Shown here: one piece after another, positions 1 through 64,000 of the stretch
Layout of the letters: each line of letters starts with the position of its first letter
Numbering within the stretch: position 1 is the stretch's first letter
Assembly (NCBI RefSeq): GCF_003003885.1
Contig: NZ_PVWN01000008.1
Span: 1 to 64,000, forward strand
DNA from: Chlorogloea sp. CCALA 695
Lineage (GTDB): Bacteria; Cyanobacteriota; Cyanobacteriia; Cyanobacteriales; Chroococcidiopsidaceae
DNA: 64,000 nucleotides
Direction: 5' to 3'
Translations under genes and position numbers: made by a program
The notes under the pieces: generated by a model
The model's input: only the letters and a program-made list of their open reading frames with translations
What the model was told of the DNA's origin: nothing
The model's database searches: none

Positions 1-187
1 AAACGACATCGAGCCGTGGGTAAAGAAACTGGCACTCGCGAGCTAGAATGAGCGCTTCAACAACACTTGATCTCAGCATTGTTCGCGGCTAGTACGAAGA
101 ACCTTATCGTTCTAGAAGTCGTTTGAGAAACTCATTCAGGCAATTTGGTACTTTGTCCACGCTTACACTAAATCATTACTTCTGTAG
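1..187 (+). pseudogene. Decayed 3' end of an IS1-family transposase
   Basis: Frame 1 reads KRHRAVGKETG up to about position 33. Frame 2 then reads NERFNNT, and after a stop CSRLVRRTLSF, and after another stop QAIWYFVHAY, ending at a TAG at 185-187. These pieces in this order match the C-terminal part of IS1-type transposases (the RAVGKETG, ERFNNTLRQR..SRLVRKTLSFSK and AIxYFxHxYN segments known for the family). At least one frameshift and two internal stops make it inactive. Its 5' part lies outside the window. Recognition is by eye only. Confidence 0.72.
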
Positions 188-514
188 GACTACCTGATGA
201 AGCAATAATCCGGCGGCTAAACGAGATATTGGGAAAATTGCGATCGCAAGTATTACACTTAAAACCGCTCCCGACCCGCCTAAAATCTTCCCTACTTGCA
301 GGCTGCGAAGCCTTATAGTTACAGAAGTATAGGACACAGTAACAACTTCTAAAAGTAGATAAAAACTCATTAATAGCCAAGTTTTGGTATTACCTGGCTC
401 CTGTTGCCAAACTATATTAGCTGACCAAACACCTCAGATAAAAATAACCGTCCGAGTTACCGGGATCAATGGCTCAAATGTCAACCATTTCGGGCGGCGC
501 AATTGAATAGCCAT
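176..514 (-). pseudogene. Broken small membrane-protein gene, truncated at the IS relic
   Basis: From an ATG at 514 one frame runs to a stop near 176 with a single internal TGA at 434-436. It reads MAIQLRRPKWLTFEPLIPV, then the stop, then GVWSANIVWQQEPGNTKTW and a run of hydrophobic segments (MSFYLLLEVVTVSYTSVTI; GGSGAVLSVILAIAIFPIS). The C-terminus runs into the transposase relic, so the original end was probably lost to the insertion. A second ORF at 474-596 on the same strand in another frame (GTG start, 40 codons, one hydrophobic segment beginning VVKSWIVIALVTFLVAKAA) may be the displaced N-terminus of the same gene. The family is not recognised. Confidence 0.5.
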
Positions 515-846
515 TTAAGATCACGGGGTTTGAATAATACGCCGCCTTAGCAACTAAAAAAGTTACTAAGGCGATCACTATCCAAGATTTAACCACATTA
601 GCTCTGTTGTCTTAACCTTACATATTTATAATGCCAACAGGTCAAGGCACGATTAATCTTCCTTAAGTTTAAAATAGATTTTTATCTTGAATCTTTGTTA
701 ATTTTTTCATGAAGATTCTATTTACAGCATGAGCCAAATACGAACTCATACTGACAAGGTTAATTTATTCAGTATATTTTCGGTTTTTAAACCACGAGGT
801 CGGTACTATAGTTAAGTTATAGGTCTTATAATTATTTTATAAAAAC
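515..846. other. AT-rich stretch without a clear gene
   Basis: Apart from the 40-codon ORF at 474-596 mentioned for the neighbouring pseudogene, I see no convincing coding or RNA feature. The composition is AT-rich, as expected for decayed intergenic DNA. Confidence 0.5.
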
Positions 847-948
847 ATGAAAAACACTGCGCTTTCTAAAGAACTTGGAGAAATAAAAAATGCTCTTTTA
901 TTTGCTTTAGTTATTGTTTGTTTAGTCTTATCCGTTACATGGCTTTAA
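847..948 (+). CDS. Possible 33-residue single-pass membrane peptide
   Basis: An ATG at 847 opens 33 codons ending with TAA at 946-948. The N-terminal 15 residues are polar (MKNTALSKELGEIKN). The rest is one uninterrupted hydrophobic helix (ALLFALVIVCLVLSVTW) of membrane-spanning length. No Shine-Dalgarno sequence is obvious. The organisation of a charged head followed by one helix is typical of small cyanobacterial membrane subunits, but I do not recognise the sequence and it could be chance. The gene is unsupported by neighbours. Confidence 0.33.
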   Translation: MKNTALSKELGEIKNALLFALVIVCLVLSVTWL

Positions 949-964
949 ACTAAAATTCAGGAAA

Positions 965-1001
965 GTGCGATAGCGCCAGCGCCCTCGCAGAGCTTCACAT
1001 T
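965..1001. repeat. Dispersed 36-37 bp repeat, copy 1
   Basis: The segment starting GTGCGATAGCGCCAGC and ending CGCAGAGCTTCACATT recurs at 38046-38081 with one base indel and three substitutions. Both copies sit beside a minus-strand RNA-related gene (RNase III, and an rRNA methyltransferase). It looks like a small GC-rich dispersed cyanobacterial repeat. Confidence 0.6.
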
Positions 1002-1015
1002 TTTTATTTTAAACG

Positions 1016-1681
1016 TTACAACAGTCCTAATTTTTTCAACGCATTTTCCGCCGCACGCTTCTCCGCTTCTTTCTTGCTGTGACCTTTTCCTCTACCGTAT
1101 TCTTTATCTTTTATACATACTTTTGCTGTAAATTCTTTATCATGATCTGCGCCTGACTCGCTTACTATTTCATATTCAGGTAATTCAGTAGATTTAGATA
1201 AAAACCACTCTTGAAGCATACTTTTATGATTCTTATTTGATTGAAAGTCAACAATATGTTTTGCAGCTTCAAGAAAAATTGGTTTTAAAAAATCCCGCAC
1301 TGCCTCAAATCCCGAATCAAGATAATAAGCTCCAAGTACAGCTTCAAAAGTGCTGCTAAGTAAGTTGAGATTGTTACAGCCTCCGCCTAATTTTGTGCCT
1401 TTACCTAGTAACATTCTTCTGCCTAAATTCAACTTTTTAGCAAACTTAGCTAACTGTTGCTCATCTACTAATGCAGAGCGTAATTTAGTAAGCTTACCTT
1501 CGTCCATTTGTGGATAATATTCATAAAGTAATGAACCAACTAGAAAACCTAATAAAGCATCACCTAAAAATTCTAAGCGCTCGTTATTTTCTGTTTCTTC
1601 AGGATGTTCGTTCATATAAGAACGATGAGTTAGCGCTTGATGTAAGAGGGAACTATTATGGAAGTGCGGAATCTCTAGCAT
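1016..1681 (-). CDS. rnc: Ribonuclease III
   Basis: Double-strand-specific endoribonuclease of rRNA and mRNA processing. The 221 residues are the normal bacterial length. The signature NERLEFLGDALLGF is at about residues 33-46 and supplies Glu37 and Asp41. A C-terminal dsRNA-binding domain fills about residues 145-221 (HKSMLQEWF..., then GRGKGHSKKEAEKRAAENAL). In the second catalytic motif the usual D-x-x-E reads S110-T-F-E113, so one of the four metal-binding acids of the family is a serine. Cyanobacteria often carry more than one RNase III-like gene, so this may be a specialised paralogue. The start ATG follows a leader with no strong ribosome site. Function is assigned from motifs; activity is uncertain because of S110. 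Confidence 0.93.
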   Translation of the reverse strand: MLEIPHFHNSSLLHQALTHRSYMNEHPEETENNERLEFLGDALLGFLVGSLLYEYYPQMDEGKLTKLRSALVDEQQLAKFAKKLNLGRRMLLGKGTKLGGGCNNLNLLSSTFEAVLGAYYLDSGFEAVRDFLKPIFLEAAKHIVDFQSNKNHKSMLQEWFLSKSTELPEYEIVSESGADHDKEFTAKVCIKDKEYGRGKGHSKKEAEKRAAENALKKLGLL

Positions 1682-1909
1682 TTTGAATTATCCACCTACT
1701 GTAAGAATTAATTAAATAATAAATATAGTAAATCTAACTATTTTAAATAATTGAGGATTAAATTTTACTGATATTAGAGCTTGTCAAGCGTACAATCTCT
1801 AATACTTATTAATTCACAAACAAAATCCTAGGTAGTTTTACACTTTAATTATCAAGAAATTAAAGCTAGGCTTTACAAAGTTTTTTTTTACAGTAAAGGA
1901 ATAGAATAA

Positions 1910-2254
1910 ATGGATAATTCGGGAAAAAATAATTCCTATTCAGAAGCAAGTTTTTGGGAAAAACTAAAAAAATTTGCACTACAAGCTGGAAAAGATGTTA
2001 CTGAAAAAGCTTTGATACTTTTCTATGCCTATCAACAAAAAGAAACTCCGTTATGGGCTAAAACAGTTATAGTAGGAGCTTTATCTTACTTTATTCTCCC
2101 TACTGACGCGATTCCTGATATTGTTCCTCTTACCGGATACTCAGATGACTTAGGGGCTTTAGCAGCCGCCCTCTTATCTGTTGCAATGTGCATCACGCCC
2201 GAAGTAAAAGAACTTGCCAAAAAGAAAACACAAGATTGGTTCAGCCATAATTAG
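1910..2254 (+). CDS. YkvA/DUF1232 family small membrane protein
   Basis: The 114-residue protein carries the DUF1232 core at about residues 45-95: a conserved hydrophobic segment with the signature YFILPTDAIPDIVPLTGYSDD, then the hydrophobic run LGALAAALLSVAMCI. The family is widespread and membrane-associated, but its function is not established. A ribosome site (AAAGGA) lies about 10 bases before the ATG at 1910. The N-terminal 30 residues are polar and basic. It stands alone between divergent rnc and a convergent Uma2 gene, so the context says nothing about its role. Confidence 0.88.
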   Translation: MDNSGKNNSYSEASFWEKLKKFALQAGKDVTEKALILFYAYQQKETPLWAKTVIVGALSYFILPTDAIPDIVPLTGYSDDLGALAAALLSVAMCITPEVKELAKKKTQDWFSHN

Positions 2255-2366
2255 CCAAATTAGAGTAAGTAGGTAGGGCTGCTAATCTACTTACTATATA
2301 AGGAACGCAATCTGTTTGTTAGGAGTTACAAATAATTAGAGTAAACTTGTTAGCCTTACTATCTAA

Positions 2367-2483
2367 CTAGACACTCTTATTTCTTACCCAATTACGAAAT
2401 AACTTGATTAATGCAATTTCTCCAATAGTTTTACTCTGCTCTGTAAATCGGTTTATTTCCGTTGCTGATACGAGCGGAAAAAC
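2367..2483 (-). pseudogene. In-frame remainder of the truncated Uma2 gene
   Basis: Directly after the TAG the frame continues VFPLVSATEINRF... and ends ...IALIKLFRNWVR plus four residues, stopping at 2367-2369. This is the amphipathic C-terminal helix typical of the Uma2 family (S-L-x-F-P-x-V, then E-I-x-x-F, then R-x-W-V-R). Changing a single base, TAG to TTG, would restore a 210-residue protein. Confidence 0.72.
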
Positions 2484-2999
2484 CTAACTAAATTCGCATT
2501 CAGTATATTGATTTTTTACTAAATGATAAAATTGTAAAACTCGTCCGTTATATATCCAAATTTCCGGCACACCCAAATATGGGTAAATTTCTAGCTTATT
2601 TACAGAGGTGCTAGTAATATCAATTTCAATTGCTAAATCTGGCGGTAAATCAGTAGATAAATCTAAGGTTTGTTTACCTCTAAAAGCAAGTTCGTTTTGA
2701 ATGTAATAACAATTATCTGGCTCTATCCCGCGATTAGCTGATTTAAGTTTTAAAGTTGTAGAGCCAGCACTTTTAATCTCAATCCCTAATTCTTCTGCTA
2801 ATACAATAACTAAGCTACCAAAAATACTTTTATAACTTTCATGCTCAATTAGTGGAGACATAATTTCTAAAATGCCACACTCATAAGCAAATCTCGAACC
2901 CCTATGTTCGCCTGTTTCTGCTAATAAAGTTTCAAAAGTTTCCCAACTAATATTTTGTAATATTGTACGTTGCTCCGCAGGAATTGAAGTAGCAATCAT
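2484..2999 (-). CDS. Uma2-family (PD-(D/E)XK-like) endonuclease, C-terminally truncated by a stop
   Basis: A member of the Uma2/DUF820 family, restriction-nuclease-fold proteins that are greatly expanded in cyanobacteria and of unknown biological role. Recognisable family segments are RFAYECGILEIMSPL (about 36-50), EPDNCYYI (the PD motif, about 93-100) and LPPDLAIEIDITSTS (the E-x-D/E strand, about 118-132). The ORF stops after 171 residues at TAG 2484-2486, in the middle of the last conserved strand (YTECEFS). The same frame continues for 38 more codons with the normal family C-terminus (see 2367-2483). It is therefore probably a recent nonsense mutant. The catalytic core is upstream of the stop, so residual activity cannot be excluded. 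Confidence 0.85.
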   Translation of the reverse strand: MIATSIPAEQRTILQNISWETFETLLAETGEHRGSRFAYECGILEIMSPLIEHESYKSIFGSLVIVLAEELGIEIKSAGSTTLKLKSANRGIEPDNCYYIQNELAFRGKQTLDLSTDLPPDLAIEIDITSTSVNKLEIYPYLGVPEIWIYNGRVLQFYHLVKNQYTECEFS

Positions 3000-3032
3000 C
3001 TTACAAAAAACCTTTGTCAGTATTAATATATT

Positions 3033-3060
3033 CTCCCCCCTTAAAAAGGGGAGTTGGGGG
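3033..3060. repeat. C/G-run palindromic repeat between sufS and the Uma2 gene
   Basis: CTCCCC at 3033-3038 pairs with GGGGAG at 3048-3053 across an A/T spacer, followed by TTGGGGG. A related element lies at 8848-8921. This C-run/G-run type of repeat is common between cyanobacterial genes. Read on the minus strand it is a stem after sufS, but no U-run follows, so terminator function is unproven. Confidence 0.5.
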
Positions 3061-3068
3061 ATATCTCT

Positions 3069-4328
3069 CTAAAAAATGCTCCCAAAAAACTCTACAGCTT
3101 CTTTCAAAGCTGTAATAAAAACATCAATTTCTGCACGAGTATTATAAAAAGATAAACTAGCGCGTGCGGTGGATTGAGCTTTTAAATATCGATGTAATGG
3201 TTGCGTGCAATGATGTCCTGCACGAATCGCCACCCCAGCTTGGTCTAACATGGTAGATAAGTCGTGAGGATGCACATCTCCCGCCGTAAAAGCAGCAAGG
3301 GCGGCTCTACCAAAACCTGCTACTTTAGGTAAAGGGCCATAAGTACGAATTTCGGGAATTTGCGCTAGTTGCTCAAATAAATACCCGGTTAATTCGGCTT
3401 CATAAGTATAGATTTTATCCATACCAATATTAGTAAGATAATCTACTGCTGCCCCTAATGCGATCGCTTCTGCTATAGCTGGCGTACCTGCTTCAAATTT
3501 ATGTGGCAAATCTGCATAGGTAGCATGGTTTAAGTATACATCGGCAATCATCTCACCACCGCCCAAAAATGGGGGCATAGAGCGCAACAATTTCAACTTT
3601 CCATACAAAAAGCCGATACCTGTAGGAGCGCACATTTTATGACCAGAAGCGACTAGCCAATCACAATCTAGCTTTTGTACGTCTATAGGCATATGAGGGA
3701 CACTTTGGCAAGCATCTAGCAATACCTTAGCACCGTACTTGTGAGCGATCGCAATAATTTCTTGAACGGGATTAATACAGCCTAAAGTATTAGAAACATG
3801 AACAACGGAGACTAATTTTGTTTTATCTGAAATTAGAGTTTTAAACTGTTCTAAGTTAAATTCTTCAGTTTCATTTAATTCAACAAACTTTAGTACCGCT
3901 CCAGTTTTTTGCGCCAACAATTGCCAAGGAATTAAATTACTGTGGTGTTCCATCACCGACAAAATAATCTCATCGCCAGTCTTTAAATTGCTAGTACCCC
4001 AACTATAAGCAACTAAATTAATTGCTTCGGTTGCATTACGAGTAAAAACAATTTCTTGACGAGAAGCTGCATTTATAAAAGCGGCAATTTTATCGCGGGA
4101 ACCTTCGTAAGCATCGGTAGCTTTGGCGCTAAGAGTATGTACACCTCGATGAACATTAGAATTATACTGTTTGTAATAGTCTCGTAAAGCATTTAAAACT
4201 TGGATTGGCTTTTGCGAAGTAGCCGCATTATCCAAATACACTAAAGGATGTTCGTTAACTTGTTGGTGTAAAATTGGGAAGTCAGCACGGACTAAATCAG
4301 CAAGAGTTTTTTCTTTAGTAATTGTCAT
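3069..4328 (-). CDS. sufS: SufS group II cysteine desulfurase
   Basis: PLP enzyme that takes sulfur from cysteine for Fe-S cluster assembly on SufBCD. Its 419 residues are the usual length. The PLP-binding lysine is in [17 protein letters not shown] (about 228-244). The aspartate/histidine/glutamine strand reads [16 protein letters not shown]. The catalytic cysteine is in the C-terminal motif RAGHHCTQP (about 372-380), in the extended loop typical of SufS rather than NifS/IscS. It is the last gene of a sufB-sufC-sufD-sufS cluster, 17 bases after sufD, the standard cyanobacterial order. No sufE lies in the window. Confidence 0.97.
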
Positions 4329-4345
4329 TTTAGATAAATATGAAT

Positions 4346-5689
4346 TTACTTAATTGTGGAAAAAGACTTAACAGCATTAGTCAAACTTTCGCGCAACGAA
4401 CTTAAAGGCAATTGATTAATAATTTCCGCCGCAAAAGCATTAACTAAAAGGTTTCGCGCATCGCTGGCATTTATACCGCGACTTTGTAAGTAAAAAATTG
4501 CATCATCTTCTAATTGACTTACTGTTGCACCGTGAGAACATTTGACATTATCTGCTGTAATTTCTAACTGAGGCTTGGTATCAATTCTTGCTCTAGAAGA
4601 CAGTAATAAATTGCGATTTAACTGCGCTGCATTCGTTAATTGAGCAGGTTTAGGTACAAAAACTTTGCCGTTAAACACTCCATGCGACTTCTCAGACACA
4701 ATACACTTATGTAACTGATTGGTTGTACCATGAGGATAATTAAGAGCGATCGCACTATGAGTATCGCCGACTTGGTTACCAGATATTGCCGTTAAGCCAA
4801 ATAAATTAGTATCTGTTTGTTCGCCAGCTTGGAAAACTTCTAAGTTGTGACGCGATAATTTACCACCAAGACTCACCGCGTAGCAAGTATAGCGACTCGA
4901 GCGCGCTTGAGAAACCGCCGTTTTACCGATGTGAAAAGCCTCTAAGCTTTCTTGCTCAACTCTAGTATGGCTAACTTCGGCATTTTCTTCTACCCAAATT
5001 TCCGTAACTGAATTAGTAAAGTAAACCGTATCTGTATTTGCAGCGTTTTTGTATTCCTCAATCACCGTCACATTACTACCAGATTCCGCCACCAGCAAGC
5101 AACGCGGTTGAGAAATAGTTGGTTGTTCGCTTGTAGAAACAAATAATAGATGAATAGGCGCATTGACTACAACATTTTTGCCTACCCACACAATCGCCAC
5201 ATCACTTATAGCAGAAGTGTTTAAGGCTGTAAAAACTTCTGTTGCGCCTTGCTGTTGAGCTAGATAGTTTTTTATCCGAGAGCGATGAGTTATTGGTAAA
5301 CCAGCTAAATTACTAACTGTAATTCCATCGGGTAAATTTGCAATCGCCGAAAACTGGGGTGCATAAACGCCATTGACAAACACTAAACGACTGTTTGCAG
5401 CTTCCGGTAAGATTAACGATTCAATGTTAGCCGTTGCGTGCAATGTCTCTACATTAGTGAATTTTACTTGACGCAAAGCTGATAAATCAGTAAAGCGCCA
5501 TTCTTCATCTCTGGTTGTGGGTAAGGTGGCTAGATGGATTAGGGAGGAGGTGCGATCGCGCAATTCCTGCAACAATAATATTAATTCTGGTTCTAGTACC
5601 GCGATTTTTTGTGCTTGACACTGCTTTAATAACTCGCTGAGATAAGCATCTTTGTCTTTTAACTCCTCTAGATTGCTAAGTAACTGCAT
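4346..5689 (-). CDS. sufD: SufD, Fe-S scaffold complex subunit
   Basis: Partner of SufB in the SufBC2D complex that assembles Fe-S clusters in the cytosol. The C-terminal beta-helix shows the family segments [20 protein letters not shown] and [16 protein letters not shown]. The protein is 447 residues from the ATG at 5689, which lies two bases after the sufC stop. A longer reading from 5725 would overlap sufC and adds a non-conserved glycine-rich segment, so the shorter start is preferred. The tight spacing suggests translational coupling with sufC. Confidence 0.96.
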
Positions 5690-5691
5690 AC

Positions 5692-6474
5692 TTACCCTAC
5701 CTCCGTTACCGCTTGTAGCACCCACTCATAACCGCGCGATTCTAATTCCAACGCCAACTCTTTACCACCACTTTTGATAATTCGCCCTTCTGCCATTACA
5801 TGAACGTAATCCGGGACAATATAATTTAGCAACCGTTGGTAGTGAGTAATTAAAATTGTGGCATTATCGGCGCTTGCTAACTGATTTACACCATTAGCAA
5901 CAATTTTCAGCGCATCAATATCTAAACCCGAATCTGTCTCATCTAAAATTGCTACTGTCGGCTCTAATATTGCCATTTGCAAGATTTCGTTGCGCTTTTT
6001 CTCTCCACCGGAGAAACCTTCATTGACGCTACGACTTAAAAAAGCTGGATTCATTTTGACAATATCTAGCTTTTCTTGCACCAACTCATCAAAATCAAAA
6101 GAGTCTAATTCCTCTAAACCTTGCTGTTTGCGGCGAGAATTATAAGCTACGCGCAAAAAGTCTAGGTTGCTAACTCCTGGAATCTCTAATGGGTACTGAA
6201 ACGCCAGAAATACACCTGCTCTCGCACGTTCTTCCGCTTCCATTTCTAGCAACTTCTCGCCTTGAAAAGTTACTTCTCCCGCAGTCACATCATAAGCCGG
6301 ATGTCCTGCTATTACCTTAGAAAAAGTGCTTTTACCCGAACCGTTAGGGCCCATAATTGCATGAATCTCTCCGGCTTTTACTTCCAGATTCACACCCTTT
6401 AAAATCGAATTTCCGTCTACTTGGGCCGTCAAGTTTTTTACTGACAACAAAACATCGCTATTTTCAACAATCAT
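5692..6474 (-). CDS. sufC: SufC, Fe-S assembly ABC-type ATPase
   Basis: Cytosolic ABC ATPase that powers the SufBC2D scaffold; it has no membrane partner. Walker A is GPNGSGKST (about 42-50), the ABC signature is [11 protein letters not shown] (about 154-164) and Walker B is [13 protein letters not shown] (about 173-185), with the D-loop and the switch histidine in TILITHYQR. The length of 260 residues is normal. It is separated from sufB by 60 bases that hold a hairpin followed by a U-run, and coupled to sufD by a two-base gap. Confidence 0.97.
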
Positions 6475-6504
6475 TCTTTCTATTTTTCCCTGTTACCTTT
6501 CGTT

Positions 6505-6528
6505 AAAAAGGCAGGCTTTTCACCTGCC
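6505..6528 (-). terminator. Hairpin with U-run between sufB and sufC (possible attenuator)
   Basis: Read on the minus strand, GGCAGG (6528-6523), the 7-base loop TGAAAAG and CCTGCC (6515-6510) form a six-pair GC-rich stem followed directly by TTTTT (6509-6505). This is the layout of an intrinsic terminator placed inside the suf operon. It would lower or modulate sufCDS transcription relative to sufB. It could also stabilise the 3' end of the sufB transcript. Confidence 0.62.
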
Positions 6529-6534
6529 CTTGAA

Positions 6535-7971
6535 TTACCCTACACTTCCTTCTAACTTCAAACTCAACAACCTATCCGCTTCTACAGCAAATTCCATTGG
6601 CAATTGATTGAATACATCCTTGCAGAAGCCGCTAATCATCATTGAAATCGCATCTTCTGAGGAAATACCGCGTTGGGAGAAGTAAAATAATTGATCTTCG
6701 CCAATTTTGGAAGTAGACGCTTCATGTTCTACCTTCGCCGCCGGATTTTGTACCTGAATATAAGGAAAAGTATTCGCGCTAGCGTTATCGCCAATTAGCA
6801 TTGAATCGCATTGCGAATAATTCCTAGCACCTTCAGCTTTCGGGTTGATTTTCACCAAACCCCGATAACTATTAGAGGAGTTACCCGCCGAAATGCCTTT
6901 AGAAATGATTGTACTGCGGGTATTCTTGCCCACATGAATCATTTTTGTCCCGGTATCGGCTTGCTGTTTGTGATTGGTAAGTGCTACCGAGTAAAATTCA
7001 CCTACCGAGTTGTCGCCTACAAGTACGCAACTGGGGTACTTCCAAGTAATCGCCGAACCTGTTTCTACTTGCGTCCATGAAATCTTAGAATTGACTCCCT
7101 GACACAATCCCCGCTTGGTAACAAAGTTGTAAATTCCACCTTTGCCGTTTGCGTCGCCAGCGTACCAGTTTTGAACTGTGGAGTATTTAATCTCTGCATT
7201 GTCTAAAGCAACTAACTCGACTACCGCCGCGTGTAGTTGGTTTGTGTCGTACATGGGGGCTGTACAGCCTTCTAGATACGAAACTGAGCTACCTTCCTCT
7301 GCGACAATCAAAGTCCGCTCAAACTGCCCTGTATCGCCGCTATTGATGCGGAAATACGTAGATAGTTCCATCGGGCATTTTGTGTTTTTGGGAATGTAGA
7401 CAAAAGAGCCATCGCTAAATACCGCGCCATTTAAGGCGGCAAAATAGTTGTCTGCGGCGGGAACAACACTACCTAAGTATTTCTTGACTAATTCTGGGTG
7501 TTCTTTTAAGGCTTCTGAAATTGAGCAGAAAATTACGCCATCTTTAGCTAGTTTGTCTTTGAAAGTTGTAGCTACAGATACGCTGTCAAAAATTGCATCT
7601 ACCGCTACGTTAGATAGACGTTTTTGCTCAGATAACGAAATTCCTAGCTTTTCAAATGTTTCTAAAAGTGTAGGATCTACTTCATCTAAGCTATTGAGCT
7701 TTGCTTTTTGCTTAGGAGCAGAGTAATAAATAATATTTTGATAATCAATAGTTGGATACTTGACATTGGGCCAAGTAGGTTCGGTCATTTTCAGCCATTG
7801 ACGATAGGCTTTAAGCCGGAACTCTAACATAAATTCCGGTTCTTCTTTTTTCGCCGAAATTAAGCGTACTACATCTTCACTAAGTCCACGGGGAATCGTG
7901 TCTGACTCAATGTCGGTAATAAAACCGTATTTGTAGGGTTGGTTAACTAACGTTTTGACAGTTGCAGTCAT
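6535..7971 (-). CDS. sufB: SufB, Fe-S scaffold complex subunit
   Basis: Core scaffold protein on which the nascent Fe-S cluster is built with SufC and SufD. The 478 residues match cyanobacterial SufB. Conserved segments include PIHFK-type strand equivalents ([10 protein letters not shown]-like [15 protein letters not shown]), [26 protein letters not shown] (Cys in the scaffold core) and the C-terminal [23 protein letters not shown] with its conserved glutamate and histidine. It is the first gene of the sufBCDS operon, divergent from sufR. The intergenic region carries two SufR-type operators and a -10 element. The start ATG at 7971 is well supported by homology of the N-terminus. Confidence 0.97.
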
Positions 7972-8061
7972 CAGTAGTGTTCTCTCGTGTTCTCTAATGA
8001 ATCTTGTTTGTTAGCAGCTAAACTACTAACTGTTCTCTCTTTAAGGTGCAGACGGGAAATC

Positions 8062-8079
8062 GCCATTTTCGTAAATGGC
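8062..8079 (-). other. Leader hairpin upstream of sufB
   Basis: GCCATTT (8062-8068) and AAATGGC (8073-8079) form a perfect seven-pair stem with a four-base loop, just downstream of the predicted -10 of sufB and about 90 bases before its start codon. It could shape the 5' leader. No downstream U-run is present, so it is not a terminator. Confidence 0.4.
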
Positions 8080-8083
8080 TTTT

Positions 8084-8089
8084 AGTATA
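8084..8089 (-). promoter_or_regulatory. Predicted -10 element of the sufB promoter
   Basis: TATACT on the minus strand lies a few bases downstream of the first SufR-type operator (8102-8115). The operator would cover the -35 region, consistent with repression by SufR. No strong -35 hexamer is seen. Confidence 0.45.
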
Positions 8090-8101
8090 GTACGATTAAA
8101 G

Positions 8102-8115
8102 CAACACCTTTGTTG
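8102..8115. promoter_or_regulatory. SufR operator 1 (CAAC-N6-GTTG)
   Basis: CAAC-ACCTTT-GTTG is a perfect match to the inverted repeat described for SufR binding in the sufR-sufB intergenic region of other cyanobacteria. It overlaps the likely -35 region of the sufB promoter. Confidence 0.78.
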
Positions 8116-8146
8116 TTTAATGTATCTCCATTTTAGGCTACATTAA

Positions 8147-8160
8147 CAACAGGTATGTTG
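8147..8160. promoter_or_regulatory. SufR operator 2 (CAAC-N6-GTTG)
   Basis: CAAC-AGGTAT-GTTG is a second perfect copy, 45 bases from the first and about 27 bases before the sufR start codon. Its position suits autorepression of sufR. Confidence 0.78.
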
Positions 8161-8187
8161 TCAAAGTGAAATTTTGTTGGGAAAAAG

Positions 8188-8841
8188 ATGGCGATCGCAC
8201 AGCAGCCCTCCACTAAGCAAGACATTCTGCAATACTTAGGGCAGCATTCTTCAGCTACCGCCCAAGAGTTGGCAACCAAGCTAGAAATTAGTCAGCAAGC
8301 CGTACGCCGTCACTTAAAAGATTTGGCTAATCAAGATTTAATTTCCTACAGCGCGAAGTCTCAGCAAATGGGCCGTCCTCAACACGCTTATCAAATTAGC
8401 AGTAAAGGGCGCGAAAGCTTTAACCAATCTACAAGTCAAAATTATAGTGCTTTTGCTGTTTCTCTCCTGGGAACTTTAGCCGAAACCGTAGGAGCAGAGC
8501 AAGTTAGTCAGATTTTAAGCAAGCAATGGCAGCGTAAAGCTATAGAATATCGCTCAAAATTGGGTAACGGTTGTTTAGAAAATCGCGTTACCAAACTCGT
8601 AGAACTTAGAAAAGCTGAGGGGTTTATGGCGGAATGTCATTCTTTAGAATCTAGCGACGGTTTTATGATGACGGAGCATAATTGCGCTATCTCTAACGTT
8701 GCGGAGTCTTTTCCGGGGATTTGCGGACACGAATTAGAGATGTTTGCTCAGATATTGCCAGATTGTACCGTTGAGCGTACTCATTGGATTATTAACGGAG
8801 AGCAACGCTGCGGTTATTTAGTGCGATCGCATAATCTTTAG
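8188..8841 (+). CDS. sufR: SufR, Fe-S-sensing repressor of the suf operon
   Basis: Dimeric DeoR/ArsR-like regulator that binds an Fe-S cluster and represses sufBCDS when clusters are sufficient. The N-terminal winged helix spans about 8-75 (ATAQELATKLEISQQAVRRH is the recognition region, GRPQHAYQIS the wing). The C-terminal cluster-binding part has Cys166 (TEHNCAIS), Cys179 (PGICGHE), Cys193 and Cys208 (EQRCGY), in the spacing known for SufR. It is divergent from sufB with two CAAC-N6-GTTG operators between them. The length of 217 residues is typical. Confidence 0.97.
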   Translation: MAIAQQPSTKQDILQYLGQHSSATAQELATKLEISQQAVRRHLKDLANQDLISYSAKSQQMGRPQHAYQISSKGRESFNQSTSQNYSAFAVSLLGTLAETVGAEQVSQILSKQWQRKAIEYRSKLGNGCLENRVTKLVELRKAEGFMAECHSLESSDGFMMTEHNCAISNVAESFPGICGHELEMFAQILPDCTVERTHWIINGEQRCGYLVRSHNL

Positions 8842-8847
8842 AAGAGA

Positions 8848-8921
8848 TCCCCCCTAACCCACGGCAATAAAGCGGGAAGCAAAGCTACACCGCTTTTTAC
8901 CTCCCCTTGAAAAAGGGGGGA
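8848..8921. repeat. C/G-run palindromic repeat between sufR and cofG
   Basis: A C-run followed by TAACCCACGG, a short insert and then CCTCCCCTTGAAAAAGGGGGG gives an interrupted inverted repeat (left C-run pairing with the right G-run; an inner CTCCCC/GGGGGG stem). It is related to the element at 3033-3060. It overlaps the annotated TTG start of cofG, which is a reason to doubt that start. Confidence 0.5.
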
Positions 8922-9971
8922 AAATATTTTGAGGCAAGAGTAGAACTGTTGGATACTAATCGAAAGTCTTTTAAAACGTCTTCTAAGATTGTTACTTATA
9001 GCCCCGCTCATACAATAGTCCCGACTTACGAGTGTTTTAACCAGTGTAGTTATTGCAACTTTCGTACAGATCCGGGTAAAAGTGATTGGTTAAGTTTAGA
9101 CACAGCAAAAGAGCAGTTATTACAACTCCAAAGTCAAGGGATTTGTGAAATTTTGATTTTGAGTGGCGAAGTACATCCCAATTCTTCCCGCCGTCAAGCA
9201 TGGTTTAAACTAATTTACGATCTGTGTGAACTCGCGCTATCTCTAGGATTTCTACCTCATACTAATGCTGGCATTTTGAGCTTTAAAGAAATGAAGCAGT
9301 TAAAAGCCGTTAATGTATCAATGGGATTGATGGTAGAACAAATAACGCCTAAACTACTGCAAACTGTTCATCAACACGCACCTAGTAAAGTGCCAGAAGT
9401 ACGGCTGCAACAGCTAAAATGGGCGGGAGAATTGCAAATTCCCTTTACAACGGGGTTACTTTTGGGGATTGGGGAAACGATCGCAGATTGGAGAGAAACT
9501 TTAGAAGTAATCGCCCAAGTTCATCAACGTTACGGGCATATTCAAGAAGTTATCTTACAACCTCATAGTCCAGGAACTTTACAAGCTATGGCATTGCCAG
9601 GTTTTGACTTACAGGAATTACCAAAAGTAATCGCATTCGCAAGAGAAATTTTACCACCAGAAATTGCAATTCAAATTCCGCCTAACTTAGTTGTCTATCC
9701 CAACTTATTACTTGCTTGTTTGGAAGCAGGCGCGCGAGATTTGGGCGGTATTGGCATCAAAGACGAAGTTAACCCCGATTATCCGCATTTGCACTCTCAA
9801 CACTTATCAGATATTTTAGCTCTAGATTCTTGGCAACTCGTACCCCGTTTACCTGTTTATCCTCAATATTACACTTGGCTATCTGGGGAATTGCAGGCAA
9901 AATATCAAACTTGGCGCGATCGCATTTTAAAAGCTAATAAAGAAGCCTCTCAAAGTCACGCAATTTTGTAA
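8907..9971 (+). CDS. cofG: CofG, FO synthase subunit 1 (radical SAM)
   Basis: Radical SAM enzyme that, with CofH, makes the deazaflavin chromophore FO (7,8-didemethyl-8-hydroxy-5-deazariboflavin), in cyanobacteria a likely antenna for photolyases. The radical SAM cysteines are in ECFNQCSYCNFR (CX3CX2C, about residues 42-53), followed by the SAM-binding ILILSGEVHP and the conserved LPHTNAGIL. There is no CofH in the window. The only upstream start candidates are TTG at 8907, which lies in a repeat, and TTG at 8949 just before the conserved VTYSPAHT. The true N-terminus is uncertain and I would favour 8949. Confidence 0.92.
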   Translation: MKKGGKYFEARVELLDTNRKSFKTSSKIVTYSPAHTIVPTYECFNQCSYCNFRTDPGKSDWLSLDTAKEQLLQLQSQGICEILILSGEVHPNSSRRQAWFKLIYDLCELALSLGFLPHTNAGILSFKEMKQLKAVNVSMGLMVEQITPKLLQTVHQHAPSKVPEVRLQQLKWAGELQIPFTTGLLLGIGETIADWRETLEVIAQVHQRYGHIQEVILQPHSPGTLQAMALPGFDLQELPKVIAFAREILPPEIAIQIPPNLVVYPNLLLACLEAGARDLGGIGIKDEVNPDYPHLHSQHLSDILALDSWQLVPRLPVYPQYYTWLSGELQAKYQTWRDRILKANKEASQSHAIL

Positions 9972-10016
9972 GATATAATTACTGGATTCGGGAACCATTT
10001 ACTGGTTAAAACGCTT

Positions 10017-11702
10017 ATAGAAACTATATACGGAAACCTTCAAGGGCTGAAATCTAGCCAAATCAAACAATTACAAAAACTGTATCATCAGCGACTACCA
10101 GGCGATCGCTTGACTACGCCAGAATTTGCTCAAAGACTTGCTGCCATTAGCACAGACATTAATCAGCCTATATGCACTTATTTCAATCGCCGGGGACAGG
10201 CGATCCGTGTAGGTGTTGGTACGCCCCGTCAAACTCAAATTCCCCCCTTAGAATTGCCCCGTTATGGCGCGGAAAGATTAAGCGGAATTAGGTGTATAAC
10301 AACGCAATTAAAAACCGAACCCCCAAACGAAGCTGCTTTAACCGCGATGGCGCTTCAGCGATTAGATAGTTTAATCGTATTGAACGTTACAGGCTCAGGC
10401 TTTGAACGACGGGGAGGCGGGGCGACAGGTTACGTTAAAGAAGCTTATATCGCTAACCTTACTCCCGAAAATGGGTCAAATTGGCAAGTATCGCCATCAT
10501 TGAGCCTAGATATTGTTGCCAATCAAGATTTTATTGATTTAGTAGCAGAAATAGAAGGACGGTTTCAGCAAGAGTTTGTCGCTCAAAAAGTAGATAGCGA
10601 TCGCGATCGGGTTTTATTGGTCGGAATGTTTACTGATGGCATTACACCCCAACAATTTAAAGACACTGTAGCGGAATTAGAACGCCTGATAAATACCGCC
10701 GGGGGGGAAGTTTTACAAATAATCCAGCAAAAGCGATCGCGGGTTCATCCCCAAACTGTGGTTGGCGAAGGGAAAGTTCAAGAAATAGCCTTAACTGCTC
10801 AAACTTTAGGAGCTAATTTAATCGTTTTTGATCGCGATCTTTCCCCTTCTCAGGTGCGTAATTTGGAAATCCAAATCGGTATTAGAGTTGTAGACAGAAC
10901 CGAAGTAATTTTAGATATCTTTGCTCAACGCGCCCAATCACGAGCGGGAAAACTGCAAGTAGAACTCGCTCAACTAGAGTATATGTTGCCCAGATTGACG
11001 GGTAGAGGACAAGCCATGTCAAGGTTGGGTGGTGGTATTGGGACGCGGGGGCCAGGGGAAACTAAACTAGAAACTGAGCGGCGAGCGATCGCCCGGCGAA
11101 TTAGTAGATTGCAGTCTGAAGTAGATCAATTACAAGCTCATAGATCGCGGTTACGCCAGCAACGTCAACACAGAGAAGTACCATCAATTGCGATCGTTGG
11201 TTATACAAATGCTGGAAAATCAACGCTACTCAACGCTTTGACGAATTCTGAAGTTTACACCGCCGATCAATTGTTTGCGACCCTCGACCCTACTACCCGC
11301 CGAATGTTGTTACCAGACGCGGTGACAAGTAGACCTAAACAGATTGTACTTACAGATACTGTAGGATTTATTCACGAATTGCCAGCGTCGTTAATGGATT
11401 CTTTTCGAGCAACTTTAGAAGAAGTTACCGAAGCCGATGCTTTGCTTCATGTAGCAGACTTATCTCATCCAGCTTGGCAAAGTCAAATTAGGTCAGTAAT
11501 GAGTATTTTGGCAGAAATGCCGATTACTCCGGGACCAGCATTAGTAGTTTTAAATAAAATTGATTGTGCTGATAGTGAGACGTTAGAACTCGCTAGAGAG
11601 GAATTTCCGCAAGCTGTATTTATTGCGGCGCGCGAAGTCTTGGGGTTAGAAACTTTGCGCCAAAGGATTTCTCAGCTAATTCGCTATGCTGTAGCTTCAT
11701 AA
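10017..11702 (+). CDS. hflX: HflX GTPase, with a non-standard start codon
   Basis: Ribosome-associated GTPase that can split or rescue stalled ribosomes. G motifs are GYTNAGKSTLLNAL (G1), DPTTRR (G2), DTVGFIHELP (G3) and NKID (G4); the family glycine-rich segment GRGQAMSRLGGGIGTRGPGE precedes them. Standard start codons allow only TTG at 10110 (530 residues). The frame remains open upstream and encodes IETIYGNLQGLKSSQIKQ, the conserved cyanobacterial HflX N-terminus usually beginning MET/MEA. At that point the codon is ATA (10017). No ATG, GTG or TTG occurs in frame between the stop at 9975 and 10110; only ATT 9978, CTG 10002 and ATA 10017. I place the start at 10017 by homology. Confidence 0.93.
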   Translation: METIYGNLQGLKSSQIKQLQKLYHQRLPGDRLTTPEFAQRLAAISTDINQPICTYFNRRGQAIRVGVGTPRQTQIPPLELPRYGAERLSGIRCITTQLKTEPPNEAALTAMALQRLDSLIVLNVTGSGFERRGGGATGYVKEAYIANLTPENGSNWQVSPSLSLDIVANQDFIDLVAEIEGRFQQEFVAQKVDSDRDRVLLVGMFTDGITPQQFKDTVAELERLINTAGGEVLQIIQQKRSRVHPQTVVGEGKVQEIALTAQTLGANLIVFDRDLSPSQVRNLEIQIGIRVVDRTEVILDIFAQRAQSRAGKLQVELAQLEYMLPRLTGRGQAMSRLGGGIGTRGPGETKLETERRAIARRISRLQSEVDQLQAHRSRLRQQRQHREVPSIAIVGYTNAGKSTLLNALTNSEVYTADQLFATLDPTTRRMLLPDAVTSRPKQIVLTDTVGFIHELPASLMDSFRATLEEVTEADALLHVADLSHPAWQSQIRSVMSILAEMPITPGPALVVLNKIDCADSETLELAREEFPQAVFIAAREVLGLETLRQRISQLIRYAVAS

Positions 11703-11707
11703 ATCAT

Positions 11708-11738
11708 TGGGACACGCTATTTGTGTCCCAGTCTATTT
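11708..11738 (+). terminator. Terminator of hflX, palindrome with GGGACAC arms
   Basis: TGGGACAC (11708-11715) and GTGTCCCA (11723-11730) form a perfect eight-pair stem with a seven-base loop, followed by GTCTATTTTT. It separates convergent hflX and the DUF445 gene. The same arms occur between another convergent pair at 53549-53576. Confidence 0.7.
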
Positions 11739-12968
11739 TTATTGCAAAAACAACACTACACTTTGCAATAAACCAATTACAAACCCTAATAACCCCCCCA
11801 AATTAACGATCGCCTGCAATTCATTTTTAACAATTCCTTCGATTGCGGCTTCCAAGTCTGCCGCCGATGTAGACTTGACGCGATCTATAATTACTTGGTC
11901 AATAGACAAAATAGGGATGGCTTGAGCAACAATTGCCTCTAAATCTTTTTCTAAGTAACGTTCTAATAGTAAAGCTAGTTCTTTGCTCACAACTTCTAAA
12001 GAGCTACCGAGAGCGGCGGAATTTCTTAATCGATTGAGGAGCAAGTTAGCTGTATTGTCCCAATCTATCGAATCGTTAAACCCTTGTAAAAAGTCCATTC
12101 CCCGCGTTTGCACGTAACCCCGAATAGTATCGCGGGTGGTTTTTCGTAGCTGGCGCACCGTAGAAACGGGCAAGTTTTGTAGAGATATACTTTTTAACCA
12201 AGTTTTCAGGCGATCGCGTACCACCAAAGATTTAATTAATTCGCTCAACCTTTCATTAGTTGCTTCTTTTTCGTCTAAACAAAAAGCCCGTAACCTAGTT
12301 AAAGTGTTTCGTAAACCAAATAAATTAGCTACTACCCAGTAAGTACCGCTTGCTTTTTCTCTAAATCCTTCATCGATTAATTGAATCGTGCGATCAGTCA
12401 AAAAGTCAATTATCAACTGTCTAATCGCGTCAGGTGGTAAAACAACCTGCAATAGCCAATCAGCAAGCTTTGTTGCTTGATCTTCGCTCAGTTGAAAGTC
12501 TAATAATACTTGGTCAAATATTTGATTAATTTGCGTCTCTAAAAAGTCTTCACGCCGTGCTACAACTTTTAGTAAACGGGGCAGAGATTGCCCTACTAAG
12601 TCTTTTAGAATACCAGCGACAATTTTAGTGCTTTTTTGCTCTTTATCTACTTTTACTTGCTCTAGAGCCAGCTTCAGCAGCCATAGAATGCCTGCTTGGA
12701 CTCGTTCGGGTTGCAGTAGTCGCCGCGCCAGTTTTTGCAGTTCGTCTGGCGTTAGCAGCGAACCCATGATTGTATCTGATACACGCACCGCCAAACGTTC
12801 TTGGTTGCGGGGAATTAAGCCAGGAGTAAAAGGTAACTGTCGTTTACCAATATAGAGCGCTCGGTAAGGACGAAACAGCATTTTGATGGCTATATCATTA
12901 GTGAAGTAGCCAATAATTCCACCTACGACAGGTGGCGCAACGTAAAGCCACAAATTAGACCAGTCCAA
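11739..12968 (-). CDS. DUF445 family membrane protein
   Basis: The 409-residue protein has a hydrophobic N-terminal segment ([26 protein letters not shown]) and a hydrophobic C-terminal segment ([18 protein letters not shown]), with a long helical middle, the organisation of DUF445 proteins (YheB-like). The conserved [16 protein letters not shown] and [11 protein letters not shown] segments are characteristic. The molecular role is unknown; envelope function is assumed for the family. The start is TTG at 12968, since the conserved N-terminal helix begins right there and no ATG is available. It converges with hflX. Confidence 0.88.
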
Positions 12969-13019
12969 AGCAAGATTTTAATAAGTAATATGCTCTAGTA
13001 GCCAAAAGACTATTAAAGT

Positions 13020-13727
13020 CTAAGTTAAAGGCGATCGCACTTTTTTAACTACCAGCACTCCCATCATATCGTTGGCAATGGGGTAATGGGTGGATAAAAA
13101 ACCAGCATTATTCGCTAACTCTACTTGTTTTTGTCCGGTGGGAAATCGATCTAAGCTTGGACTAATATAAGCATATTCTTCAGTTAAACCCAATCTTTGC
13201 GCCATTGGTACTACTAAATTATCTAAATACCATTGCTGAAAATTACTTAAATAAGTATTAGTTGGGCGATGAAAATCTAAAATTGCGGCTGTAGCACCGG
13301 GCTTGAGAACGCGATATAATTCCTGAAGACTACGGGGGATATCTGTAACATTTCTTAAACCGTAGCCCATAGTCGCCGCATCAAAATAGTTATCAGCAAA
13401 AGGTAAATCTAAAGCATCAGCTTCTACCCAAGTTATCGGCGGATGGGGATATTGTTTTAAAGCTCGTTGTTTGGCAATTTCTAGCTGCGCTACAGCAAAA
13501 TCTGCGCCGTATACTTTACCTGTAGTACCAACAGAGCGCGCTAGACGCAACGCTAAGTCGCCACTACCACAACACACATCTAAACAAGTATCACCAAGCT
13601 TTGCTTTGCTCCACTTTACTGTCATTTGCTTCCAAATGCGATGTTGACCTAAACTTAGGTGATCGTTCATTTGGTCGTAAACCGGAGCAATGCGATCAAA
13701 AATAGCGCGGATATCAGTTGATTCCAT
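13020..13727 (-). CDS. menG: MenG/UbiE demethylquinone C-methyltransferase
   Basis: SAM-dependent methyltransferase; in cyanobacteria it performs the last methylation of phylloquinone. Family signatures: IFDRIAPVYDQMNDHLSLGQHRIWK (about 10-35), motif I CLDVCCGSGDLAL, and the second ubiE signature RVLKPGATAAILDF. Length is 235 residues from the ATG at 13727. A TTG at 13742 would add five residues, but AGGT precedes the ATG at good spacing, so the ATG is chosen. It is a single gene, divergent from raf1. Confidence 0.94.
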   Translation of the reverse strand: MESTDIRAIFDRIAPVYDQMNDHLSLGQHRIWKQMTVKWSKAKLGDTCLDVCCGSGDLALRLARSVGTTGKVYGADFAVAQLEIAKQRALKQYPHPPITWVEADALDLPFADNYFDAATMGYGLRNVTDIPRSLQELYRVLKPGATAAILDFHRPTNTYLSNFQQWYLDNLVVPMAQRLGLTEEYAYISPSLDRFPTGQKQVELANNAGFLSTHYPIANDMMGVLVVKKVRSPLT

Positions 13728-13751
13728 TAAACCTATTGTCAAAGATTTATT

Positions 13752-13769
13752 AGTCTACTCTAGTAGACT
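13752..13769. promoter_or_regulatory. Palindrome upstream of menG
   Basis: AGTCTAC (13752-13758) and GTAGACT (13763-13769) form a perfect seven-base inverted repeat with a four-base spacer, about 25 bases before the menG start. It could be an operator or a leader hairpin. No regulator is known to me for it. Confidence 0.3.
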
Positions 13770-13939
13770 TTAGCTATAAGCAAGGGGGTTTTTGACTCAA
13801 AGTTAGCTGTATAACGAGTTATTGCGATCGCCCCTAGTAGTTCTAGAATGAGTAAGCGAACCTAAAATAAATTTAACCCCCAGTTTTTTAGGGGATTTAT
13901 GTTTAGTCCATTTCATTAAAAAAATTTCTATCTGTAATT

Positions 13940-15025
13940 ATGACTGAACTAACACCTAATAGTGTCAATAGTGACGAGCTATCAAACGAAGAAAGCGAAA
14001 CTTTAATCAGAAATTTGCGCCAAAAACAAGGTAGCTGGGTAGAGTGGGGAATTGCTTGTTCAAAATTACAAAAATCTGGGCTAAGTCCACAAACTATTTT
14101 TGAAGCGACAGGATTTGAGCCAATCCAGCAAAACCAGATAATTGTAGGATCTCAAGTTTATGCTTCTATGGAAAAATCTGGAGTTTCGCAAGAAGTGCGA
14201 TCGCATTTTACCGGGCGTGGTAGCGAGACTCTATACGAATTGCGTCTATTAGCTCACAGCGATCGCGCGGCGGCGGCGGATCTCATAGTAACTCATGGGC
14301 TAAATATTGATGATGCTCGTGAAGTAGCTAGAGCCATTAAAGACTATACCCGTTTATCTTCCTTACCTAACGGCTTTACTTCTCATCGCGGCGATGCTGT
14401 AGCTTATCACTACTGGCGCTTGATTCGGCAAAAAAACGATATGCAAGAGCGATCGCGTTTAATTGCTAAAGGTTTAAAATTTGCTCATTCTCTTAACGCT
14501 AGACAACAAATTGAACAGTTATTAATGGATTTTAGTGTAGTTCAAACGCGATCGGCTCCTAAATTACCTTTTTATAGGCTGCAAACTGATGAAGAATTAG
14601 CCCGAATTGTCCCCGTGGCTGGACAAATGCCTTTGAGTACCGATGATGTTAAAGCTGTGCCTATGGTAGAAGAAATTAGACCTTTTGGGATGGTAAAGTT
14701 TGCTGGAGAGCAAGCGTGGGTTACATTACCAGGATGGCAGGTAGTATTAAAAGCTGAAGATCCCATTGTTATATTATCTAGCGGTGAATTTTTACCGGAT
14801 GCGCCAAATAGTTCTACCGAGCCTGTATTAGTTGTAGTAGATCGTTCCGAGCGCGAGTGGGATGCTAATAGTTACTTTATAACTGATAATTCTGGTCAAA
14901 TAGAATTGCAATGGTTTGAAACTAAACCAGACGTGCAGTTACTAGGTAGAGTTGTGGTGCTGATTCGTCCTAAGAAAATTTTGGACGAAGAAATTACTAA
15001 AGATGTTTGGCAAATAGACGAGTAA
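13940..15025 (+). CDS. raf1: Raf1, RuBisCO accumulation factor 1
   Basis: Assembly chaperone that holds dimers of the RuBisCO large subunit during formation of the L8 core. The N-terminal alpha domain (about 15-200) shows LRQKQGSWVEWGIACSKLQKSGLSPQTIFEATGFEPIQQ split over helices and the conserved LRLLAHSDRAAAADLI. The C-terminal beta domain (about 215-345) contains FGMVKFAGEQAWVTLPGW. The length of 361 residues is normal. It stands alone and rbcL/rbcS are not in the window. The ATG at 13940 is supported by the start of the homologous region soon after. Confidence 0.93.
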   Translation: MTELTPNSVNSDELSNEESETLIRNLRQKQGSWVEWGIACSKLQKSGLSPQTIFEATGFEPIQQNQIIVGSQVYASMEKSGVSQEVRSHFTGRGSETLYELRLLAHSDRAAAADLIVTHGLNIDDAREVARAIKDYTRLSSLPNGFTSHRGDAVAYHYWRLIRQKNDMQERSRLIAKGLKFAHSLNARQQIEQLLMDFSVVQTRSAPKLPFYRLQTDEELARIVPVAGQMPLSTDDVKAVPMVEEIRPFGMVKFAGEQAWVTLPGWQVVLKAEDPIVILSSGEFLPDAPNSSTEPVLVVVDRSEREWDANSYFITDNSGQIELQWFETKPDVQLLGRVVVLIRPKKILDEEITKDVWQIDE

Positions 15026-15041
15026 AATTACTGTTGGCAAC

Positions 15042-15064
15042 GAGACGTTGCAATGCAACGTCTC
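15042..15064. repeat. Palindrome GAGACGTTGC/GCAACGTCTC after raf1
   Basis: Perfect ten-base arms with a three-base spacer lie between convergent raf1 and the glycosyltransferase gene. The GAGACGT...ACGTCTC type is a common dispersed cyanobacterial palindrome and may act as a bidirectional 3' stem. Part of a similar motif (GCGTCTCTAC) sits at 47810-47822. Confidence 0.55.
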
Positions 15065-15105
15065 TACGTAGGTTTAATTTTGAATCAGGTAACGCTAAAG
15101 TGTTC

Positions 15106-16725
15106 CTAATTTTTACATCTATAAAGCTGGTAAGGTACGCCAATGCGGTAATGTTGCTCAGAATCCATAAAACAAGAATGCTTAGAGAGCGCCAACTGCG
15201 GCGGATATTCTCGCTGTCTTAAATCGGGAGCAATTACCCATAGGTTAAGTAATGGGGCTTTTAAGGGCGGTAGAAGGGCGAGTTTTTGCCATACAGATTC
15301 GTAACCATTAGGCGATCGCTCTAAAAACACAAAATCCCCCGAATCTCTCACCTTTTCTAAGGCTAAAGCAAAACTCAAACCTAATGCTACATTTTGGTAA
15401 TCTCTGTATCCCATCACAACCATTACAGGTAAATTAGGCTCTAAATTGATAGTTTTAGCAACTTGTTGAGGATTGTAGGGTTTTTGAAAAGCTAAGTTAG
15501 AAATCACGAATAGGCAACTTAATAGCGATCCAAGGAAAATTAAGCTAAAAGTTTGAGGACGCTCTAGATTTTTATTCAATCCGGCGGCTACTAAAGCTAG
15601 AAAAGCTGGGTAATAAACAAAGTTATAACGAGGCGTGATGGTAATATCTTTGCCTAAAAAGTAGACGATCGCCAAAAATTCCAGCAAAACTACAATTATG
15701 AAACTAGCAAGAGTAAAAGTTGATAGATTGGTTGATTTCCATAATTGCTTAATTCCTTTGAAACTTAGCCACAGCACACCGCCACCAAAAACTAAAGTCC
15801 CCAAACCTGACAAAATTACGATCGGTATAGGTTGATTTTCTACAGGGAAAGTTGCGATCGTAAGTAACCAAGCCGCTAGAATTTGGTAAATAGGTGCAAC
15901 GTTGTGAGGCGAAGGTATCCAGCTAGTTTCCGGGCGGTTAAAATGACCAGTTAAGACGGGTAGCCAAGGAATAAAGCTAATAATAATTGCTAATATTGCC
16001 AGAGTTAGAGCAATACTATAACGAAGGAAATTGCGCTGATTTCTGTACATTACGCCTAACAAAGTCACAATTTCTGCAACTATTGCCAGAATAAAAAAAT
16101 AATGGACGTATAGCCCGATAATATTAACCGTCGTCCAAAATATCCATATACTGACTCGCAAGCGCTTACTAACAATATCTTGTTGAATTAGAATTAGTCC
16201 GAGTAATGCTAAAGTAATCAACAATACAGGCAAAGTATAATGACGGGCTTCTTGAGAAAGGTACACGCCAAAAGGAGAAACCGCCATCATTACCGCCGCC
16301 GTCAGTCCCGCCGAGGGTGAAAAAGCTTTAGTATTAAGTAAATAAATTGCCCCAACTTCACTTGCGCCCCACAAAACGCTAAATGATCGCAAAGTCCACA
16401 CCCAGCTAGGCGAAAGGGGATTAACTAAACCAAACCAACTATGTAGCAAGCAAAAAAATAACGGTGGATGAGTAGATTGCAGAGCAATATTTTGAGCAAT
16501 CTGAGTACAGCTAACTTCTGGCACTAAAGTAAAAATTTGCTGTAATTGATGAAAAGGAATAACTACTTCTAGCGGTACATTATTGTAGTTGCGTCCTAAG
16601 CTGAAAATAGCTGTAATTACTTCATCTAGCCACAAAAACTTGCCTTCCAAGTTTCCCAGGCGCAAAATAGCACCCAAAAAAAGCGTCCCAGTTAGTGCTA
16701 AGTAATGTATTCTGCGATCATTCAT
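15106..16725 (-). CDS. Glycosyltransferase family 39-like membrane protein
   Basis: 539 residues with about a dozen hydrophobic helices and an early acidic motif KFLWLDEVIT (about 29-38), the layout of GT39/ArnT-type transferases that use polyprenyl-phosphate sugars. Other features are the conserved AAVMMAVSPFGVYLSQEARHYTL loop and a soluble C-terminal part from about residue 430. The acceptor cannot be told. It probably acts in the cytoplasmic membrane on cell-surface glycans. It is a single gene between convergent raf1 and divergent ndhD. Confidence 0.82.
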   Translation of the reverse strand: MNDRRIHYLALTGTLFLGAILRLGNLEGKFLWLDEVITAIFSLGRNYNNVPLEVVIPFHQLQQIFTLVPEVSCTQIAQNIALQSTHPPLFFCLLHSWFGLVNPLSPSWVWTLRSFSVLWGASEVGAIYLLNTKAFSPSAGLTAAVMMAVSPFGVYLSQEARHYTLPVLLITLALLGLILIQQDIVSKRLRVSIWIFWTTVNIIGLYVHYFFILAIVAEIVTLLGVMYRNQRNFLRYSIALTLAILAIIISFIPWLPVLTGHFNRPETSWIPSPHNVAPIYQILAAWLLTIATFPVENQPIPIVILSGLGTLVFGGGVLWLSFKGIKQLWKSTNLSTFTLASFIIVVLLEFLAIVYFLGKDITITPRYNFVYYPAFLALVAAGLNKNLERPQTFSLIFLGSLLSCLFVISNLAFQKPYNPQQVAKTINLEPNLPVMVVMGYRDYQNVALGLSFALALEKVRDSGDFVFLERSPNGYESVWQKLALLPPLKAPLLNLWVIAPDLRQREYPPQLALSKHSCFMDSEQHYRIGVPYQLYRCKN

Positions 16726-16831
16726 TATTTAAAGTAATAGTATCTAAAGTAAATAACTATTAATATTTATTTACACAATATTGTAAGCTAGTGTAATTGA
16801 ATACAATGAGTATATTTGCTTATTAAGGGCA

Positions 16832-18517
16832 ATGGCAGAACAATTTCCTTGGCTAACTACAATAATTTTGCTACCTGCAATAGCGGCATTACTAATTCCA
16901 GTATTACCTGACAAAGACGGCAAGCGGGTAAAATGGTATGCAGTAGGAGTAGCGATCGCAGATTTGATTTTGATATGCTATGCCTTTTGGCAGAACTACG
17001 ACCCCAGTAACGCAACTTTCCAACTAGCAGAAAGTTATGCTTGGATACCTCAATTGAAACTTAATTGGGCTGTTTCTGTCGATGGGTTATCAGCACCTTT
17101 AGTTCTTTTAGCCGGATTTGTAACAACCCTAGCGATTTTTTCAGCTTGGCAAGTTGACCGCAGACCCAAACTCTTTTATATGCTGATGTTGCTATTATAT
17201 TCAGCGCAGATTGGAGTTTTTGTTGCTCAAGACTTACTACTGTTTTTTATCATGTGGGAAGTCGAACTCGTTCCGGTTTATCTACTTATTAGTATTTGGG
17301 GTGGTAAAAAGCGTCGTTACGCCGCCACAAAGTTTATTATTTATACTGCCGCAGCTTCTATTTTTATTCTTGTAGCTGCCTTGGGGATGGCATTCTCTGG
17401 GGGTAGCGATGTTACTTTTGATATCGCCCAACTTGCCCTCAAAGATTATCCTCTCGCCTTAGAACTCGTTTTGTACGCAGGATTGATAATTGCTTTTGGT
17501 GTCAAACTGGCGATTTTTCCTATGCACACTTGGCTTCCAGATGCTCACGGGGAAGCCTCTACACCAGTATCAATGGTACTAGCAGGCGTACTCTTAAAAA
17601 TGGGTGGCTATGGATTAATTCGCCTAAATTTAGAACTTCTCCCCGCCGCCCATATTTACTTTGCACCGTTGCTGGCAATTTTAGGTGTAGTTAACATTAT
17701 CTACGGCGCGTTAAACTCCTTTGCCCAGACAAACATGAAACGTCGTCTTGCCTACTCCTCAGTATCTCATATGGGTTTTGTACTGCTGGGTATTGCATCC
17801 TTTACCGATATAGGAATTAACGGTGCGATGCTGCAAATGATTTCTCATGGTTTGATTGCCTCAGTATTATTCTTCCTAGCTGGTGTAACCTACGATCGCA
17901 CTCAAACAATGGTAATGAGTGAAATGTCTGGAATTGGTCAGGTAATGCCCAAGGTGTTTGCACTGTTTACAATTAGTGCTATGGCATCTTTAGCGCTCCC
18001 CGGAATGAGCGGTTTTGCTAGTGAAATCTTGATATTTGTTGGGGTAACAACCAGCGATATCTACAGTTCGACATTCTGCACGGTGACAGTACTTCTTGCT
18101 GCGGTTGGCGTAATTCTCACGCCAATTTATCTATTATCAATGTTGAGACAGGTATTTTACGGAACTGGTGCAGAACTTAACTGTAACCTGGATGATGATC
18201 AAGAACAAAATCAAGAAGATGAAGAATCTTGTTTTGGTACGGATTGCGTTCTTCCCAGTCAAGCGATTTACAGAGATGCAAGTTGGCGCGAACTATCAAT
18301 TGCGGCTAGTTTTATTGTTTTAATTGTTGGTATTGGCTTATATCCTAGATTTACAACGCAGATGTACGATGCAAAAACCGTTGCAGTTAACACTCAAGTT
18401 CGTCAATCCTACACCCAAATAGCTCGAACAAACCCCGGAATCTATGCAAATAGAACATTGGCATTTAAAAGAATCGCTCAAGTAGAAACAGCAGAGGTTT
18501 TAGGGATAGTTAAATAA
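16832..18517 (+). CDS. ndhD: NdhD, NDH-1 proton-pumping subunit (NuoM type)
   Basis: Antiporter-like membrane subunit of the cyanobacterial NDH-1 complex in thylakoids. The core has the conserved [18 protein letters not shown] with the key glutamate, [30 protein letters not shown] with its lysine, and [11 protein letters not shown]. The C-terminus holds a loop rich in D/E and the two cysteines of ESCFGTDC. This loop type is seen in NdhD1/D2 proteins used in respiration and cyclic flow, rather than in the CO2-uptake NdhD3/D4, but the subtype is inferred. Length 561. It stands alone without ndhF. Confidence 0.93.
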
Positions 18518-18577
18518 AAAAGTCAAATCTTGCTGCTGTCAATATATAGCGATCATATAGGATTGGTAGACATTAAC

Positions 18578-18607
18578 TGTAGGGGCGCAATACCTTACGC
18601 CCCCACA
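18578..18607. repeat. GGGGCG/CGCCCC dispersed palindrome
   Basis: TGTAGGGGCG (18578-18587) and CGCCCCCACA (18598-18607) pair almost fully around a ten-base spacer, between ndhD and the helicase gene. This type is a frequent intergenic repeat in cyanobacteria. It may also end the ndhD transcript, but no U-run follows. Confidence 0.45.
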
Positions 18608-18663
18608 AGTTGGCAATTGATTTAGGATTGCTATAGATAACTTGAAATAGCAAGCAAACTTCT

Positions 18664-20982
18664 ATGAACCAAGGGTTAGAACCTCTAAGAATTCGCGCTA
18701 AGAATTACATTGATAACCAATTATCTACACTCCGGCAAGAAGCTTGTAACCAAATTGAAACCAGCCTTCGTCCCGGACAGCAGCAAATGGCACAATGGCT
18801 TGGTGGAGAAATGGCAGTTTCCGCCGTCCCTGGGGCGGGAAAATCTACGGGAATGGCAGCCGCAGCCGCCGTTGCGATCGCTCGTTATGGTCTTCACTCG
18901 CGCTATCAGCTAATTGTAGTCACTTTTACACGATCAGCAGCAGCAAATATTAAAGCCAAAATTCGCTACTATCTACAAAAAAAACTATCTTTACCACCCA
19001 CAGGGTTTAGCGTCCATACTCTGCACGGTTTGGCGTTAAATATTGCTAGTCGTTACCCCGATTTGGCTGGATTACAATTAGATAATTCTACTTTAATTAC
19101 CCCAAACCAAAGCCATCGCTTAATTCGTACTTGTGTAGAACAATGGATTGGGAGTAATCCAGGGCATTACTCTAAATTATTACAAGGGCGGCAATTTGAC
19201 GGAGAAGAAACCGAGCGCTTGCGCCGTCAATCGGTATTGCGTACCGAAGTATTACCCGGTTTAGCTCATAGTGTCATCCGCGAAGCCAAAAGTTCGGGAA
19301 TTTTACCCGCTACTTTGAGCCAAATTAGTAGTCAATCCGACGATGATTACAATATTTTGGAAATCGCTTCGGGATTGTACGAGCAGTATCAAAGCATTAT
19401 GCGATCGCGCGATCTAATCGACTACGACGATATGATTTTAGGCGCTCTGCGGGTGTTAGACAATGACAGAGCTTGTCAAATTGAACAAAACCAAGTTTTT
19501 GCAGTGTTTGAAGACGAGGCGCAAGACTCCAGCCAACTGCAAACTAGGCTACTTAAAATTCTGGCGGTTAATGAGGAGCATTCAACAAATTTAATTCGCG
19601 TGGGCGATCCTAATCAAGCAATAAATTCTACATTTACCCCAGCTGATCCGATTTATTTTCGCCAATTTTGCGAACAATGCGATCGCCAAGGACATCTAGC
19701 CACAATGGATCGAGCCGGACGTAGTAGCAAAATTATTATTGATGCGGCTAACTTTACTTTGGAATGGGTAAATCGTACTTATAAAAGTAATAAAGCTCCC
19801 TTTCGTGTCCAAAAAATTCACCCCGTAGACGCTGACGATCCCCAGAGCGATGCTAATCCCGCTCCTGGGGGTAAAGGGTTAGAACTTTATACACCGCGAG
19901 ACATTCACCACACCGCTAGTTTAATTGGCGATCGCGTAGTTAGTCTATTAACTGAACATAGCGATCGCTCTTGCGCGATTTTAGTTAGAGAAAATAAACA
20001 AGGTCAATGGTTAGCAGAAAAACTTGCACCTGTATGTCAAGAGCATGACATTAGTTTATATGAAGTCTCCGAGAGCGATCGCCGCTCTCACGTCCCGGCG
20101 GAGATTCTAGCCTGGTTGCAATTTCTTGATCGTCCCCATTCTCCCGATTATCTCAAAGCCGCTTTAGCTGTCCTTGTCCAACGTCAGCTAATCGAGCGTC
20201 AAGACCTCAACGCCTTAGCTTTACTTCCCGAACAATTTATCTATCCTACTCCTTTAGATCCACCTCTTAGGGAAGCCGCGATTAAACCGCGTAATTTGTG
20301 TCATCAATTGCTCCGCGCTCGTCTAGAATTGCCGCCTTATCAACTAATTTCCTTTTTGGCTTTAACTCTAAACTATGACGGAGCCGAACTTGCAACTGCC
20401 GATAAATTAGCTGAAAGAGTCGCCCAACAGACGACGGGTAATAGTTCCCTAGCGGCGATGCTAACGGTACTTAACGAAATAGTTAGCTCGGAAAGGTTTG
20501 AGCCTGTAGAAACTGATGCTGTGGAGGAACGTTTTACTCGTCCTGGTCAACTAACAATTATTTCTATGCACAAAGCCAAAGGGCTTGATTGGGACTATGT
20601 TTTTCTACCTTTTTTGCATGAAAATATTATTCCTGGTATCTTGTGGGTTCCGCCGCAAACGCATTTTTTAGGTGAATTTAGTTTGTCTGAAGTCGCCCGC
20701 GCTCAAATTCGCGCCCATCTTCACGGACAAGCCGTTTTACCAGATATTGCTCAAGCTTGGGAAGATGCCAAACAACTAAAAACCGCCGAGGAATTTCGCT
20801 TACTTTACGTAGCAATGACTAGAGCCAAACGCTTATTGTGGATGTCGGCGGCACAAAAAGCGCCTTTTATTTGGAGCAAACCCAATAGTTTAGATAATCG
20901 TCCGCCCTGTCCTGTTTTTCCAGCATTAAAGCGCCAATTTCCCTCTAGTGCGATCTCCACTGCATCGTTACAAGCTAAATAA
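18664..20982 (+). CDS. UvrD/Rep-like superfamily I DNA helicase
   Basis: A 772-residue ATP-dependent 3'-5' helicase-type protein. Motifs in order: Walker A VPGAGKSTGMAA (about 55-66), motif Ia VTFTRSAAANIKAKI, Walker B FEDEAQDSSQLQ (about 282-293), motif III GDPNQAIN, motif V ISMHKAKGLDWDYVFLP (about 635-651) and motif VI LLYVAMTRAKRLLW. All catalytic motifs look intact. The sequence is more divergent than UvrD or PcrA proper, so it is a cyanobacterial paralogue of unknown specific role. The N-terminal 40 residues before Walker A are extra. It is a single gene. Confidence 0.9.
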   Translation: MNQGLEPLRIRAKNYIDNQLSTLRQEACNQIETSLRPGQQQMAQWLGGEMAVSAVPGAGKSTGMAAAAAVAIARYGLHSRYQLIVVTFTRSAAANIKAKIRYYLQKKLSLPPTGFSVHTLHGLALNIASRYPDLAGLQLDNSTLITPNQSHRLIRTCVEQWIGSNPGHYSKLLQGRQFDGEETERLRRQSVLRTEVLPGLAHSVIREAKSSGILPATLSQISSQSDDDYNILEIASGLYEQYQSIMRSRDLIDYDDMILGALRVLDNDRACQIEQNQVFAVFEDEAQDSSQLQTRLLKILAVNEEHSTNLIRVGDPNQAINSTFTPADPIYFRQFCEQCDRQGHLATMDRAGRSSKIIIDAANFTLEWVNRTYKSNKAPFRVQKIHPVDADDPQSDANPAPGGKGLELYTPRDIHHTASLIGDRVVSLLTEHSDRSCAILVRENKQGQWLAEKLAPVCQEHDISLYEVSESDRRSHVPAEILAWLQFLDRPHSPDYLKAALAVLVQRQLIERQDLNALALLPEQFIYPTPLDPPLREAAIKPRNLCHQLLRARLELPPYQLISFLALTLNYDGAELATADKLAERVAQQTTGNSSLAAMLTVLNEIVSSERFEPVETDAVEERFTRPGQLTIISMHKAKGLDWDYVFLPFLHENIIPGILWVPPQTHFLGEFSLSEVARAQIRAHLHGQAVLPDIAQAWEDAKQLKTAEEFRLLYVAMTRAKRLLWMSAAQKAPFIWSKPNSLDNRPPCPVFPALKRQFPSSAISTASLQAK

Positions 20983-21150
20983 CTGATTAAAAACAAACAT
21001 TTGAATTAGATTGTCATCTGCCTAAAGACTCAATGTAGTTCCTAGGTTATAGACGTACATTAAGCCATCAACATTTTTAACAGTAGTAAAACCGATTGCT
21101 CCTAGTAGTCATAAAAATCTAAAATGTGACGTTGTTTCACAACTATTAGT

Positions 21151-23373
21151 ATGACCGAAGTAAAAGAGGGTGAATGGCAAGTTTCACGAGTTCTATTTAA
21201 ATATTGGCAGCGTACCCCGCCATTTGTCCGATATATCTGGGTGGTAACAATTTATTTGGTTGCTTGGGGGATTCTAGACAGTATAGCTCTAACCTTTGAA
21301 ACCGCACCAGAAATCTCTGTTTGGTCTCCAGCTTCAGCCCTCGATATCGTTCTCATCCTTGCTTTTGGCTGGAAATATAGCTTTGCGCTATTGCTGAGTG
21401 CGTTTATCCATAACCATTTTATTACTGGTCGAAACATTGATTGGGTGGCACTGCTGATCTTGGAATTAATGGTAACGCTAGGGTATGGCGGCGCTTGCGC
21501 TTTCCTATTGTATAAACTGCGAATTAACCCCCGTTTGCGGCAACTGCGGGATGTAACTTGGTTTTTAGCGATCGCCGTTTTAATTGCACCATTAATTGTT
21601 GCGCTGTTACAAGCAGCAACCTTTGCTTACTTTGAGGTTGTACCTTGGTCTAAATATTTAATAAATACCTTGCATTACTGGGCAGGAGATGCAACGGGTA
21701 TTACTATGCTTACGCCGTTTTTATTAGTCTTGCTCCGCAAGTTCCCCTGGATTTGGGCGATCTCCGAAAATGAAGCACCAGCTAGAGAGCATAAAATACT
21801 GCCTGCCTGCCGAAAAATTCCCCTATTTCTGGTAGAAGGTTTAGCTCTAAGCTTAGGGATTTGGGTTGCCTATAGTTCTCGTCCGGGGAATAATTTGGAC
21901 TATACCTATTTTGTGTTTTTACCCTCAATCTGGATTGCTTTAAAGCATGGTTTTGAGCGGGCGACTGGGACGGTCTTGTTTATCAACGTTGCTGTGGCAT
22001 TTTTGGTATGTGCTACCTTTGGTAAATCTAACGTAGTTGCTTTGCAATTTGGCTTGATGGCAATTACGCTGACCTGCTTGCTATTAGGTGGAATAGCAAG
22101 CAATCGCCAGCAAACGGAAAAAGCCTTACGAGATTCTGCCGCACAGTTGAATTACAGCGCTTTCTACGATGTACTGACAAGTTTACCCAATCGCGCCTTA
22201 TTTAGCGATCGCCTAAAACGAGCTTTTGAGCATGGCAAACAAGTCCCTAATACTTTATATGCGGTACTTTTTATTGACTTAAATCAGTTCAAGGTGGTTA
22301 ACGATAGCCTCGGACACACCTTTGGCGATCGCTTACTAATTGCCATTGCCCGTAAACTAGAAACTTGCCTTCGTCCTAGCGATACCATTGCCCGTTTAGG
22401 AGGAGACGAATTTACAATACTACTAGAAAGTCTTACCGATGTCAGCGACACAATTCGCGTTGCCGAACGTATCCAGGCAGCATTAGCTTTACCTTTCGAG
22501 CTTGAAGGACAAGAAGTATTCGCTACTGCTAGTATTGGCATTGCTTTAAGCGTCACAGGATATCTCTTGCCTGATGATATTCTCCGCGATGCGGATATTG
22601 CTATGTATCGTGCCAAGCAATTGAAGACGCGCTACGAGATATTTAATACCGCCATGCACATTAGAGCCGTTGCCCGTTTGCAGATGGAAACAGAACTACG
22701 TCGAGCGGTCGAACGTCAAGAATTTTTGGTTTATTACCAACCCCTCGTCTCCCTAGTAACGGGGAGGCTTTCAGGTTTTGAGGCTTTGGTTCGCTGGCAA
22801 CATCCCCAACACGGTATCCTTGCTCCTGCTAAATTTATAGTCTTAGCCGAAGAAACTGGGCTGCTTAACCCCATTGACCAGTGGGTAATGCGTGAAGCCT
22901 GCCGCCAAATGCAACAATGGCAAGAGCAAATTCCTACTAATCCACCCTTGCTAATTAGTACCAATTTGGGTAACAAATTGTTTTCTCAACCCAATTTGAG
23001 CCAGCAAATTAGCCAAATTTTGACCGATACAAGCCTAGATGCTATTAGCCTTAAGTTGGAGATTACCGAAAACGTTTTAGCAGAAAATGACGAATCAACA
23101 ATTGCCACGCTCTTGCAAATTAAAGCTTTAGGAGGCCAGTTATCTATTGACGACTTTGGTACGGGATATTCATCCTTAAGCCGTTTGCACTGTTTTCCCA
23201 TTGATGAATTGAAGATTGATCGTTCGTTTGTCAGTAAAATAGGCATTAGGAGCAACTTAGAGATTACCGAAACTATTTTGACTCTTGCCCAAAAACTTGG
23301 CATGAGTGCGATCGCCGAAGGAATCGAAACGGCGGAGCAACTAGCCCGTCTTAGAGAACTTAATTGCCCGTAG
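21151..23373 (+). CDS. MASE1-GGDEF-EAL c-di-GMP protein, EAL domain truncated
   Basis: An N-terminal MASE1-type sensor of about eight membrane helices (residues 20-310) is followed by a GGDEF domain with intact RLGGDEF (about 414-420) and an inhibitory-site RxxD five residues before GGDEF. An EAL domain from about 505 follows, with EALVRW, LEITENVL, DDFGTGYSSL, KIDRSFV and AIAEGIETAEQL all present. The ORF ends at TAG 23371-23373 immediately before the last EAL motif (QGYxF), so the conserved glutamine and the end of the barrel are missing. The lost segment is still readable in another frame (23385-23450). Cyclase activity may remain; phosphodiesterase activity is doubtful. Confidence 0.9.
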   Translation: MTEVKEGEWQVSRVLFKYWQRTPPFVRYIWVVTIYLVAWGILDSIALTFETAPEISVWSPASALDIVLILAFGWKYSFALLLSAFIHNHFITGRNIDWVALLILELMVTLGYGGACAFLLYKLRINPRLRQLRDVTWFLAIAVLIAPLIVALLQAATFAYFEVVPWSKYLINTLHYWAGDATGITMLTPFLLVLLRKFPWIWAISENEAPAREHKILPACRKIPLFLVEGLALSLGIWVAYSSRPGNNLDYTYFVFLPSIWIALKHGFERATGTVLFINVAVAFLVCATFGKSNVVALQFGLMAITLTCLLLGGIASNRQQTEKALRDSAAQLNYSAFYDVLTSLPNRALFSDRLKRAFEHGKQVPNTLYAVLFIDLNQFKVVNDSLGHTFGDRLLIAIARKLETCLRPSDTIARLGGDEFTILLESLTDVSDTIRVAERIQAALALPFELEGQEVFATASIGIALSVTGYLLPDDILRDADIAMYRAKQLKTRYEIFNTAMHIRAVARLQMETELRRAVERQEFLVYYQPLVSLVTGRLSGFEALVRWQHPQHGILAPAKFIVLAEETGLLNPIDQWVMREACRQMQQWQEQIPTNPPLLISTNLGNKLFSQPNLSQQISQILTDTSLDAISLKLEITENVLAENDESTIATLLQIKALGGQLSIDDFGTGYSSLSRLHCFPIDELKIDRSFVSKIGIRSNLEITETILTLAQKLGMSAIAEGIETAEQLARLRELNCP

Positions 23374-23388
23374 GGGCAATTAAGTTCT
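23355..23388. repeat. Perfect 15-base inverted repeat at the premature stop
   Basis: AGAACTTAATTGCCC (23355-23369), a four-base loop GTAG and GGGCAATTAAGTTCT (23374-23388). The left arm is ordinary EAL coding sequence (ELNCP). The right arm replaces the codons where family members have Q-G-Y. The stop codon TAG lies in the loop. Confidence 0.93.
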
Positions 23389-23450
23389 TCTCCAAACCAT
23401 TGCCCAGTCAAGCCGCAGAGGAATTAATTATTTCTAAACCGCAGTGGTAA
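23385..23450 (+). pseudogene. Out-of-frame remainder of the EAL domain
   Basis: In the frame one base off, this stretch reads FFSKPLPSQAAEELI and seven more residues, then TAA at 23448-23450, abutting the last base of the convergent era gene. FxSKPL is the sequence that normally follows QGY at the end of EAL domains, so this is the original C-terminus of the upstream gene. Confidence 0.8.
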
Positions 23451-24434
23451 CTATTCTTCAACCCGATAACCTAATTCTGCTAAACGAGTCCGCGATTGCC
23501 GCCATTTAGGTTGAACTTTAACAAATAATTCTAAATGCACTTTGCCAGCAATTAATTTTTGAATTTGCTCCCGTGCCGCGCTACCAATGGCTTTGAGCAT
23601 ACTTCCACCTTTGCCAATTAATATCCCTTTTTGGGAATCGCGTTCAATATTTATAGTGGCGAATACACGAGTAATAGTTGGTTCTTCTTCAACTTTTTCA
23701 ATAGCGATCGCCACAGAGTGCGGCACTTCTTCACGAGTTAAAAGTAAAATCTGTTCGCGGATAAGTTCCCCCATAATAAACCGCTCTGGCTGGTCTGTAA
23801 CTAAATCCGGCGGGTAATAATAAGGGCCAACTTCAAGTTTTTCAATTAACAACTGCTGCAATCCTACTAATCCATCACCTGTTAAAGCCGAAAACTTAAC
23901 CATTTTCCATTGGTTAGCCTCAGTAACTCGAGCATAAGTAGTATCTAACATTTGGGCATCGGCGGCTGGTTGCGTGTCAATTTTATTGATGCCTAAAATA
24001 ACTGGAGTTTTGCTGTGACTGAGGATATCGACAATATAGCGATCGCCTCCTCCAGCTTCCACCGCTCCATCTACCACAAACAACACTACATCAACCGAAT
24101 CAATGGCAATTCTGGCGTTTTGTACTAATACTTCTCCTAATTGATGGTGGGGTTTATGAATTCCTGGCGTATCAACAAAAATTAATTGTGCTTCAGGAGT
24201 AGTTAAAATGCCACGTAAGCGATTGCGCGTTGTTTGGGCAACCGGGGAAGTAATGGCGATTTTTTGCCCGACTAAATAATTCATCAGCGTTGATTTGCCG
24301 ACATTCGGGCGACCAATAATGCCAATAAATCCTGACTTAAAACCCGCAGGTGCTTGGGGAATAGTTGCTATTCCCGATAAGTCTAAAATATTGCTTTGAT
24401 TAGGTATTTGAGAATCGATATTATTTTCTAACAT
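23451..24434 (-). CDS. era: Era GTPase, 16S rRNA/30S maturation
   Basis: Essential-type GTPase that binds the 3' end of 16S rRNA in 30S assembly. G1 GRPNVGKSTLMN, G3 DTPGIHKPHHQLGE and G4 NKID lie in the N-terminal domain. A KH domain ends the protein (ILIGKGGSMLKAIGSAAREQIQ, then LFVKVQPKWR). It has 327 residues from the ATG at 24434. A TTG at 24452 would add six residues; the ATG is preferred. It converges with the GGDEF-EAL gene with no spacer to that gene's ancestral stop. Confidence 0.96.
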   Translation of the reverse strand: MLENNIDSQIPNQSNILDLSGIATIPQAPAGFKSGFIGIIGRPNVGKSTLMNYLVGQKIAITSPVAQTTRNRLRGILTTPEAQLIFVDTPGIHKPHHQLGEVLVQNARIAIDSVDVVLFVVDGAVEAGGGDRYIVDILSHSKTPVILGINKIDTQPAADAQMLDTTYARVTEANQWKMVKFSALTGDGLVGLQQLLIEKLEVGPYYYPPDLVTDQPERFIMGELIREQILLLTREEVPHSVAIAIEKVEEEPTITRVFATINIERDSQKGILIGKGGSMLKAIGSAAREQIQKLIAGKVHLELFVKVQPKWRQSRTRLAELGYRVEE

Positions 24435-24496
24435 AATTTTGTAGCGAGGCAATGATCGGGAAACTAAATAAAAGTTGCAATTTCCTACAATTTGCC

Positions 24497-24580
24497 TATC
24501 TTTCAGTTTAATGTACTGCCGTTAAGTGACGTACTCCACACACTGACCTGAGTACAGATGTGGGCTTCTCAGCGAATCTT
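24497..24580 (-). ncRNA. Likely right end and omega-RNA (reRNA) 3' part of the TnpB element
   Basis: Immediately after the tnpB stop, the minus strand reads GAAGCCCACATC..., then a stem made by CCACA (24536-24540) and TGTGG (24559-24563 on the plus strand), then GGAGTACGTCAC. This layout is characteristic of cyanobacterial IS200/IS605-type right ends, where the tnpB 3' end and the right end form the omega-RNA scaffold. The exact 3' boundary, and so the guide start, cannot be fixed from one copy. Confidence 0.55.
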
Positions 24581-25753
24581 CTATGAAGACATTGACTGAG
24601 CTTTAAGACCGTGCGCCCCACGGTTCCTTATATTTATAGCAGCGTTCAAATCCCTACACAAACTGGTGTGGCATACAGGACAGTTATGCATTCTCTGGGA
24701 TAGCGGCTTTTTAACTTTGTGACCACAGTTAGAACATTCTTGGCTTGTACCATTTGAATTAACAGGTATTACCTTCAAGCCAGCATTTTCGGCTTTGTTT
24801 GAAAGTATTGAAATAAACTGTCCCCATCCGGCATCATTAATACTTTTAGCCAATCTTGTTTTAGCAAGTCCCTTGATATTCAACTTTTCAACAGCTACGA
24901 TATCGTACTTATCAAGCACTGTTTTAGCTATTTTAAAGTGAAAATCTTTTCTAGTATCACCAACCTTTTTATGCCTGATTCCCAATTGTTTAATTGCTTT
25001 CTTGCGACGGTTAGAACCTTTTTTACGACGTGATACTTTACGTTGTGCTGACTTTAATTTTCGTTCAGCTTTACGTAGATACTTTGGCGCAGCAATTCGG
25101 GTATTGTCAGAAGCAACATAAAAATCTATTAAACCTACATCAATACCAACAATATTATCAGCGTCAAAATTAGGATTAATAGTTGTAACTGCCTTATCAT
25201 CAAGACTTAGAGTCACATAGTAACCATCGGCTTTTTTAGTGACAGAGGCAGTCTTGATATCAAAACCGTCAGGTATTTGACGATGAACAATAACTTTTAT
25301 ATCACCTATTTTTGATAATATAATTTTGTTACCGACAAACTGATGAAGTTTGAATTGTGGGTAAGTGAACGTTTTGTATCGTCCTTTAGCTTTAAATCTC
25401 GGTCTACCAGATTTTTTGCCGTTAACATCACCTTTTAACCATCGATCAAAAGTTATCTCAACCTTTTTAGGGACTTCCTGCAAGACTTGAGAATGGATGT
25501 TTTTGTACCAAGGTCTATTTATTTTTAAATGAGTTAATGATGCCTTTTGCTTGTAGTAGTTTGGTTGTTCTTTTAACTCTGGCAAGTAGCAAATCAAAGG
25601 GTATCTATCAATAGGGCAACGATTCATTTCATACCAGTCAACCCTTTGAGCAAGCAAATAATTATATTGGTAACGCAACATTTCAAGTGTGTTATCAATT
25701 TTCTCAGCTTGTTCTTTGTTTGGTTTGATTTTGTATTGGTATGAAATTCGCAT
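24581..25753 (-). CDS. tnpB: TnpB (IS200/IS605 OrfB) RNA-guided endonuclease
   Basis: RNA-guided nuclease of IS605/IS1341-type elements, relative of Cas12. The split RuvC triad looks intact: Asp in GIDVG, Glu in VAVEKLNIKGL and Asp in CRDLNAA (residues 205, 289 and 368 counted from the ATG at 25753). The zinc ribbon has CSNCG and CPVC. An N-terminal OrfB helix-turn-helix domain is present. A GTG at 25762 is possible, but AGAAGG is better spaced for the ATG. No TnpA (Y1 transposase) is nearby, so the element would depend on help in trans for movement. A small divergent ribbon-helix-helix-like ORF lies 57 bases upstream. Confidence 0.94.
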   Translation of the reverse strand: MRISYQYKIKPNKEQAEKIDNTLEMLRYQYNYLLAQRVDWYEMNRCPIDRYPLICYLPELKEQPNYYKQKASLTHLKINRPWYKNIHSQVLQEVPKKVEITFDRWLKGDVNGKKSGRPRFKAKGRYKTFTYPQFKLHQFVGNKIILSKIGDIKVIVHRQIPDGFDIKTASVTKKADGYYVTLSLDDKAVTTINPNFDADNIVGIDVGLIDFYVASDNTRIAAPKYLRKAERKLKSAQRKVSRRKKGSNRRKKAIKQLGIRHKKVGDTRKDFHFKIAKTVLDKYDIVAVEKLNIKGLAKTRLAKSINDAGWGQFISILSNKAENAGLKVIPVNSNGTSQECSNCGHKVKKPLSQRMHNCPVCHTSLCRDLNAAINIRNRGAHGLKAQSMSS

Positions 25754-25810
25754 TTGTTTCACCTTCTTCTAGGAAAATGATAACATAAAGTAACGCCAGT
25801 GGGGGACAGA

Positions 25811-25954
25811 ATGAAAATAAAAAGGTTAAACGTTAGACTTTCTGATAGGAGATATTACAAGCTTCAGGCTTGTGCTGCTACTACGGATAAAACTATTACA
25901 CAGTTGCTTGAAGATTGGATAGATAGCTTACCAGTGGAAAAGAAAATAAAATAA
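25811..25954 (+). CDS. Small ribbon-helix-helix-like protein, divergent from tnpB
   Basis: 47 residues from the ATG at 25811 to TAA at 25952-25954: MKIKRLNVRLSDRRYYKL, then QACAATTDKTITQLLEDWID, ending in a basic tail. The opening beta strand (RLNVRLSD), followed by two helices with the D-K-T-I-T-Q-L-L pattern, fits the MetJ/CopG fold of small DNA-binding regulators. It shares the upstream region with tnpB, so it may control tnpB or be an antitoxin-like passenger. It is too short for most gene finders. The assignment is by pattern only. Confidence 0.62.
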   Translation: MKIKRLNVRLSDRRYYKLQACAATTDKTITQLLEDWIDSLPVEKKIK

Positions 25955-26042
25955 ATATTTTGGGAAAAACTCAACTATTACCTTTATTTGTTCATGCTAT
26001 GCATAAAAACAATAAAGCCAATGCTTCGTTTTTCCCGCGCAT

Positions 26043-26126
26043 TCATCCCGCGCTCCTAAGAGTGAGCCGTAGGGCTTCTGCTGTTTCAGCTAATAGTACA
26101 TCAGTTAAGATGGCTCGTGGGTTAGT
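26043..26126 (-). pseudogene. Relic of a second tnpB 3' end
   Basis: The minus strand encodes ...TDVLLAETAEALRLTLRSAG followed by TGA (26043-26045), preceded within eight codons by an in-frame TAA. This resembles the C-terminal tail of many cyanobacterial TnpB proteins (..LAE..EALRLTLRSAG). It differs from the tail of the intact tnpB nearby, so it derives from another element. The overlapping sequence would be the remnant of that element's guide-RNA scaffold. Confidence 0.55.
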
Positions 26127-26175
26127 TTAGGTATTTGCTTAGGGAGCAATAAAAGAGACGCAAGCTTCGCGCCTC

Positions 26176-26814
26176 CTACGTTCCCGGTAATGTTCGCAAC
26201 CTTTGGCTTAAATGAGTGCGATCGCTTAAACTATGCAGCAAAGGGCCATTAGCGCCAAATTCTACCTTACTTACAGATCCCACCGGACACCCCAACCGAA
26301 AGCGGAAACGCCCCACATCAACACCGAGTAAGCTGCACAAAATAATCCTAATCGTTGCTTTGTGGGAAACAATCAAAATATTGCCGCTACTGTAACGCTG
26401 CTTGATTTCTTCAATTACAACTAAAGCACGACTTGCGATCGCAACGGCTAATTCTCCCCCTGTGGGCGGATACCACGCCGGATCTGCCGTCCAACGTATA
26501 TAGTCGTCGTGATATTCACTAGATACTGTTGCTACGGTTTTTCCTTCCCATTTGCCATAATCAATCTCTTTCAAACCGTCGCGTAATTCCAACTCTATAC
26601 CCAGTTTTTCGGCTAATGGTGTAGCTGTGGCGATCGCTCTTCGCATCGGACTTGCATAGATAGCCTGCCACTCTAAAGACTGGTAAGCCGCCGCAAACCC
26701 TTGTGCCATCTCAATTCCATCATCCGTTAGTTCGGGGTCAACAGAGCCACAAAAAGCATTGTTTAGACTGTATTCTGTCTGTCCGTGACGGAGTAAATAT
26801 AGAGTTAAAGTCAC
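26176..26814 (-). CDS. Histidine phosphatase family protein (phosphoglycerate mutase-like)
   Basis: Branch 1 histidine phosphatase with the phospho-histidine motif LYLLRHGQTEYSLNNAF right at the N-terminus and the second histidine in ILIVSHKATIRIIL. Glu in ELRDGLKEIDYGKWEG completes the active site. It has 212 residues from a GTG at 26814 preceded by AGGGGAA. The longer reading to 26955 would overlap the upstream gene and puts 47 unrelated residues before the catalytic strand, so it is rejected. The substrate is unknown; a sugar-phosphate phosphatase is likely. It follows a small conserved-looking ORF by 70 bases. Confidence 0.9.
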   Translation of the reverse strand: MTLTLYLLRHGQTEYSLNNAFCGSVDPELTDDGIEMAQGFAAAYQSLEWQAIYASPMRRAIATATPLAEKLGIELELRDGLKEIDYGKWEGKTVATVSSEYHDDYIRWTADPAWYPPTGGELAVAIASRALVVIEEIKQRYSSGNILIVSHKATIRIILCSLLGVDVGRFRFRLGCPVGSVSKVEFGANGPLLHSLSDRTHLSQRLRTLPGT

Positions 26815-26884
26815 TGTTCCCCTTTGTACAAAGTTTTTAATTGAAAAACCAACGTGAATGTTGAGAAGATTGTAACTTGTCTTT

Positions 26885-27139
26885 CTACCACTGCAAATAA
26901 GCCGATTTAGAACCTTGCTCTCGTCGAATTTTGCTGTCTTTTTCAAACCAAGCAATTATTTGTTTAGTTGTTAAATCCTCAATATTGACTGCATATTCTT
27001 GAGCAATATGTTTCAACAAATTTAATGACGAAACTGTAAGCCGTGTCAAAAATTTTTCGTTAGAAGCAAGCAGCGCTGCGTCTACCTGGGCTGAATCTTC
27101 TAGAGTCAAAAATTGTGATGATTGCGGTTGGGTATTCAT
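26885..27139 (-). CDS. Hypothetical 84-residue protein
   Basis: I do not recognise the family. The protein has no membrane segment or signal peptide. The middle part is predicted helical (KFLTRLTVSSLNLLKHIAQEY), then NIEDLTTKQIIAWFEKDSKIR, ending in a basic SKSAYLQW tail. It follows the lipoprotein gene by 14 bases and precedes the phosphatase gene by 70 bases on the same strand, so the three may form one transcript. Coding is supported by the tight spacing and by the composition. Confidence 0.7.
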   Translation of the reverse strand: MNTQPQSSQFLTLEDSAQVDAALLASNEKFLTRLTVSSLNLLKHIAQEYAVNIEDLTTKQIIAWFEKDSKIRREQGSKSAYLQW

Positions 27140-27153
27140 AAGTTCAATCTAAC

Positions 27154-28428
27154 TTAATCAAGTTTTGGGGCTATAGGGCTGGGTGTCTCTACTGGAATAT
27201 CAGTAGTTTCTGGTATTGAGGGTAAATTAGGGGCAGTCTTAATATTGGTACGGTCGAGACGATTAAAATAGTTTCCTATCTGTTTACTTCTTGACGGTTT
27301 AACTTCATCTGTTGAGGTTTCAGGGCTGGGTATGTCTGTAGGAATAGGTAGCGGTTCAATAAGTAGTTCAGGGCTGGGTGTTTCTGTTGGTAAGGTTTCA
27401 GGGCTGGGTATGTCTGTAGGAATAGGTAGCGGTTCAATAAGTGGTTCAGGGCTGCGTGTTTCCGTAGGAATAGGTAACGGCTCAATAAGTGGTTCAGATG
27501 TTCTCACAGTGTAATTTTGGTCAACAATTCCCCGCGCCTCGTCGGCGGATAATTTTCCTGTAACTAGCTGCGAAAGCGTATCTTTGCTCTTAGGTTCGTA
27601 AGTAATAGTTCTAATAGTGTTGTTAAAAACGTTTTTGACCGAGTTACCTTGACTATCGATAAATTCTAGTTGTACCCAGTTTTTACCTAGTTTGAAGCCT
27701 TGAAGATAAATACTTTGCCAACTATCTAAAACAAAACTGTAGTCGTTGATTGTGCAACGAATCCGCCAATCAGCAACATTGTTCTCTGTAGCAGTTAGGC
27801 GCAAAGGCGCATCAGTTAGATAAAAATCTAATAAAATAGGCTCCGCTCCGTAAGTACCTTTGGGGCGACTGTAGGTTAAAAGTGGCAGGGCTGAATCAGG
27901 ATTGTTATCTTGAGTCTTAGTAAAAACGTGAAATGTTGTTTGAGCATAAGCGCCAGCATTTTTAAAGCTTTCATGCCAAGGACGAGCCGCAAAAACGCGC
28001 AAGGTATGAGTACCAGGGTCTAAACCCTCCAGTATCAAAGGCTTATTTGGGTCATAAACAGCTATGTAGGGCTGATTGTCAAGAATCACGTGCAGATGTG
28101 GGCCTAACTCTAATTGGGAATCTTTAAATATAGATAAGTCCTGCACTTGCAAACTTACTTCAATTTTATCGTCTTGAAATACAGCATTAGCTTCGGGACT
28201 AACTATAGTTACTTGTGGCTGATAAATCTCCATTTCTCGCCGCAGAGTTTGAATTACTGATGGAGGAGAAACTTCCACTATGTCTCCAGGGGCAATAGTA
28301 TTACTGCTTTTTGCAAGCACTGTCGTTGTTCCATTGCCTCTACTACAACTTACCGTACTTAATAATGCGATCGCTATTAAGGCAATCCTAAACGCTCTAC
28401 CTAATTTCTGCCCCAATCTACCTAGCAC
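27154..28428 (-). CDS. Lipoprotein with in-frame Pro-rich repeats, function unknown
   Basis: 424 residues. The N-terminus has basic residues, a hydrophobic stretch and a lipobox ending LLSTVSC, so it is exported and lipidated. About 75-175 is an Ig-like region with GPHLHVILDNQPYIAVYD and LDPGTHTLRVFAARPWHESFKN, resembling cyanobacterial secreted proteins of unknown role. The C-terminal third (about 310-371) is a proline/glutamate repeat region built of LIEPLPIPT and SPE blocks, then a basic tail. The repeats suggest a flexible spacer, perhaps through peptidoglycan. It is the first gene of the trio with the 84-residue ORF and the phosphatase. Confidence 0.82.
   Translation of the reverse strand: MLGRLGQKLGRAFRIALIAIALLSTVSCSRGNGTTTVLAKSSNTIAPGDIVEVSPPSVIQTLRREMEIYQPQVTIVSPEANAVFQDDKIEVSLQVQDLSIFKDSQLELGPHLHVILDNQPYIAVYDPNKPLILEGLDPGTHTLRVFAARPWHESFKNAGAYAQTTFHVFTKTQDNNPDSALPLLTYSRPKGTYGAEPILLDFYLTDAPLRLTATENNVADWRIRCTINDYSFVLDSWQSIYLQGFKLGKNWVQLEFIDSQGNSVKNVFNNTIRTITYEPKSKDTLSQLVTGKLSADEARGIVDQNYTVRTSEPLIEPLPIPTETRSPEPLIEPLPIPTDIPSPETLPTETPSPELLIEPLPIPTDIPSPETSTDEVKPSRSKQIGNYFNRLDRTNIKTAPNLPSIPETTDIPVETPSPIAPKLD
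27318..27500 (-). repeat. 48-base in-frame tandem repeat in the lipoprotein gene
   Basis: About three copies of a 48-base unit, one of them interrupted by a shorter 30-base block, encode SPEPLIEPLPIPT(D/E)(I/T)(P/R). The unit lengths are multiples of three, so copy-number change keeps the frame. Copies differ by a few bases. Confidence 0.8.
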
Positions 28429-28820
28429 TCTAAGTTCTCCTTAGCTATCAACATTATTGATATTTGTTGCTTTCCATCATCTTAAACGCCGATCACTGCT
28501 ATGTAACCAGCGAAAATCACCCCCCAAAGGTAAATTTTTACAACAACTCTAGAAAATCCTCTTGACTTTTTCTCAAAAAGTTAAATTATCTGGGCAAAAA
28601 AAAGTACGATCGCCTCGGACTTTGAATTATTGTTAACAAACCCTTAAAACACCTACAGTTAAGGCTCTATAATTCACGGAGAAAGCAAATTTACATCATC
28701 GCTGCTGGCGACTGTAAAGCTGTGGGTGCAAATCCTAAAAAGAGCTTCCTCAGTCAAAAGTCAAAAGGTAGTTGGTAATGTTTATAATTCCTGGTTCCTT
28801 GTCTAGAGAGGAGAGTCTGA
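28429..28820 (+). promoter_or_regulatory. psaA upstream region
   Basis: 392 bases without an ORF separate divergent genes. TATAAT at 28668-28673 is a consensus -10 about 150 bases before psaA. The -35 (TAAAAC at 28645) is weak, common for light-regulated promoters. Two GTTAACAAA/CTTAAAACA-like half-sites at 28632-28651 loosely resemble the HLR1 direct repeat bound by RpaB upstream of photosystem I genes; this is tentative. A long leader of about 150 bases follows. Confidence 0.5.
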
Positions 28821-31079
28821 ATGACGATAAGTCCTCCTGAGCGAGAGGAGAAAAAAGTAAGAGTTGTTGTTGATGTAGATCCAGTTCCTACTTCTTTCGA
28901 GAAGTGGGCGCAACCAGGTCACTTCGACCGCACCTTATCTAGAGGCCCAAAAACCACCACTTGGATTTGGAACCTCCACGCCCTCGCTCATGATTTTGAT
29001 ACTCACACGAGTGACTTAGAAGATATATCCCGTAAAGTCTTTGCTGCCCACTTCGGCCACCTGGCGGTAGTGTTCCTATGGATTAGCGGGATGGAGTTTC
29101 ATGGCGCTCGATTTTCAAATTATGAAGCGTGGTTAGTAGACCCCTTAAACATCAAACCTAGCGCTCAAGTAGTTTGGCCCATTGTTGGTCAAGACATCTT
29201 AAACGCCGATGTGGGCGGTGGCTTCCATGGTATTCAAATTACCTCCGGCTTATTCCATGTATGGCGGGCTGCGGGTTTTACAAGTACATTTCAACTTTAC
29301 GTAACTGCCATTGGCGGTTTGGTGGCAGCAGCATTAATGCTGTTTGCTGGTTGGTTCCACTATCACAAACGCGCTCCCAAACTGGAATGGTTCCAGAATG
29401 TAGAGTCGATGTTGAACCACCATCTAGCAGGCTTACTCGGTTTGGGTTGCCTATCTTGGGCTGGTCATCAAATTCACGTTGCTTTACCAGTAAACAAGCT
29501 ATTAGACGCGGGTGTGGCTCCGGGAGATATTCCCTTGCCCCACGAGTTCATCTTGAACAGTCGTTTAATGGCAGAGTTGTATCCTAGTTTTGCCCAAGGG
29601 TTAACACCTTTTTGGACGCTCAATTGGGGTCAATATGCTGACTTCCTGACTTTTAAAGGTGGTCTAAATCCACAAACAGGCGGTTTGTGGTTGACCGATA
29701 CAGCACACCATCACCTAGCGTTGGCGGTGCTATTCTTGGTCGCTGGTCATATGTACCGCACTAATTGGGGTATAGGACACAGCATTAGAGAAATTCTCGA
29801 AAATCATAAAGGGCCCTTCACAGGCGACGGTCATAGAGGTTTATATGAAAATATGACTACCTCTTGGCATGCTCAGTTGGGAGTAAACCTAGCAATGTTG
29901 GGTTCGGTAACGATTATCGTGGCGCATCATATGTACGCGATGCCTCCGTATCCGTATATAGCAATAGATTACGCTACGCAGCTATCGATATTTACCCACC
30001 ATATGTGGATTGGCGCTTTCTTCATTGTTGGAGGAGCCGCCCACGCTACGATCTTTATGGTGCGAGATTACGATCCAGTCGTAAACCGTAACAACGTTTT
30101 AGACCGAGTGCTACGTCACAGAGACGCGATTATCTCCCACTTGAACTGGGTATGTATGTTCTTGGGCTTCCACAGTTTCGGGTTGTACGTTCATAACGAC
30201 ACCATGCAAGCTTTGGGTCGTCCTCAAGATATGTTCTCGGATACAGCAATTCAATTGCAGCCTGTATTCGCACAGTTCATTCAAAACATTCAAACTTTAG
30301 CTCCAGGAACAACGGCTCCAAACCAGTTAGAACCTGTTAGCTACGTCTGGGGTGGTGGAATTGTAGCGGTAGGTGGCAAAATTGCCATGATGCCGATGGC
30401 ATTGGGTACGGCGGACTTCATGATCCACCACATTCACGCTTTCCAAATTCACGTCACAGTCTTAATTCTCCTCAAGGGCTTCTTATTTGCTCGTAACTCC
30501 CGCTTGATTCCAGATAAGGCGAACTTGGGTTTCCGGTTCCCTTGCGACGGACCAGGACGGGGCGGCACTTGCCAAGTATCCGGTTGGGATCACGTATTCC
30601 TAGGTTTATTTTGGATGTTCAACACTATTGCGATCGCCGTTTACCACTTTAGTTGGAAAATGCAGTCGGATGTGTGGGGGACGATAGATGCCGATGGAAC
30701 TATAGCGCATATCACTGGAGGCAACTTTGCCCAGAGTGCCATCAACATTAACGGTTGGTTGCGCGACTACCAGTGGGCGCAGGCAGCGCAAGTAATTCAG
30801 TCCTACGGCACATCTCTATCAGCCTACGGCTTGATATTCTTAGGCGCTCACTTTGTTTGGGCATTTAGTTTAATGTTCTTGTTTAGCGGTCGCGGCTACT
30901 GGCAAGAACTAATCGAATCAATTGTTTGGGCGCATAATAAGCTGAATTTTTCCCCAGCAATTCAACCCCGCGCTCTGAGTATTATTCAGGGTCGAGCGGT
31001 GGGAGTGGCGCATTTCCTCTTAGGAGCGATCGTCACTATCTGGGCTTTCTTTGAAGCTCGGATTATCTCGGTAGGTTAG
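28821..31079 (+). CDS. psaA: Photosystem I P700 apoprotein A1
   Basis: Core subunit of photosystem I in the thylakoid membrane; with PsaB it binds P700, the electron-transfer chlorophylls and the 4Fe-4S cluster FX. 752 residues with 11 membrane helices. The FX-binding loop [23 protein letters not shown] has both cysteines. Many conserved histidines are present (e.g. [21 protein letters not shown]). The ribosome site AGAGAGGAGAG lies before the ATG. It is followed by psaB after 76 bases in the standard psaAB operon. Confidence 0.99.
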
Positions 31080-31084
31080 CGGTC

Positions 31085-31130
31085 AGCGTTCAGGGGTCAG
31101 CATTTCAGCAAGTGCAGGCAACTGAACGCT
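31085..31130 (+). other. Intercistronic stem between psaA and psaB
   Basis: AGCGTTCAG (31085-31093) and CTGAACGCT (31122-31130) form a perfect nine-pair stem with a 28-base loop, ending 25 bases before psaB. There is no U-run. It could affect processing, stability or translation of the psaAB mRNA. Confidence 0.5.
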
Positions 31131-31155
31131 CAATGGAAGCAAATTCATAAAACCT

Positions 31156-33369
31156 ATGGCAACAAAATTTCCAAAATTTAGCCAGGATCTTGCCCAAGAT
31201 CCGACAACTCGTCGGCTCTGGTACGGGATTGCTACAGGCAACGACTTTGAGAGCCACGATGGCATGACAGAAGAAAATCTTTACCAAAAGATTTTCGCAA
31301 CTCACTTTGGTCATGTGGCAATCATCTTCCTGTGGACCTCTAGCCTCCTGTTCCACGTAGCTTGGCAAGGCAACTTTGAACAATGGATTAAAGATCCCCT
31401 CAACGTCCGTCCGATTGCTCATGCGATTTGGGATCCTCACTTTGGTAAAGCCGCAGTAGATGCCTTTACTCAGGCTGGGGCGACCTATCCAGTTAATATT
31501 GCTTATTCTGGTGTGTACCACTGGTGGTACACAATTGGGATGCGGACAAACAACGAACTGTATACAGGTGCAGTGGGTTTATTACTAATAGCAGCAGTAT
31601 TTCTGTTTGCTGGTTGGCTCCACTTACAACCAAAGTTCCGTCCTAGTTTGTCTTGGTTTAAGAGTGCCGAGCCACGCTTGAATCACCACTTAGCAGGTTT
31701 GTTTGGAGTTAGTTCTTTAGCTTGGGCTGGTCACTTAGTCCACGTTGCTATCCCCGAATCTCGCGGACAGCACGTAGGTTGGGACAACTTCTTAACAACT
31801 TTGCCTCACCCCGCAGGCTTGCGTCCTTTCTTTACTGGTGATTGGGGTGTTTACGCCCAAAATCCAGATACCGCAGGTCAAATATTTAGCACGTCAGAAG
31901 GTGCTGGTACAGCAATTCTTACCTTTTTAGGTGGATTCCACCCTCAGACTAAATCGCTGTGGCTGACCGATATGGCTCACCACCACTTAGCGATCGCAGT
32001 AATTTTTATTATTGCGGGTCACCAGTACCGCACCAACTTCGGCATTGGTCACAGCATTAAAGAAATGCTCAATGCCAAGAACTTCTTTGGCGTTAAGACT
32101 GAAGGTCAATTCAACTTGCCTCACCAAGGCTTGTACGACACCTACAACAACTCGCTCCACTTTCAGTTGTCTATTCACTTAGCAGCTTTAGGTACAGCAC
32201 TATCGTTAGTAGCGCAACATATGTACGCCTTGCCTCCCTATGCTTTTATAGGGCAGGATTTCACAACCCAAGCAGCTTTATACACCCATCACCAGTACAT
32301 TGCTGGATTCTTGATGGTAGGAGCTTTCGCCCATGCTGGAATCTTCTGGGTGCGCGATTATGACTCCGAACAAAATAAAGGCAACGTCTTAGACCGGGTA
32401 CTGAAGCATAAAGAAGCGATTATTTCTCACCTCAGTTGGGTGTCGCTATTCTTGGGTTTTCATACTTTAGGTTTGTACGTCCACAACGATGTAGTAGTGG
32501 CTTTCGGTACTCCTGAAAAGCAAATCCTCATCGAGCCAGTGTTTGCCCAGTTCATTCAAGGCGCTCACGGTAAGGTATTGTACGGTTTTGACACCCTACT
32601 ATCTAACCCTGATAGCATCGCTTCTACGGCGGGTGCGGCTTGGCTACCTGGTTGGTTAGATGCCATTAATAACGGTACTAACTCTTTATTCTTGACAATT
32701 GGACCTGGCGATTTCCTCGTCCACCACGCTTTTGCACTCGGTATTCATACTACCGTGTTGATTTTGGTCAAAGGGGCTTTGGATGCGCGTGGTTCTAAGC
32801 TGATGCCCGATAAAAAGGACTTCGGTTACTCCTTCCCTTGCGATGGCCCTGGTCGTGGCGGTACTTGCGATATTTCAGCGTGGGATGCTTTCTACCTTGC
32901 TATGTTCTGGATGCTCAACACTATTGGTTGGGTGACCTTCTACTGGCATTGGAAACATTTGGGGGTATGGCAAGGCAACGTCGCTCAGTTTAACGAGTCG
33001 TCAACTTATTTGATGGGTTGGCTAAGAGATTATCTCTGGCTGTACTCGGCTCAGTTGATCAACGGTTACAACCCTTACGGGATGAATAACTTGGCTGTCT
33101 GGTCGTGGATGTTCTTGTTTGGACACCTAGTTTGGGCAACAGGATTCATGTTCTTGATCTCCTGGAGAGGGTACTGGCAAGAGTTGATTGAAACTCTAGT
33201 TTGGGCGCACGAGCGGACACCGCTTGCTAACTTAATTCGCTGGAAAGACAAGCCCGTTGCTATGTCTATTGTTCAAGGTCGTTTGATTGGACTTGCTCAC
33301 TTTACAGTTGGTTATGTCTTAACTTACGCAGCCTTCTTGATTGCTTCAACTGCTGGTAAATTTGGTTGA
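31156..33369 (+). CDS. psaB: Photosystem I P700 apoprotein A2
   Basis: The second core subunit of photosystem I, homologous to PsaA. 737 residues with 11 membrane helices. The FX loop [23 protein letters not shown] has both cysteines. The C-terminal helix ends with [11 protein letters not shown]. The region around [21 protein letters not shown] is conserved for chlorophyll binding. It is transcribed with psaA and followed by an intrinsic terminator at 33401-33432. Confidence 0.99.
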
Positions 33370-33400
33370 TAGTTTCAATTAAAGTGTAGTTGAATAAATC

Positions 33401-33432
33401 AAATCCCCTGCCTAACGGTGGGGGATTTTTTT
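33401..33432 (+). terminator. psaAB terminator
   Basis: AAATCCCC (33401-33408) pairs with GGGGATTT (33421-33428) and is followed by a run of T to 33432. It lies 32 bases after the psaB stop. Confidence 0.88.
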
Positions 33433-33526
33433 AGGAATGAACCGAGTTTGCGAAGGGTTTAGAGCGTGAAAGTTAAGATGATATTGGAAGTTACTTTTGA
33501 GTTCAGGTATCAAATCTGAGGTTTAT

Positions 33527-34138
33527 ATGATTCAAGCTTTACCTAAAATAGTAAGTTTTGAGGAATTTATAGATGAGAAACCTAGCATCGGTCATTATGA
33601 ACTACATAATGGGGTAATAGTTGAGATGTCGCAACCATTAGGCGAACATGAAGAGATCGTTGTATTTTTGGCTGAGAGATTCACCTTAGAATATAGTCGT
33701 CTTAACTTGCCCTACGGTATTCCCAAAACAGTTTTAATTAAACCACTTGAAAGCGAAACCGCTTACTCGCCAGATGTACTGTTATTAAACCGTCCTAATT
33801 TAGCAACAGAACCCAGATGGAAGAATCAATCGACAGTTAGTTATGCAGAATCAATTCCATTATTAGTAGAAGTTGTAAGTACCAATTGGCGCGATGATTA
33901 CTTAAATAAAGCCGGTGATTATGAAAAAATGGGGATTCTTGAATACTGGATTGTTGATTATCTTGGTTTAGGTGGAAGGCGGTTTATTGGCAATCCTAAG
34001 CAACCAACTATTTCAATTTATCAACTCGTGGAAGGGGAATATCAAGTTAGTCAGTTTAGAAAAAGCGATCGCATTTTATCACCAACGTTCCCCCAATTAA
34101 ATTTAACTGCTCAAGAGATTTTTGCTGCTGGTTTATGA
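33527..34138 (+). CDS. Uma2-family (PD-(D/E)XK-like) endonuclease
   Basis: A complete Uma2/DUF820 family member, 203 residues from the ATG at 33527. TGAGG lies 6-7 bases upstream; a TTG at 33497 would add ten unrelated residues. Motifs are YELHNGVIVEMSQP (about 27-40), YSPDVLLLNRP (PD motif), IPLLVEVVSTNWRDDYLNKAGDYE (E-x-V strand and the K-containing helix) and ILEYWIVDYLG. The C-terminus FPQLNLTAQEIFAAG is the usual family end. The role is unknown. It is distantly related to the truncated copy at 2484-2999. Confidence 0.92.
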   Translation: MIQALPKIVSFEEFIDEKPSIGHYELHNGVIVEMSQPLGEHEEIVVFLAERFTLEYSRLNLPYGIPKTVLIKPLESETAYSPDVLLLNRPNLATEPRWKNQSTVSYAESIPLLVEVVSTNWRDDYLNKAGDYEKMGILEYWIVDYLGLGGRRFIGNPKQPTISIYQLVEGEYQVSQFRKSDRILSPTFPQLNLTAQEIFAAGL

Positions 34139-34272
34139 GTTCTTAAAGATAAAGTTTAAACAAATGTATAAATTCACAGCCAATTGATAACTAAGGCATG
34201 ATTTGTAGTTAAAAATGGTTTCATTTTCATAACTCACCTTGTATATTAAATGTAATCATATAGAGTTTATTT

Positions 34273-35199
34273 ATGACATTGGTGTTCTTTATACATGGCG
34301 TTGCCACAAAAGATGCCGGATATTCAAGAAAATTAGAAGCTTTAATCAGAGAAGAATTTAACAAAAAAGACAAGCCTCTCCCTCACTTCTACGCCAGCTT
34401 TTGGGGCAATATTTTGAAGCAAACGGGGCAGATTTGGAACTGGGTTCATCAGGATTTGCAAGATTTTAAAAAAATCCATCCAAACGTTGATGTAAAAGAT
34501 ATTTTTCGCTATCAAGAATTCAGGCAAGACTTTATTTCTGAATTTTTTGGAGATATTCTTACTTACTTCAATACGGAGCGAGGCAGAAAAATTAGAGAAT
34601 TGATCGCTCAAGGATTAGCTGATTTTATAAAAACATTTCCTCAAGAGGAGGAGTTACACATTATTACTCACTCTCTTGGTAGTGTGGTTTTATGGGACGT
34701 TTTGTTTTCAGAAAAATTTGAGCTAGACGACCCAGCTTATGAGATTCGCGCCATGATTGAGTCACTAAATATTGATAGGAAGGAGCAAAAAACCTATTTG
34801 AAAAGCATTACTACTATGGGTTCGCCTATCTTATTTTTTAATATGATGCTGAATATTAGTTCGGTGAAAATCAAAGATTTTACGGAAAAATATTATCATC
34901 AACCTTTAAGATGGCTGAATATTATTCATTCTTCAGATATCATTGCCTACCCCCTTAAAGCTAGTATCAACGCTGGTTCAATACCTACAATCTTTTTTCG
35001 TGATAAGTATATTTGGGCTGATGCTAATGGAGCAGAAAGAGGAGCGCGGACTTTTGGTCAAGCTCATGCAGCAATGGCGATAGGCGTATCTGATGGTCAT
35101 GGTTACTACTGGGGAAGCTCTGGTACAGCCCGTTTAGTAGCTGCTAATATTTTGGGTGACTGTAGTGCAATAGATTCAGCACTGATTGACAATAGTTAA
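34273..35199 (+). CDS. Alpha/beta-hydrolase-like protein of unknown function
   Basis: 308 residues, probably soluble. It begins directly with the beta strand and oxyanion loop TLVFFIHGVATKDAGYSRKL. The nucleophile elbow is ITHSLGSVVLWD (about 133-144), with Ser in H-S-L-G. A candidate acid and histidine lie near SDIIAYPL (about 219) and in SDGHGYYWGS (about 275). There are no signal peptide or membrane helices. The layout resembles lipase/esterase-like proteins of defence-associated or housekeeping types, but I cannot name the family. It is isolated: 134 bases after the Uma2 gene and convergent with the next. Confidence 0.75.
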   Translation: MTLVFFIHGVATKDAGYSRKLEALIREEFNKKDKPLPHFYASFWGNILKQTGQIWNWVHQDLQDFKKIHPNVDVKDIFRYQEFRQDFISEFFGDILTYFNTERGRKIRELIAQGLADFIKTFPQEEELHIITHSLGSVVLWDVLFSEKFELDDPAYEIRAMIESLNIDRKEQKTYLKSITTMGSPILFFNMMLNISSVKIKDFTEKYYHQPLRWLNIIHSSDIIAYPLKASINAGSIPTIFFRDKYIWADANGAERGARTFGQAHAAMAIGVSDGHGYYWGSSGTARLVAANILGDCSAIDSALIDNS

Positions 35200-35221
35200 G
35201 AAGTCGCAAATCTAAAAAACT

Positions 35222-36832
35222 TTAATTAGCAAGCCGCAATATATTTAAAGCAACAGCTTCCGCCACCTTAATACCATCAATACCCGCCGAGAGGATTCCC
35301 CCCGCATACCCAGCGCCTTCCCCCGCCGGATAAAGACCTTGGGTATTTAGAGATTGATAATTTTCTTGGCGTTTAATCCGAATCGGTGATGATGTGCGAG
35401 TCTCAACCCCTGTCAAAATCGCATCGTTCATCGCAAAGCCTTTAATTTTTTTAGCAAAAGCTGGTAACGCCTCGCGAATAGCAGAAATGGCATAATCTGG
35501 CAAACTCTGGCTCAAATCACCTAAATTAACTCCGGGGGAGTAAGATGGCTTAACGGTTCCTAGCTTGTTAGAAGGACGATTAGCGATAAAATCGCCTACT
35601 AACTGTCCAGGAGCATAGTAAGTCTTACCGCCCAATTCAAAAGCTCGTTCTTCTAAGCGACGTTGAAAATCAATTCCAGCTAATGGATGTCCCGGATAAT
35701 CTTCCGGTGTAATCCCGACAACGATCGCACTATTTGCGTTACGTTCATTGCGAGAGTATTGGCTCATTCCATTAGTAACTAATCGTCCGGGTTCAGAGGC
35801 GGCGGCTACTACAAGTCCTCCCGGACACATACAGAAACTATATACAGAGCGCCCATTTTGGCAGTGGTGAACAAGTTTGTAATCGGCTGCACCTAAAAGT
35901 TTATTCCCAGCATTTTCCCCAAAACGAGCGACATCAATAATTGGTTGGGGATGTTCCACTCGAAAGCCAATAGAAAAAGGTTTAGCTTCGATGTAAACTC
36001 CCCGATTGAACAGCATTTGAAAGGTATCACGGGCGCTATGCCCTACCGCCAAAACTACATGATTGCTGGCGATATATTCTCCACTAGCAAGCCTTACCCC
36101 CCGCACTTGCCCATTTTCAATATCGATATCTTCTACCCGACTTTGAAAGCGAATTTCGCCGCCCAATGATTCAATCGTGGCGCGGAAGCTTTGAACTATA
36201 CCCACCAGTTTAAAAGTACCGATATGGGGTCTATTTACATATAAAATCTCTGGAGAAGCGCCAGCATTGACGAATTCTGTCAGGACTTTGCGCCCATAAT
36301 GCTGAGAATCTTTAACTTGACTGTAGAGTTTACCATCAGAAAACGTCCCCGCTCCGCCTTCGCCAAATTGAGCATTAGATTCTGGGTTGAGACTTTCTTT
36401 ATTTTTCCAAAAAGCAAAAGTATCCACCGTGCGATCGCGCACTGCTTTACCCCGTTCTAACAAAATCGGGCGAAAACCCATTTGTGCTAGTAATAAGCCT
36501 GCAAACATTCCGCAAGGGCCTGTACCAATCACAATCGGTCGGGTTTCATTTGAAATTGGGGCTTTGACTACCAAACGATAGCTCATGTCGGGCGTAACGC
36601 TAATATGGGGGTCTTTTTTAAAGCGCTCAAGGAGTGGTTTTTCATGAGTTGTTTCTACATCCAAAATATAGACAAGCACAATCTCGCCTTTTTTACGAGC
36701 ATCATAGCTGCGCTTAAAAATTGTATAGCCGAGCAAATCGGTGGGGGCGATTTGAAGCTTTTTAAGGATAGCCGTTGCGATCGCCTCTTGGGGATGATCG
36801 AGAGGAAGCTTCACTTCGGTTAGTCGTAACAT
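35222..36832 (-). CDS. FAD-dependent dehydrogenase (COG2509-type)
   Basis: 536 residues from the ATG at 36832 (a TTG at 36838 is possible). An N-terminal domain of about 90 residues (LRLTEVKLPLDHP..., LLGYTIFKRSYDARKK) precedes a FAD-binding fold starting RPIVIGTGPCGMFAGLLLAQMGFRPILLERG. Other family segments are NAQFGEGGAGTFSDGKL, FCMCPGGLVVAAASEP and the C-terminal GLYPAGEGAGYAGGILSAGIDGIKVAEAVA. It is widely conserved and of uncharacterised substrate. It is probably transcribed on its own. Confidence 0.9.
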   Translation of the reverse strand: MLRLTEVKLPLDHPQEAIATAILKKLQIAPTDLLGYTIFKRSYDARKKGEIVLVYILDVETTHEKPLLERFKKDPHISVTPDMSYRLVVKAPISNETRPIVIGTGPCGMFAGLLLAQMGFRPILLERGKAVRDRTVDTFAFWKNKESLNPESNAQFGEGGAGTFSDGKLYSQVKDSQHYGRKVLTEFVNAGASPEILYVNRPHIGTFKLVGIVQSFRATIESLGGEIRFQSRVEDIDIENGQVRGVRLASGEYIASNHVVLAVGHSARDTFQMLFNRGVYIEAKPFSIGFRVEHPQPIIDVARFGENAGNKLLGAADYKLVHHCQNGRSVYSFCMCPGGLVVAAASEPGRLVTNGMSQYSRNERNANSAIVVGITPEDYPGHPLAGIDFQRRLEERAFELGGKTYYAPGQLVGDFIANRPSNKLGTVKPSYSPGVNLGDLSQSLPDYAISAIREALPAFAKKIKGFAMNDAILTGVETRTSSPIRIKRQENYQSLNTQGLYPAGEGAGYAGGILSAGIDGIKVAEAVALNILRLAN

Positions 36833-36891
36833 AGTCAATACAAATGGCTTAATTGAAATTAATTTTCGCTCTTTTGGGGATTTCTTCTAGC

Positions 36892-38016
36892 CTAATACAG
36901 ATCGTATTTCATTAACTGACAAGGTAAAGTGCCGTTAAACACTGCCGTCCGTTGGGATGATTTTAGCCCTATACACAAAGCTAATTCCTTGTTTCCACTC
37001 AATACAAAAGCAGTCCAGCCTTTGAAGCGTTGTTTTAGCACGTCACCTAAAAGCTTATAAAATGCCCCCAAGTCGCTATCTTTCCCCAATCGTTCACCAT
37101 AAGGGGGATTGCAAAACAAAACTCCACTGTCGGCGGGGGCTACAACGTCGCTCAAGTCCATTTGGGAAAACCAGACATGATTTAATACTCCGCAGTTTGT
37201 CGCATTTGAAACTGCACTTTCAATCGCCTTTTCATCTTTGTCGCTTCCCCAAATTGGCGCAGGGAGTGTATCTTTTTGACTATTCTTCGCCGATTCAATC
37301 AGTTCCTCTAAAAGCGTCAAGTCAAAATCGAGCCAAGTTTCAAACCCAAAACGTTCTCTAAATAGCCCTGGGGCGATGTTGAGCGCCTTTAAACTAGCTT
37401 CTAGGGGTAAAGTACCCGAACCACAAAGCGGGTCGTAGAACATTTGTTCTGGCTGCCAAGAAGATAGTTGAATCAAAGCCGCCGCTAGAGATTCTTTGAG
37501 AGGAGCAGCGCCCATTACTGGACGATAACCCCGACGGTGCAAGCTATTTCCCGAACTATCAAGGCTGACAGTACAAACTTCGCGCTCGATATGCACGTTG
37601 ATTCGTACATCGGGATCTTGTGTTTCTACATTAGACCTATCACCAAACTGTTCTTGCTGCTGTTCGACAATTGCTTTTTTAACTTGCAACGCCGTGAAAT
37701 GCGTGTGATTGAGACGATCGCTTTTTCCCGTCGCATTTACCGCCAGCGTCAAGTCTGGGGTAAGATACTCTGACCAATCAATTGTTTGGATGCCATTATA
37801 AAGATCCTCAGCATCTAAACATGGAAACTCCTGCAACTTTACTAAGATCCGAAACGGTAACCTTGCCCATAAATTAACGCGATAAAGTGTAGTGCGATCC
37901 CCAACAAAAGCCGCACCGCAAAATCCTGGCTCTACTTTATGAGCGCCTAATTGTTCCAATTCCTGAGCCGCAAGGGTTTCTAAGCCCCTAGCAACGGTTG
38001 CAAAATATTGTTTCAT
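36892..38016 (-). CDS. THUMP-domain class I rRNA/tRNA methyltransferase (RlmL-N type)
   Basis: SAM-dependent RNA methyltransferase resembling the N-terminal half of RlmL, which makes m2G in 23S rRNA. It starts MKQYFATVARGLETLAAQELEQLG from the ATG at 38016; the longer reading from 38088 translates repeat DNA (38046-38081). A ferredoxin-like and THUMP region occupies about 1-160. The methyltransferase part has MFYDPLCGSGTLPLEA (motif I region) and the catalytic VLFCNPPYGERLG (NPPY, about 305-317). It has 374 residues; the SAM-binding RlmK half is absent, as usual outside proteobacteria. Confidence 0.9.
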   Translation of the reverse strand: MKQYFATVARGLETLAAQELEQLGAHKVEPGFCGAAFVGDRTTLYRVNLWARLPFRILVKLQEFPCLDAEDLYNGIQTIDWSEYLTPDLTLAVNATGKSDRLNHTHFTALQVKKAIVEQQQEQFGDRSNVETQDPDVRINVHIEREVCTVSLDSSGNSLHRRGYRPVMGAAPLKESLAAALIQLSSWQPEQMFYDPLCGSGTLPLEASLKALNIAPGLFRERFGFETWLDFDLTLLEELIESAKNSQKDTLPAPIWGSDKDEKAIESAVSNATNCGVLNHVWFSQMDLSDVVAPADSGVLFCNPPYGERLGKDSDLGAFYKLLGDVLKQRFKGWTAFVLSGNKELALCIGLKSSQRTAVFNGTLPCQLMKYDLY

Positions 38017-38045
38017 AGTAACTAATGAATAACACCTTTTTACCA

Positions 38046-38081
38046 GTGCGATACGCCAGCGCGCTCGCAGAGCTTCGCATT
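38046..38081. repeat. Dispersed 36-37 bp repeat, copy 2
   Basis: GTGCGATACGCCAGCGCG followed by CTCGCAGAGCTTCGCATT matches 965-1001 except for one indel and three substitutions. It lies just upstream of the methyltransferase gene and creates a spurious N-terminal extension of that ORF. Confidence 0.6.
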
Positions 38082-38215
38082 CCACCAACCAATAGCTCTA
38101 CTAATAAGGAATCGCACGATAGCCTAATCGCGCTCCCGGTTACGGGCTTCGCACTTCAAACTCATTTACAGCTATAACTACGCTAACCTACTCAAAACTT
38201 CAGTTTGTCCAACAT

Positions 38216-38527
38216 CTAAATTGATACAGATGTAGTAGTTGGATTCTTAACCCAACTTAAAAAAGCTTTTAAAATTTCCTCAAGTTGAGTTTCATCACCA
38301 GCACCAATAAATTTATTATTTTCAAGGCGACAAAAAATCCACTGTTCTTCAGAAAGCTCCCTCCGAAGTGCTTGATAATGTTTGCCGTCAAGACTTGTTT
38401 CTTCAAGGTCAATTTTTATTAGCCACCCTGGATGATCAAGGGTTTCAATTACGATTCCAAAGGAGTGTTCCCAATCACCGTTGCAATTTGCAGCGTACCA
38501 TTTTTGTAGATCGCCGAGAACGTCCAT
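38216..38527 (-). CDS. Immunity protein 53 (Imm53) family protein
   Basis: 103 residues matching the Imm53 pattern: LQKWYAANCNGDWEHSFGI (about 7-25), then ETLDHPGWLIKIDLEETSLDG and EQWIFCRLENNKFIGAGDETQLEEILKAFL. Members of this family are known mainly as putative immunity proteins beside polymorphic toxins. No toxin gene lies near: upstream there are 188 bases and then ssrA, downstream a methyltransferase. It is therefore an orphan, either protecting against neighbours' toxins or doing another job. Soluble, no signal peptide. Confidence 0.85.
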   Translation of the reverse strand: MDVLGDLQKWYAANCNGDWEHSFGIVIETLDHPGWLIKIDLEETSLDGKHYQALRRELSEEQWIFCRLENNKFIGAGDETQLEEILKAFLSWVKNPTTTSVSI

Positions 38528-38699
38528 TTCTCATCTAAACAAAGTCTATTAACTGTTGATTATATAGAAATCTTTACAACACTTCTAGAACAGATGTTAT
38601 ACGGCAATATCTAATTATATTACGCGAAGCTTTAGAATTAATGCGATCGCATACCAGTAACAAATAAGTGCTAAAGATGTCAATTCCCCCATAACAAAC

Positions 38700-38705
38700 T
38701 ATAAT
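38700..38705 (+). promoter_or_regulatory. -10 element of ssrA
   Basis: A perfect TATAAT ends ten bases before the predicted 5' end of tmRNA. The -35 region (ATGTCA at 38677) is weak, at 17 bases spacing. Confidence 0.65.
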
Positions 38706-38715
38706 GTAAAAGTAC

Positions 38716-39100
38716 GGGGCTTTAAAGGTTTCGACAGGTTGGCGAAAGCTACTCTGTGATGCAGGTCGAGAGCGAGTTTCCTCTCGTAAATCAAAGACTC
38801 GAAAAAAAAGTAAATGCGAACAACATCGTTCCTTTCGCTCGTAAAGCAGTAGCCGTAGCCTAAAAACTCTCGTCTAATGTGAGCGTCTATAGTTTGACTC
38901 CGTTAAGGACTATAGACCAACCCCCAACGGATGCTCTAGCAAATGTTCTCTGGGTGGTTTGCTAGTTAAGACTTAACCAGTGAATCCCACCGTCCGGGAT
39001 AAGGGACGGTTCCCGCCTTGAGGATTAGATAGGATAAACCTGTGAATGAACGGGGAGTCAATACCCAATTTGGACACGGGTTCAATTCCCGTAAGCTCCA
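38716..39100 (+). ncRNA. ssrA: Transfer-messenger RNA (tmRNA), one-piece
   Basis: Rescues stalled ribosomes by adding a degradation tag. The 5' end GGGGCTTTAAAGGTTTCGACAGG is split here as GGGGCTTTAAA and GGTTTCGACAGG, both hallmark sequences. The 3' end GGTTCAATTCCC plus GTAAGCTCCA gives a T-arm and an acceptor stem pairing with the 5' GGGGCU (one G-U). CCA is not encoded. The tag reading frame is 38816-38863, starting GCG AAC AAC and reading ANNIVPFARKAVAVA before TAA; ANNIV-F-RK is the cyanobacterial tag type. The length of 385 nt is normal. It has its own promoter and terminator. Confidence 0.96.
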
Positions 39101-39110
39101 TAAATATAGA

Positions 39111-39142
39111 AATCCATTTAGCAAAACGCTAGATGGATTTTT
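39111..39142 (+). terminator. ssrA terminator
   Basis: AATCCATTTAGC (39111-39122), loop AAAAC, and GCTAGATGGATT (39128-39139) pair over 12 bases with one G-U, followed by TTTTT. It starts ten bases after the tmRNA 3' end. Confidence 0.88.
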
Positions 39143-39197
39143 GTTTAGTATGTGACCTCGACTAAACTAAGTAAAGTTGAGGTAAAAAGGAAAGAAA

Positions 39198-40196
39198 ATG
39201 ACACCAGCAAAACCCACTATTTTAGTTACCGGGGGAGCGGGATATATAGGCTCCCATGCAGTAAAAGCGCTTATTGGTGCGGGTTATGAAGTAATTGTTC
39301 TCGATAATTTGGTTTACGGACATCGAGAACTGGTAGAAGAAGTGTTGAAAGTAGAGCTAATTGTTGGAGATATTAGCGATCGCCCTTTACTAGATAAACT
39401 ATTTGCTAGTCGTAATATTGCCGCAGTTATGCACTTTTCCGCCTACGCTTACGTGGGAGAATCTGTCACGGATCCGGCTAAATACTACCGTAACAATGTA
39501 ATTGGCACGATCACCTTATTAGAAGCGATGATCGCATCTTCTATTAAGCAGTTTGTATTTTCTTCTACTTGCGCTACTTACGGCGTACCTCATACTGTAC
39601 CAATTACCGAAGATCATCCCCAAAATCCGATTAATCCCTACGGCGCTACTAAATTGATGGTAGAACGAATTTTGCAAGATTTTGATGTAGCCTATGGTCT
39701 AAAATCTGTTTATTTTCGCTATTTTAATGCCGCCGGAGCCGACCCTACAGGCTTATTGGGAGAAGATCACAACCCCGAAACTCATCTTTTGCCTTTAGTT
39801 TTAATGGCGGCTTTGGGTAAGCGAGATTCGGTGGCAATTTTTGGCACAGATTACCCCACCCCTGACGGGACTTGTATCCGCGATTATATCCACGTTACAG
39901 ACTTAGCTGATGCTCATATTTTGGGGTTAGAATATTTATTAAACGGCGGGGATACCAGTGTATTTAATTTAGGCAACGGGCAAGGATTTTCAGTTAAAGA
40001 GGCTATTGATACAGCAAGAAGTGTCACCGGACGAGAAATTAAAGTAGTGATGAGCGATCGCCGTCCTGGAGATCCGCCTATTCTTGTTGGTAGCAGCGAT
40101 AAAGCTAGAAATATTTTAGGCTGGGAACCTAAGTACCCAGCCTTAAAAGAAATATTGACTCATGCTTGGAAGTGGCATCAACAAAGGCATATTTAA
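39198..40196 (+). CDS. galE: UDP-glucose 4-epimerase
   Basis: Extended short-chain dehydrogenase that interconverts UDP-glucose and UDP-galactose. NAD-binding motif [15 protein letters not shown] (about 9-23), catalytic Ser/Thr in FSSTCATYG and YxxxK in NPYGATKLMVE. The family segment FRYFNAAGADPTGLLGEDHNPETHL is split around residue 175. Length 332. The ribosome site AAAGGAAAG precedes the ATG. It opens the polysaccharide-related region. Confidence 0.95.
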   Translation: MTPAKPTILVTGGAGYIGSHAVKALIGAGYEVIVLDNLVYGHRELVEEVLKVELIVGDISDRPLLDKLFASRNIAAVMHFSAYAYVGESVTDPAKYYRNNVIGTITLLEAMIASSIKQFVFSSTCATYGVPHTVPITEDHPQNPINPYGATKLMVERILQDFDVAYGLKSVYFRYFNAAGADPTGLLGEDHNPETHLLPLVLMAALGKRDSVAIFGTDYPTPDGTCIRDYIHVTDLADAHILGLEYLLNGGDTSVFNLGNGQGFSVKEAIDTARSVTGREIKVVMSDRRPGDPPILVGSSDKARNILGWEPKYPALKEILTHAWKWHQQRHI

Positions 40197-40341
40197 TAAA
40201 TCTTCTTGCAAGTGGGAATGTATAAATCAAAGATTCCTACTGTTTCAGATTGAGAGTAAGTTTGAAGAATGAAGGGTAAGAGTTAAATTCAACGACTCTA
40301 ACTTCATCTTCTAGCCTACTTGTTAGTACAAATTACTAATA

Positions 40342-41025
40342 TTAAAATGCGCCTACTCTGGCAACTAAAACATAAATTGTCTTCAAAATTACGTATATGT
40401 CGTATAGAGGATGCCACTGACTTTGGTAGCGCAAATCTAAGTTGACAATTTCTTCAAAGTCTTTGATGCTAGAACGACCGTTTACTTGCCACTCGCCAGT
40501 TAAACCGGGCTTTACCATTAAGCGCTTCCAGTGGCGATCATTGTAGAGGGCAACTTCATCCCCAGTAGGTGGACGGGTTCCTACTAAACTCATTTCGCCT
40601 ACCAAAACGTTCCAAAATTGAGGAAGTTCATCTAAGCTGGTGCTGCGGAGGATGCGACCTACGCGCGTTACTCGCGGATCTTTTTTATTTTTGAAGATCA
40701 GACCTGAAGCTTCATTTTGTACCTGGTCTTTTAAAGCGTCAGCATTTACGACCATAGAGCGAAACTTGCGAATCTTGAAGGTGCGCCCTTGAAGACCGTA
40801 CCGCTCTTGACTATACATTGCTGGGCCGGGGCTATCTAGCTTGATTGCGATCGCCACTGGCACGTACACTAGCGCTAAAATCGATAGCCCGACCAAACTG
40901 CCGATCACATCTAAAAAGCGTTTAAATACTGATGTTGCTGAACGGTGTGCAGCAATGTTTTGTTCCGCCGATTTAGATGGGGTTGCGTCGAATGCGGTGG
41001 GGAACGGTGCTTGATACATTGTCAT
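40342..41025 (-). CDS. Bacterial sugar transferase (polyprenyl-phosphate sugar-1-P transferase)
   Basis: Monotopic membrane enzyme that starts polysaccharide assembly by putting a sugar phosphate on undecaprenyl phosphate. One hydrophobic hairpin (FLDVIGSLVGLSILALVYVPVAIAI) near residue 38 is followed by the catalytic domain: SPGPAMYSQERYGLQGRTFKIRKFRSM, LRSTSLDELPQFWNVLVGEMSLVGTRPPT and KPGLTGEWQVNGRSS. At 227 residues it lacks the N-terminal CoA-binding-like domain of WbaP. The donor sugar is not predictable. It differs from the second sugar transferase at 44634-45449. Confidence 0.92.
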   Translation of the reverse strand: MTMYQAPFPTAFDATPSKSAEQNIAAHRSATSVFKRFLDVIGSLVGLSILALVYVPVAIAIKLDSPGPAMYSQERYGLQGRTFKIRKFRSMVVNADALKDQVQNEASGLIFKNKKDPRVTRVGRILRSTSLDELPQFWNVLVGEMSLVGTRPPTGDEVALYNDRHWKRLMVKPGLTGEWQVNGRSSIKDFEEIVNLDLRYQSQWHPLYDIYVILKTIYVLVARVGAF

Positions 41026-41428
41026 AACTGACCTGCAATAAAGGAACCGTAGAATTACTTAGGGTTACTCTGAATATAAACTCTGACCGGAAGTAAGGGT
41101 AGTATTTCGACCTAACCTTGCAGAATCTTCATCAAGATTACTGGGATTATCCGGTTTTGTAAAGCTTACGTAAAGAGATTTTCTCAGAACTTATACTTAG
41201 GTATCTTAAACTACTAAAACTTATAGTTAAATACATGGAGGTACTTCAAAACGTGTAAGTTAGATTAGCTTCTTTAGTATAGAGTTGGTTCAAAGCTTTG
41301 AGTAGCAAGAAATGCAGGATGCAAAACAGCTTGTTTTCAGCTTGAGTTGGTAATCATCTTAAACTATATATTCCGTAATTAAGGTGTTTTAGTTTACTAT
41401 TGCCCCTAGCTCCGACTAATCTAAATTT
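41026..41428. other. Intergenic region, 403 bases
   Basis: It lies between the divergent sugar transferase and pgsA genes and probably carries promoters for both. I see no ORF, RNA gene or clear repeat; AT-rich with scattered -10-like hexamers only. Confidence 0.5.
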
Positions 41429-41956
41429 ATGAATTTACCGAATTGGATTACGTTATCCCGGCTACTTGCCTTGCCAATTCTACTTTATTGCTTGGTATCA
41501 CCAACGATGGAAACCCGCATTTTTAGCATGATAATTTTTTTGATTGCAGCAGCAACCGATTGGCTAGATGGTTATTTAGCACGTAAATTGAACCAAGTCA
41601 CAGAATTAGGGAAATTCCTCGATCCGTTGGTAGATAAATTGCTCGTACTTAGTCCGTTACTAGCATTAATTCAACTAGGACAAGTCCCCGCGTGGGGAGT
41701 ATTTTTAATCTTGGCGCGGGAATTAACTATTGCTGGGTGGCGCGTTACCCCAGGCTTAACTGGAACTACCGCCGTTGTGGGAGCGAACGCTTGGGGTAAG
41801 CTTAAAACTGTTAGTCAAATAGCAGCGATCGCGCTATTAATTGCACCGCTACCAGAAAACTGGGCAATTGTTGCTAAAGCTACTTTTTGGTTCTCCGTAG
41901 CTATGACCTTGATTTCCGGGGCAATTTATATGTTTCCACCTCAAAACCAGCACTAA
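41429..41956 (+). CDS. pgsA: CDP-diacylglycerol-glycerol-3-phosphate 3-phosphatidyltransferase
   Basis: Membrane enzyme of phosphatidylglycerol synthesis, a lipid essential for photosystems. The CDP-alcohol phosphotransferase signature is complete: DWLDGYLARKLNQVTELGKFLDPLVDKLL (D-x2-D-G-x2-A-R-x8-G-x3-D-x3-D, about 43-71), written here as one motif but spanning four metal-binding aspartates. The 175 residues have several hydrophobic helices and the family N-terminus NLPNWITLSRLLALP. Confidence 0.93.
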   Translation: MNLPNWITLSRLLALPILLYCLVSPTMETRIFSMIIFLIAAATDWLDGYLARKLNQVTELGKFLDPLVDKLLVLSPLLALIQLGQVPAWGVFLILARELTIAGWRVTPGLTGTTAVVGANAWGKLKTVSQIAAIALLIAPLPENWAIVAKATFWFSVAMTLISGAIYMFPPQNQH

Positions 41957-41992
41957 GCAGAAAATTGAACCAGAAGGATTTTTTACCAGTAA

Positions 41993-42919
41993 TTAACCCA
42001 AAATTTGCTCATCTACAGAAAAATCCACCTCGATGCGATCTTTACCTGTGGCTAAATAGTCGTTGTGGAAAGAATCTTTTAACCCAGAAATTAAATCGTA
42101 TTTAGGTTGCCAATTTAGCTCATTGATAGCTTTGGTTACCGAAGTAAAAAAATGCTGAGGGCGGAAAGGAAAAGTCTTACGTTTACCAAAATCAAAGTTT
42201 TTTGGGTTGTAGTGGACAATTTGGACATTTTCGGGGGCTTTGCCCATAGCCACAGCGCAAGCACGAGCTAAATTATCAAAAGTAACGTAGCGATCACCCG
42301 ATACGTTGTAAATTTGCCCAATCGCCCGTTCGCAGCCTAATACTTGCACCATCGCGGCGGCTAAATCTGCTACATGACCTAATTGAGTAATAGGTAAACC
42401 ATTACCGGGAATAGGAATTGGGCGATCGCGCACCAAGCGGTCAAAAAACCAACTTTCTAGCTGATTATAATTCTGCGGTCCGTAAATATACGTAGGACGA
42501 ATAGAAGTAAAAGGAATACCTAAATCTGCTAAATAAGCCTCAGTTTCGTGCTTACCCTTGTGACGACTTTTGGGATCTACCGCATCTCCTTCAACGTGGG
42601 GGAGTTCCACAGCTTGTAAATAAACTCCCGCCGAACTCATATAGACAAAATGCTGCACTTTGCCTGCAAAGATTTCAGCTAAAGGCTGAGTATCAGATAG
42701 TTCCCGACCATTGTTGTCAAAAATAGCATCAAAGTGTTGTGACGAAAGCTTTTCAACCAGATCGCTCTTGATAGTGCGATCGCCAATAATTTGTTCTACT
42801 CCAGAGGGGACAGGATGATTGCCACGATTAAATAATACAACTTCGTGACCTTGAGCTACCAATAGCTTTGTTAGGTATACGCCAATAAACCGAGTACCGC
42901 CGATAATTAAAATTCGCAT
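41993..42919 (-). CDS. NAD-dependent epimerase/dehydratase, CSP41b-like
   Basis: Atypical SDR of 308 residues starting MRILIIGGTRFIGVYLTKLL, with the divergent active site SSAGVY and the family SIRPTYIYGPQNYNQLESWFF segment. It matches the CSP41 group: chloroplast RNA-binding/endonuclease proteins and their cyanobacterial ancestors. Whether this one acts on RNA or a nucleotide sugar is open. The neighbours (sugar transferases) do not decide, because pgsA and GT4 are transcribed from the other strand. Confidence 0.85.
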   Translation of the reverse strand: MRILIIGGTRFIGVYLTKLLVAQGHEVVLFNRGNHPVPSGVEQIIGDRTIKSDLVEKLSSQHFDAIFDNNGRELSDTQPLAEIFAGKVQHFVYMSSAGVYLQAVELPHVEGDAVDPKSRHKGKHETEAYLADLGIPFTSIRPTYIYGPQNYNQLESWFFDRLVRDRPIPIPGNGLPITQLGHVADLAAAMVQVLGCERAIGQIYNVSGDRYVTFDNLARACAVAMGKAPENVQIVHYNPKNFDFGKRKTFPFRPQHFFTSVTKAINELNWQPKYDLISGLKDSFHNDYLATGKDRIEVDFSVDEQILG

Positions 42920-43002
42920 AGCTAAATTAAAATTTTAAATGCCTTGATCGAGGTTATCAGTTTTAGTGCGATCGCGCTTTGTAAAATCCGTAAGTTTGCC
43001 CT

Positions 43003-44139
43003 GTGAAATATGCCCTCGTCCATGAATGGTTAACCCCCAAAGCTACGGGTGGCTCAGAACTTGTAGTTCAAGCCATTCTCAATAACTTTGAAGCTGACTT
43101 GTATGCCTTAATTGATTTTGAATCAACCAACAAAGAAAGTTATTTATTTGGGCGAAACATTGGTACAACTTTTCTCCAACACTTTCCTGGTAGTCAAAAC
43201 GGAGTGCAGAAATACTTGCCATTATTGCCCTTCGCCATTGAACAGCTAGATTTACGCAGTTATGACATTATTCTTTCCTCCGCCCACACCGTCGCCAAGG
43301 GTGTTTTAACTAGCCCCACCCAAATGCACGTTTGTTACTGTCATACTCCTATGCGTTTTGCCTGGGAATTGACCTTTGATTACCTCCGTAGCAGCCAAAT
43401 GGGCCGAGGTTTGCCGGGAGTTTTCACTAGGTATTTGCTGCACCAACTGCGCCAGTGGGATGTACTTACAGCCAACCGGGTAGACTACTTCATTGCCAAC
43501 TCTCAAAATACCGCGCGGCGGATTTGGCGCTGCTACCGCCGAACCGCCACTGTAATTTACCCACCCGTCAATATTGAGCGGTTTCCTTTTTTAGAGACAA
43601 AACAAGATTTTTACGTTACGGTTTCTCGGTTAGTAAGCTATAAGCAAGTAGCTTTAATCGTCCGAGCTTTTAACCAATTACAGCGCCCATTAGTAGTCAT
43701 TGGTGAAGGCGTGGAACTCAAAGAGATTCGGAAATTAGCGCAGCCAAATGTCCAGATATTAGGGGCGCAACCGGACGAAGTAGTAGAAAAATATATGTCC
43801 CAGGCTAAAGCCTTTATTTACGCAGCCTATGAAGACTTTGGCATTGCCGTTGTTGAGGCCCAAGCTTGCGGTACGCCAGTAATTGCCTATGGCGCTGGAG
43901 GAGCGTTAGAAACCGTCCTAGATATCTATCAACACCCAAAAAATGGTACAGGTTTATTTTTTGAGGCGCAAACGGTGACGGCGCTAATAGAGGCGGTAGA
44001 GAGGTTTGAACAATGCGCCAAAAATTTTCATTCTGAGACAATCTATAATCACGCTAGACAGTTTGCGCCGACAATTTTCCAAAAGCATTATCAAGATTTT
44101 GTCGAAAATTCCTGGCAGCAATTTTCCGCTCGAACGTAG
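43003..44139 (+). CDS. Glycosyltransferase family 4
   Basis: A 378-residue retaining GT-B transferase. It begins MKYALVHEWLTPKATGGSELV with a GTG start at 43003. The C-terminal nucleotide-sugar domain has VTVSRLVSYKQVALIVRAF, VVIGEGVEL and the E-x7-E motif region YEDFGIAVVEAQACGTPVIAY. It belongs to the cell-surface polysaccharide region. Donor and acceptor sugars are unknown. Confidence 0.92.
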   Translation: MKYALVHEWLTPKATGGSELVVQAILNNFEADLYALIDFESTNKESYLFGRNIGTTFLQHFPGSQNGVQKYLPLLPFAIEQLDLRSYDIILSSAHTVAKGVLTSPTQMHVCYCHTPMRFAWELTFDYLRSSQMGRGLPGVFTRYLLHQLRQWDVLTANRVDYFIANSQNTARRIWRCYRRTATVIYPPVNIERFPFLETKQDFYVTVSRLVSYKQVALIVRAFNQLQRPLVVIGEGVELKEIRKLAQPNVQILGAQPDEVVEKYMSQAKAFIYAAYEDFGIAVVEAQACGTPVIAYGAGGALETVLDIYQHPKNGTGLFFEAQTVTALIEAVERFEQCAKNFHSETIYNHARQFAPTIFQKHYQDFVENSWQQFSART

Positions 44140-44633
44140 CTATATGAACTTGAGCAAAAATAGGGTGGTACAGCGTTGTAAATTGTTTCTAGTTAAGAAA
44201 AAAATACACAACGCATATTTTTTTATTTCTTGTGCTTTCAAGACCCATCATGATTTAGGATAAACTTCAGCACAAAAGCAAGTACGAACCTATCGCCACG
44301 TTTCATATTCGGCTGGTACTACTACACTGTAGTTGTTAGCTAGTTGCAGCAAATTCTTCACTGGCATTTCTTTGGAGGTTGCCTGCGGTAGTGGGAAGCT
44401 AAAAACGCCATTTTTTATTTTGATCGATGAGGAAAAGTAATCGTATTATTACAGTGTTAGGTAAATCCTAGAGTTAGTTTCTGGAACTTTGAGCCCTGAA
44501 ACAGACCTAGTTGGGTAGTAAAATATACATTTTTAAGGTTATCCACAATGATTTAGATCAAAATCGCTTTATTTATGGTCATCTGGCTTTAAGATCGGGA
44601 CTATGTGTGGTGTGGATTGTGTTAAGGAGTATG
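44140..44633. other. Intergenic region between GT4 and sugar transferase genes
   Basis: 494 bases. Open frames exist, including an in-frame TTG at 44511 for the next gene, but they show no family resemblance. An upstream extension to 44511 would place about 41 unconserved residues before the ATG pair. I see no repeat or RNA. Probably a leader or promoter region. Confidence 0.45.
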
Positions 44634-45449
44634 ATGACTGCCCATTCACTCCTCTTTGGCAAGCGATTAAGAGCCTTCGTAAAAGGCAATCCTGGTTGTG
44701 TCGATGGTGGTAGCAAATGGTCTAAAGGAGTGACTTCTATAGTCCGCGTTGCTACTAGCGGGGTGGAATCAAAAACTGAATCATTGCCTTCTGGACGGAG
44801 ATTATTTAAAAATCTTTACCTATGGTTGCGCTTAAACAAAGAGTTTAATAAGCGACTATTTGATATTGTATTTTCGCTGTTTGTGTTGATTGGATTTTCT
44901 CCATTGTACTTATTGCTAGTTTCGTTAATTGCCCTAAGTTCAAAAGGACCAATTTTCTATATGCAAAAACGAGTGGGTAAAAATTACAAACTTTTTACTT
45001 GCATTAAGTTTCGCACTATGGTCACTAATGCCGATGAGGTGTTGCTAGATTTAATGGATTCTCCGGTATTTCGTCAGGAGTTTGAAAACAACTTCAAGCT
45101 AAAAAAAGACCCTAGAATAACAAGGATTGGCAGATTTTTACGATTGACTAGCCTTGATGAATTTCCGCAATTTTGGAATGTTTTGCTAGGAGATATGAGT
45201 GTAGTAGGCCCACGCCCTTTAGTAGTTGAAGAATTACCTAAGTATGGGGGGTATATCGATAAGGTTTTAACTATAAAACCTGGGATTACAGGATTGTGGC
45301 AAGTGTCAGGAAGGAATGACATCCCCTACAGTCGCCGCATTCAAATTGACCTTTACTACGCAAAAAATCATAATTTTTGGTTAGATATATGGATAATTAT
45401 CAAAACAATTGGAGTTGTACTTGTCCCCAAAAATAATGGCGCTTACTAA
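44634..45449 (+). CDS. Bacterial sugar transferase, second copy
   Basis: Polyprenyl-phosphate sugar-1-phosphate transferase, 271 residues from the second ATG at 44634 (AAGGAG four bases upstream; ATG 44631 is too close to it). The hydrophobic segment LFDIVFSLFVLIGFSPLYLLLVSLIAL precedes the catalytic domain with KGPIFYMQKRVGKNYKLFTCIKFRTM, RLTSLDEFPQFWNVLLGDMSVVGPRP and KPGITGLWQVSGRN. The C-terminus ends VPKNNGAY, usual for the WbaP/exopolysaccharide type. It may initiate the fucose-containing polymer whose precursor is made by gmd and fcl next door. Confidence 0.93.
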   Translation: MTAHSLLFGKRLRAFVKGNPGCVDGGSKWSKGVTSIVRVATSGVESKTESLPSGRRLFKNLYLWLRLNKEFNKRLFDIVFSLFVLIGFSPLYLLLVSLIALSSKGPIFYMQKRVGKNYKLFTCIKFRTMVTNADEVLLDLMDSPVFRQEFENNFKLKKDPRITRIGRFLRLTSLDEFPQFWNVLLGDMSVVGPRPLVVEELPKYGGYIDKVLTIKPGITGLWQVSGRNDIPYSRRIQIDLYYAKNHNFWLDIWIIIKTIGVVLVPKNNGAY

Positions 45450-45572
45450 AGCAATATTATTGTAGAGGTTCGATGCTTGAAAATTGTAGCTCGAACCTTA
45501 ATTTTTCAGAGAAAACTTGAAATAAAAAACTACATTTAATAAATCTTTCAATTAATATTTAGAATTTAAATT

Positions 45573-45621
45573 AATTTATTACTGAACCAAGAAAAATAAT
45601 TTGTTGGTTCAGTAATAAATT
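45573..45621. repeat. Perfect 18-base inverted repeat upstream of gmd
   Basis: AATTTATTACTGAACCAA (45573-45590) and TTGGTTCAGTAATAAATT (45604-45621) are exact complements around a 13-base spacer. It lies 123 bases after the sugar transferase stop and 129 bases before gmd. It might be a terminator, a leader structure or a small mobile-element end pair. Confidence 0.9.
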
Positions 45622-45750
45622 TTAAGGGTAATAACAAACATAAGTTAAATCCTAATTAAATTTATTTAACACCAATCGTTGGAAAAATCTCGCTCATCTG
45701 GTAACTTATATCAGATGAGTATTTACTTGAGATCACCCCAAAGGACTAGC

Positions 45751-46821
45751 ATGAGTGAAGGCAAACGAGCGCTGATTACAGGAATTACCGGACAAGATGG
45801 TTCTTATCTGGCGGAACTTCTACTAGAAAAAGGTTATGAAGTACACGGTATTATTCGCCGCACTTCAACATTTAATACCGATCGCATCGACCATATGTAT
45901 GAAGATCCTCACAAAAAAGGGGCGCGGTTATTTTTACACTACGGCGACTTGACGGACGGTGCAACTCTAAGAAGAATTTTAGAAGACGTTAAACCTATAG
46001 AAATTTATAACTTAGGCGCTCAGTCTCACGTTCGAGTCAGCTTTGATTCGCCAGAGTATACGGTTGATACAGTGGGGATGGGAACGCTACGTTTATTAGA
46101 AGCAATTAGAGATTATCAACAGCGTACAGGGATTGAAGTCCGGTTTTATCAAGCGGGTTCATCAGAAATGTATGGTTTAGTGCAACAAGTACCCCAAAAA
46201 GAAACAACACCCTTTTACCCGCGAAGTCCTTACGCCTGTGCTAAAGTCTACGCCCACTGGCAAACCATCAATTACCGCGAATCTTACGATTTGTTTGCCT
46301 GTAACGGGATTTTATTTAATCACGAATCGCCCCGCCGAGGAGAAACTTTTGTCACGCGCAAAATTACGAGAGCGATCGCCCGTATTGTCACGGGAAAGCA
46401 GAAAAAAACCTATTTAGGAAACCTCGACGCTAAACGGGATTGGGGCTACGCCAAAGACTACGTTAAAGCTATGTGGCTGATGTTGCAGCAAGACAAACCC
46501 GATGATTACGTAATTGCTACAGGGGAAACCCACAGCGTTCAGGAATTTCTCGATTTAGCTTTTAGCCATGTCAATCTTGATTGGCACGACTATGTAGACT
46601 TTGACGAGCGCTACTTGCGTCCAGCAGAAGTAGAATTATTAATTGGCGATCCAAGTAAGGCAAAGCAATGTTTAGGTTGGGAACCTACCGTTACGTTTAA
46701 GGAGTTAGTCGCAATTATGGTAGAAGCTGACTTACAAGCTTTGAATTATAGTAGCGCTGACGGTACTCATGACATGAAGGATTTAGCGACAACTCGGCAG
46801 CAGACTGGCAACCACTTTTAA
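45751..46821 (+). CDS. gmd: GDP-mannose 4,6-dehydratase
   Basis: First step from GDP-mannose to GDP-L-fucose. NADP-binding [20 protein letters not shown] at the N-terminus, [15 protein letters not shown], the active site [18 protein letters not shown] (YxxxK) and [16 protein letters not shown]. From the ATG at 45751, preceded by AAGGA, it has 356 residues; a longer frame from 45679 adds 24 residues without homology. Next to fcl with 22 bases between, clearly one operon. Confidence 0.96.
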
Positions 46822-46843
46822 CTTATATAAAAGCAATAAAATT

Positions 46844-47788
46844 ATGACCGTTTTAGACTTAAAAAACAAACGGATTCTTGTTACTGGTGGGGCGGGATTT
46901 TTAGGTCGTCAAGTAGTTGAGCAACTGGGCGTTGCTGGGGCAGACCCTAATAAAATTACTGTAGTAAGATCTAGCGATCGCGACTTGCGAACTTTAGAAA
47001 ACTGTCAGCGTGTTATCGAGCATCAAGACATAATAATTCACCTAGCGGCCCACGTGGGCGGCATTGGTTTAAATCAAGTCAAACCTGGGGAATTATTTTA
47101 CGACAATCTCATGATGGGCGCACAACTAATTCACTGTGCCTATCAAGCAGGAATTGAAAAATTTGTCTGTGTCGGTACAATCTGCGCCTATCCAAAATTT
47201 ACTCCTGTACCTTTTAAGGAAGATGACCTCTGGAATGGCTACCCAGAAGAAACTAATGCGCCCTATGGCATTGCTAAAAAAGCCCTATTAGTACAACTCC
47301 AAGCTTATCGGCAGCAGTATGATTTTAATGGCATTTATTTATTGCCTGTAAATTTGTACGGTCCTGAAGATAATTTTAATCCCGATAGTTCCCACGTAAT
47401 TCCAGCTTTAATTCGTAAAGTCCACGAAGCGCAGCAACGGGGAGATCGGCAACTTCCCGTTTGGGGGGATGGCAGTCCTACTCGTGAATTTCTTTACTCC
47501 CAAGACGCGGCACGAGGAATTGTGATGGCGACCGTTGCCTATAATGAAGCGGAGCCTGTCAATTTGGGAACGGGTTATGAGATTTCTATTGGCGACTTAA
47601 TTAGCTTAATTTGTCAGTTGATGGAGTTTGAGGGCGAAATTGTCTATCAAACAGGTAAACCTAATGGTCAACCGCGCCGTTGCTTGGATACGAATAGAGC
47701 AAAGCAGGCTTTTGACTTTACAGCCCAAATAGATTTTAAACAAGGGCTAAGTAATACGATCGCTTGGTATCGCCAGCACTCTACTTAA
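46844..47788 (+). CDS. fcl: GDP-L-fucose synthase
   Basis: 3,5-epimerase/4-reductase that completes GDP-L-fucose from the Gmd product. NADP motif [15 protein letters not shown], then [27 protein letters not shown], catalytic GTICAYP and YGIAKKALL (YxxxK), and the family [10 protein letters not shown]. 314 residues. It follows gmd by 22 bases. The pair suggests fucose or a related deoxysugar in the surface polysaccharide. Confidence 0.96.
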
Positions 47789-47798
47789 AATTGTAGGG

Positions 47799-48413
47799 AT
47801 GCGTTTTAGGCGCGTCTCTACTCCCCAATACCGGCAATTGATTATTACTATTAATCCTCCAACAAGCAAAAATCAATTAAGGCGATTACTTTTGCAGCAG
47901 CGCCAACAGTTGCCACCTTCCCAATGGCAAGAAAAAAGTAGCCACATTTGCGCCTTATTGCAATCATCGGCTATATTTGTTAACGCGAAAACTATTGCCG
48001 CTTATTTTAGTTTTCGCTTTGAACCAGATTTGAGTTGTTTATTTACTACTAAACATAATTGGGGGTTTTCACGCTGCGTTAATAAATCGTTGATTTGGCA
48101 CTCTTGGGCATGGCAACAACCTTTACAAACCAACTTTTACGGCATTCTAGAACCTTTACCTACGGCTCCTCTTTTACAACCGAAAGATGTAGATTTAATT
48201 ATTGTTCCGGCGGTGGGTTGTGACGCGCTAGGCTACCGTTTAGGCTACGGGGGCGGTTATTATGACCGCTTACTTAGTTCTCCCCTCTGGACTACTATAC
48301 CCACTATAGGAGTAGTCTTTGATTTTGCTTTTATACCCCAGTTGCCAATTAATTGTTGGGATCAAAAACTGCACGGCATTTGTACAGAGAAAGAGTTGAT
48401 AATCCTAAATTAA
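47799..48413 (+). CDS. 5-formyltetrahydrofolate cyclo-ligase
   Basis: Converts 5-formyl-THF to 5,10-methenyl-THF, clearing an inhibitor of one-carbon metabolism. Family motifs are KNQLRRLLLQQRQQL (N-terminal basic helix), IIVPAVGCDALGYRLGYGGGYYDRLL (ATP/folate-binding) and HGICTEKELI. The ATG at 47799 lies in a repeat-like stretch (GTAGGGATGCGTTTTAGG, GCGTCTCTAC), so a TTG at 47838 just before the conserved part may be the true start. Ten bases after fcl. Confidence 0.9.
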   Translation: MRFRRVSTPQYRQLIITINPPTSKNQLRRLLLQQRQQLPPSQWQEKSSHICALLQSSAIFVNAKTIAAYFSFRFEPDLSCLFTTKHNWGFSRCVNKSLIWHSWAWQQPLQTNFYGILEPLPTAPLLQPKDVDLIIVPAVGCDALGYRLGYGGGYYDRLLSSPLWTTIPTIGVVFDFAFIPQLPINCWDQKLHGICTEKELIILN

Positions 48414-48640
48414 TTTTTAATTCAAGCCGCGCAAAGGAGAATTCTCCTCTGCGCCCTAACCACCTACCTTTAGCAAGCATTTAGTTAGATCAATATAATT
48501 CCATAGTACGACACTTAATGTAAATAAGTCAAGCATTTTTAAAAAATAAACTGATAGTTTGTAGAGCAAAATAAGGGAGAGACAAAGAGATTTTTAATTA
48601 AATAGAAATAATAAACTTAGTTAAATAGATAGGTAAAGAA

Positions 48641-49492
48641 ATGAAAGTAAAAAATACAACTTATAGACCAAACCGATGGTGGAAGAACGCGTTTAAGTAT
48701 GGAGTATTGGGATCTGGCGCAATGTTGATGTTATTGCCGTTGTTGTGGCTAGTAAGTACATCATTAAAATCGCCGACTGAAGATATATTTCAATTTCCAC
48801 CACAGTTGTTGCCAAGCCAGCCGACAGTAGATAATTACATTCGAGTATGGCAAACAAACCCCTTTGGCACGTATTTATTTAACAGTAGTGCGATCGCCGT
48901 ATTAAGCGTAGGATTGAACTTATTATTTTGCGCTTTAGCGGCTTATCCCTTGGCAAGGTTAGATTTTCGGGGAAAAGAAGTAATTTTTAGCTTAGTTGTT
49001 TCCACAATTATGATTCCCTTTCAAATCGTCATGATTCCCTTGTACATACTCACAGTCCAGCTAGGAATCAGAAATACTTATATAGGAATTATTTTCCCGG
49101 CGATTTCTTCAGCCTTTGGCATATTTTTACTGCGACAAGCCTTTGCCGCCGTACCCAAAGAAATGGAAGAAGCCGCCCGTATGGATGGATGTACGGAATT
49201 AGGGTTGTGGTGGCACATAATGCTACCTGCTATTCGCCCCGCCTTAATGACGTTGGCAATTTTTGTATTTATCGGCTCTTGGAGCGATTTTTTGTGGCCT
49301 TTAATAGTTTTAGATCGCCCCGAATTGTACACATTGCCCTTGGGAGTAGCTAATTTAGCGGGGACATTTTCTTTAGACTGGCGATTAATTGCTGCCGGAT
49401 CGGTAATTTCTATTGCTCCGGTGTTAGGACTATTTTTGTTTTTACAGCGTTATATAGTGCCAACGGAGGCTGGGAGCGGGGTCAAAGGGTAA
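48641..49492 (+). CDS. Carbohydrate ABC transporter permease (MalG type)
   Basis: Inner-membrane permease of a sugar or compatible-solute importer, 283 residues and six helices. The ABC-interaction (EAA) loop is EEAARMDGCTELGLWWHIMLPAIRPAL. The C-terminal hydrophilic end is VPTEAGSGVKG, as in MalG-like proteins. The binding protein, second permease and ATPase are not adjacent, which is common in cyanobacteria where these genes are scattered. The substrate cannot be told. Confidence 0.92.
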   Translation: MKVKNTTYRPNRWWKNAFKYGVLGSGAMLMLLPLLWLVSTSLKSPTEDIFQFPPQLLPSQPTVDNYIRVWQTNPFGTYLFNSSAIAVLSVGLNLLFCALAAYPLARLDFRGKEVIFSLVVSTIMIPFQIVMIPLYILTVQLGIRNTYIGIIFPAISSAFGIFLLRQAFAAVPKEMEEAARMDGCTELGLWWHIMLPAIRPALMTLAIFVFIGSWSDFLWPLIVLDRPELYTLPLGVANLAGTFSLDWRLIAAGSVISIAPVLGLFLFLQRYIVPTEAGSGVKG

Positions 49493-49589
49493 AAAATTGG
49501 CAGTTTTGACGGCAATACTCACTTAACTAAGTAATTGTTCTTAAATATTACTTTTACTGGTGCAAAGTGTAACGGAATGCAAAGTATAA

Positions 49590-51984
<2,395 letters not shown>

Positions 51985-52060
51985 TCAAGTTGCCCCGACT
52001 TGATCAAAACACTTGCATATTGTTGTCAGGTCTGGTAGATTAGTTATTGCCTCATAACTG

Positions 52061-52151
52061 GAGAGGTGGCTGAGTGGTCGAAAGCGACAGATTGCTAATC
52101 TGTTGTACGGCAGGTAACTCCGTACCGAGGGTTCGAATCCCTCCTTCTCCG
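52061..52151 (+). tRNA. trnS: tRNA-Ser (GCU)
   Basis: GGAGAGG acceptor arm pairs with CTTCTCC (one G-U) and G is the discriminator base. The D-arm is TGGCTGAGTGG. The anticodon loop is in CAGATTGCTAATCTG with anticodon GCT. A long variable arm (TGTACGGCAGGTAACTCCGTACC) typical of serine tRNA is formed, and the T-arm is GGGTTCGAATCCC. CCA is not encoded. Confidence 0.96.
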
Positions 52152-52251
52152 TTTTCCGAACAATGTTTTGGCTCTTTTGGTCTAAAATCAAATTCATTTG
52201 CAAATTGTGGAATGAATTGAATTTTTAGCAGTGAAGGAGTCGAATATTTTT

Positions 52252-53535
52252 ATGGTTAATAAATTTGCGATCGCTTTAGCAATAGCAAGTGGGCTACTAG
52301 CGGTCGGTTGTCAACCTACTACTCCCACAGGAGAAACTAGCCCCACGCCCTCAACTTCAACTAATAATGAGGGACTAAAAATTGGCTCCCTACTACCCCT
52401 AACAGGAGATTTAGCTACTATTGGGCAGCAAATGGCGGGGGCTGTACCGTTATTAGTAGAACAAGTTAATGCCTGTGGGGGTGTAAACGGGCAAAATGTT
52501 ACCCTAATATCCCAAGACGATCAAACTGACCCCGTAGCTGGCACTACAGCAATGACTAAGCTTGCCGAAGTAGATCAAGTGGCAGGAGTCGTTGGTTCTT
52601 ACGCTAGTAGCGTTTCTGGTGCTGCCATCGGGGTAGCAGCGCGTAACAAAGTTGTCTTAATTTCTCCTGGTAGCACTAGCCCAGTATTTACCGAACGAGC
52701 CAAAAAAGGCGAACTTAAGGGATTTTGGGCGCGGACTGCACCCCCAGATACTTACCAAGCCTTAGCCTTAGCTCAATTGGCAAAGGAAAAAGGTTTTAAA
52801 CGGGTATCAACGGTAGCTATCAATAATGACTATGGCGTTGGGTTTGAAAAAGCTTTTATTAGTGCTTTCAAAAAATTGGGTGGAACGATAGTTAATGAAG
52901 CTAAACCCACTCGTTACGACCCCAAAGCAACTACTTTTGATACTGAATCGGCGGCGGCTTTTGCCAATAAACCCGATGCGGTTGTTGCCATACTTTACGA
53001 AGAAACTGGTAGCTTGCTACTCAAATCTGCTTACCAGCAAGGAGTCAGCCAAGGCATCCAAATTATGCTCACCGACGGCGTGAAGTCCGCAGGTTTTCCG
53101 GGGAAAGTTGGTAAATCTAGCGATGGTAAATTTATTATTGGCGGCGCAATTGGAACTGTACCCGGTGCAGATGGCAAAGCTTTACAAGCGCTTACGAAGC
53201 TGTGGCAAACTAAAAAAAATCAACCACCAGGAGAGTATGTACCCCACTCTTGGGATGCAGCAGCGCTTTTAACTCTAGCCGCCGAAGCTGCTAAAGCTAA
53301 TACAGGGGTTGGTGTGCAAAGTAAAATTCGTGAAGTTGCGAATGCTCCAGGGACAGAAGTATCAGACGTTTGCGAAGGGTTGAAGTTATTAAAATCCGGT
53401 CAAGATATCAATTATCAAGGAGCAAGTGGCAACGTAGATATTGATGAAAACGGCGATGTCTTGGGCGTTTACGATGTGTGGACGGTAACTAATGATGGCA
53501 AGTTATCAGTTACGAGTCAAGTTAGCCCGAAATAG
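52252..53535 (+). CDS. LivJ-like periplasmic binding lipoprotein (type I ABC substrate-binding)
   Basis: Solute-binding protein of a branched-chain amino-acid, urea or amide ABC importer. From the ATG at 52252, the N-terminus VNKFAIALAIASGLLAVGCQ has a lipobox (LAVGC). A Thr/Ser/Pro-rich linker follows. The mature domain has KIGSLLPLTGDLATIGQQM and the two-lobe Peripla_BP_6 fold with GVVGSYASSVSGAAIGVAARNKV. 427 residues. A GTG at 52231 would add seven residues that would not suit a signal peptide. No transporter genes are adjacent. Confidence 0.93.
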   Translation: MVNKFAIALAIASGLLAVGCQPTTPTGETSPTPSTSTNNEGLKIGSLLPLTGDLATIGQQMAGAVPLLVEQVNACGGVNGQNVTLISQDDQTDPVAGTTAMTKLAEVDQVAGVVGSYASSVSGAAIGVAARNKVVLISPGSTSPVFTERAKKGELKGFWARTAPPDTYQALALAQLAKEKGFKRVSTVAINNDYGVGFEKAFISAFKKLGGTIVNEAKPTRYDPKATTFDTESAAAFANKPDAVVAILYEETGSLLLKSAYQQGVSQGIQIMLTDGVKSAGFPGKVGKSSDGKFIIGGAIGTVPGADGKALQALTKLWQTKKNQPPGEYVPHSWDAAALLTLAAEAAKANTGVGVQSKIREVANAPGTEVSDVCEGLKLLKSGQDINYQGASGNVDIDENGDVLGVYDVWTVTNDGKLSVTSQVSPK

Positions 53536-53548
53536 TCAGCATTAATTC

Positions 53549-53576
53549 TAGGGACACGCAAATAATTGTGTCCCTA
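53549..53576. terminator. Palindrome with GGGACAC arms between convergent genes
   Basis: TAGGGACAC (53549-53557) and GTGTCCCTA (53568-53576) pair over nine bases with a ten-base loop. It lies between the stop codons of the convergent binding-protein gene and the outer-membrane protein gene, so it probably ends both transcripts. Its core matches the hflX terminator at 11708-11730. Confidence 0.62.
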
Positions 53577-53584
53577 CCGACTAA

Positions 53585-54496
53585 TTAAAGTCCGAAGCCG
53601 CCAAAGTTATAACCAACTCCCACCGATAGCCCAATATCAGTTTCGTCAGCAATCCCGACGTTCAGCCCAGCATTAGCCGTAAACTGACTGCTTAAGGGGA
53701 CATCTATACCACCTGTTAGCAATAAACCAATGTCATCATCCTCGGCGGTGGAGATCGTTACGCCAGCACCGATGTAGGGGGCGATCCGTAAAGATTCTTC
53801 CAAAGCCTCTGCACGGCGGATAGAAAACTCGTAAGTAACAGGAAGAAGGATTATAGGATCGTCACCTAAAATCACGCCGGGACGCAAAGCCAAGGAGTTT
53901 GTCAAACCAATTTTGCTGATAATCATCAAGTTTCCATCACCTAAGACCGTATCACCGCTTAAACCAACGTTTACGCCTAGTCCTACATAACTAGAGCCGC
54001 CGCGAGTTCTCCTACCTGGAGCTACCGGGAGTTGAGCGACTTCTGGCGAATCGGTCAAATTCTCCAATTGGTTAACAATAGAGGGTTGCTTGCTCAAATT
54101 ATTAGCATCAGTGGCAGTAGTGCCAGGAATTGGAGCCGGAGTTACATTTTGTTCTAAAGCCGGAGCGGTTTGTTGTAATTGGTCTAAGTTCTCTGGATTA
54201 GCCGCAACGGTTTGAGAACTTGGGAGAGGATTATTTGTGACTGCGGCAGAATTATTCGGCTCAAGAAAAGCTGTTTGGTATTGGGAAGCATCTAAAAAAG
54301 CTGCCGCAGGAATTTGCGTACTACTGATAGAAAACTGCACAGTGTTCTCTGGTAGTTGGGCAGAGGTTTCTACACTATTATTTGTGGTTTGAGCTTGAAC
54401 TGTAGATAAGCTCGTGTTAATAACAGCAATCCCCGCCGCTAGGGGCGCTACCACTAATAGATTTAATCCAAATTTGAGTTTATTGAAGTTAATCAT
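53585..54496 (-). CDS. Secreted protein with a probable outer-membrane beta-barrel C-terminus
   Basis: 303 residues. The N-terminus has a signal peptide (KFGLNLLVVAPLAAGIAVI, cleavage likely after VQA). About 40-145 is low-complexity, rich in Q, N, P, T. About 150-303 has alternating hydrophobic strands and glycine turns (SYVGLGVNVGLSG, SLRIAPYIGAGVTIS, SQFTANAGLNVGIAD, IGLSVGVGYNFGGF), suggesting a small beta-barrel. The family is not recognised. It is placed in the outer membrane by inference only. Single gene. Confidence 0.72.
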   Translation of the reverse strand: MINFNKLKFGLNLLVVAPLAAGIAVINTSLSTVQAQTTNNSVETSAQLPENTVQFSISSTQIPAAAFLDASQYQTAFLEPNNSAAVTNNPLPSSQTVAANPENLDQLQQTAPALEQNVTPAPIPGTTATDANNLSKQPSIVNQLENLTDSPEVAQLPVAPGRRTRGGSSYVGLGVNVGLSGDTVLGDGNLMIISKIGLTNSLALRPGVILGDDPIILLPVTYEFSIRRAEALEESLRIAPYIGAGVTISTAEDDDIGLLLTGGIDVPLSSQFTANAGLNVGIADETDIGLSVGVGYNFGGFGL

Positions 54497-54681
54497 ACGT
54501 TTCTACTCACACACTTTTGTTAAAAACTTAGCATAGGCCATGCTTTTGTTAATCGCTAAGAAGGCAGATATCAAGGATTGGACTGAGCAAAGGGCAGCTA
54601 GAACGGACTAGAAAATTACTAACAGGTTTTAAAAGCTCAATAAGCGCAAAAATTTCCGGTTTTGTACTCATTAAAGTAAGT

Positions 54682-56871
54682 TTATTTGGGATTCGGGCTA
54701 GGTTTCTCTCCTACACCTGCCGATTGCAATGCCATCTGCATAAATAGCTTTTGCGAGTTAGTTTGAGGAACCGCCACGTCATCTAAAGTAGCGCCGCGCT
54801 TTTTATAACTACCATCAGACTGCAATTCCCAAGCTTGGCAGTTGTCGGCTAAAGTGATGCCAAGAATTTCCTCTAAGTCTTTAGCCAAATCAGGATCTCG
54901 CACGGGGGTAATTGCTTCTACTCGGCGATCTAAATTGCGTGGCATCCAATCGGCGCTACCAATATAAATTTCTTCTTCGCCTTGATTGTGAAAATAGTAA
55001 ATCCGAGAGTGTTCCAAAAATCGCCCGACTACACTAATAACGCGGATATTTTCGCTAATTCCTGGGATTTGGGGACGTAAAGAACACATACCGCGTATAA
55101 TTAAGTCAATTTGCACCCCAGCGCGGGAAGCTTCGTAAAGCGTAGCAATAATTTGTGGATCGACAAGGGAGTTCATTTTGGCAATAATCCGCCCTGGAAT
55201 ACTACTACTTTGGGTTTGTTCCATTTCCCGACGAATTAAAGCTAAAGTGCGATCGCGCATATTTACCGGAGCTACCAATAACTGCCGATAAGAGCGCTGC
55301 CTAGAGTAGCCTGTAAGGTAATTGAACAAATCTGTCAAATCTGCCGCCAAATCTTCTCGACAGCTAAATAAGCCCAAATCTGTATAGAGTCTAGCGGTTT
55401 TAGGGTTGTAGTTACCCGTACCGATATGAGCATAACGCCGAATGCGATCGCCTTCCTGGCGCACTACCATTACTATTTTAGAGTGGGTTTTTAGTCCGCT
55501 TAATCCGTAAACTACATGAACTCCCACCCTTTCTAACCGCCGCGCCCAATAAATATTATTTTCTTCATCAAACCGAGCTTTTAACTCTACAAGCACCGCT
55601 ACTTGCTTGCCATTTTCCGCCGCCGCAATTAAAGCATTAACAATGGGCGAATCTCCTGAAGTGCGGTACAACGTCATTTTAATTGCCAGTACATCCGGGT
55701 CGCGCGAAGCATCGTTAATAAACCGTAGGACGGTAGAAGAAAAAGAATGATAAGGATGATGTACCAACAAATCTTGTTCGCGGATTGCCGCAAAAAAGTC
55801 AAAATTAGAGTCTGTAGAGGGGGAATTAAAAGAGCCTAACTTTTGCAAGCGGGGCGGAATTACAGATTTCCAGGGCGGATCTTTAAGTTCGGGCATTGGC
55901 AATGCCAAAAATGACATTAAGCTGCCCAAACCCAATAACCCATCGTTTTCATAAACATCGCTTTCCGCTAATTCTAGTTCTCGCATCAGCCGATGGCGAA
56001 CAATTTCGGGAGTTTGGGGTTGAATTTCTAAGCGGACTGCAACGCCACCTACGCGCCGTTTACGGAGTTCTTGCTCAATCGCTTCTAATAAGTCATCCGC
56101 CTCATCTTCTTCTAAATCCAGCGCACTATCGCGGGTAATCCGAAAAGGATAGTATTCTTGAATATTCATGCCCGGAAACAGCGATTCTAGATTGTGAGCG
56201 ATCGCTTGTTCTAAAGGTACACCCGCCCACTTTGCCGGAGATCCATTAGGTGTAAAGCTCAATTCTTCTGGTAGCGGCAAAAATCGCGGTAATACTCTTG
56301 GTACTTTTACCCTGGCAAATAATTCCTCATCGGTTTCTGGGTTTTTGACGACGACTGCTAGATTCAAGCTGAGATTAGAAATATGCGGAAATGGATGCCC
56401 TGGATCTACAGCTAAAGGCGTTAAAACTGGAAAAATTTGCTGCTCGAAGTAGGTTTGTAAATAACTACGCTGTTCTTGGTTGAGATCGATATAGTCAATA
56501 ATATGAATGCTAGCTTGGTTTAAAAGCGGTCTAATTATTTTTTCAAAGTGTTGGTGTTGTTTGGCAACTAAAGGGCGCAGATGTTGACTCACGGATTCTA
56601 ACTGCTCTTGAGCCGTCAACCCATCAGGACTTAATTTACTTACCTCTGCTTCTACTTGCTGCTTCAACGCTGCTACGCGCACCATAAAAAACTCGTCTAA
56701 GTTGGTGCTAAAAATTGCCAAAAACTTCAATCGTTCTAACAAAGGGGAGTTTTCGTTAGCAGCTTCTTGCAATACCCGATGATTAAACTCCAACCAGCTT
56801 AATTCGCGGTTAAAGTAATATTGCGGATCGTTGAGGTTAATTTCCAACGGAGTTTTTTTCGATCTAGGCAT
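54682..56871 (-). CDS. ppk1: Polyphosphate kinase 1
   Basis: Makes polyphosphate from ATP. 729 residues with the N-terminal FNRELSWLEFNHRVLQEA, the head domain, and the catalytic C-terminal half containing the phospho-histidine in LKTHSKIVMVVR and the second site RYAHIGTGNYNP. SADWMPRNLDRRVE follows near the C-terminus. All expected segments are present and the length is normal. It is a single gene; the nearest upstream gene on the strand is a small ORF at 56905. Confidence 0.97.
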   Translation of the reverse strand: MPRSKKTPLEINLNDPQYYFNRELSWLEFNHRVLQEAANENSPLLERLKFLAIFSTNLDEFFMVRVAALKQQVEAEVSKLSPDGLTAQEQLESVSQHLRPLVAKQHQHFEKIIRPLLNQASIHIIDYIDLNQEQRSYLQTYFEQQIFPVLTPLAVDPGHPFPHISNLSLNLAVVVKNPETDEELFARVKVPRVLPRFLPLPEELSFTPNGSPAKWAGVPLEQAIAHNLESLFPGMNIQEYYPFRITRDSALDLEEDEADDLLEAIEQELRKRRVGGVAVRLEIQPQTPEIVRHRLMRELELAESDVYENDGLLGLGSLMSFLALPMPELKDPPWKSVIPPRLQKLGSFNSPSTDSNFDFFAAIREQDLLVHHPYHSFSSTVLRFINDASRDPDVLAIKMTLYRTSGDSPIVNALIAAAENGKQVAVLVELKARFDEENNIYWARRLERVGVHVVYGLSGLKTHSKIVMVVRQEGDRIRRYAHIGTGNYNPKTARLYTDLGLFSCREDLAADLTDLFNYLTGYSRQRSYRQLLVAPVNMRDRTLALIRREMEQTQSSSIPGRIIAKMNSLVDPQIIATLYEASRAGVQIDLIIRGMCSLRPQIPGISENIRVISVVGRFLEHSRIYYFHNQGEEEIYIGSADWMPRNLDRRVEAITPVRDPDLAKDLEEILGITLADNCQAWELQSDGSYKKRGATLDDVAVPQTNSQKLFMQMALQSAGVGEKPSPNPK

Positions 56872-56904
56872 AGTTTTACTTGCTTGTAAAGCTGTAATCG
56901 TTGA

Positions 56905-57132
56905 CTAATTTTCCAACTTTGGCGTACCAAATTCTTTTTCTTCTATTCCGATCCACCACTGCCCTAAATTCATCAAATCTTGGTGAATTTCTGCAAGTTT
57001 TGTAGAGTATTCATCCGCAGAAATACTTGTTCTTGCTTCTTCGAGTTTCTTTAAACGCAATTGTACCAACAGCCAAGGCTTAGAAATGCTATCTGTTGCT
57101 TCTATATATTGTGCTAATTCGTTGCTATCCAT
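56905..57132 (-). CDS. Small hypothetical protein coupled to the FAD gene
   Basis: 75 residues from the ATG at 57132, which overlaps the last base of the FAD gene stop (TGATG), the layout of translational coupling. It is helical and charged (MDSNELAQYIEATDSIS, LRLKKLEEARTSISADEYSTKLAEIH) and ends GQWWIGIEEKEFG. I do not recognise the family. The coupling suggests it works with the FAD enzyme, perhaps as a stabiliser. Confidence 0.7.
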   Translation of the reverse strand: MDSNELAQYIEATDSISKPWLLVQLRLKKLEEARTSISADEYSTKLAEIHQDLMNLGQWWIGIEEKEFGTPKLEN

Positions 57133-58454
57133 CAATCTTTTTTAGTTAACACTTTAAAGGCAATTTGAGGTTGATAAAACGCTAAAGGCGACTTGAGTAA
57201 ATGAGCTACTTCCATTAATAGAGCGTTCATCTTGGGGTCAGAATTTGTCATCTTTAGCAATCGCTCAGTGTAAGAAGTGAAAAATCCCCCCGATTTAACA
57301 GGTCTATTTCCACCTTGAGTAGTCGTAAAACGTAAATCTGACCCCGTTGCTAACATCCAAGACAGAGAATTGCTTTTAGCTAACTTTTTTTGGAAACGAG
57401 TCGGATTAAGGTCGCCTAAACAGTCGCGCAAAATTGTTGCAGCGATCGCACTTACCGTCATTCCTTGTCCATAAACCGGACACAAAGCACATACCGCGTC
57501 ACCCAAACAGACAAAGCCTTGAGGTAACTTAATTTTTTCATAATGGCGCAGTCGATTAGCCGTAGCGCGATGAGCATAAATGCGTGATGTTGGTTCAGCG
57601 CCTTTAATTGCGTCGTAAAACTCCAAGCTTGGCAAACTACGGGCAAAATCTAAAAAACCTTGATTATCTATCGGGGGAAAGTCACCCCCATACCCGCCTA
57701 AAGTTGCAATCCATTCGCCCCCCTCAATTTTTGCTAAATAGCCTAATCTCGTACCTTTTGGCGGCGACTGAGAAATTAGCATTACCTTCCAATTTGATTT
57801 AAAACCCTCCGGTTCTTTATAGCGGCGGGTTGCATAGCCTAAAAAAGGATTAATAATGGTTTCTGGTGGCGGCGTAAAACCTAACTCTTGCAACCAACTA
57901 GGCGCAGCAGAACGGCGACCACTAGCATCGACAACTAAAGACGCTGGTAACTCCTGGCGATCGCCTGTAGCTGAACGCAAAGCTACTCCGGTAATCCGTG
58001 TCTTGCTATGCGAAAGTAGTCCTGTAACACGATGTTTGTCTACAAAATGAATATTGGCGTAATTAGCTAACTGCTGTCTGATACACCACTCCAATAAGGG
58101 ACGCGAACAACTAACAGAAATCAAGTCGGAGGGAAAACTTGAAGTTGCATTCCATCCCCGACGACTAAAATGATTAAATTCTCGCGTCCAATCTATAGCT
58201 ATTGCTCCCCCCGCCCTTAATTGTTCCTCAATATTGGGGAATAGTTCAACTAAAATTCTGTACCCTTTAGTAAAAAGAATATGAGGCTGAACAGATTGCG
58301 GTACGCCGATTCGAGCCTCTGGCAAATCGGGCAATTTATCGGTTTCAATAATGGTCACTGAAGCAAAACGGTCTGCAAGTACACGAGCGCTCAATAGTCC
58401 CGCAATGCTACCACCAATAACAATGGCACAGTCATTGATGTTAGTTGAAGTCAA
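57132..58454 (-). CDS. FAD-dependent monooxygenase/halogenase-like protein
   Basis: 440 residues of the flavin-dependent oxidoreductase type. FAD-binding CAIVIGGSIAGLLSARVLAD at the N-terminus; a middle ASLVVDASGRRSAAPSWL; and the second FAD motif FVCLGDAVCALCPVYGQGMTVSA (about 315-337). The tryptophan-halogenase lysine motif (WxWxIP) is not seen, so a monooxygenase or reductase role is more likely than halogenation. Substrate unknown. It leads a two-gene unit with the 75-residue ORF. Confidence 0.85.
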   Translation of the reverse strand: MTSTNINDCAIVIGGSIAGLLSARVLADRFASVTIIETDKLPDLPEARIGVPQSVQPHILFTKGYRILVELFPNIEEQLRAGGAIAIDWTREFNHFSRRGWNATSSFPSDLISVSCSRPLLEWCIRQQLANYANIHFVDKHRVTGLLSHSKTRITGVALRSATGDRQELPASLVVDASGRRSAAPSWLQELGFTPPPETIINPFLGYATRRYKEPEGFKSNWKVMLISQSPPKGTRLGYLAKIEGGEWIATLGGYGGDFPPIDNQGFLDFARSLPSLEFYDAIKGAEPTSRIYAHRATANRLRHYEKIKLPQGFVCLGDAVCALCPVYGQGMTVSAIAATILRDCLGDLNPTRFQKKLAKSNSLSWMLATGSDLRFTTTQGGNRPVKSGGFFTSYTERLLKMTNSDPKMNALLMEVAHLLKSPLAFYQPQIAFKVLTKKD

Positions 58455-58567
58455 CTTTTTTTACCTCAGTTTTTACAGGTTGCACTCTCTTGATATTAAT
58501 CAACTTACCTGCAAAAAAAACAGCCAAGACTTCGCCTGACTGTCTGCTCTATTAACTAAAGTAGCTA

Positions 58568-59182
58568 CTAACGACTAGCGAGCGCCAATCTATTATTAAC
58601 CTCATCCCAATTAACTACATTCCACCACTGCTTAAGGTACTCCGCGCGGCGGTTTTGGTACTTGAGATAATAAGCGTGTTCCCACACATCATTACCCATA
58701 ATGGGGAAGTTTCCCGAAGACATGGGGTTGTCTTGGTTTGGCGAACTTGTAATCTCAATTTTGCCGTCGGTGGTACGAACTAGCCACACCCAACCACTAC
58801 CAAATTGCTTTGTTCCTGCGTCGTTAAACTTCTGTTTGAAGCTTTCAAAATCGCCAAAGTTTTCGCTAATAGCTTGAGCAACTGCTCCGGTTGGTTCTCC
58901 CCCGGCGTTTGGAGCCATAATTTGCCAAAACATCGTGTGATTTACATGACCGCCGCCATTATTGCGGACTGCGCCTGTAATGTCTTGGGGCAAATTACTT
59001 AGATCCTTAATCAATTCTTCTGGGCTTTTTGATTGCAGTTCGGGATACTTTTCTAAGGCTGCATTCAAGTTATTTACGTAAGCCTGGTGGTGTAAGTCAT
59101 GATGCACTTGCATCGTCTGCGCGTCGATATACGGATCTAAAGCGTCGTAATTGTAAGGTAAAGGCGAAAGTTCAAAGGCCAT
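58568..59182 (-). CDS. sodA: Superoxide dismutase, Mn-type predicted
   Basis: Removes superoxide. The four metal ligands are in [18 protein letters not shown] and [15 protein letters not shown]. The GGGHxNH and [13 protein letters not shown] forms point to Mn rather than Fe (FeSOD has VFNHTFYW and DYRN). 204 residues from the ATG at 59182 with AAGGAT upstream; the longer reading from 59242 adds 20 residues that could be a weak hydrophobic leader but is not conserved. No clear signal peptide, so probably cytosolic. Confidence 0.95.
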
Positions 59183-59449
59183 TGTCAAAAAATCCTTAAG
59201 TAAGCTCTTGCCAAGCACAGAGCTATTTGCAAGCTTTAGCACTCATATTAAGCTGACTCTCTAATAAATTCACTAATAAATTGCTACTGAAATAAAAGTT
59301 AATAGTTTGTTTTTCGGGTTAAAACTCCAAATCGCTGTTCCAATCAAAGTTTTAGTTTATTTATTGCTCTAAGTTAGCTTGCCAGAATGTCTAACTGTAA
59401 ATGAAAGTAGACGATCGCACTTTAGTTAACTTTAATGTTGTGTATTTGT

Positions 59450-61018
59450 TTAAATCACCACTTCATGATATAATGAAATGATTTTATTTATAACTTGATT
59501 AATACTCAAACCATCAGTACAAAGTTCTATAGCATCGGGGGCTTTTTGGAGGGGAGCAAGTTCGCGGGTACTATCAGCGCGATCGCGTTCTTGAATAGTT
59601 TGTTCTAATTGCTCTAAAGTAATCTCAACTTGCCCTTGGGTTTGAAAGTCTTGCTGGCGACGACGGGCCCTTTCACTCACAGAGGCGGTTAAAAATACTT
59701 TCAATTCAGCATTAGGAAAAACATGAGTACCAATATCCCGTCCTTCGGCGACTAAGCCACCTTTAAGCCCCCAAGATTGTTGCTGCTGTAGCAAAGCACT
59801 TCTTACAGCTTTTTGAGATGCGATCGCGCTGACATTGGCTGTAACTTCCGCACTACGGATTACTTGGGTTACTTCTTCGCCATTAATCCACACTCGCACC
59901 GGATAATCTAAATCGTCGGTACTGCTAGATAATTGGATAGAGCAATTGCTAACTACTTGAGCAATCGCGCGCTCGTCATCTACAGAAATTCCCGATTGCA
60001 AAACAAGAAAAGTCAACGCCCGGTACATTGCCCCCGTATCGAGATAAACTAAGCCCAACTCCGCCGCTACAAGTCTTGCTACGGTAGACTTTCCCGCCCC
60101 CGCCGGGCCATCAATAGCAACAATCGGTGATCGCACTTTTAACAATACATTGTCAATTAACCTTGCAGATCCCACACGAACAGAAATCGCTAGTAATCCT
60201 CGATCTTCAATTTTTTCTAAAGGCATTAATGTATCTGGTTCTACTAATTCAACATATTCAACAGCTACACATTCAACTGTTGCCAATTCTTTATTTACAA
60301 TAGCTTCCAATACTTGGCGATCGCGTTCTCCAGCTTGAAAAGCCAGCTTTGCTTGCTGCAAACTACGATTCAAAACGGCTGCTTGCTCTATTTGCACTGG
60401 GGTCAAATATTGATTGCGGGAACTTTTAGCAAGTCCTGACGTTTCTCTAACTGTTGGACAAGTAACAATTTTTACCGAAAAATTCAAATCTTTAACCAAC
60501 CGTCGAATAATCGCAACTTGTTGAGCATCTTTTTGCCCAAAATAAGCTTTATTTGGTTGAACTATATTAAATAACTGAGTAACAATCGTTGCTACTCCTT
60601 GAAAATGTCCTAGTCTGGTTTTGCCACATAAAACTGAGGTCATACTACTAGGTGGTACAACTTGAGTACGAGAGGATAATTGCTCGTTTACCCCCAACTC
60701 TTGAGCCTCTGGGGCAAAAATAGCATCTACGCCAGATTGCTGACACAGCAAGCGATCGCGTTCCAATGTCCGAGGATAGCTCTGATAATCTTCTGTAGGA
60801 GCAAATTGCAAAGGATTAACAAAAATACTCACAATTACTAAATCGTTTTCCTTTTTAGCTCGTGCAATTAAGCTTAAATGACCCCAATGCAAAGCCCCCA
60901 TCGTTGGAACAAGACCAATGGAAACCGAGGGATTATCTGTCTCATCAGGCGATTGATTTCTTTTTTGGTACAGCTTCAAGTAGCAACGCAAAGCTGCAAC
61001 CGTTGTAAACAGGCGCAC
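59450..61018 (-). CDS. panC/cmk: Bifunctional pantoate-beta-alanine ligase / cytidylate kinase
   Basis: Fusion typical of cyanobacteria. The N-terminal half (about 1-285) is PanC: GLVPTMGALHWGHLSLI, VSIFVNPLQFAPTEDYQSYPRT and the KMSKS-like region, with FGQKDAQQ. The C-terminal half (from about 297) is Cmk: IVAIDGPAGAGKSTVARLVAAELGLVYLDTGAMYRALT, then GRDIGTHVFPNAELKVFLTAS. 522 residues with a GTG start at 61018. It serves coenzyme A synthesis and pyrimidine nucleotide supply. Confidence 0.97.
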   Translation of the reverse strand: MRLFTTVAALRCYLKLYQKRNQSPDETDNPSVSIGLVPTMGALHWGHLSLIARAKKENDLVIVSIFVNPLQFAPTEDYQSYPRTLERDRLLCQQSGVDAIFAPEAQELGVNEQLSSRTQVVPPSSMTSVLCGKTRLGHFQGVATIVTQLFNIVQPNKAYFGQKDAQQVAIIRRLVKDLNFSVKIVTCPTVRETSGLAKSSRNQYLTPVQIEQAAVLNRSLQQAKLAFQAGERDRQVLEAIVNKELATVECVAVEYVELVEPDTLMPLEKIEDRGLLAISVRVGSARLIDNVLLKVRSPIVAIDGPAGAGKSTVARLVAAELGLVYLDTGAMYRALTFLVLQSGISVDDERAIAQVVSNCSIQLSSSTDDLDYPVRVWINGEEVTQVIRSAEVTANVSAIASQKAVRSALLQQQQSWGLKGGLVAEGRDIGTHVFPNAELKVFLTASVSERARRRQQDFQTQGQVEITLEQLEQTIQERDRADSTRELAPLQKAPDAIELCTDGLSINQVINKIISLYHEVVI

Positions 61019-61096
61019 CTAGATTTCCTCAGAATTTTTGCTCACCTGTTAGTTTATCGTCAATCCTTGGTAAGGATAAACAAAAGTTGTCTCCCT

Positions 61097-61134
61097 ACCA
61101 ATTCCCAATTACCAATTCCCAATTACCAATTCCC
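61097..61134. repeat. Short tandem repeat of a 14-base unit
   Basis: ACCAATTCCCAATT is repeated about 2.7 times between the panC/cmk start and the rlpA stop. Such AATTCCC/AATTACC runs are common short tandem repeats in cyanobacterial intergenic DNA. Confidence 0.85.
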
Positions 61135-62172
61135 CTATCTACCTAATACCTCAACCTGTACTGGGGCTACACCACTTTGCATAACTCCTACTATCCGCGC
61201 CGCCGCCGCCGAGAGATCAATAATTCGTCCCCGGACATGAGGGCCTCGGTCAGTAATTCGCACAACTACCGAGCGACCAGTCCGTACATTAGTTACTTTT
61301 ACCTTTGTGCCAAAGGGTAAACTACGATGAGCGGCAGTTAAGCCATTTTGGTTGTATCTCTCACCGTTGGCACTGCGACGACCGTGAAACCCTGGCCCAT
61401 ACCAAGAAGCCATGCCACGAGAACCAACTTTAACAGCTTGAGCAACAACTTGCTGGGCTTGCTTGACGATTTGAGGTTTTGGCGCTTCTGGTAATCCCGC
61501 AATGACCTTTAAAGGCGGTGCATTGCCCAAAAGTCGGCGCAGACGATTGGTTACTTGCAAAGCATCTAAGGCGGGATCTTTTGTGGTGTCTGGGAGTAAG
61601 GTTTCGGTGTTGATTTCTACCAATTCTTCACCGTTAACTCTAATGCCGTAGCGATCGCTACTTTTCCAACTTACGGCAATTTCTTGAGCATCCAAACTTG
61701 CTAAATTGATTTGATTGAGCTTGGCTGCAACTCTAGTTGCTCTCCAAACGGGGGTATTGCTAGATTGTAAATTATTCTCTTTGTTGACAACCTTAGTTTC
61801 GGTAGTGGCAACTTTAACTTTAGTTTGATTATTGATGGATTCTGTTTTGCTAGTAACTCTGTCTTTGGCACTCAAAAACGTTAAAACCGGAAGATTTTGA
61901 ATGTAGATTGTCGCAGCTTGACGATTTGAACCAACTTGTTGATGGGGATGAATTCTAGCAATTACTTGACCATCGGCTCGATTTTTTACTGGGGACTTGT
62001 ACTCACCCACTTTCACCACAGGCAAATTTTTTGCCCTAGGGCTAGAAGTAAGTGCTGGTTGACTGTCTCTTGTCGATTCAACTTCTCGAACAATTTCAGC
62101 CTGACTGGCTAATGGAATTGCAATGGTAGTTGTTAGCAGGGCGGCAGCAGTCCACAAAATTTGTTTATTCAT
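61135..62172 (-). CDS. RlpA-like protein with a double-psi beta-barrel (septal ring lytic transglycosylase family)
   Basis: 345 residues with an N-terminal signal peptide (LWTAAALLTTTIAIPLASQA). About 30-240 is poorly conserved. The C-terminal DPBB domain (about 252-343) has GMASWYGPGFHGRRSANGERY, LPFGTKVKVTNVRTGRSVVVRITDRGPHVRGRIIDLS with the catalytic-type Asp/His, and APVQVEVLG. It is probably periplasmic and acts on naked glycan strands. The SPOR domain of proteobacterial RlpA is absent. Confidence 0.9.
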   Translation of the reverse strand: MNKQILWTAAALLTTTIAIPLASQAEIVREVESTRDSQPALTSSPRAKNLPVVKVGEYKSPVKNRADGQVIARIHPHQQVGSNRQAATIYIQNLPVLTFLSAKDRVTSKTESINNQTKVKVATTETKVVNKENNLQSSNTPVWRATRVAAKLNQINLASLDAQEIAVSWKSSDRYGIRVNGEELVEINTETLLPDTTKDPALDALQVTNRLRRLLGNAPPLKVIAGLPEAPKPQIVKQAQQVVAQAVKVGSRGMASWYGPGFHGRRSANGERYNQNGLTAAHRSLPFGTKVKVTNVRTGRSVVVRITDRGPHVRGRIIDLSAAAARIVGVMQSGVAPVQVEVLGR

Positions 62173-62568
62173 GTATCCGTTGTGTTGACAGTTTGCAATT
62201 TGCAGTTAAATCCGTATTGGAGTTGTTGCCAAAGGCGATTTTTTTATACTCCAAACTTGGACTCGTTATGTCTTTATTTTTTGATTAACAACTGCAACAG
62301 ACTAACACGAAGGTTTTAAGTTGGGGATCAGTGCCATAACGCAAAAGATATAAATTTAATCTATACTTTTGACGGAGTACAGTGGAGTAAAAGCAGACTA
62401 TGCCAATGTTTGCAGGTTTTTATACCTACTGCCTTTATGAGAAAATATTTATAAAACTTTACAAGACTTGTTACAATTCTTTTCTTGGTTTTTGAAGCAG
62501 GCTTAAAGGCTTATAGCTTGTAAAATACATCGTGGACGTGCGATCGCAACAGAGGCAGTTTAGTTTTT
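62173..62568. other. Intergenic region upstream of purM
   Basis: 396 bases between divergent rlpA and purM. No ORF, riboswitch or clear repeat is seen. AT-rich with several TATAAT-like hexamers; promoters for both genes are expected here. Confidence 0.5.
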
Positions 62569-63603
62569 ATGGATTATCGAGAGGCAGGGGTAGATGTTGA
62601 AGCGGGGAGAGCGTTTGTAGAACGAATCCGAAATTTAGTTCACAGCACCCACAGACCAGAAGTTATCGGGGGATTGGGTGGGTTTAACGGCTGTTTTCAG
62701 TTACCTGGAGGCTTTAAGGAGCCAGTTTTAGTATCGGGAACTGATGGAGTAGGGACAAAATTAAAACTAGCTCAAATTCTCAACTGTCATCATACCGTAG
62801 GCATAGATTTAGTAGCAATGTGTGTAAATGACGTACTCACAAGCGGAGCAGAGCCATTATTTTTCTTAGATTATTTAGCCACCGGGAAGTTACAAAGCGA
62901 ACAATTAACCCAAGTAGTTACAGGGATAACTACAGGGTGTAAACTAGCTGGCTGCGCTTTACTCGGTGGAGAAACGGCGGAAATGCCGGGATTTTATCAG
63001 CCGGGGGAGTACGATTTGGCAGGTTTTTGTGTGGGAATTGTCGAAAAAAGCCGGATGCTGGATAGATCCCAAGTAAAAATTGGTGATATGGCGATCGCTT
63101 TAGCTAGTGATGGATTGCATAGTAATGGTTTTAGCTTAGTCCGTAAGATTGTAGACCAGAGTAAATATAGTTGGAGCGATCGCGTTGAGGAAGTAGGGAG
63201 CAGCTTCTTAGGAGAAGGATTGCTCACCCCAACCAAAATCTACGTTAAACCTGTACTTGCAGCCCTTGCGAACGGTTTAGAAATTCACGGTATGGCTCAT
63301 ATTACCGGGGGAGGGTTGCCAGAAAACTTACCTCGCTGTTTAGGTGAAAATCAATCTATCCAGGTGAATGCTAATAGTTGGGTGATTCCACCAATTTTTA
63401 ATTGGTTAGCAGAAGTTGGCTCCGTAGATAAGGCGGCAATGTTTAATACTTTTAATATGGGAATTGGTTTTGTATTGTTAGTACCACCAAACCAAGCTAG
63501 GCAAGCAATAGAGTGGTTTAACTCCCAAGAAATTGCCACCTATGCGATCGGTGAAGTAATCGCTGGGACGGGTAAGTTAGAGGGGATAACAGACATTAGT
63601 TAA
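62569..63603 (+). CDS. purM: Phosphoribosylformylglycinamidine cyclo-ligase (AIR synthase)
   Basis: Fifth step of purine synthesis, ATP-dependent ring closure to [22 protein letters not shown] at the N-terminus, [55 protein letters not shown] and [14 protein letters not shown]. 344 residues is the normal length. A terminator-like stem follows at 63637-63673. Single gene. Confidence 0.97.
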
Positions 63604-63636
63604 AATACCCAATCCAATTTAATATTTTTTTCGCAA

Positions 63637-63673
63637 TAAAAAGGTAAGTCTCTTATTTAAAAAAGACTTACCT
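63637..63673 (-). terminator. Terminator between purM and phoX
   Basis: AGGTAAGTCT (63642-63651) and AGACTTACCT (63664-63673) pair perfectly over ten bases with a 12-base loop. On the minus strand the stem is followed by TTTTATTG, a U-run just beyond the phoX stop. On the plus strand no U-run follows, but the stem may also stabilise the purM mRNA. Confidence 0.72.
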
Positions 63674-63708
63674 GTTGTAAATATACACAAAAGTAATTAA
63701 TACATCAG

Positions 63709-64000
63709 TTAGACAAAATTACGATTTCTCGAATTTCTACGACGAATACCAATTACTGAAGGACGAGGTGCGCCCAAAGCATTGCCCTTAATATTACTGG
63801 GCCAATTGCTACCGCGTGGGAGAGTTCGATTTTGAGTAAACAAAGTACCATCCAAATTCAACATCTCAATATCACGATTAAGAGTAACTTGAGGAGCGTA
63901 GGGGCAATCTTCCCCTGGGTGCTGAATAGAAATAATTAGCGTATCTGACACAAAAGTAGGGCCAGTCATTTCACAGCGTGGCGGCCCATAGGCAAAAGGT
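63709..64000 (-). CDS. PhoX-type (DUF839) phosphatase, C-terminal part
   Basis: The visible 96 residues (partial; the gene continues beyond the window edge) read FAYGPPRCEMTGPTFVSDTLIISIQHPGED, matching the PhoX C-terminal signature P-x-G-x-E-x-T-G-P-x-F...NIQHPGE. TFTQNRTLPRGSNWPSN and GAPRPSVIGIRRR follow before the stop. Secreted alkaline phosphatases of this group (calcium/iron-dependent) release phosphate from organic esters. Only the tail is seen, so domain and signal cannot be judged. Confidence 0.8.
   Translation of the reverse strand, partial: PFAYGPPRCEMTGPTFVSDTLIISIQHPGEDCPYAPQVTLNRDIEMLNLDGTLFTQNRTLPRGSNWPSNIKGNALGAPRPSVIGIRRRNSRNRNFV

Follow-up and report, generated by a model that had tools for sequence, protein, structure and literature searches.

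A single template switch onto the other strand as the probable cause of a truncated MASE1-GGDEF-EAL gene in a cyanobacterium

Short four-point template-switch events have reportedly been described in primates by Loytynoja and Goldman with pair hidden Markov models. E. coli thyA and rpsL and phage T4 rII serve as laboratory mutation systems. In these three, loss-of-function mutations have been attributed to template switching, according to Abraham and Hazkani-Covo (2021, PMC8604942). That paper also describes an intermolecular template switch in yeast REG2, where a repeat with a 5-bp arm and a 5-bp spacer was turned into a perfect 16-bp one whose spacer is inverted, and where one event in coding DNA produced seven point changes and five amino-acid replacements. 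None of the top-listed open-licence PMC papers on such events named a cyanobacterial case. Here we describe a MASE1-GGDEF-EAL gene that ends early at a perfect inverted repeat within a 64-kb stretch of cyanobacterial DNA (the window), and we conclude, with a probability of roughly 0.85, that a single template switch onto the other strand explains its truncation.

The truncated gene and the inverted repeat at its stop

The gene, its domains and the features around its 3′ end are as follows, in window coordinates:

21151 to 23373, plus strand: truncated MASE1-GGDEF-EAL gene, 740 codons, protein ending ...LRELNCP*, domains from Pfam
Residues 31 to 319 of the gene product: MASE1 (Pfam)
22159 to 22626, plus strand, residues 337 to 492: GGDEF domain (Pfam), with GGDEF at residue 417, RPSD (the RxxD motif) at residue 408 and an unusual N at residue 378
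22693 to 23367, plus strand, residues 515 to 739: EAL domain without its C-terminal end (Pfam, profile positions 3 to 225 of 236)
23355 to 23369, plus strand: left arm of the perfect inverted repeat, ancestral coding sequence except for its last bases
23370 to 23373, plus strand: loop GTAG, the inverse of the CTAC found in both relatives, with the TAG stop at 23371 to 23373
23374 to 23388, plus strand: right arm of the perfect inverted repeat, reverse complement of the left arm, probably newly copied
23364 to 23388 at most (25 nt) and 23368 to 23384 at least (17 nt), plus strand: stretch that the template switch probably wrote, with TTGC and TTCT microhomologies at its limits
23385 to 23450, plus strand: old C-terminus FFSKPLPSQAAEELIISKPQW and TAA, now out of frame
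23451 to 24452, minus strand: convergent, presumably era-like ORF, a synteny marker

The old C-terminus FFSKPLPSQAAEELIISKPQW occupies 21 codons (23385 to 23447) in a frame that is still open, and its TAA at 23448 to 23450 directly adjoins the stop of the opposite-strand ORF at 23451, which we take to be era-like from a motif and from its label in a preliminary description of this DNA. That description had noted that one base is missing and that the sequence resumes in the shifted frame and ends flush with era; the missing base is seen against both of the relatives introduced below. The truncated protein has 16 matches in the genome, itself counted. The MASE1 part of the gene (21151 to 22130) differs from the relative G003 by 18%, and the GGDEF and EAL parts by only 6 to 8%; the faster MASE1 divergence may reflect recombination or a rapidly evolving sensor. 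Beyond the era-like ORF, the stretch from 24526 to 26089, with an ORF at 24581 to 25762 that we presume to be TnpB-like, is absent from the relative G005, where the flanks at 24525 and 26090 lie 16 bases apart; it is probably a recent insertion in the lineage of the window.

The arms of the repeat are complementary at 15 of 15 positions around the 4-base loop GTAG, and the stop lies inside that loop, exactly as the preliminary description had it. When inverted-repeat pairs of at least 13 bp with arms within 40 bases were counted over the whole window, this was the only one of the 5 pairs listed that was 100% complementary. Another of the window's inverted repeats, at 45573 to 45621, is 22 bp long with one mismatch, an unbroken 18-bp core and 5 bases between its arms, and given this core the 15-bp repeat is not the longest perfect match in the window. 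By base composition, with a loop of 0 to 10 bases, such a repeat would be expected about 0.001 times per 64 kb and 0.08 times per 5.2 Mb; because real genomes have more repeats than base composition predicts, our case rests on the relatives.

No second genomic place was found for the 30-base palindrome core (at most 3 mismatches) or for the 16-base core (at most 1 mismatch), and this single occurrence rules out a mobile palindrome or REP-like element. Folded as RNA, the sequence gives a strong hairpin (−29.6 kcal/mol over 101 nt, z −4.26). A role as a transcription terminator was rejected, as no T-run follows the hairpin and a scan of 23000 to 24000 gave no terminator-like site. Rescue by read-through was also rejected, since on reading the sequence the frame beyond the TAG does not reach the old C-terminus.

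Ancestral sequence and reverse-complement copying

Five same-genus (Aliterella) relatives were compared, and the tail of the gene is assembled in two of them, G003 and A. atlantica CENA595 (G002, gene on NZ_JYON01000020.1), whose proteins are 80% and 78% identical to that of the window gene, respectively. Both read ...LNCAYGQGY(F/Y)FS(R/Q)PLPSQAA... to a normal end, and in both a short imperfect inverted repeat, TTGC...GCAA, flanks a loop that is CTAC, as opposed to GTAG in the window; one base present in both is missing here from the window. The preliminary description had named an alignment with orthologues as the test of its reading, and the imperfect palindrome and intact QGY-F that it anticipated are present in G003 and A. 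atlantica alike. On this evidence, the truncation appears to be derived in the lineage of the window. G001 gives a match only up to residue 436, close to where a contig ends, and in G005, the closest genome (95 to 96% identical nearby), the contig ends within the era-like gene, about 0.3 kb before the site. In G004 (L063, 2542 to 3462) a different ORF, presumably glycosyltransferase-like, stands beside era in place of the GGDEF-EAL gene. G003, a draft genome that is 88% complete, carries −1 and +1 changes about 160 bases apart inside EAL (L002, part aligned to window positions 22788 to 22950). Part of EAL is thereby read in a shifted frame that contains stops; the pair may be an independent break of EAL, if real, or equally an error of the draft assembly.

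Within the repeat, the window and G003 differ in seven columns (six substitutions and one missing base), and a single reverse-complement copy of adjacent sequence accounts for six of the seven. In a free alignment over 121 window bases, such a copy reduced the edits from 12 to 6, compared with 9 for a reversed-only and 10 for a complemented-only copy. Under a strict four-point model over 44 nt, the reverse complement left 3 mismatches, one in the copied block and two outside, and for the same region the controls left 8 (reversed-only), 7 (complemented-only) and 7 (direct copies). Across the copied 25 nt the differences fell from 7 to 1. There are 25 equivalent solutions for the switch points, and this ambiguity is confined to the TTGC and TTCT microhomologies. 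One arm substitution is left over by the switch if GCC of the relatives is taken as ancestral; it was either already in the ancestor or acquired later.

Compared with G003, the changed codons are GCC TAC before CAA and GGA TAC after it. The right arm had been said to overwrite the codons for Q-G-Y; GGA TAC (Gly-Tyr) has indeed changed, and the CAA letters for Gln survive. Similarly, the left arm had been described as normal coding sequence, which holds for the ancestral coding sequence that makes up most of it and fails for its last bases. The TAG stop is owed to the loop, which was inverted from CTAC to GTAG, and not to the right arm. When a snap-back product was computed from G003, its loop was unchanged and it differed from the window only in or beside the loop. 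The inverted loop goes beyond plain completion of a hairpin arm; it argues that the other strand served as template, as in yeast REG2, or that snap-back was followed by a later loop flip. A template switch had been proposed in the preliminary description, and the reverse-complement copy, which beats its controls, bears this out, with the mechanism refined to copying of the other strand.

Clusters of differences are in themselves common at 85% identity, with 813 isolated clusters in 268,981 alignment columns. Across 32,587 aligned bases of the window and G003, the repeat was the top reverse-complement match, with a gain of 6, compared with a best gain of 4 for reversed-only copies and no match for complemented-only copies. 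A wider brute-force scan covered 926 kb of G000 and 1.22 Mb of G003 (parts of both genomes; 267,069 aligned bases, mean identity 85%) with a criterion of runs of at least 14 bases with one mismatch, and it was run on non-overlapping BLAST segments of at least 500 bases and at least 80% identity. Loci with a gain of at least 5 numbered 5 for reverse-complement, 2 for reversed-only and 0 for complemented-only copies; the corresponding counts were 7, 5 and 0 at a gain of at least 4 and 13, 7 and 3 at a gain of at least 3, the contrast with the controls narrowing as the threshold drops. Two matches in the 267 kb, L154 and L115, outscore the repeat with a gain of 9 each. We treat both as unreliable, since the alignment around them is repetitive or rich in gaps and the reversed control scores at these places too (8 and 7, respectively). 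Three of the loci with a gain of at least 5 were counted as apparently credible, one of them (L129) imperfect. An earlier, looser sliding scan with free jumps was dominated by indels and gave no separation, with a top gain of 9 against 10 and 9 for the controls.

The other two credible loci are spacer inversions elsewhere in this genome pair. At 16805 to 16824 of the window, an exact 20-bp inversion relative to G003 is intergenic and lies just upstream of an ORF at 16832. At L129:12476, there is an imperfect spacer inversion relative to G003, with a hairpin and then a T-run.

Origin of the truncated end

We propose that the MASE1-GGDEF-EAL gene was intact in the ancestor, where a short quasi-palindrome spanned the codons N-C-A-Y-G-Q. 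After copying ...TTGC, the growing strand would have paired with GCAA of the complementary copy, and synthesis would then have run backwards across loop and left arm, over about 17 to 25 nt, before returning to its own template at the TTCT microhomology. Such a detour would invert the loop from CTAC to GTAG and convert the Tyr codon to TAG, and it would replace the codons for Gly and Tyr by the left arm copied backwards, with the loss of one base. The product would be a near-perfect palindrome, in which one more substitution, earlier or later, would perfect the 15-bp arms. We infer that replication was the occasion and that one event, not two, was involved.

The same end could be reached by two steps, in which intra-strand snap-back completes the right arm with CTAC kept and a loop flip then gives GTAG. 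The computed snap-back product, departing from the window solely in or beside the loop, is what this route would leave before the flip, and recurrent flipping of spacers between perfect arms is reported for yeast (PMC8604942). However, snap-back by itself leaves three more changes in or beside the loop, and two events are invoked where a single one is enough, so we regard this route as decidedly unlikely. Independent point changes that clustered by chance in a gene free of selection would have the frequency of equally dense clusters at 85% identity in their favor, yet a 25-nt reverse complement with one mismatch is not expected from independent changes and a perfect repeat is expected only about 0.001 times in the window by base composition. 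The remaining EAL sequence is also not degenerate (dN/dS 0.106 against G003), and we find this explanation scarcely credible.

Strand-displacement amplification is able to make inverted chimeras, and a fold-back or chimeric read introduced during assembly, amplification or library construction could in principle imitate the pattern. Against such an artefact, the stretch departs from and rejoins normal sequence cleanly within 25 nt, the alignment with G003 continues unbroken for more than 1 kb downstream, and these two genomes differ by other spacer inversions as well; we consider an artefact highly improbable. A single template switch onto the other strand is the reading we retain.

Consequences for the protein and comparison with known systems

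The catalytic motifs of EAL domains have recognized roles, and in the window protein they are present as far as AEGIE (EAL, the N of TNLG, ITEN, DDFG, LKID and AEGIE). Part of these roles is set out in PMC7911125. QGY-F and everything after it are absent from the window protein. Beyond the point at which the window protein ends, 50 of 50 homologues have QG and 48 of 50 have QG[YFH], the 50 being 52 rows minus a duplicate A. atlantica record and one row that ends earlier. RocR (3sy8) residue 368 aligns to residue 231 of the EAL query, which by counting places the lost glutamine at RocR 372, presumably a conserved active-site residue. Neither the top-listed papers on the subject nor passages of PMC12900916 and PMC7911125 gave an account of the role of the QGY glutamine. 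When the intact domain of A. atlantica was modelled with AlphaFold, a strand (238 to 240) and a helix (246 to 255) lay past the truncation point, and on this model EAL of the window protein is missing its final strand and helix. Mean confidence was higher for the truncated than for the intact domain (pLDDT 81.3 and 76.1, respectively), although pLDDT is no measure of stability. Because QG is universal in these homologues and the strand and helix lie beyond the truncation in the model, loss of c-di-GMP phosphodiesterase activity is predicted and likely.

The EAL sequence before the repeat has a dN/dS of 0.106 between the window and G003, and the window branch, polarised by G002, carries 13 synonymous and 6 nonsynonymous changes, suggesting that EAL was constrained along much of this branch. 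Given this past purifying selection and a 21-codon tail still open in the shifted frame, the truncation looks recent. For GGDEF, dN/dS is 0.319 against G003 (17 nonsynonymous and 15 synonymous differences) and 0.083 between the window and G002. The excess lies mostly on the G003 branch (7 synonymous and 12 nonsynonymous changes), with 6 and 5, respectively, on the window branch. The window protein carries D378N (DLD to DLN) at a site that is D in 47 of 48 homologues and also in G001, G002 and G003, and A. atlantica has its own change, D482N, at an invariant GGDEF site. At the 123 columns that are at least 90% conserved among 48 homologues, the window departs in 4 (one of them N378), A. atlantica in 3 and G003 in 17, the last mostly within its frameshifted stretch.

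The preliminary description had suggested that a bifunctional protein was turned into a cyclase. The GGDEF and RxxD motifs are intact, as it had stated, and G003, the closest orthologue with EAL sequence, also has a broken EAL (the −1/+1 frameshift pair), which would be in keeping with selection for a dedicated diguanylate cyclase. However, the frameshifts in G003 may be draft errors, and D378N falls at a near-invariant GGDEF site, though A. atlantica departs at such a site too. Against G003, GGDEF is not more constrained than EAL (dN/dS 0.319 and 0.106, respectively), though its excess falls mostly on the G003 branch. With 16 matches to the protein in the genome, itself counted, loss without selection is also plausible. 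We regard a selected truncation as unlikely; special selection as a cyclase is neither supported nor disproved by these comparisons, and the suggested conversion stands unsupported.

It is conceivable, at very low odds in our estimate, that the locus is a reversible, replication-driven switch, in which loop orientation within the perfect 15-bp repeat sets TAG or TAC. This reading draws on yeast, where perfect repeats flip their spacers repeatedly (PMC8604942). If true, the gene would have its stop one way and a slightly longer alternative C-terminus the other way, and a population would be mixed in a c-di-GMP enzyme. As an instance of a single template switch, the locus would show in a natural bacterium how one short switch covers six of seven clustered differences, a frameshift and a stop among them, with the ancestral state fixed by relatives and the other strand indicated by the loop inversion. 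Such events are easily mistaken for decay or for many separate substitutions. The further spacer inversions between these two genomes suggest that cyanobacterial genomes could be used to count the process.

The primate four-point events reportedly follow the same course of leaving the template, copying nearby reverse complement and returning, although they were found in eukaryotic genomes and with pair hidden Markov models, as opposed to the brute-force scan used here. E. coli thyA and rpsL and phage T4 rII share with the window repeat-guided switching in coding genes and loss of function, whereas the window represents a natural lineage and includes a loop inversion. Yeast REG2 is like the window in that a short imperfect repeat became a perfect repeat with an inverted spacer, in nearly the same geometry; unlike REG2, the window lost a base, gained a stop, lost the end of a domain and is cyanobacterial. 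The class of mutation is therefore already known, and the window is a very clean natural example, new in that a cyanobacterial gene has acquired both a frameshift and a stop.
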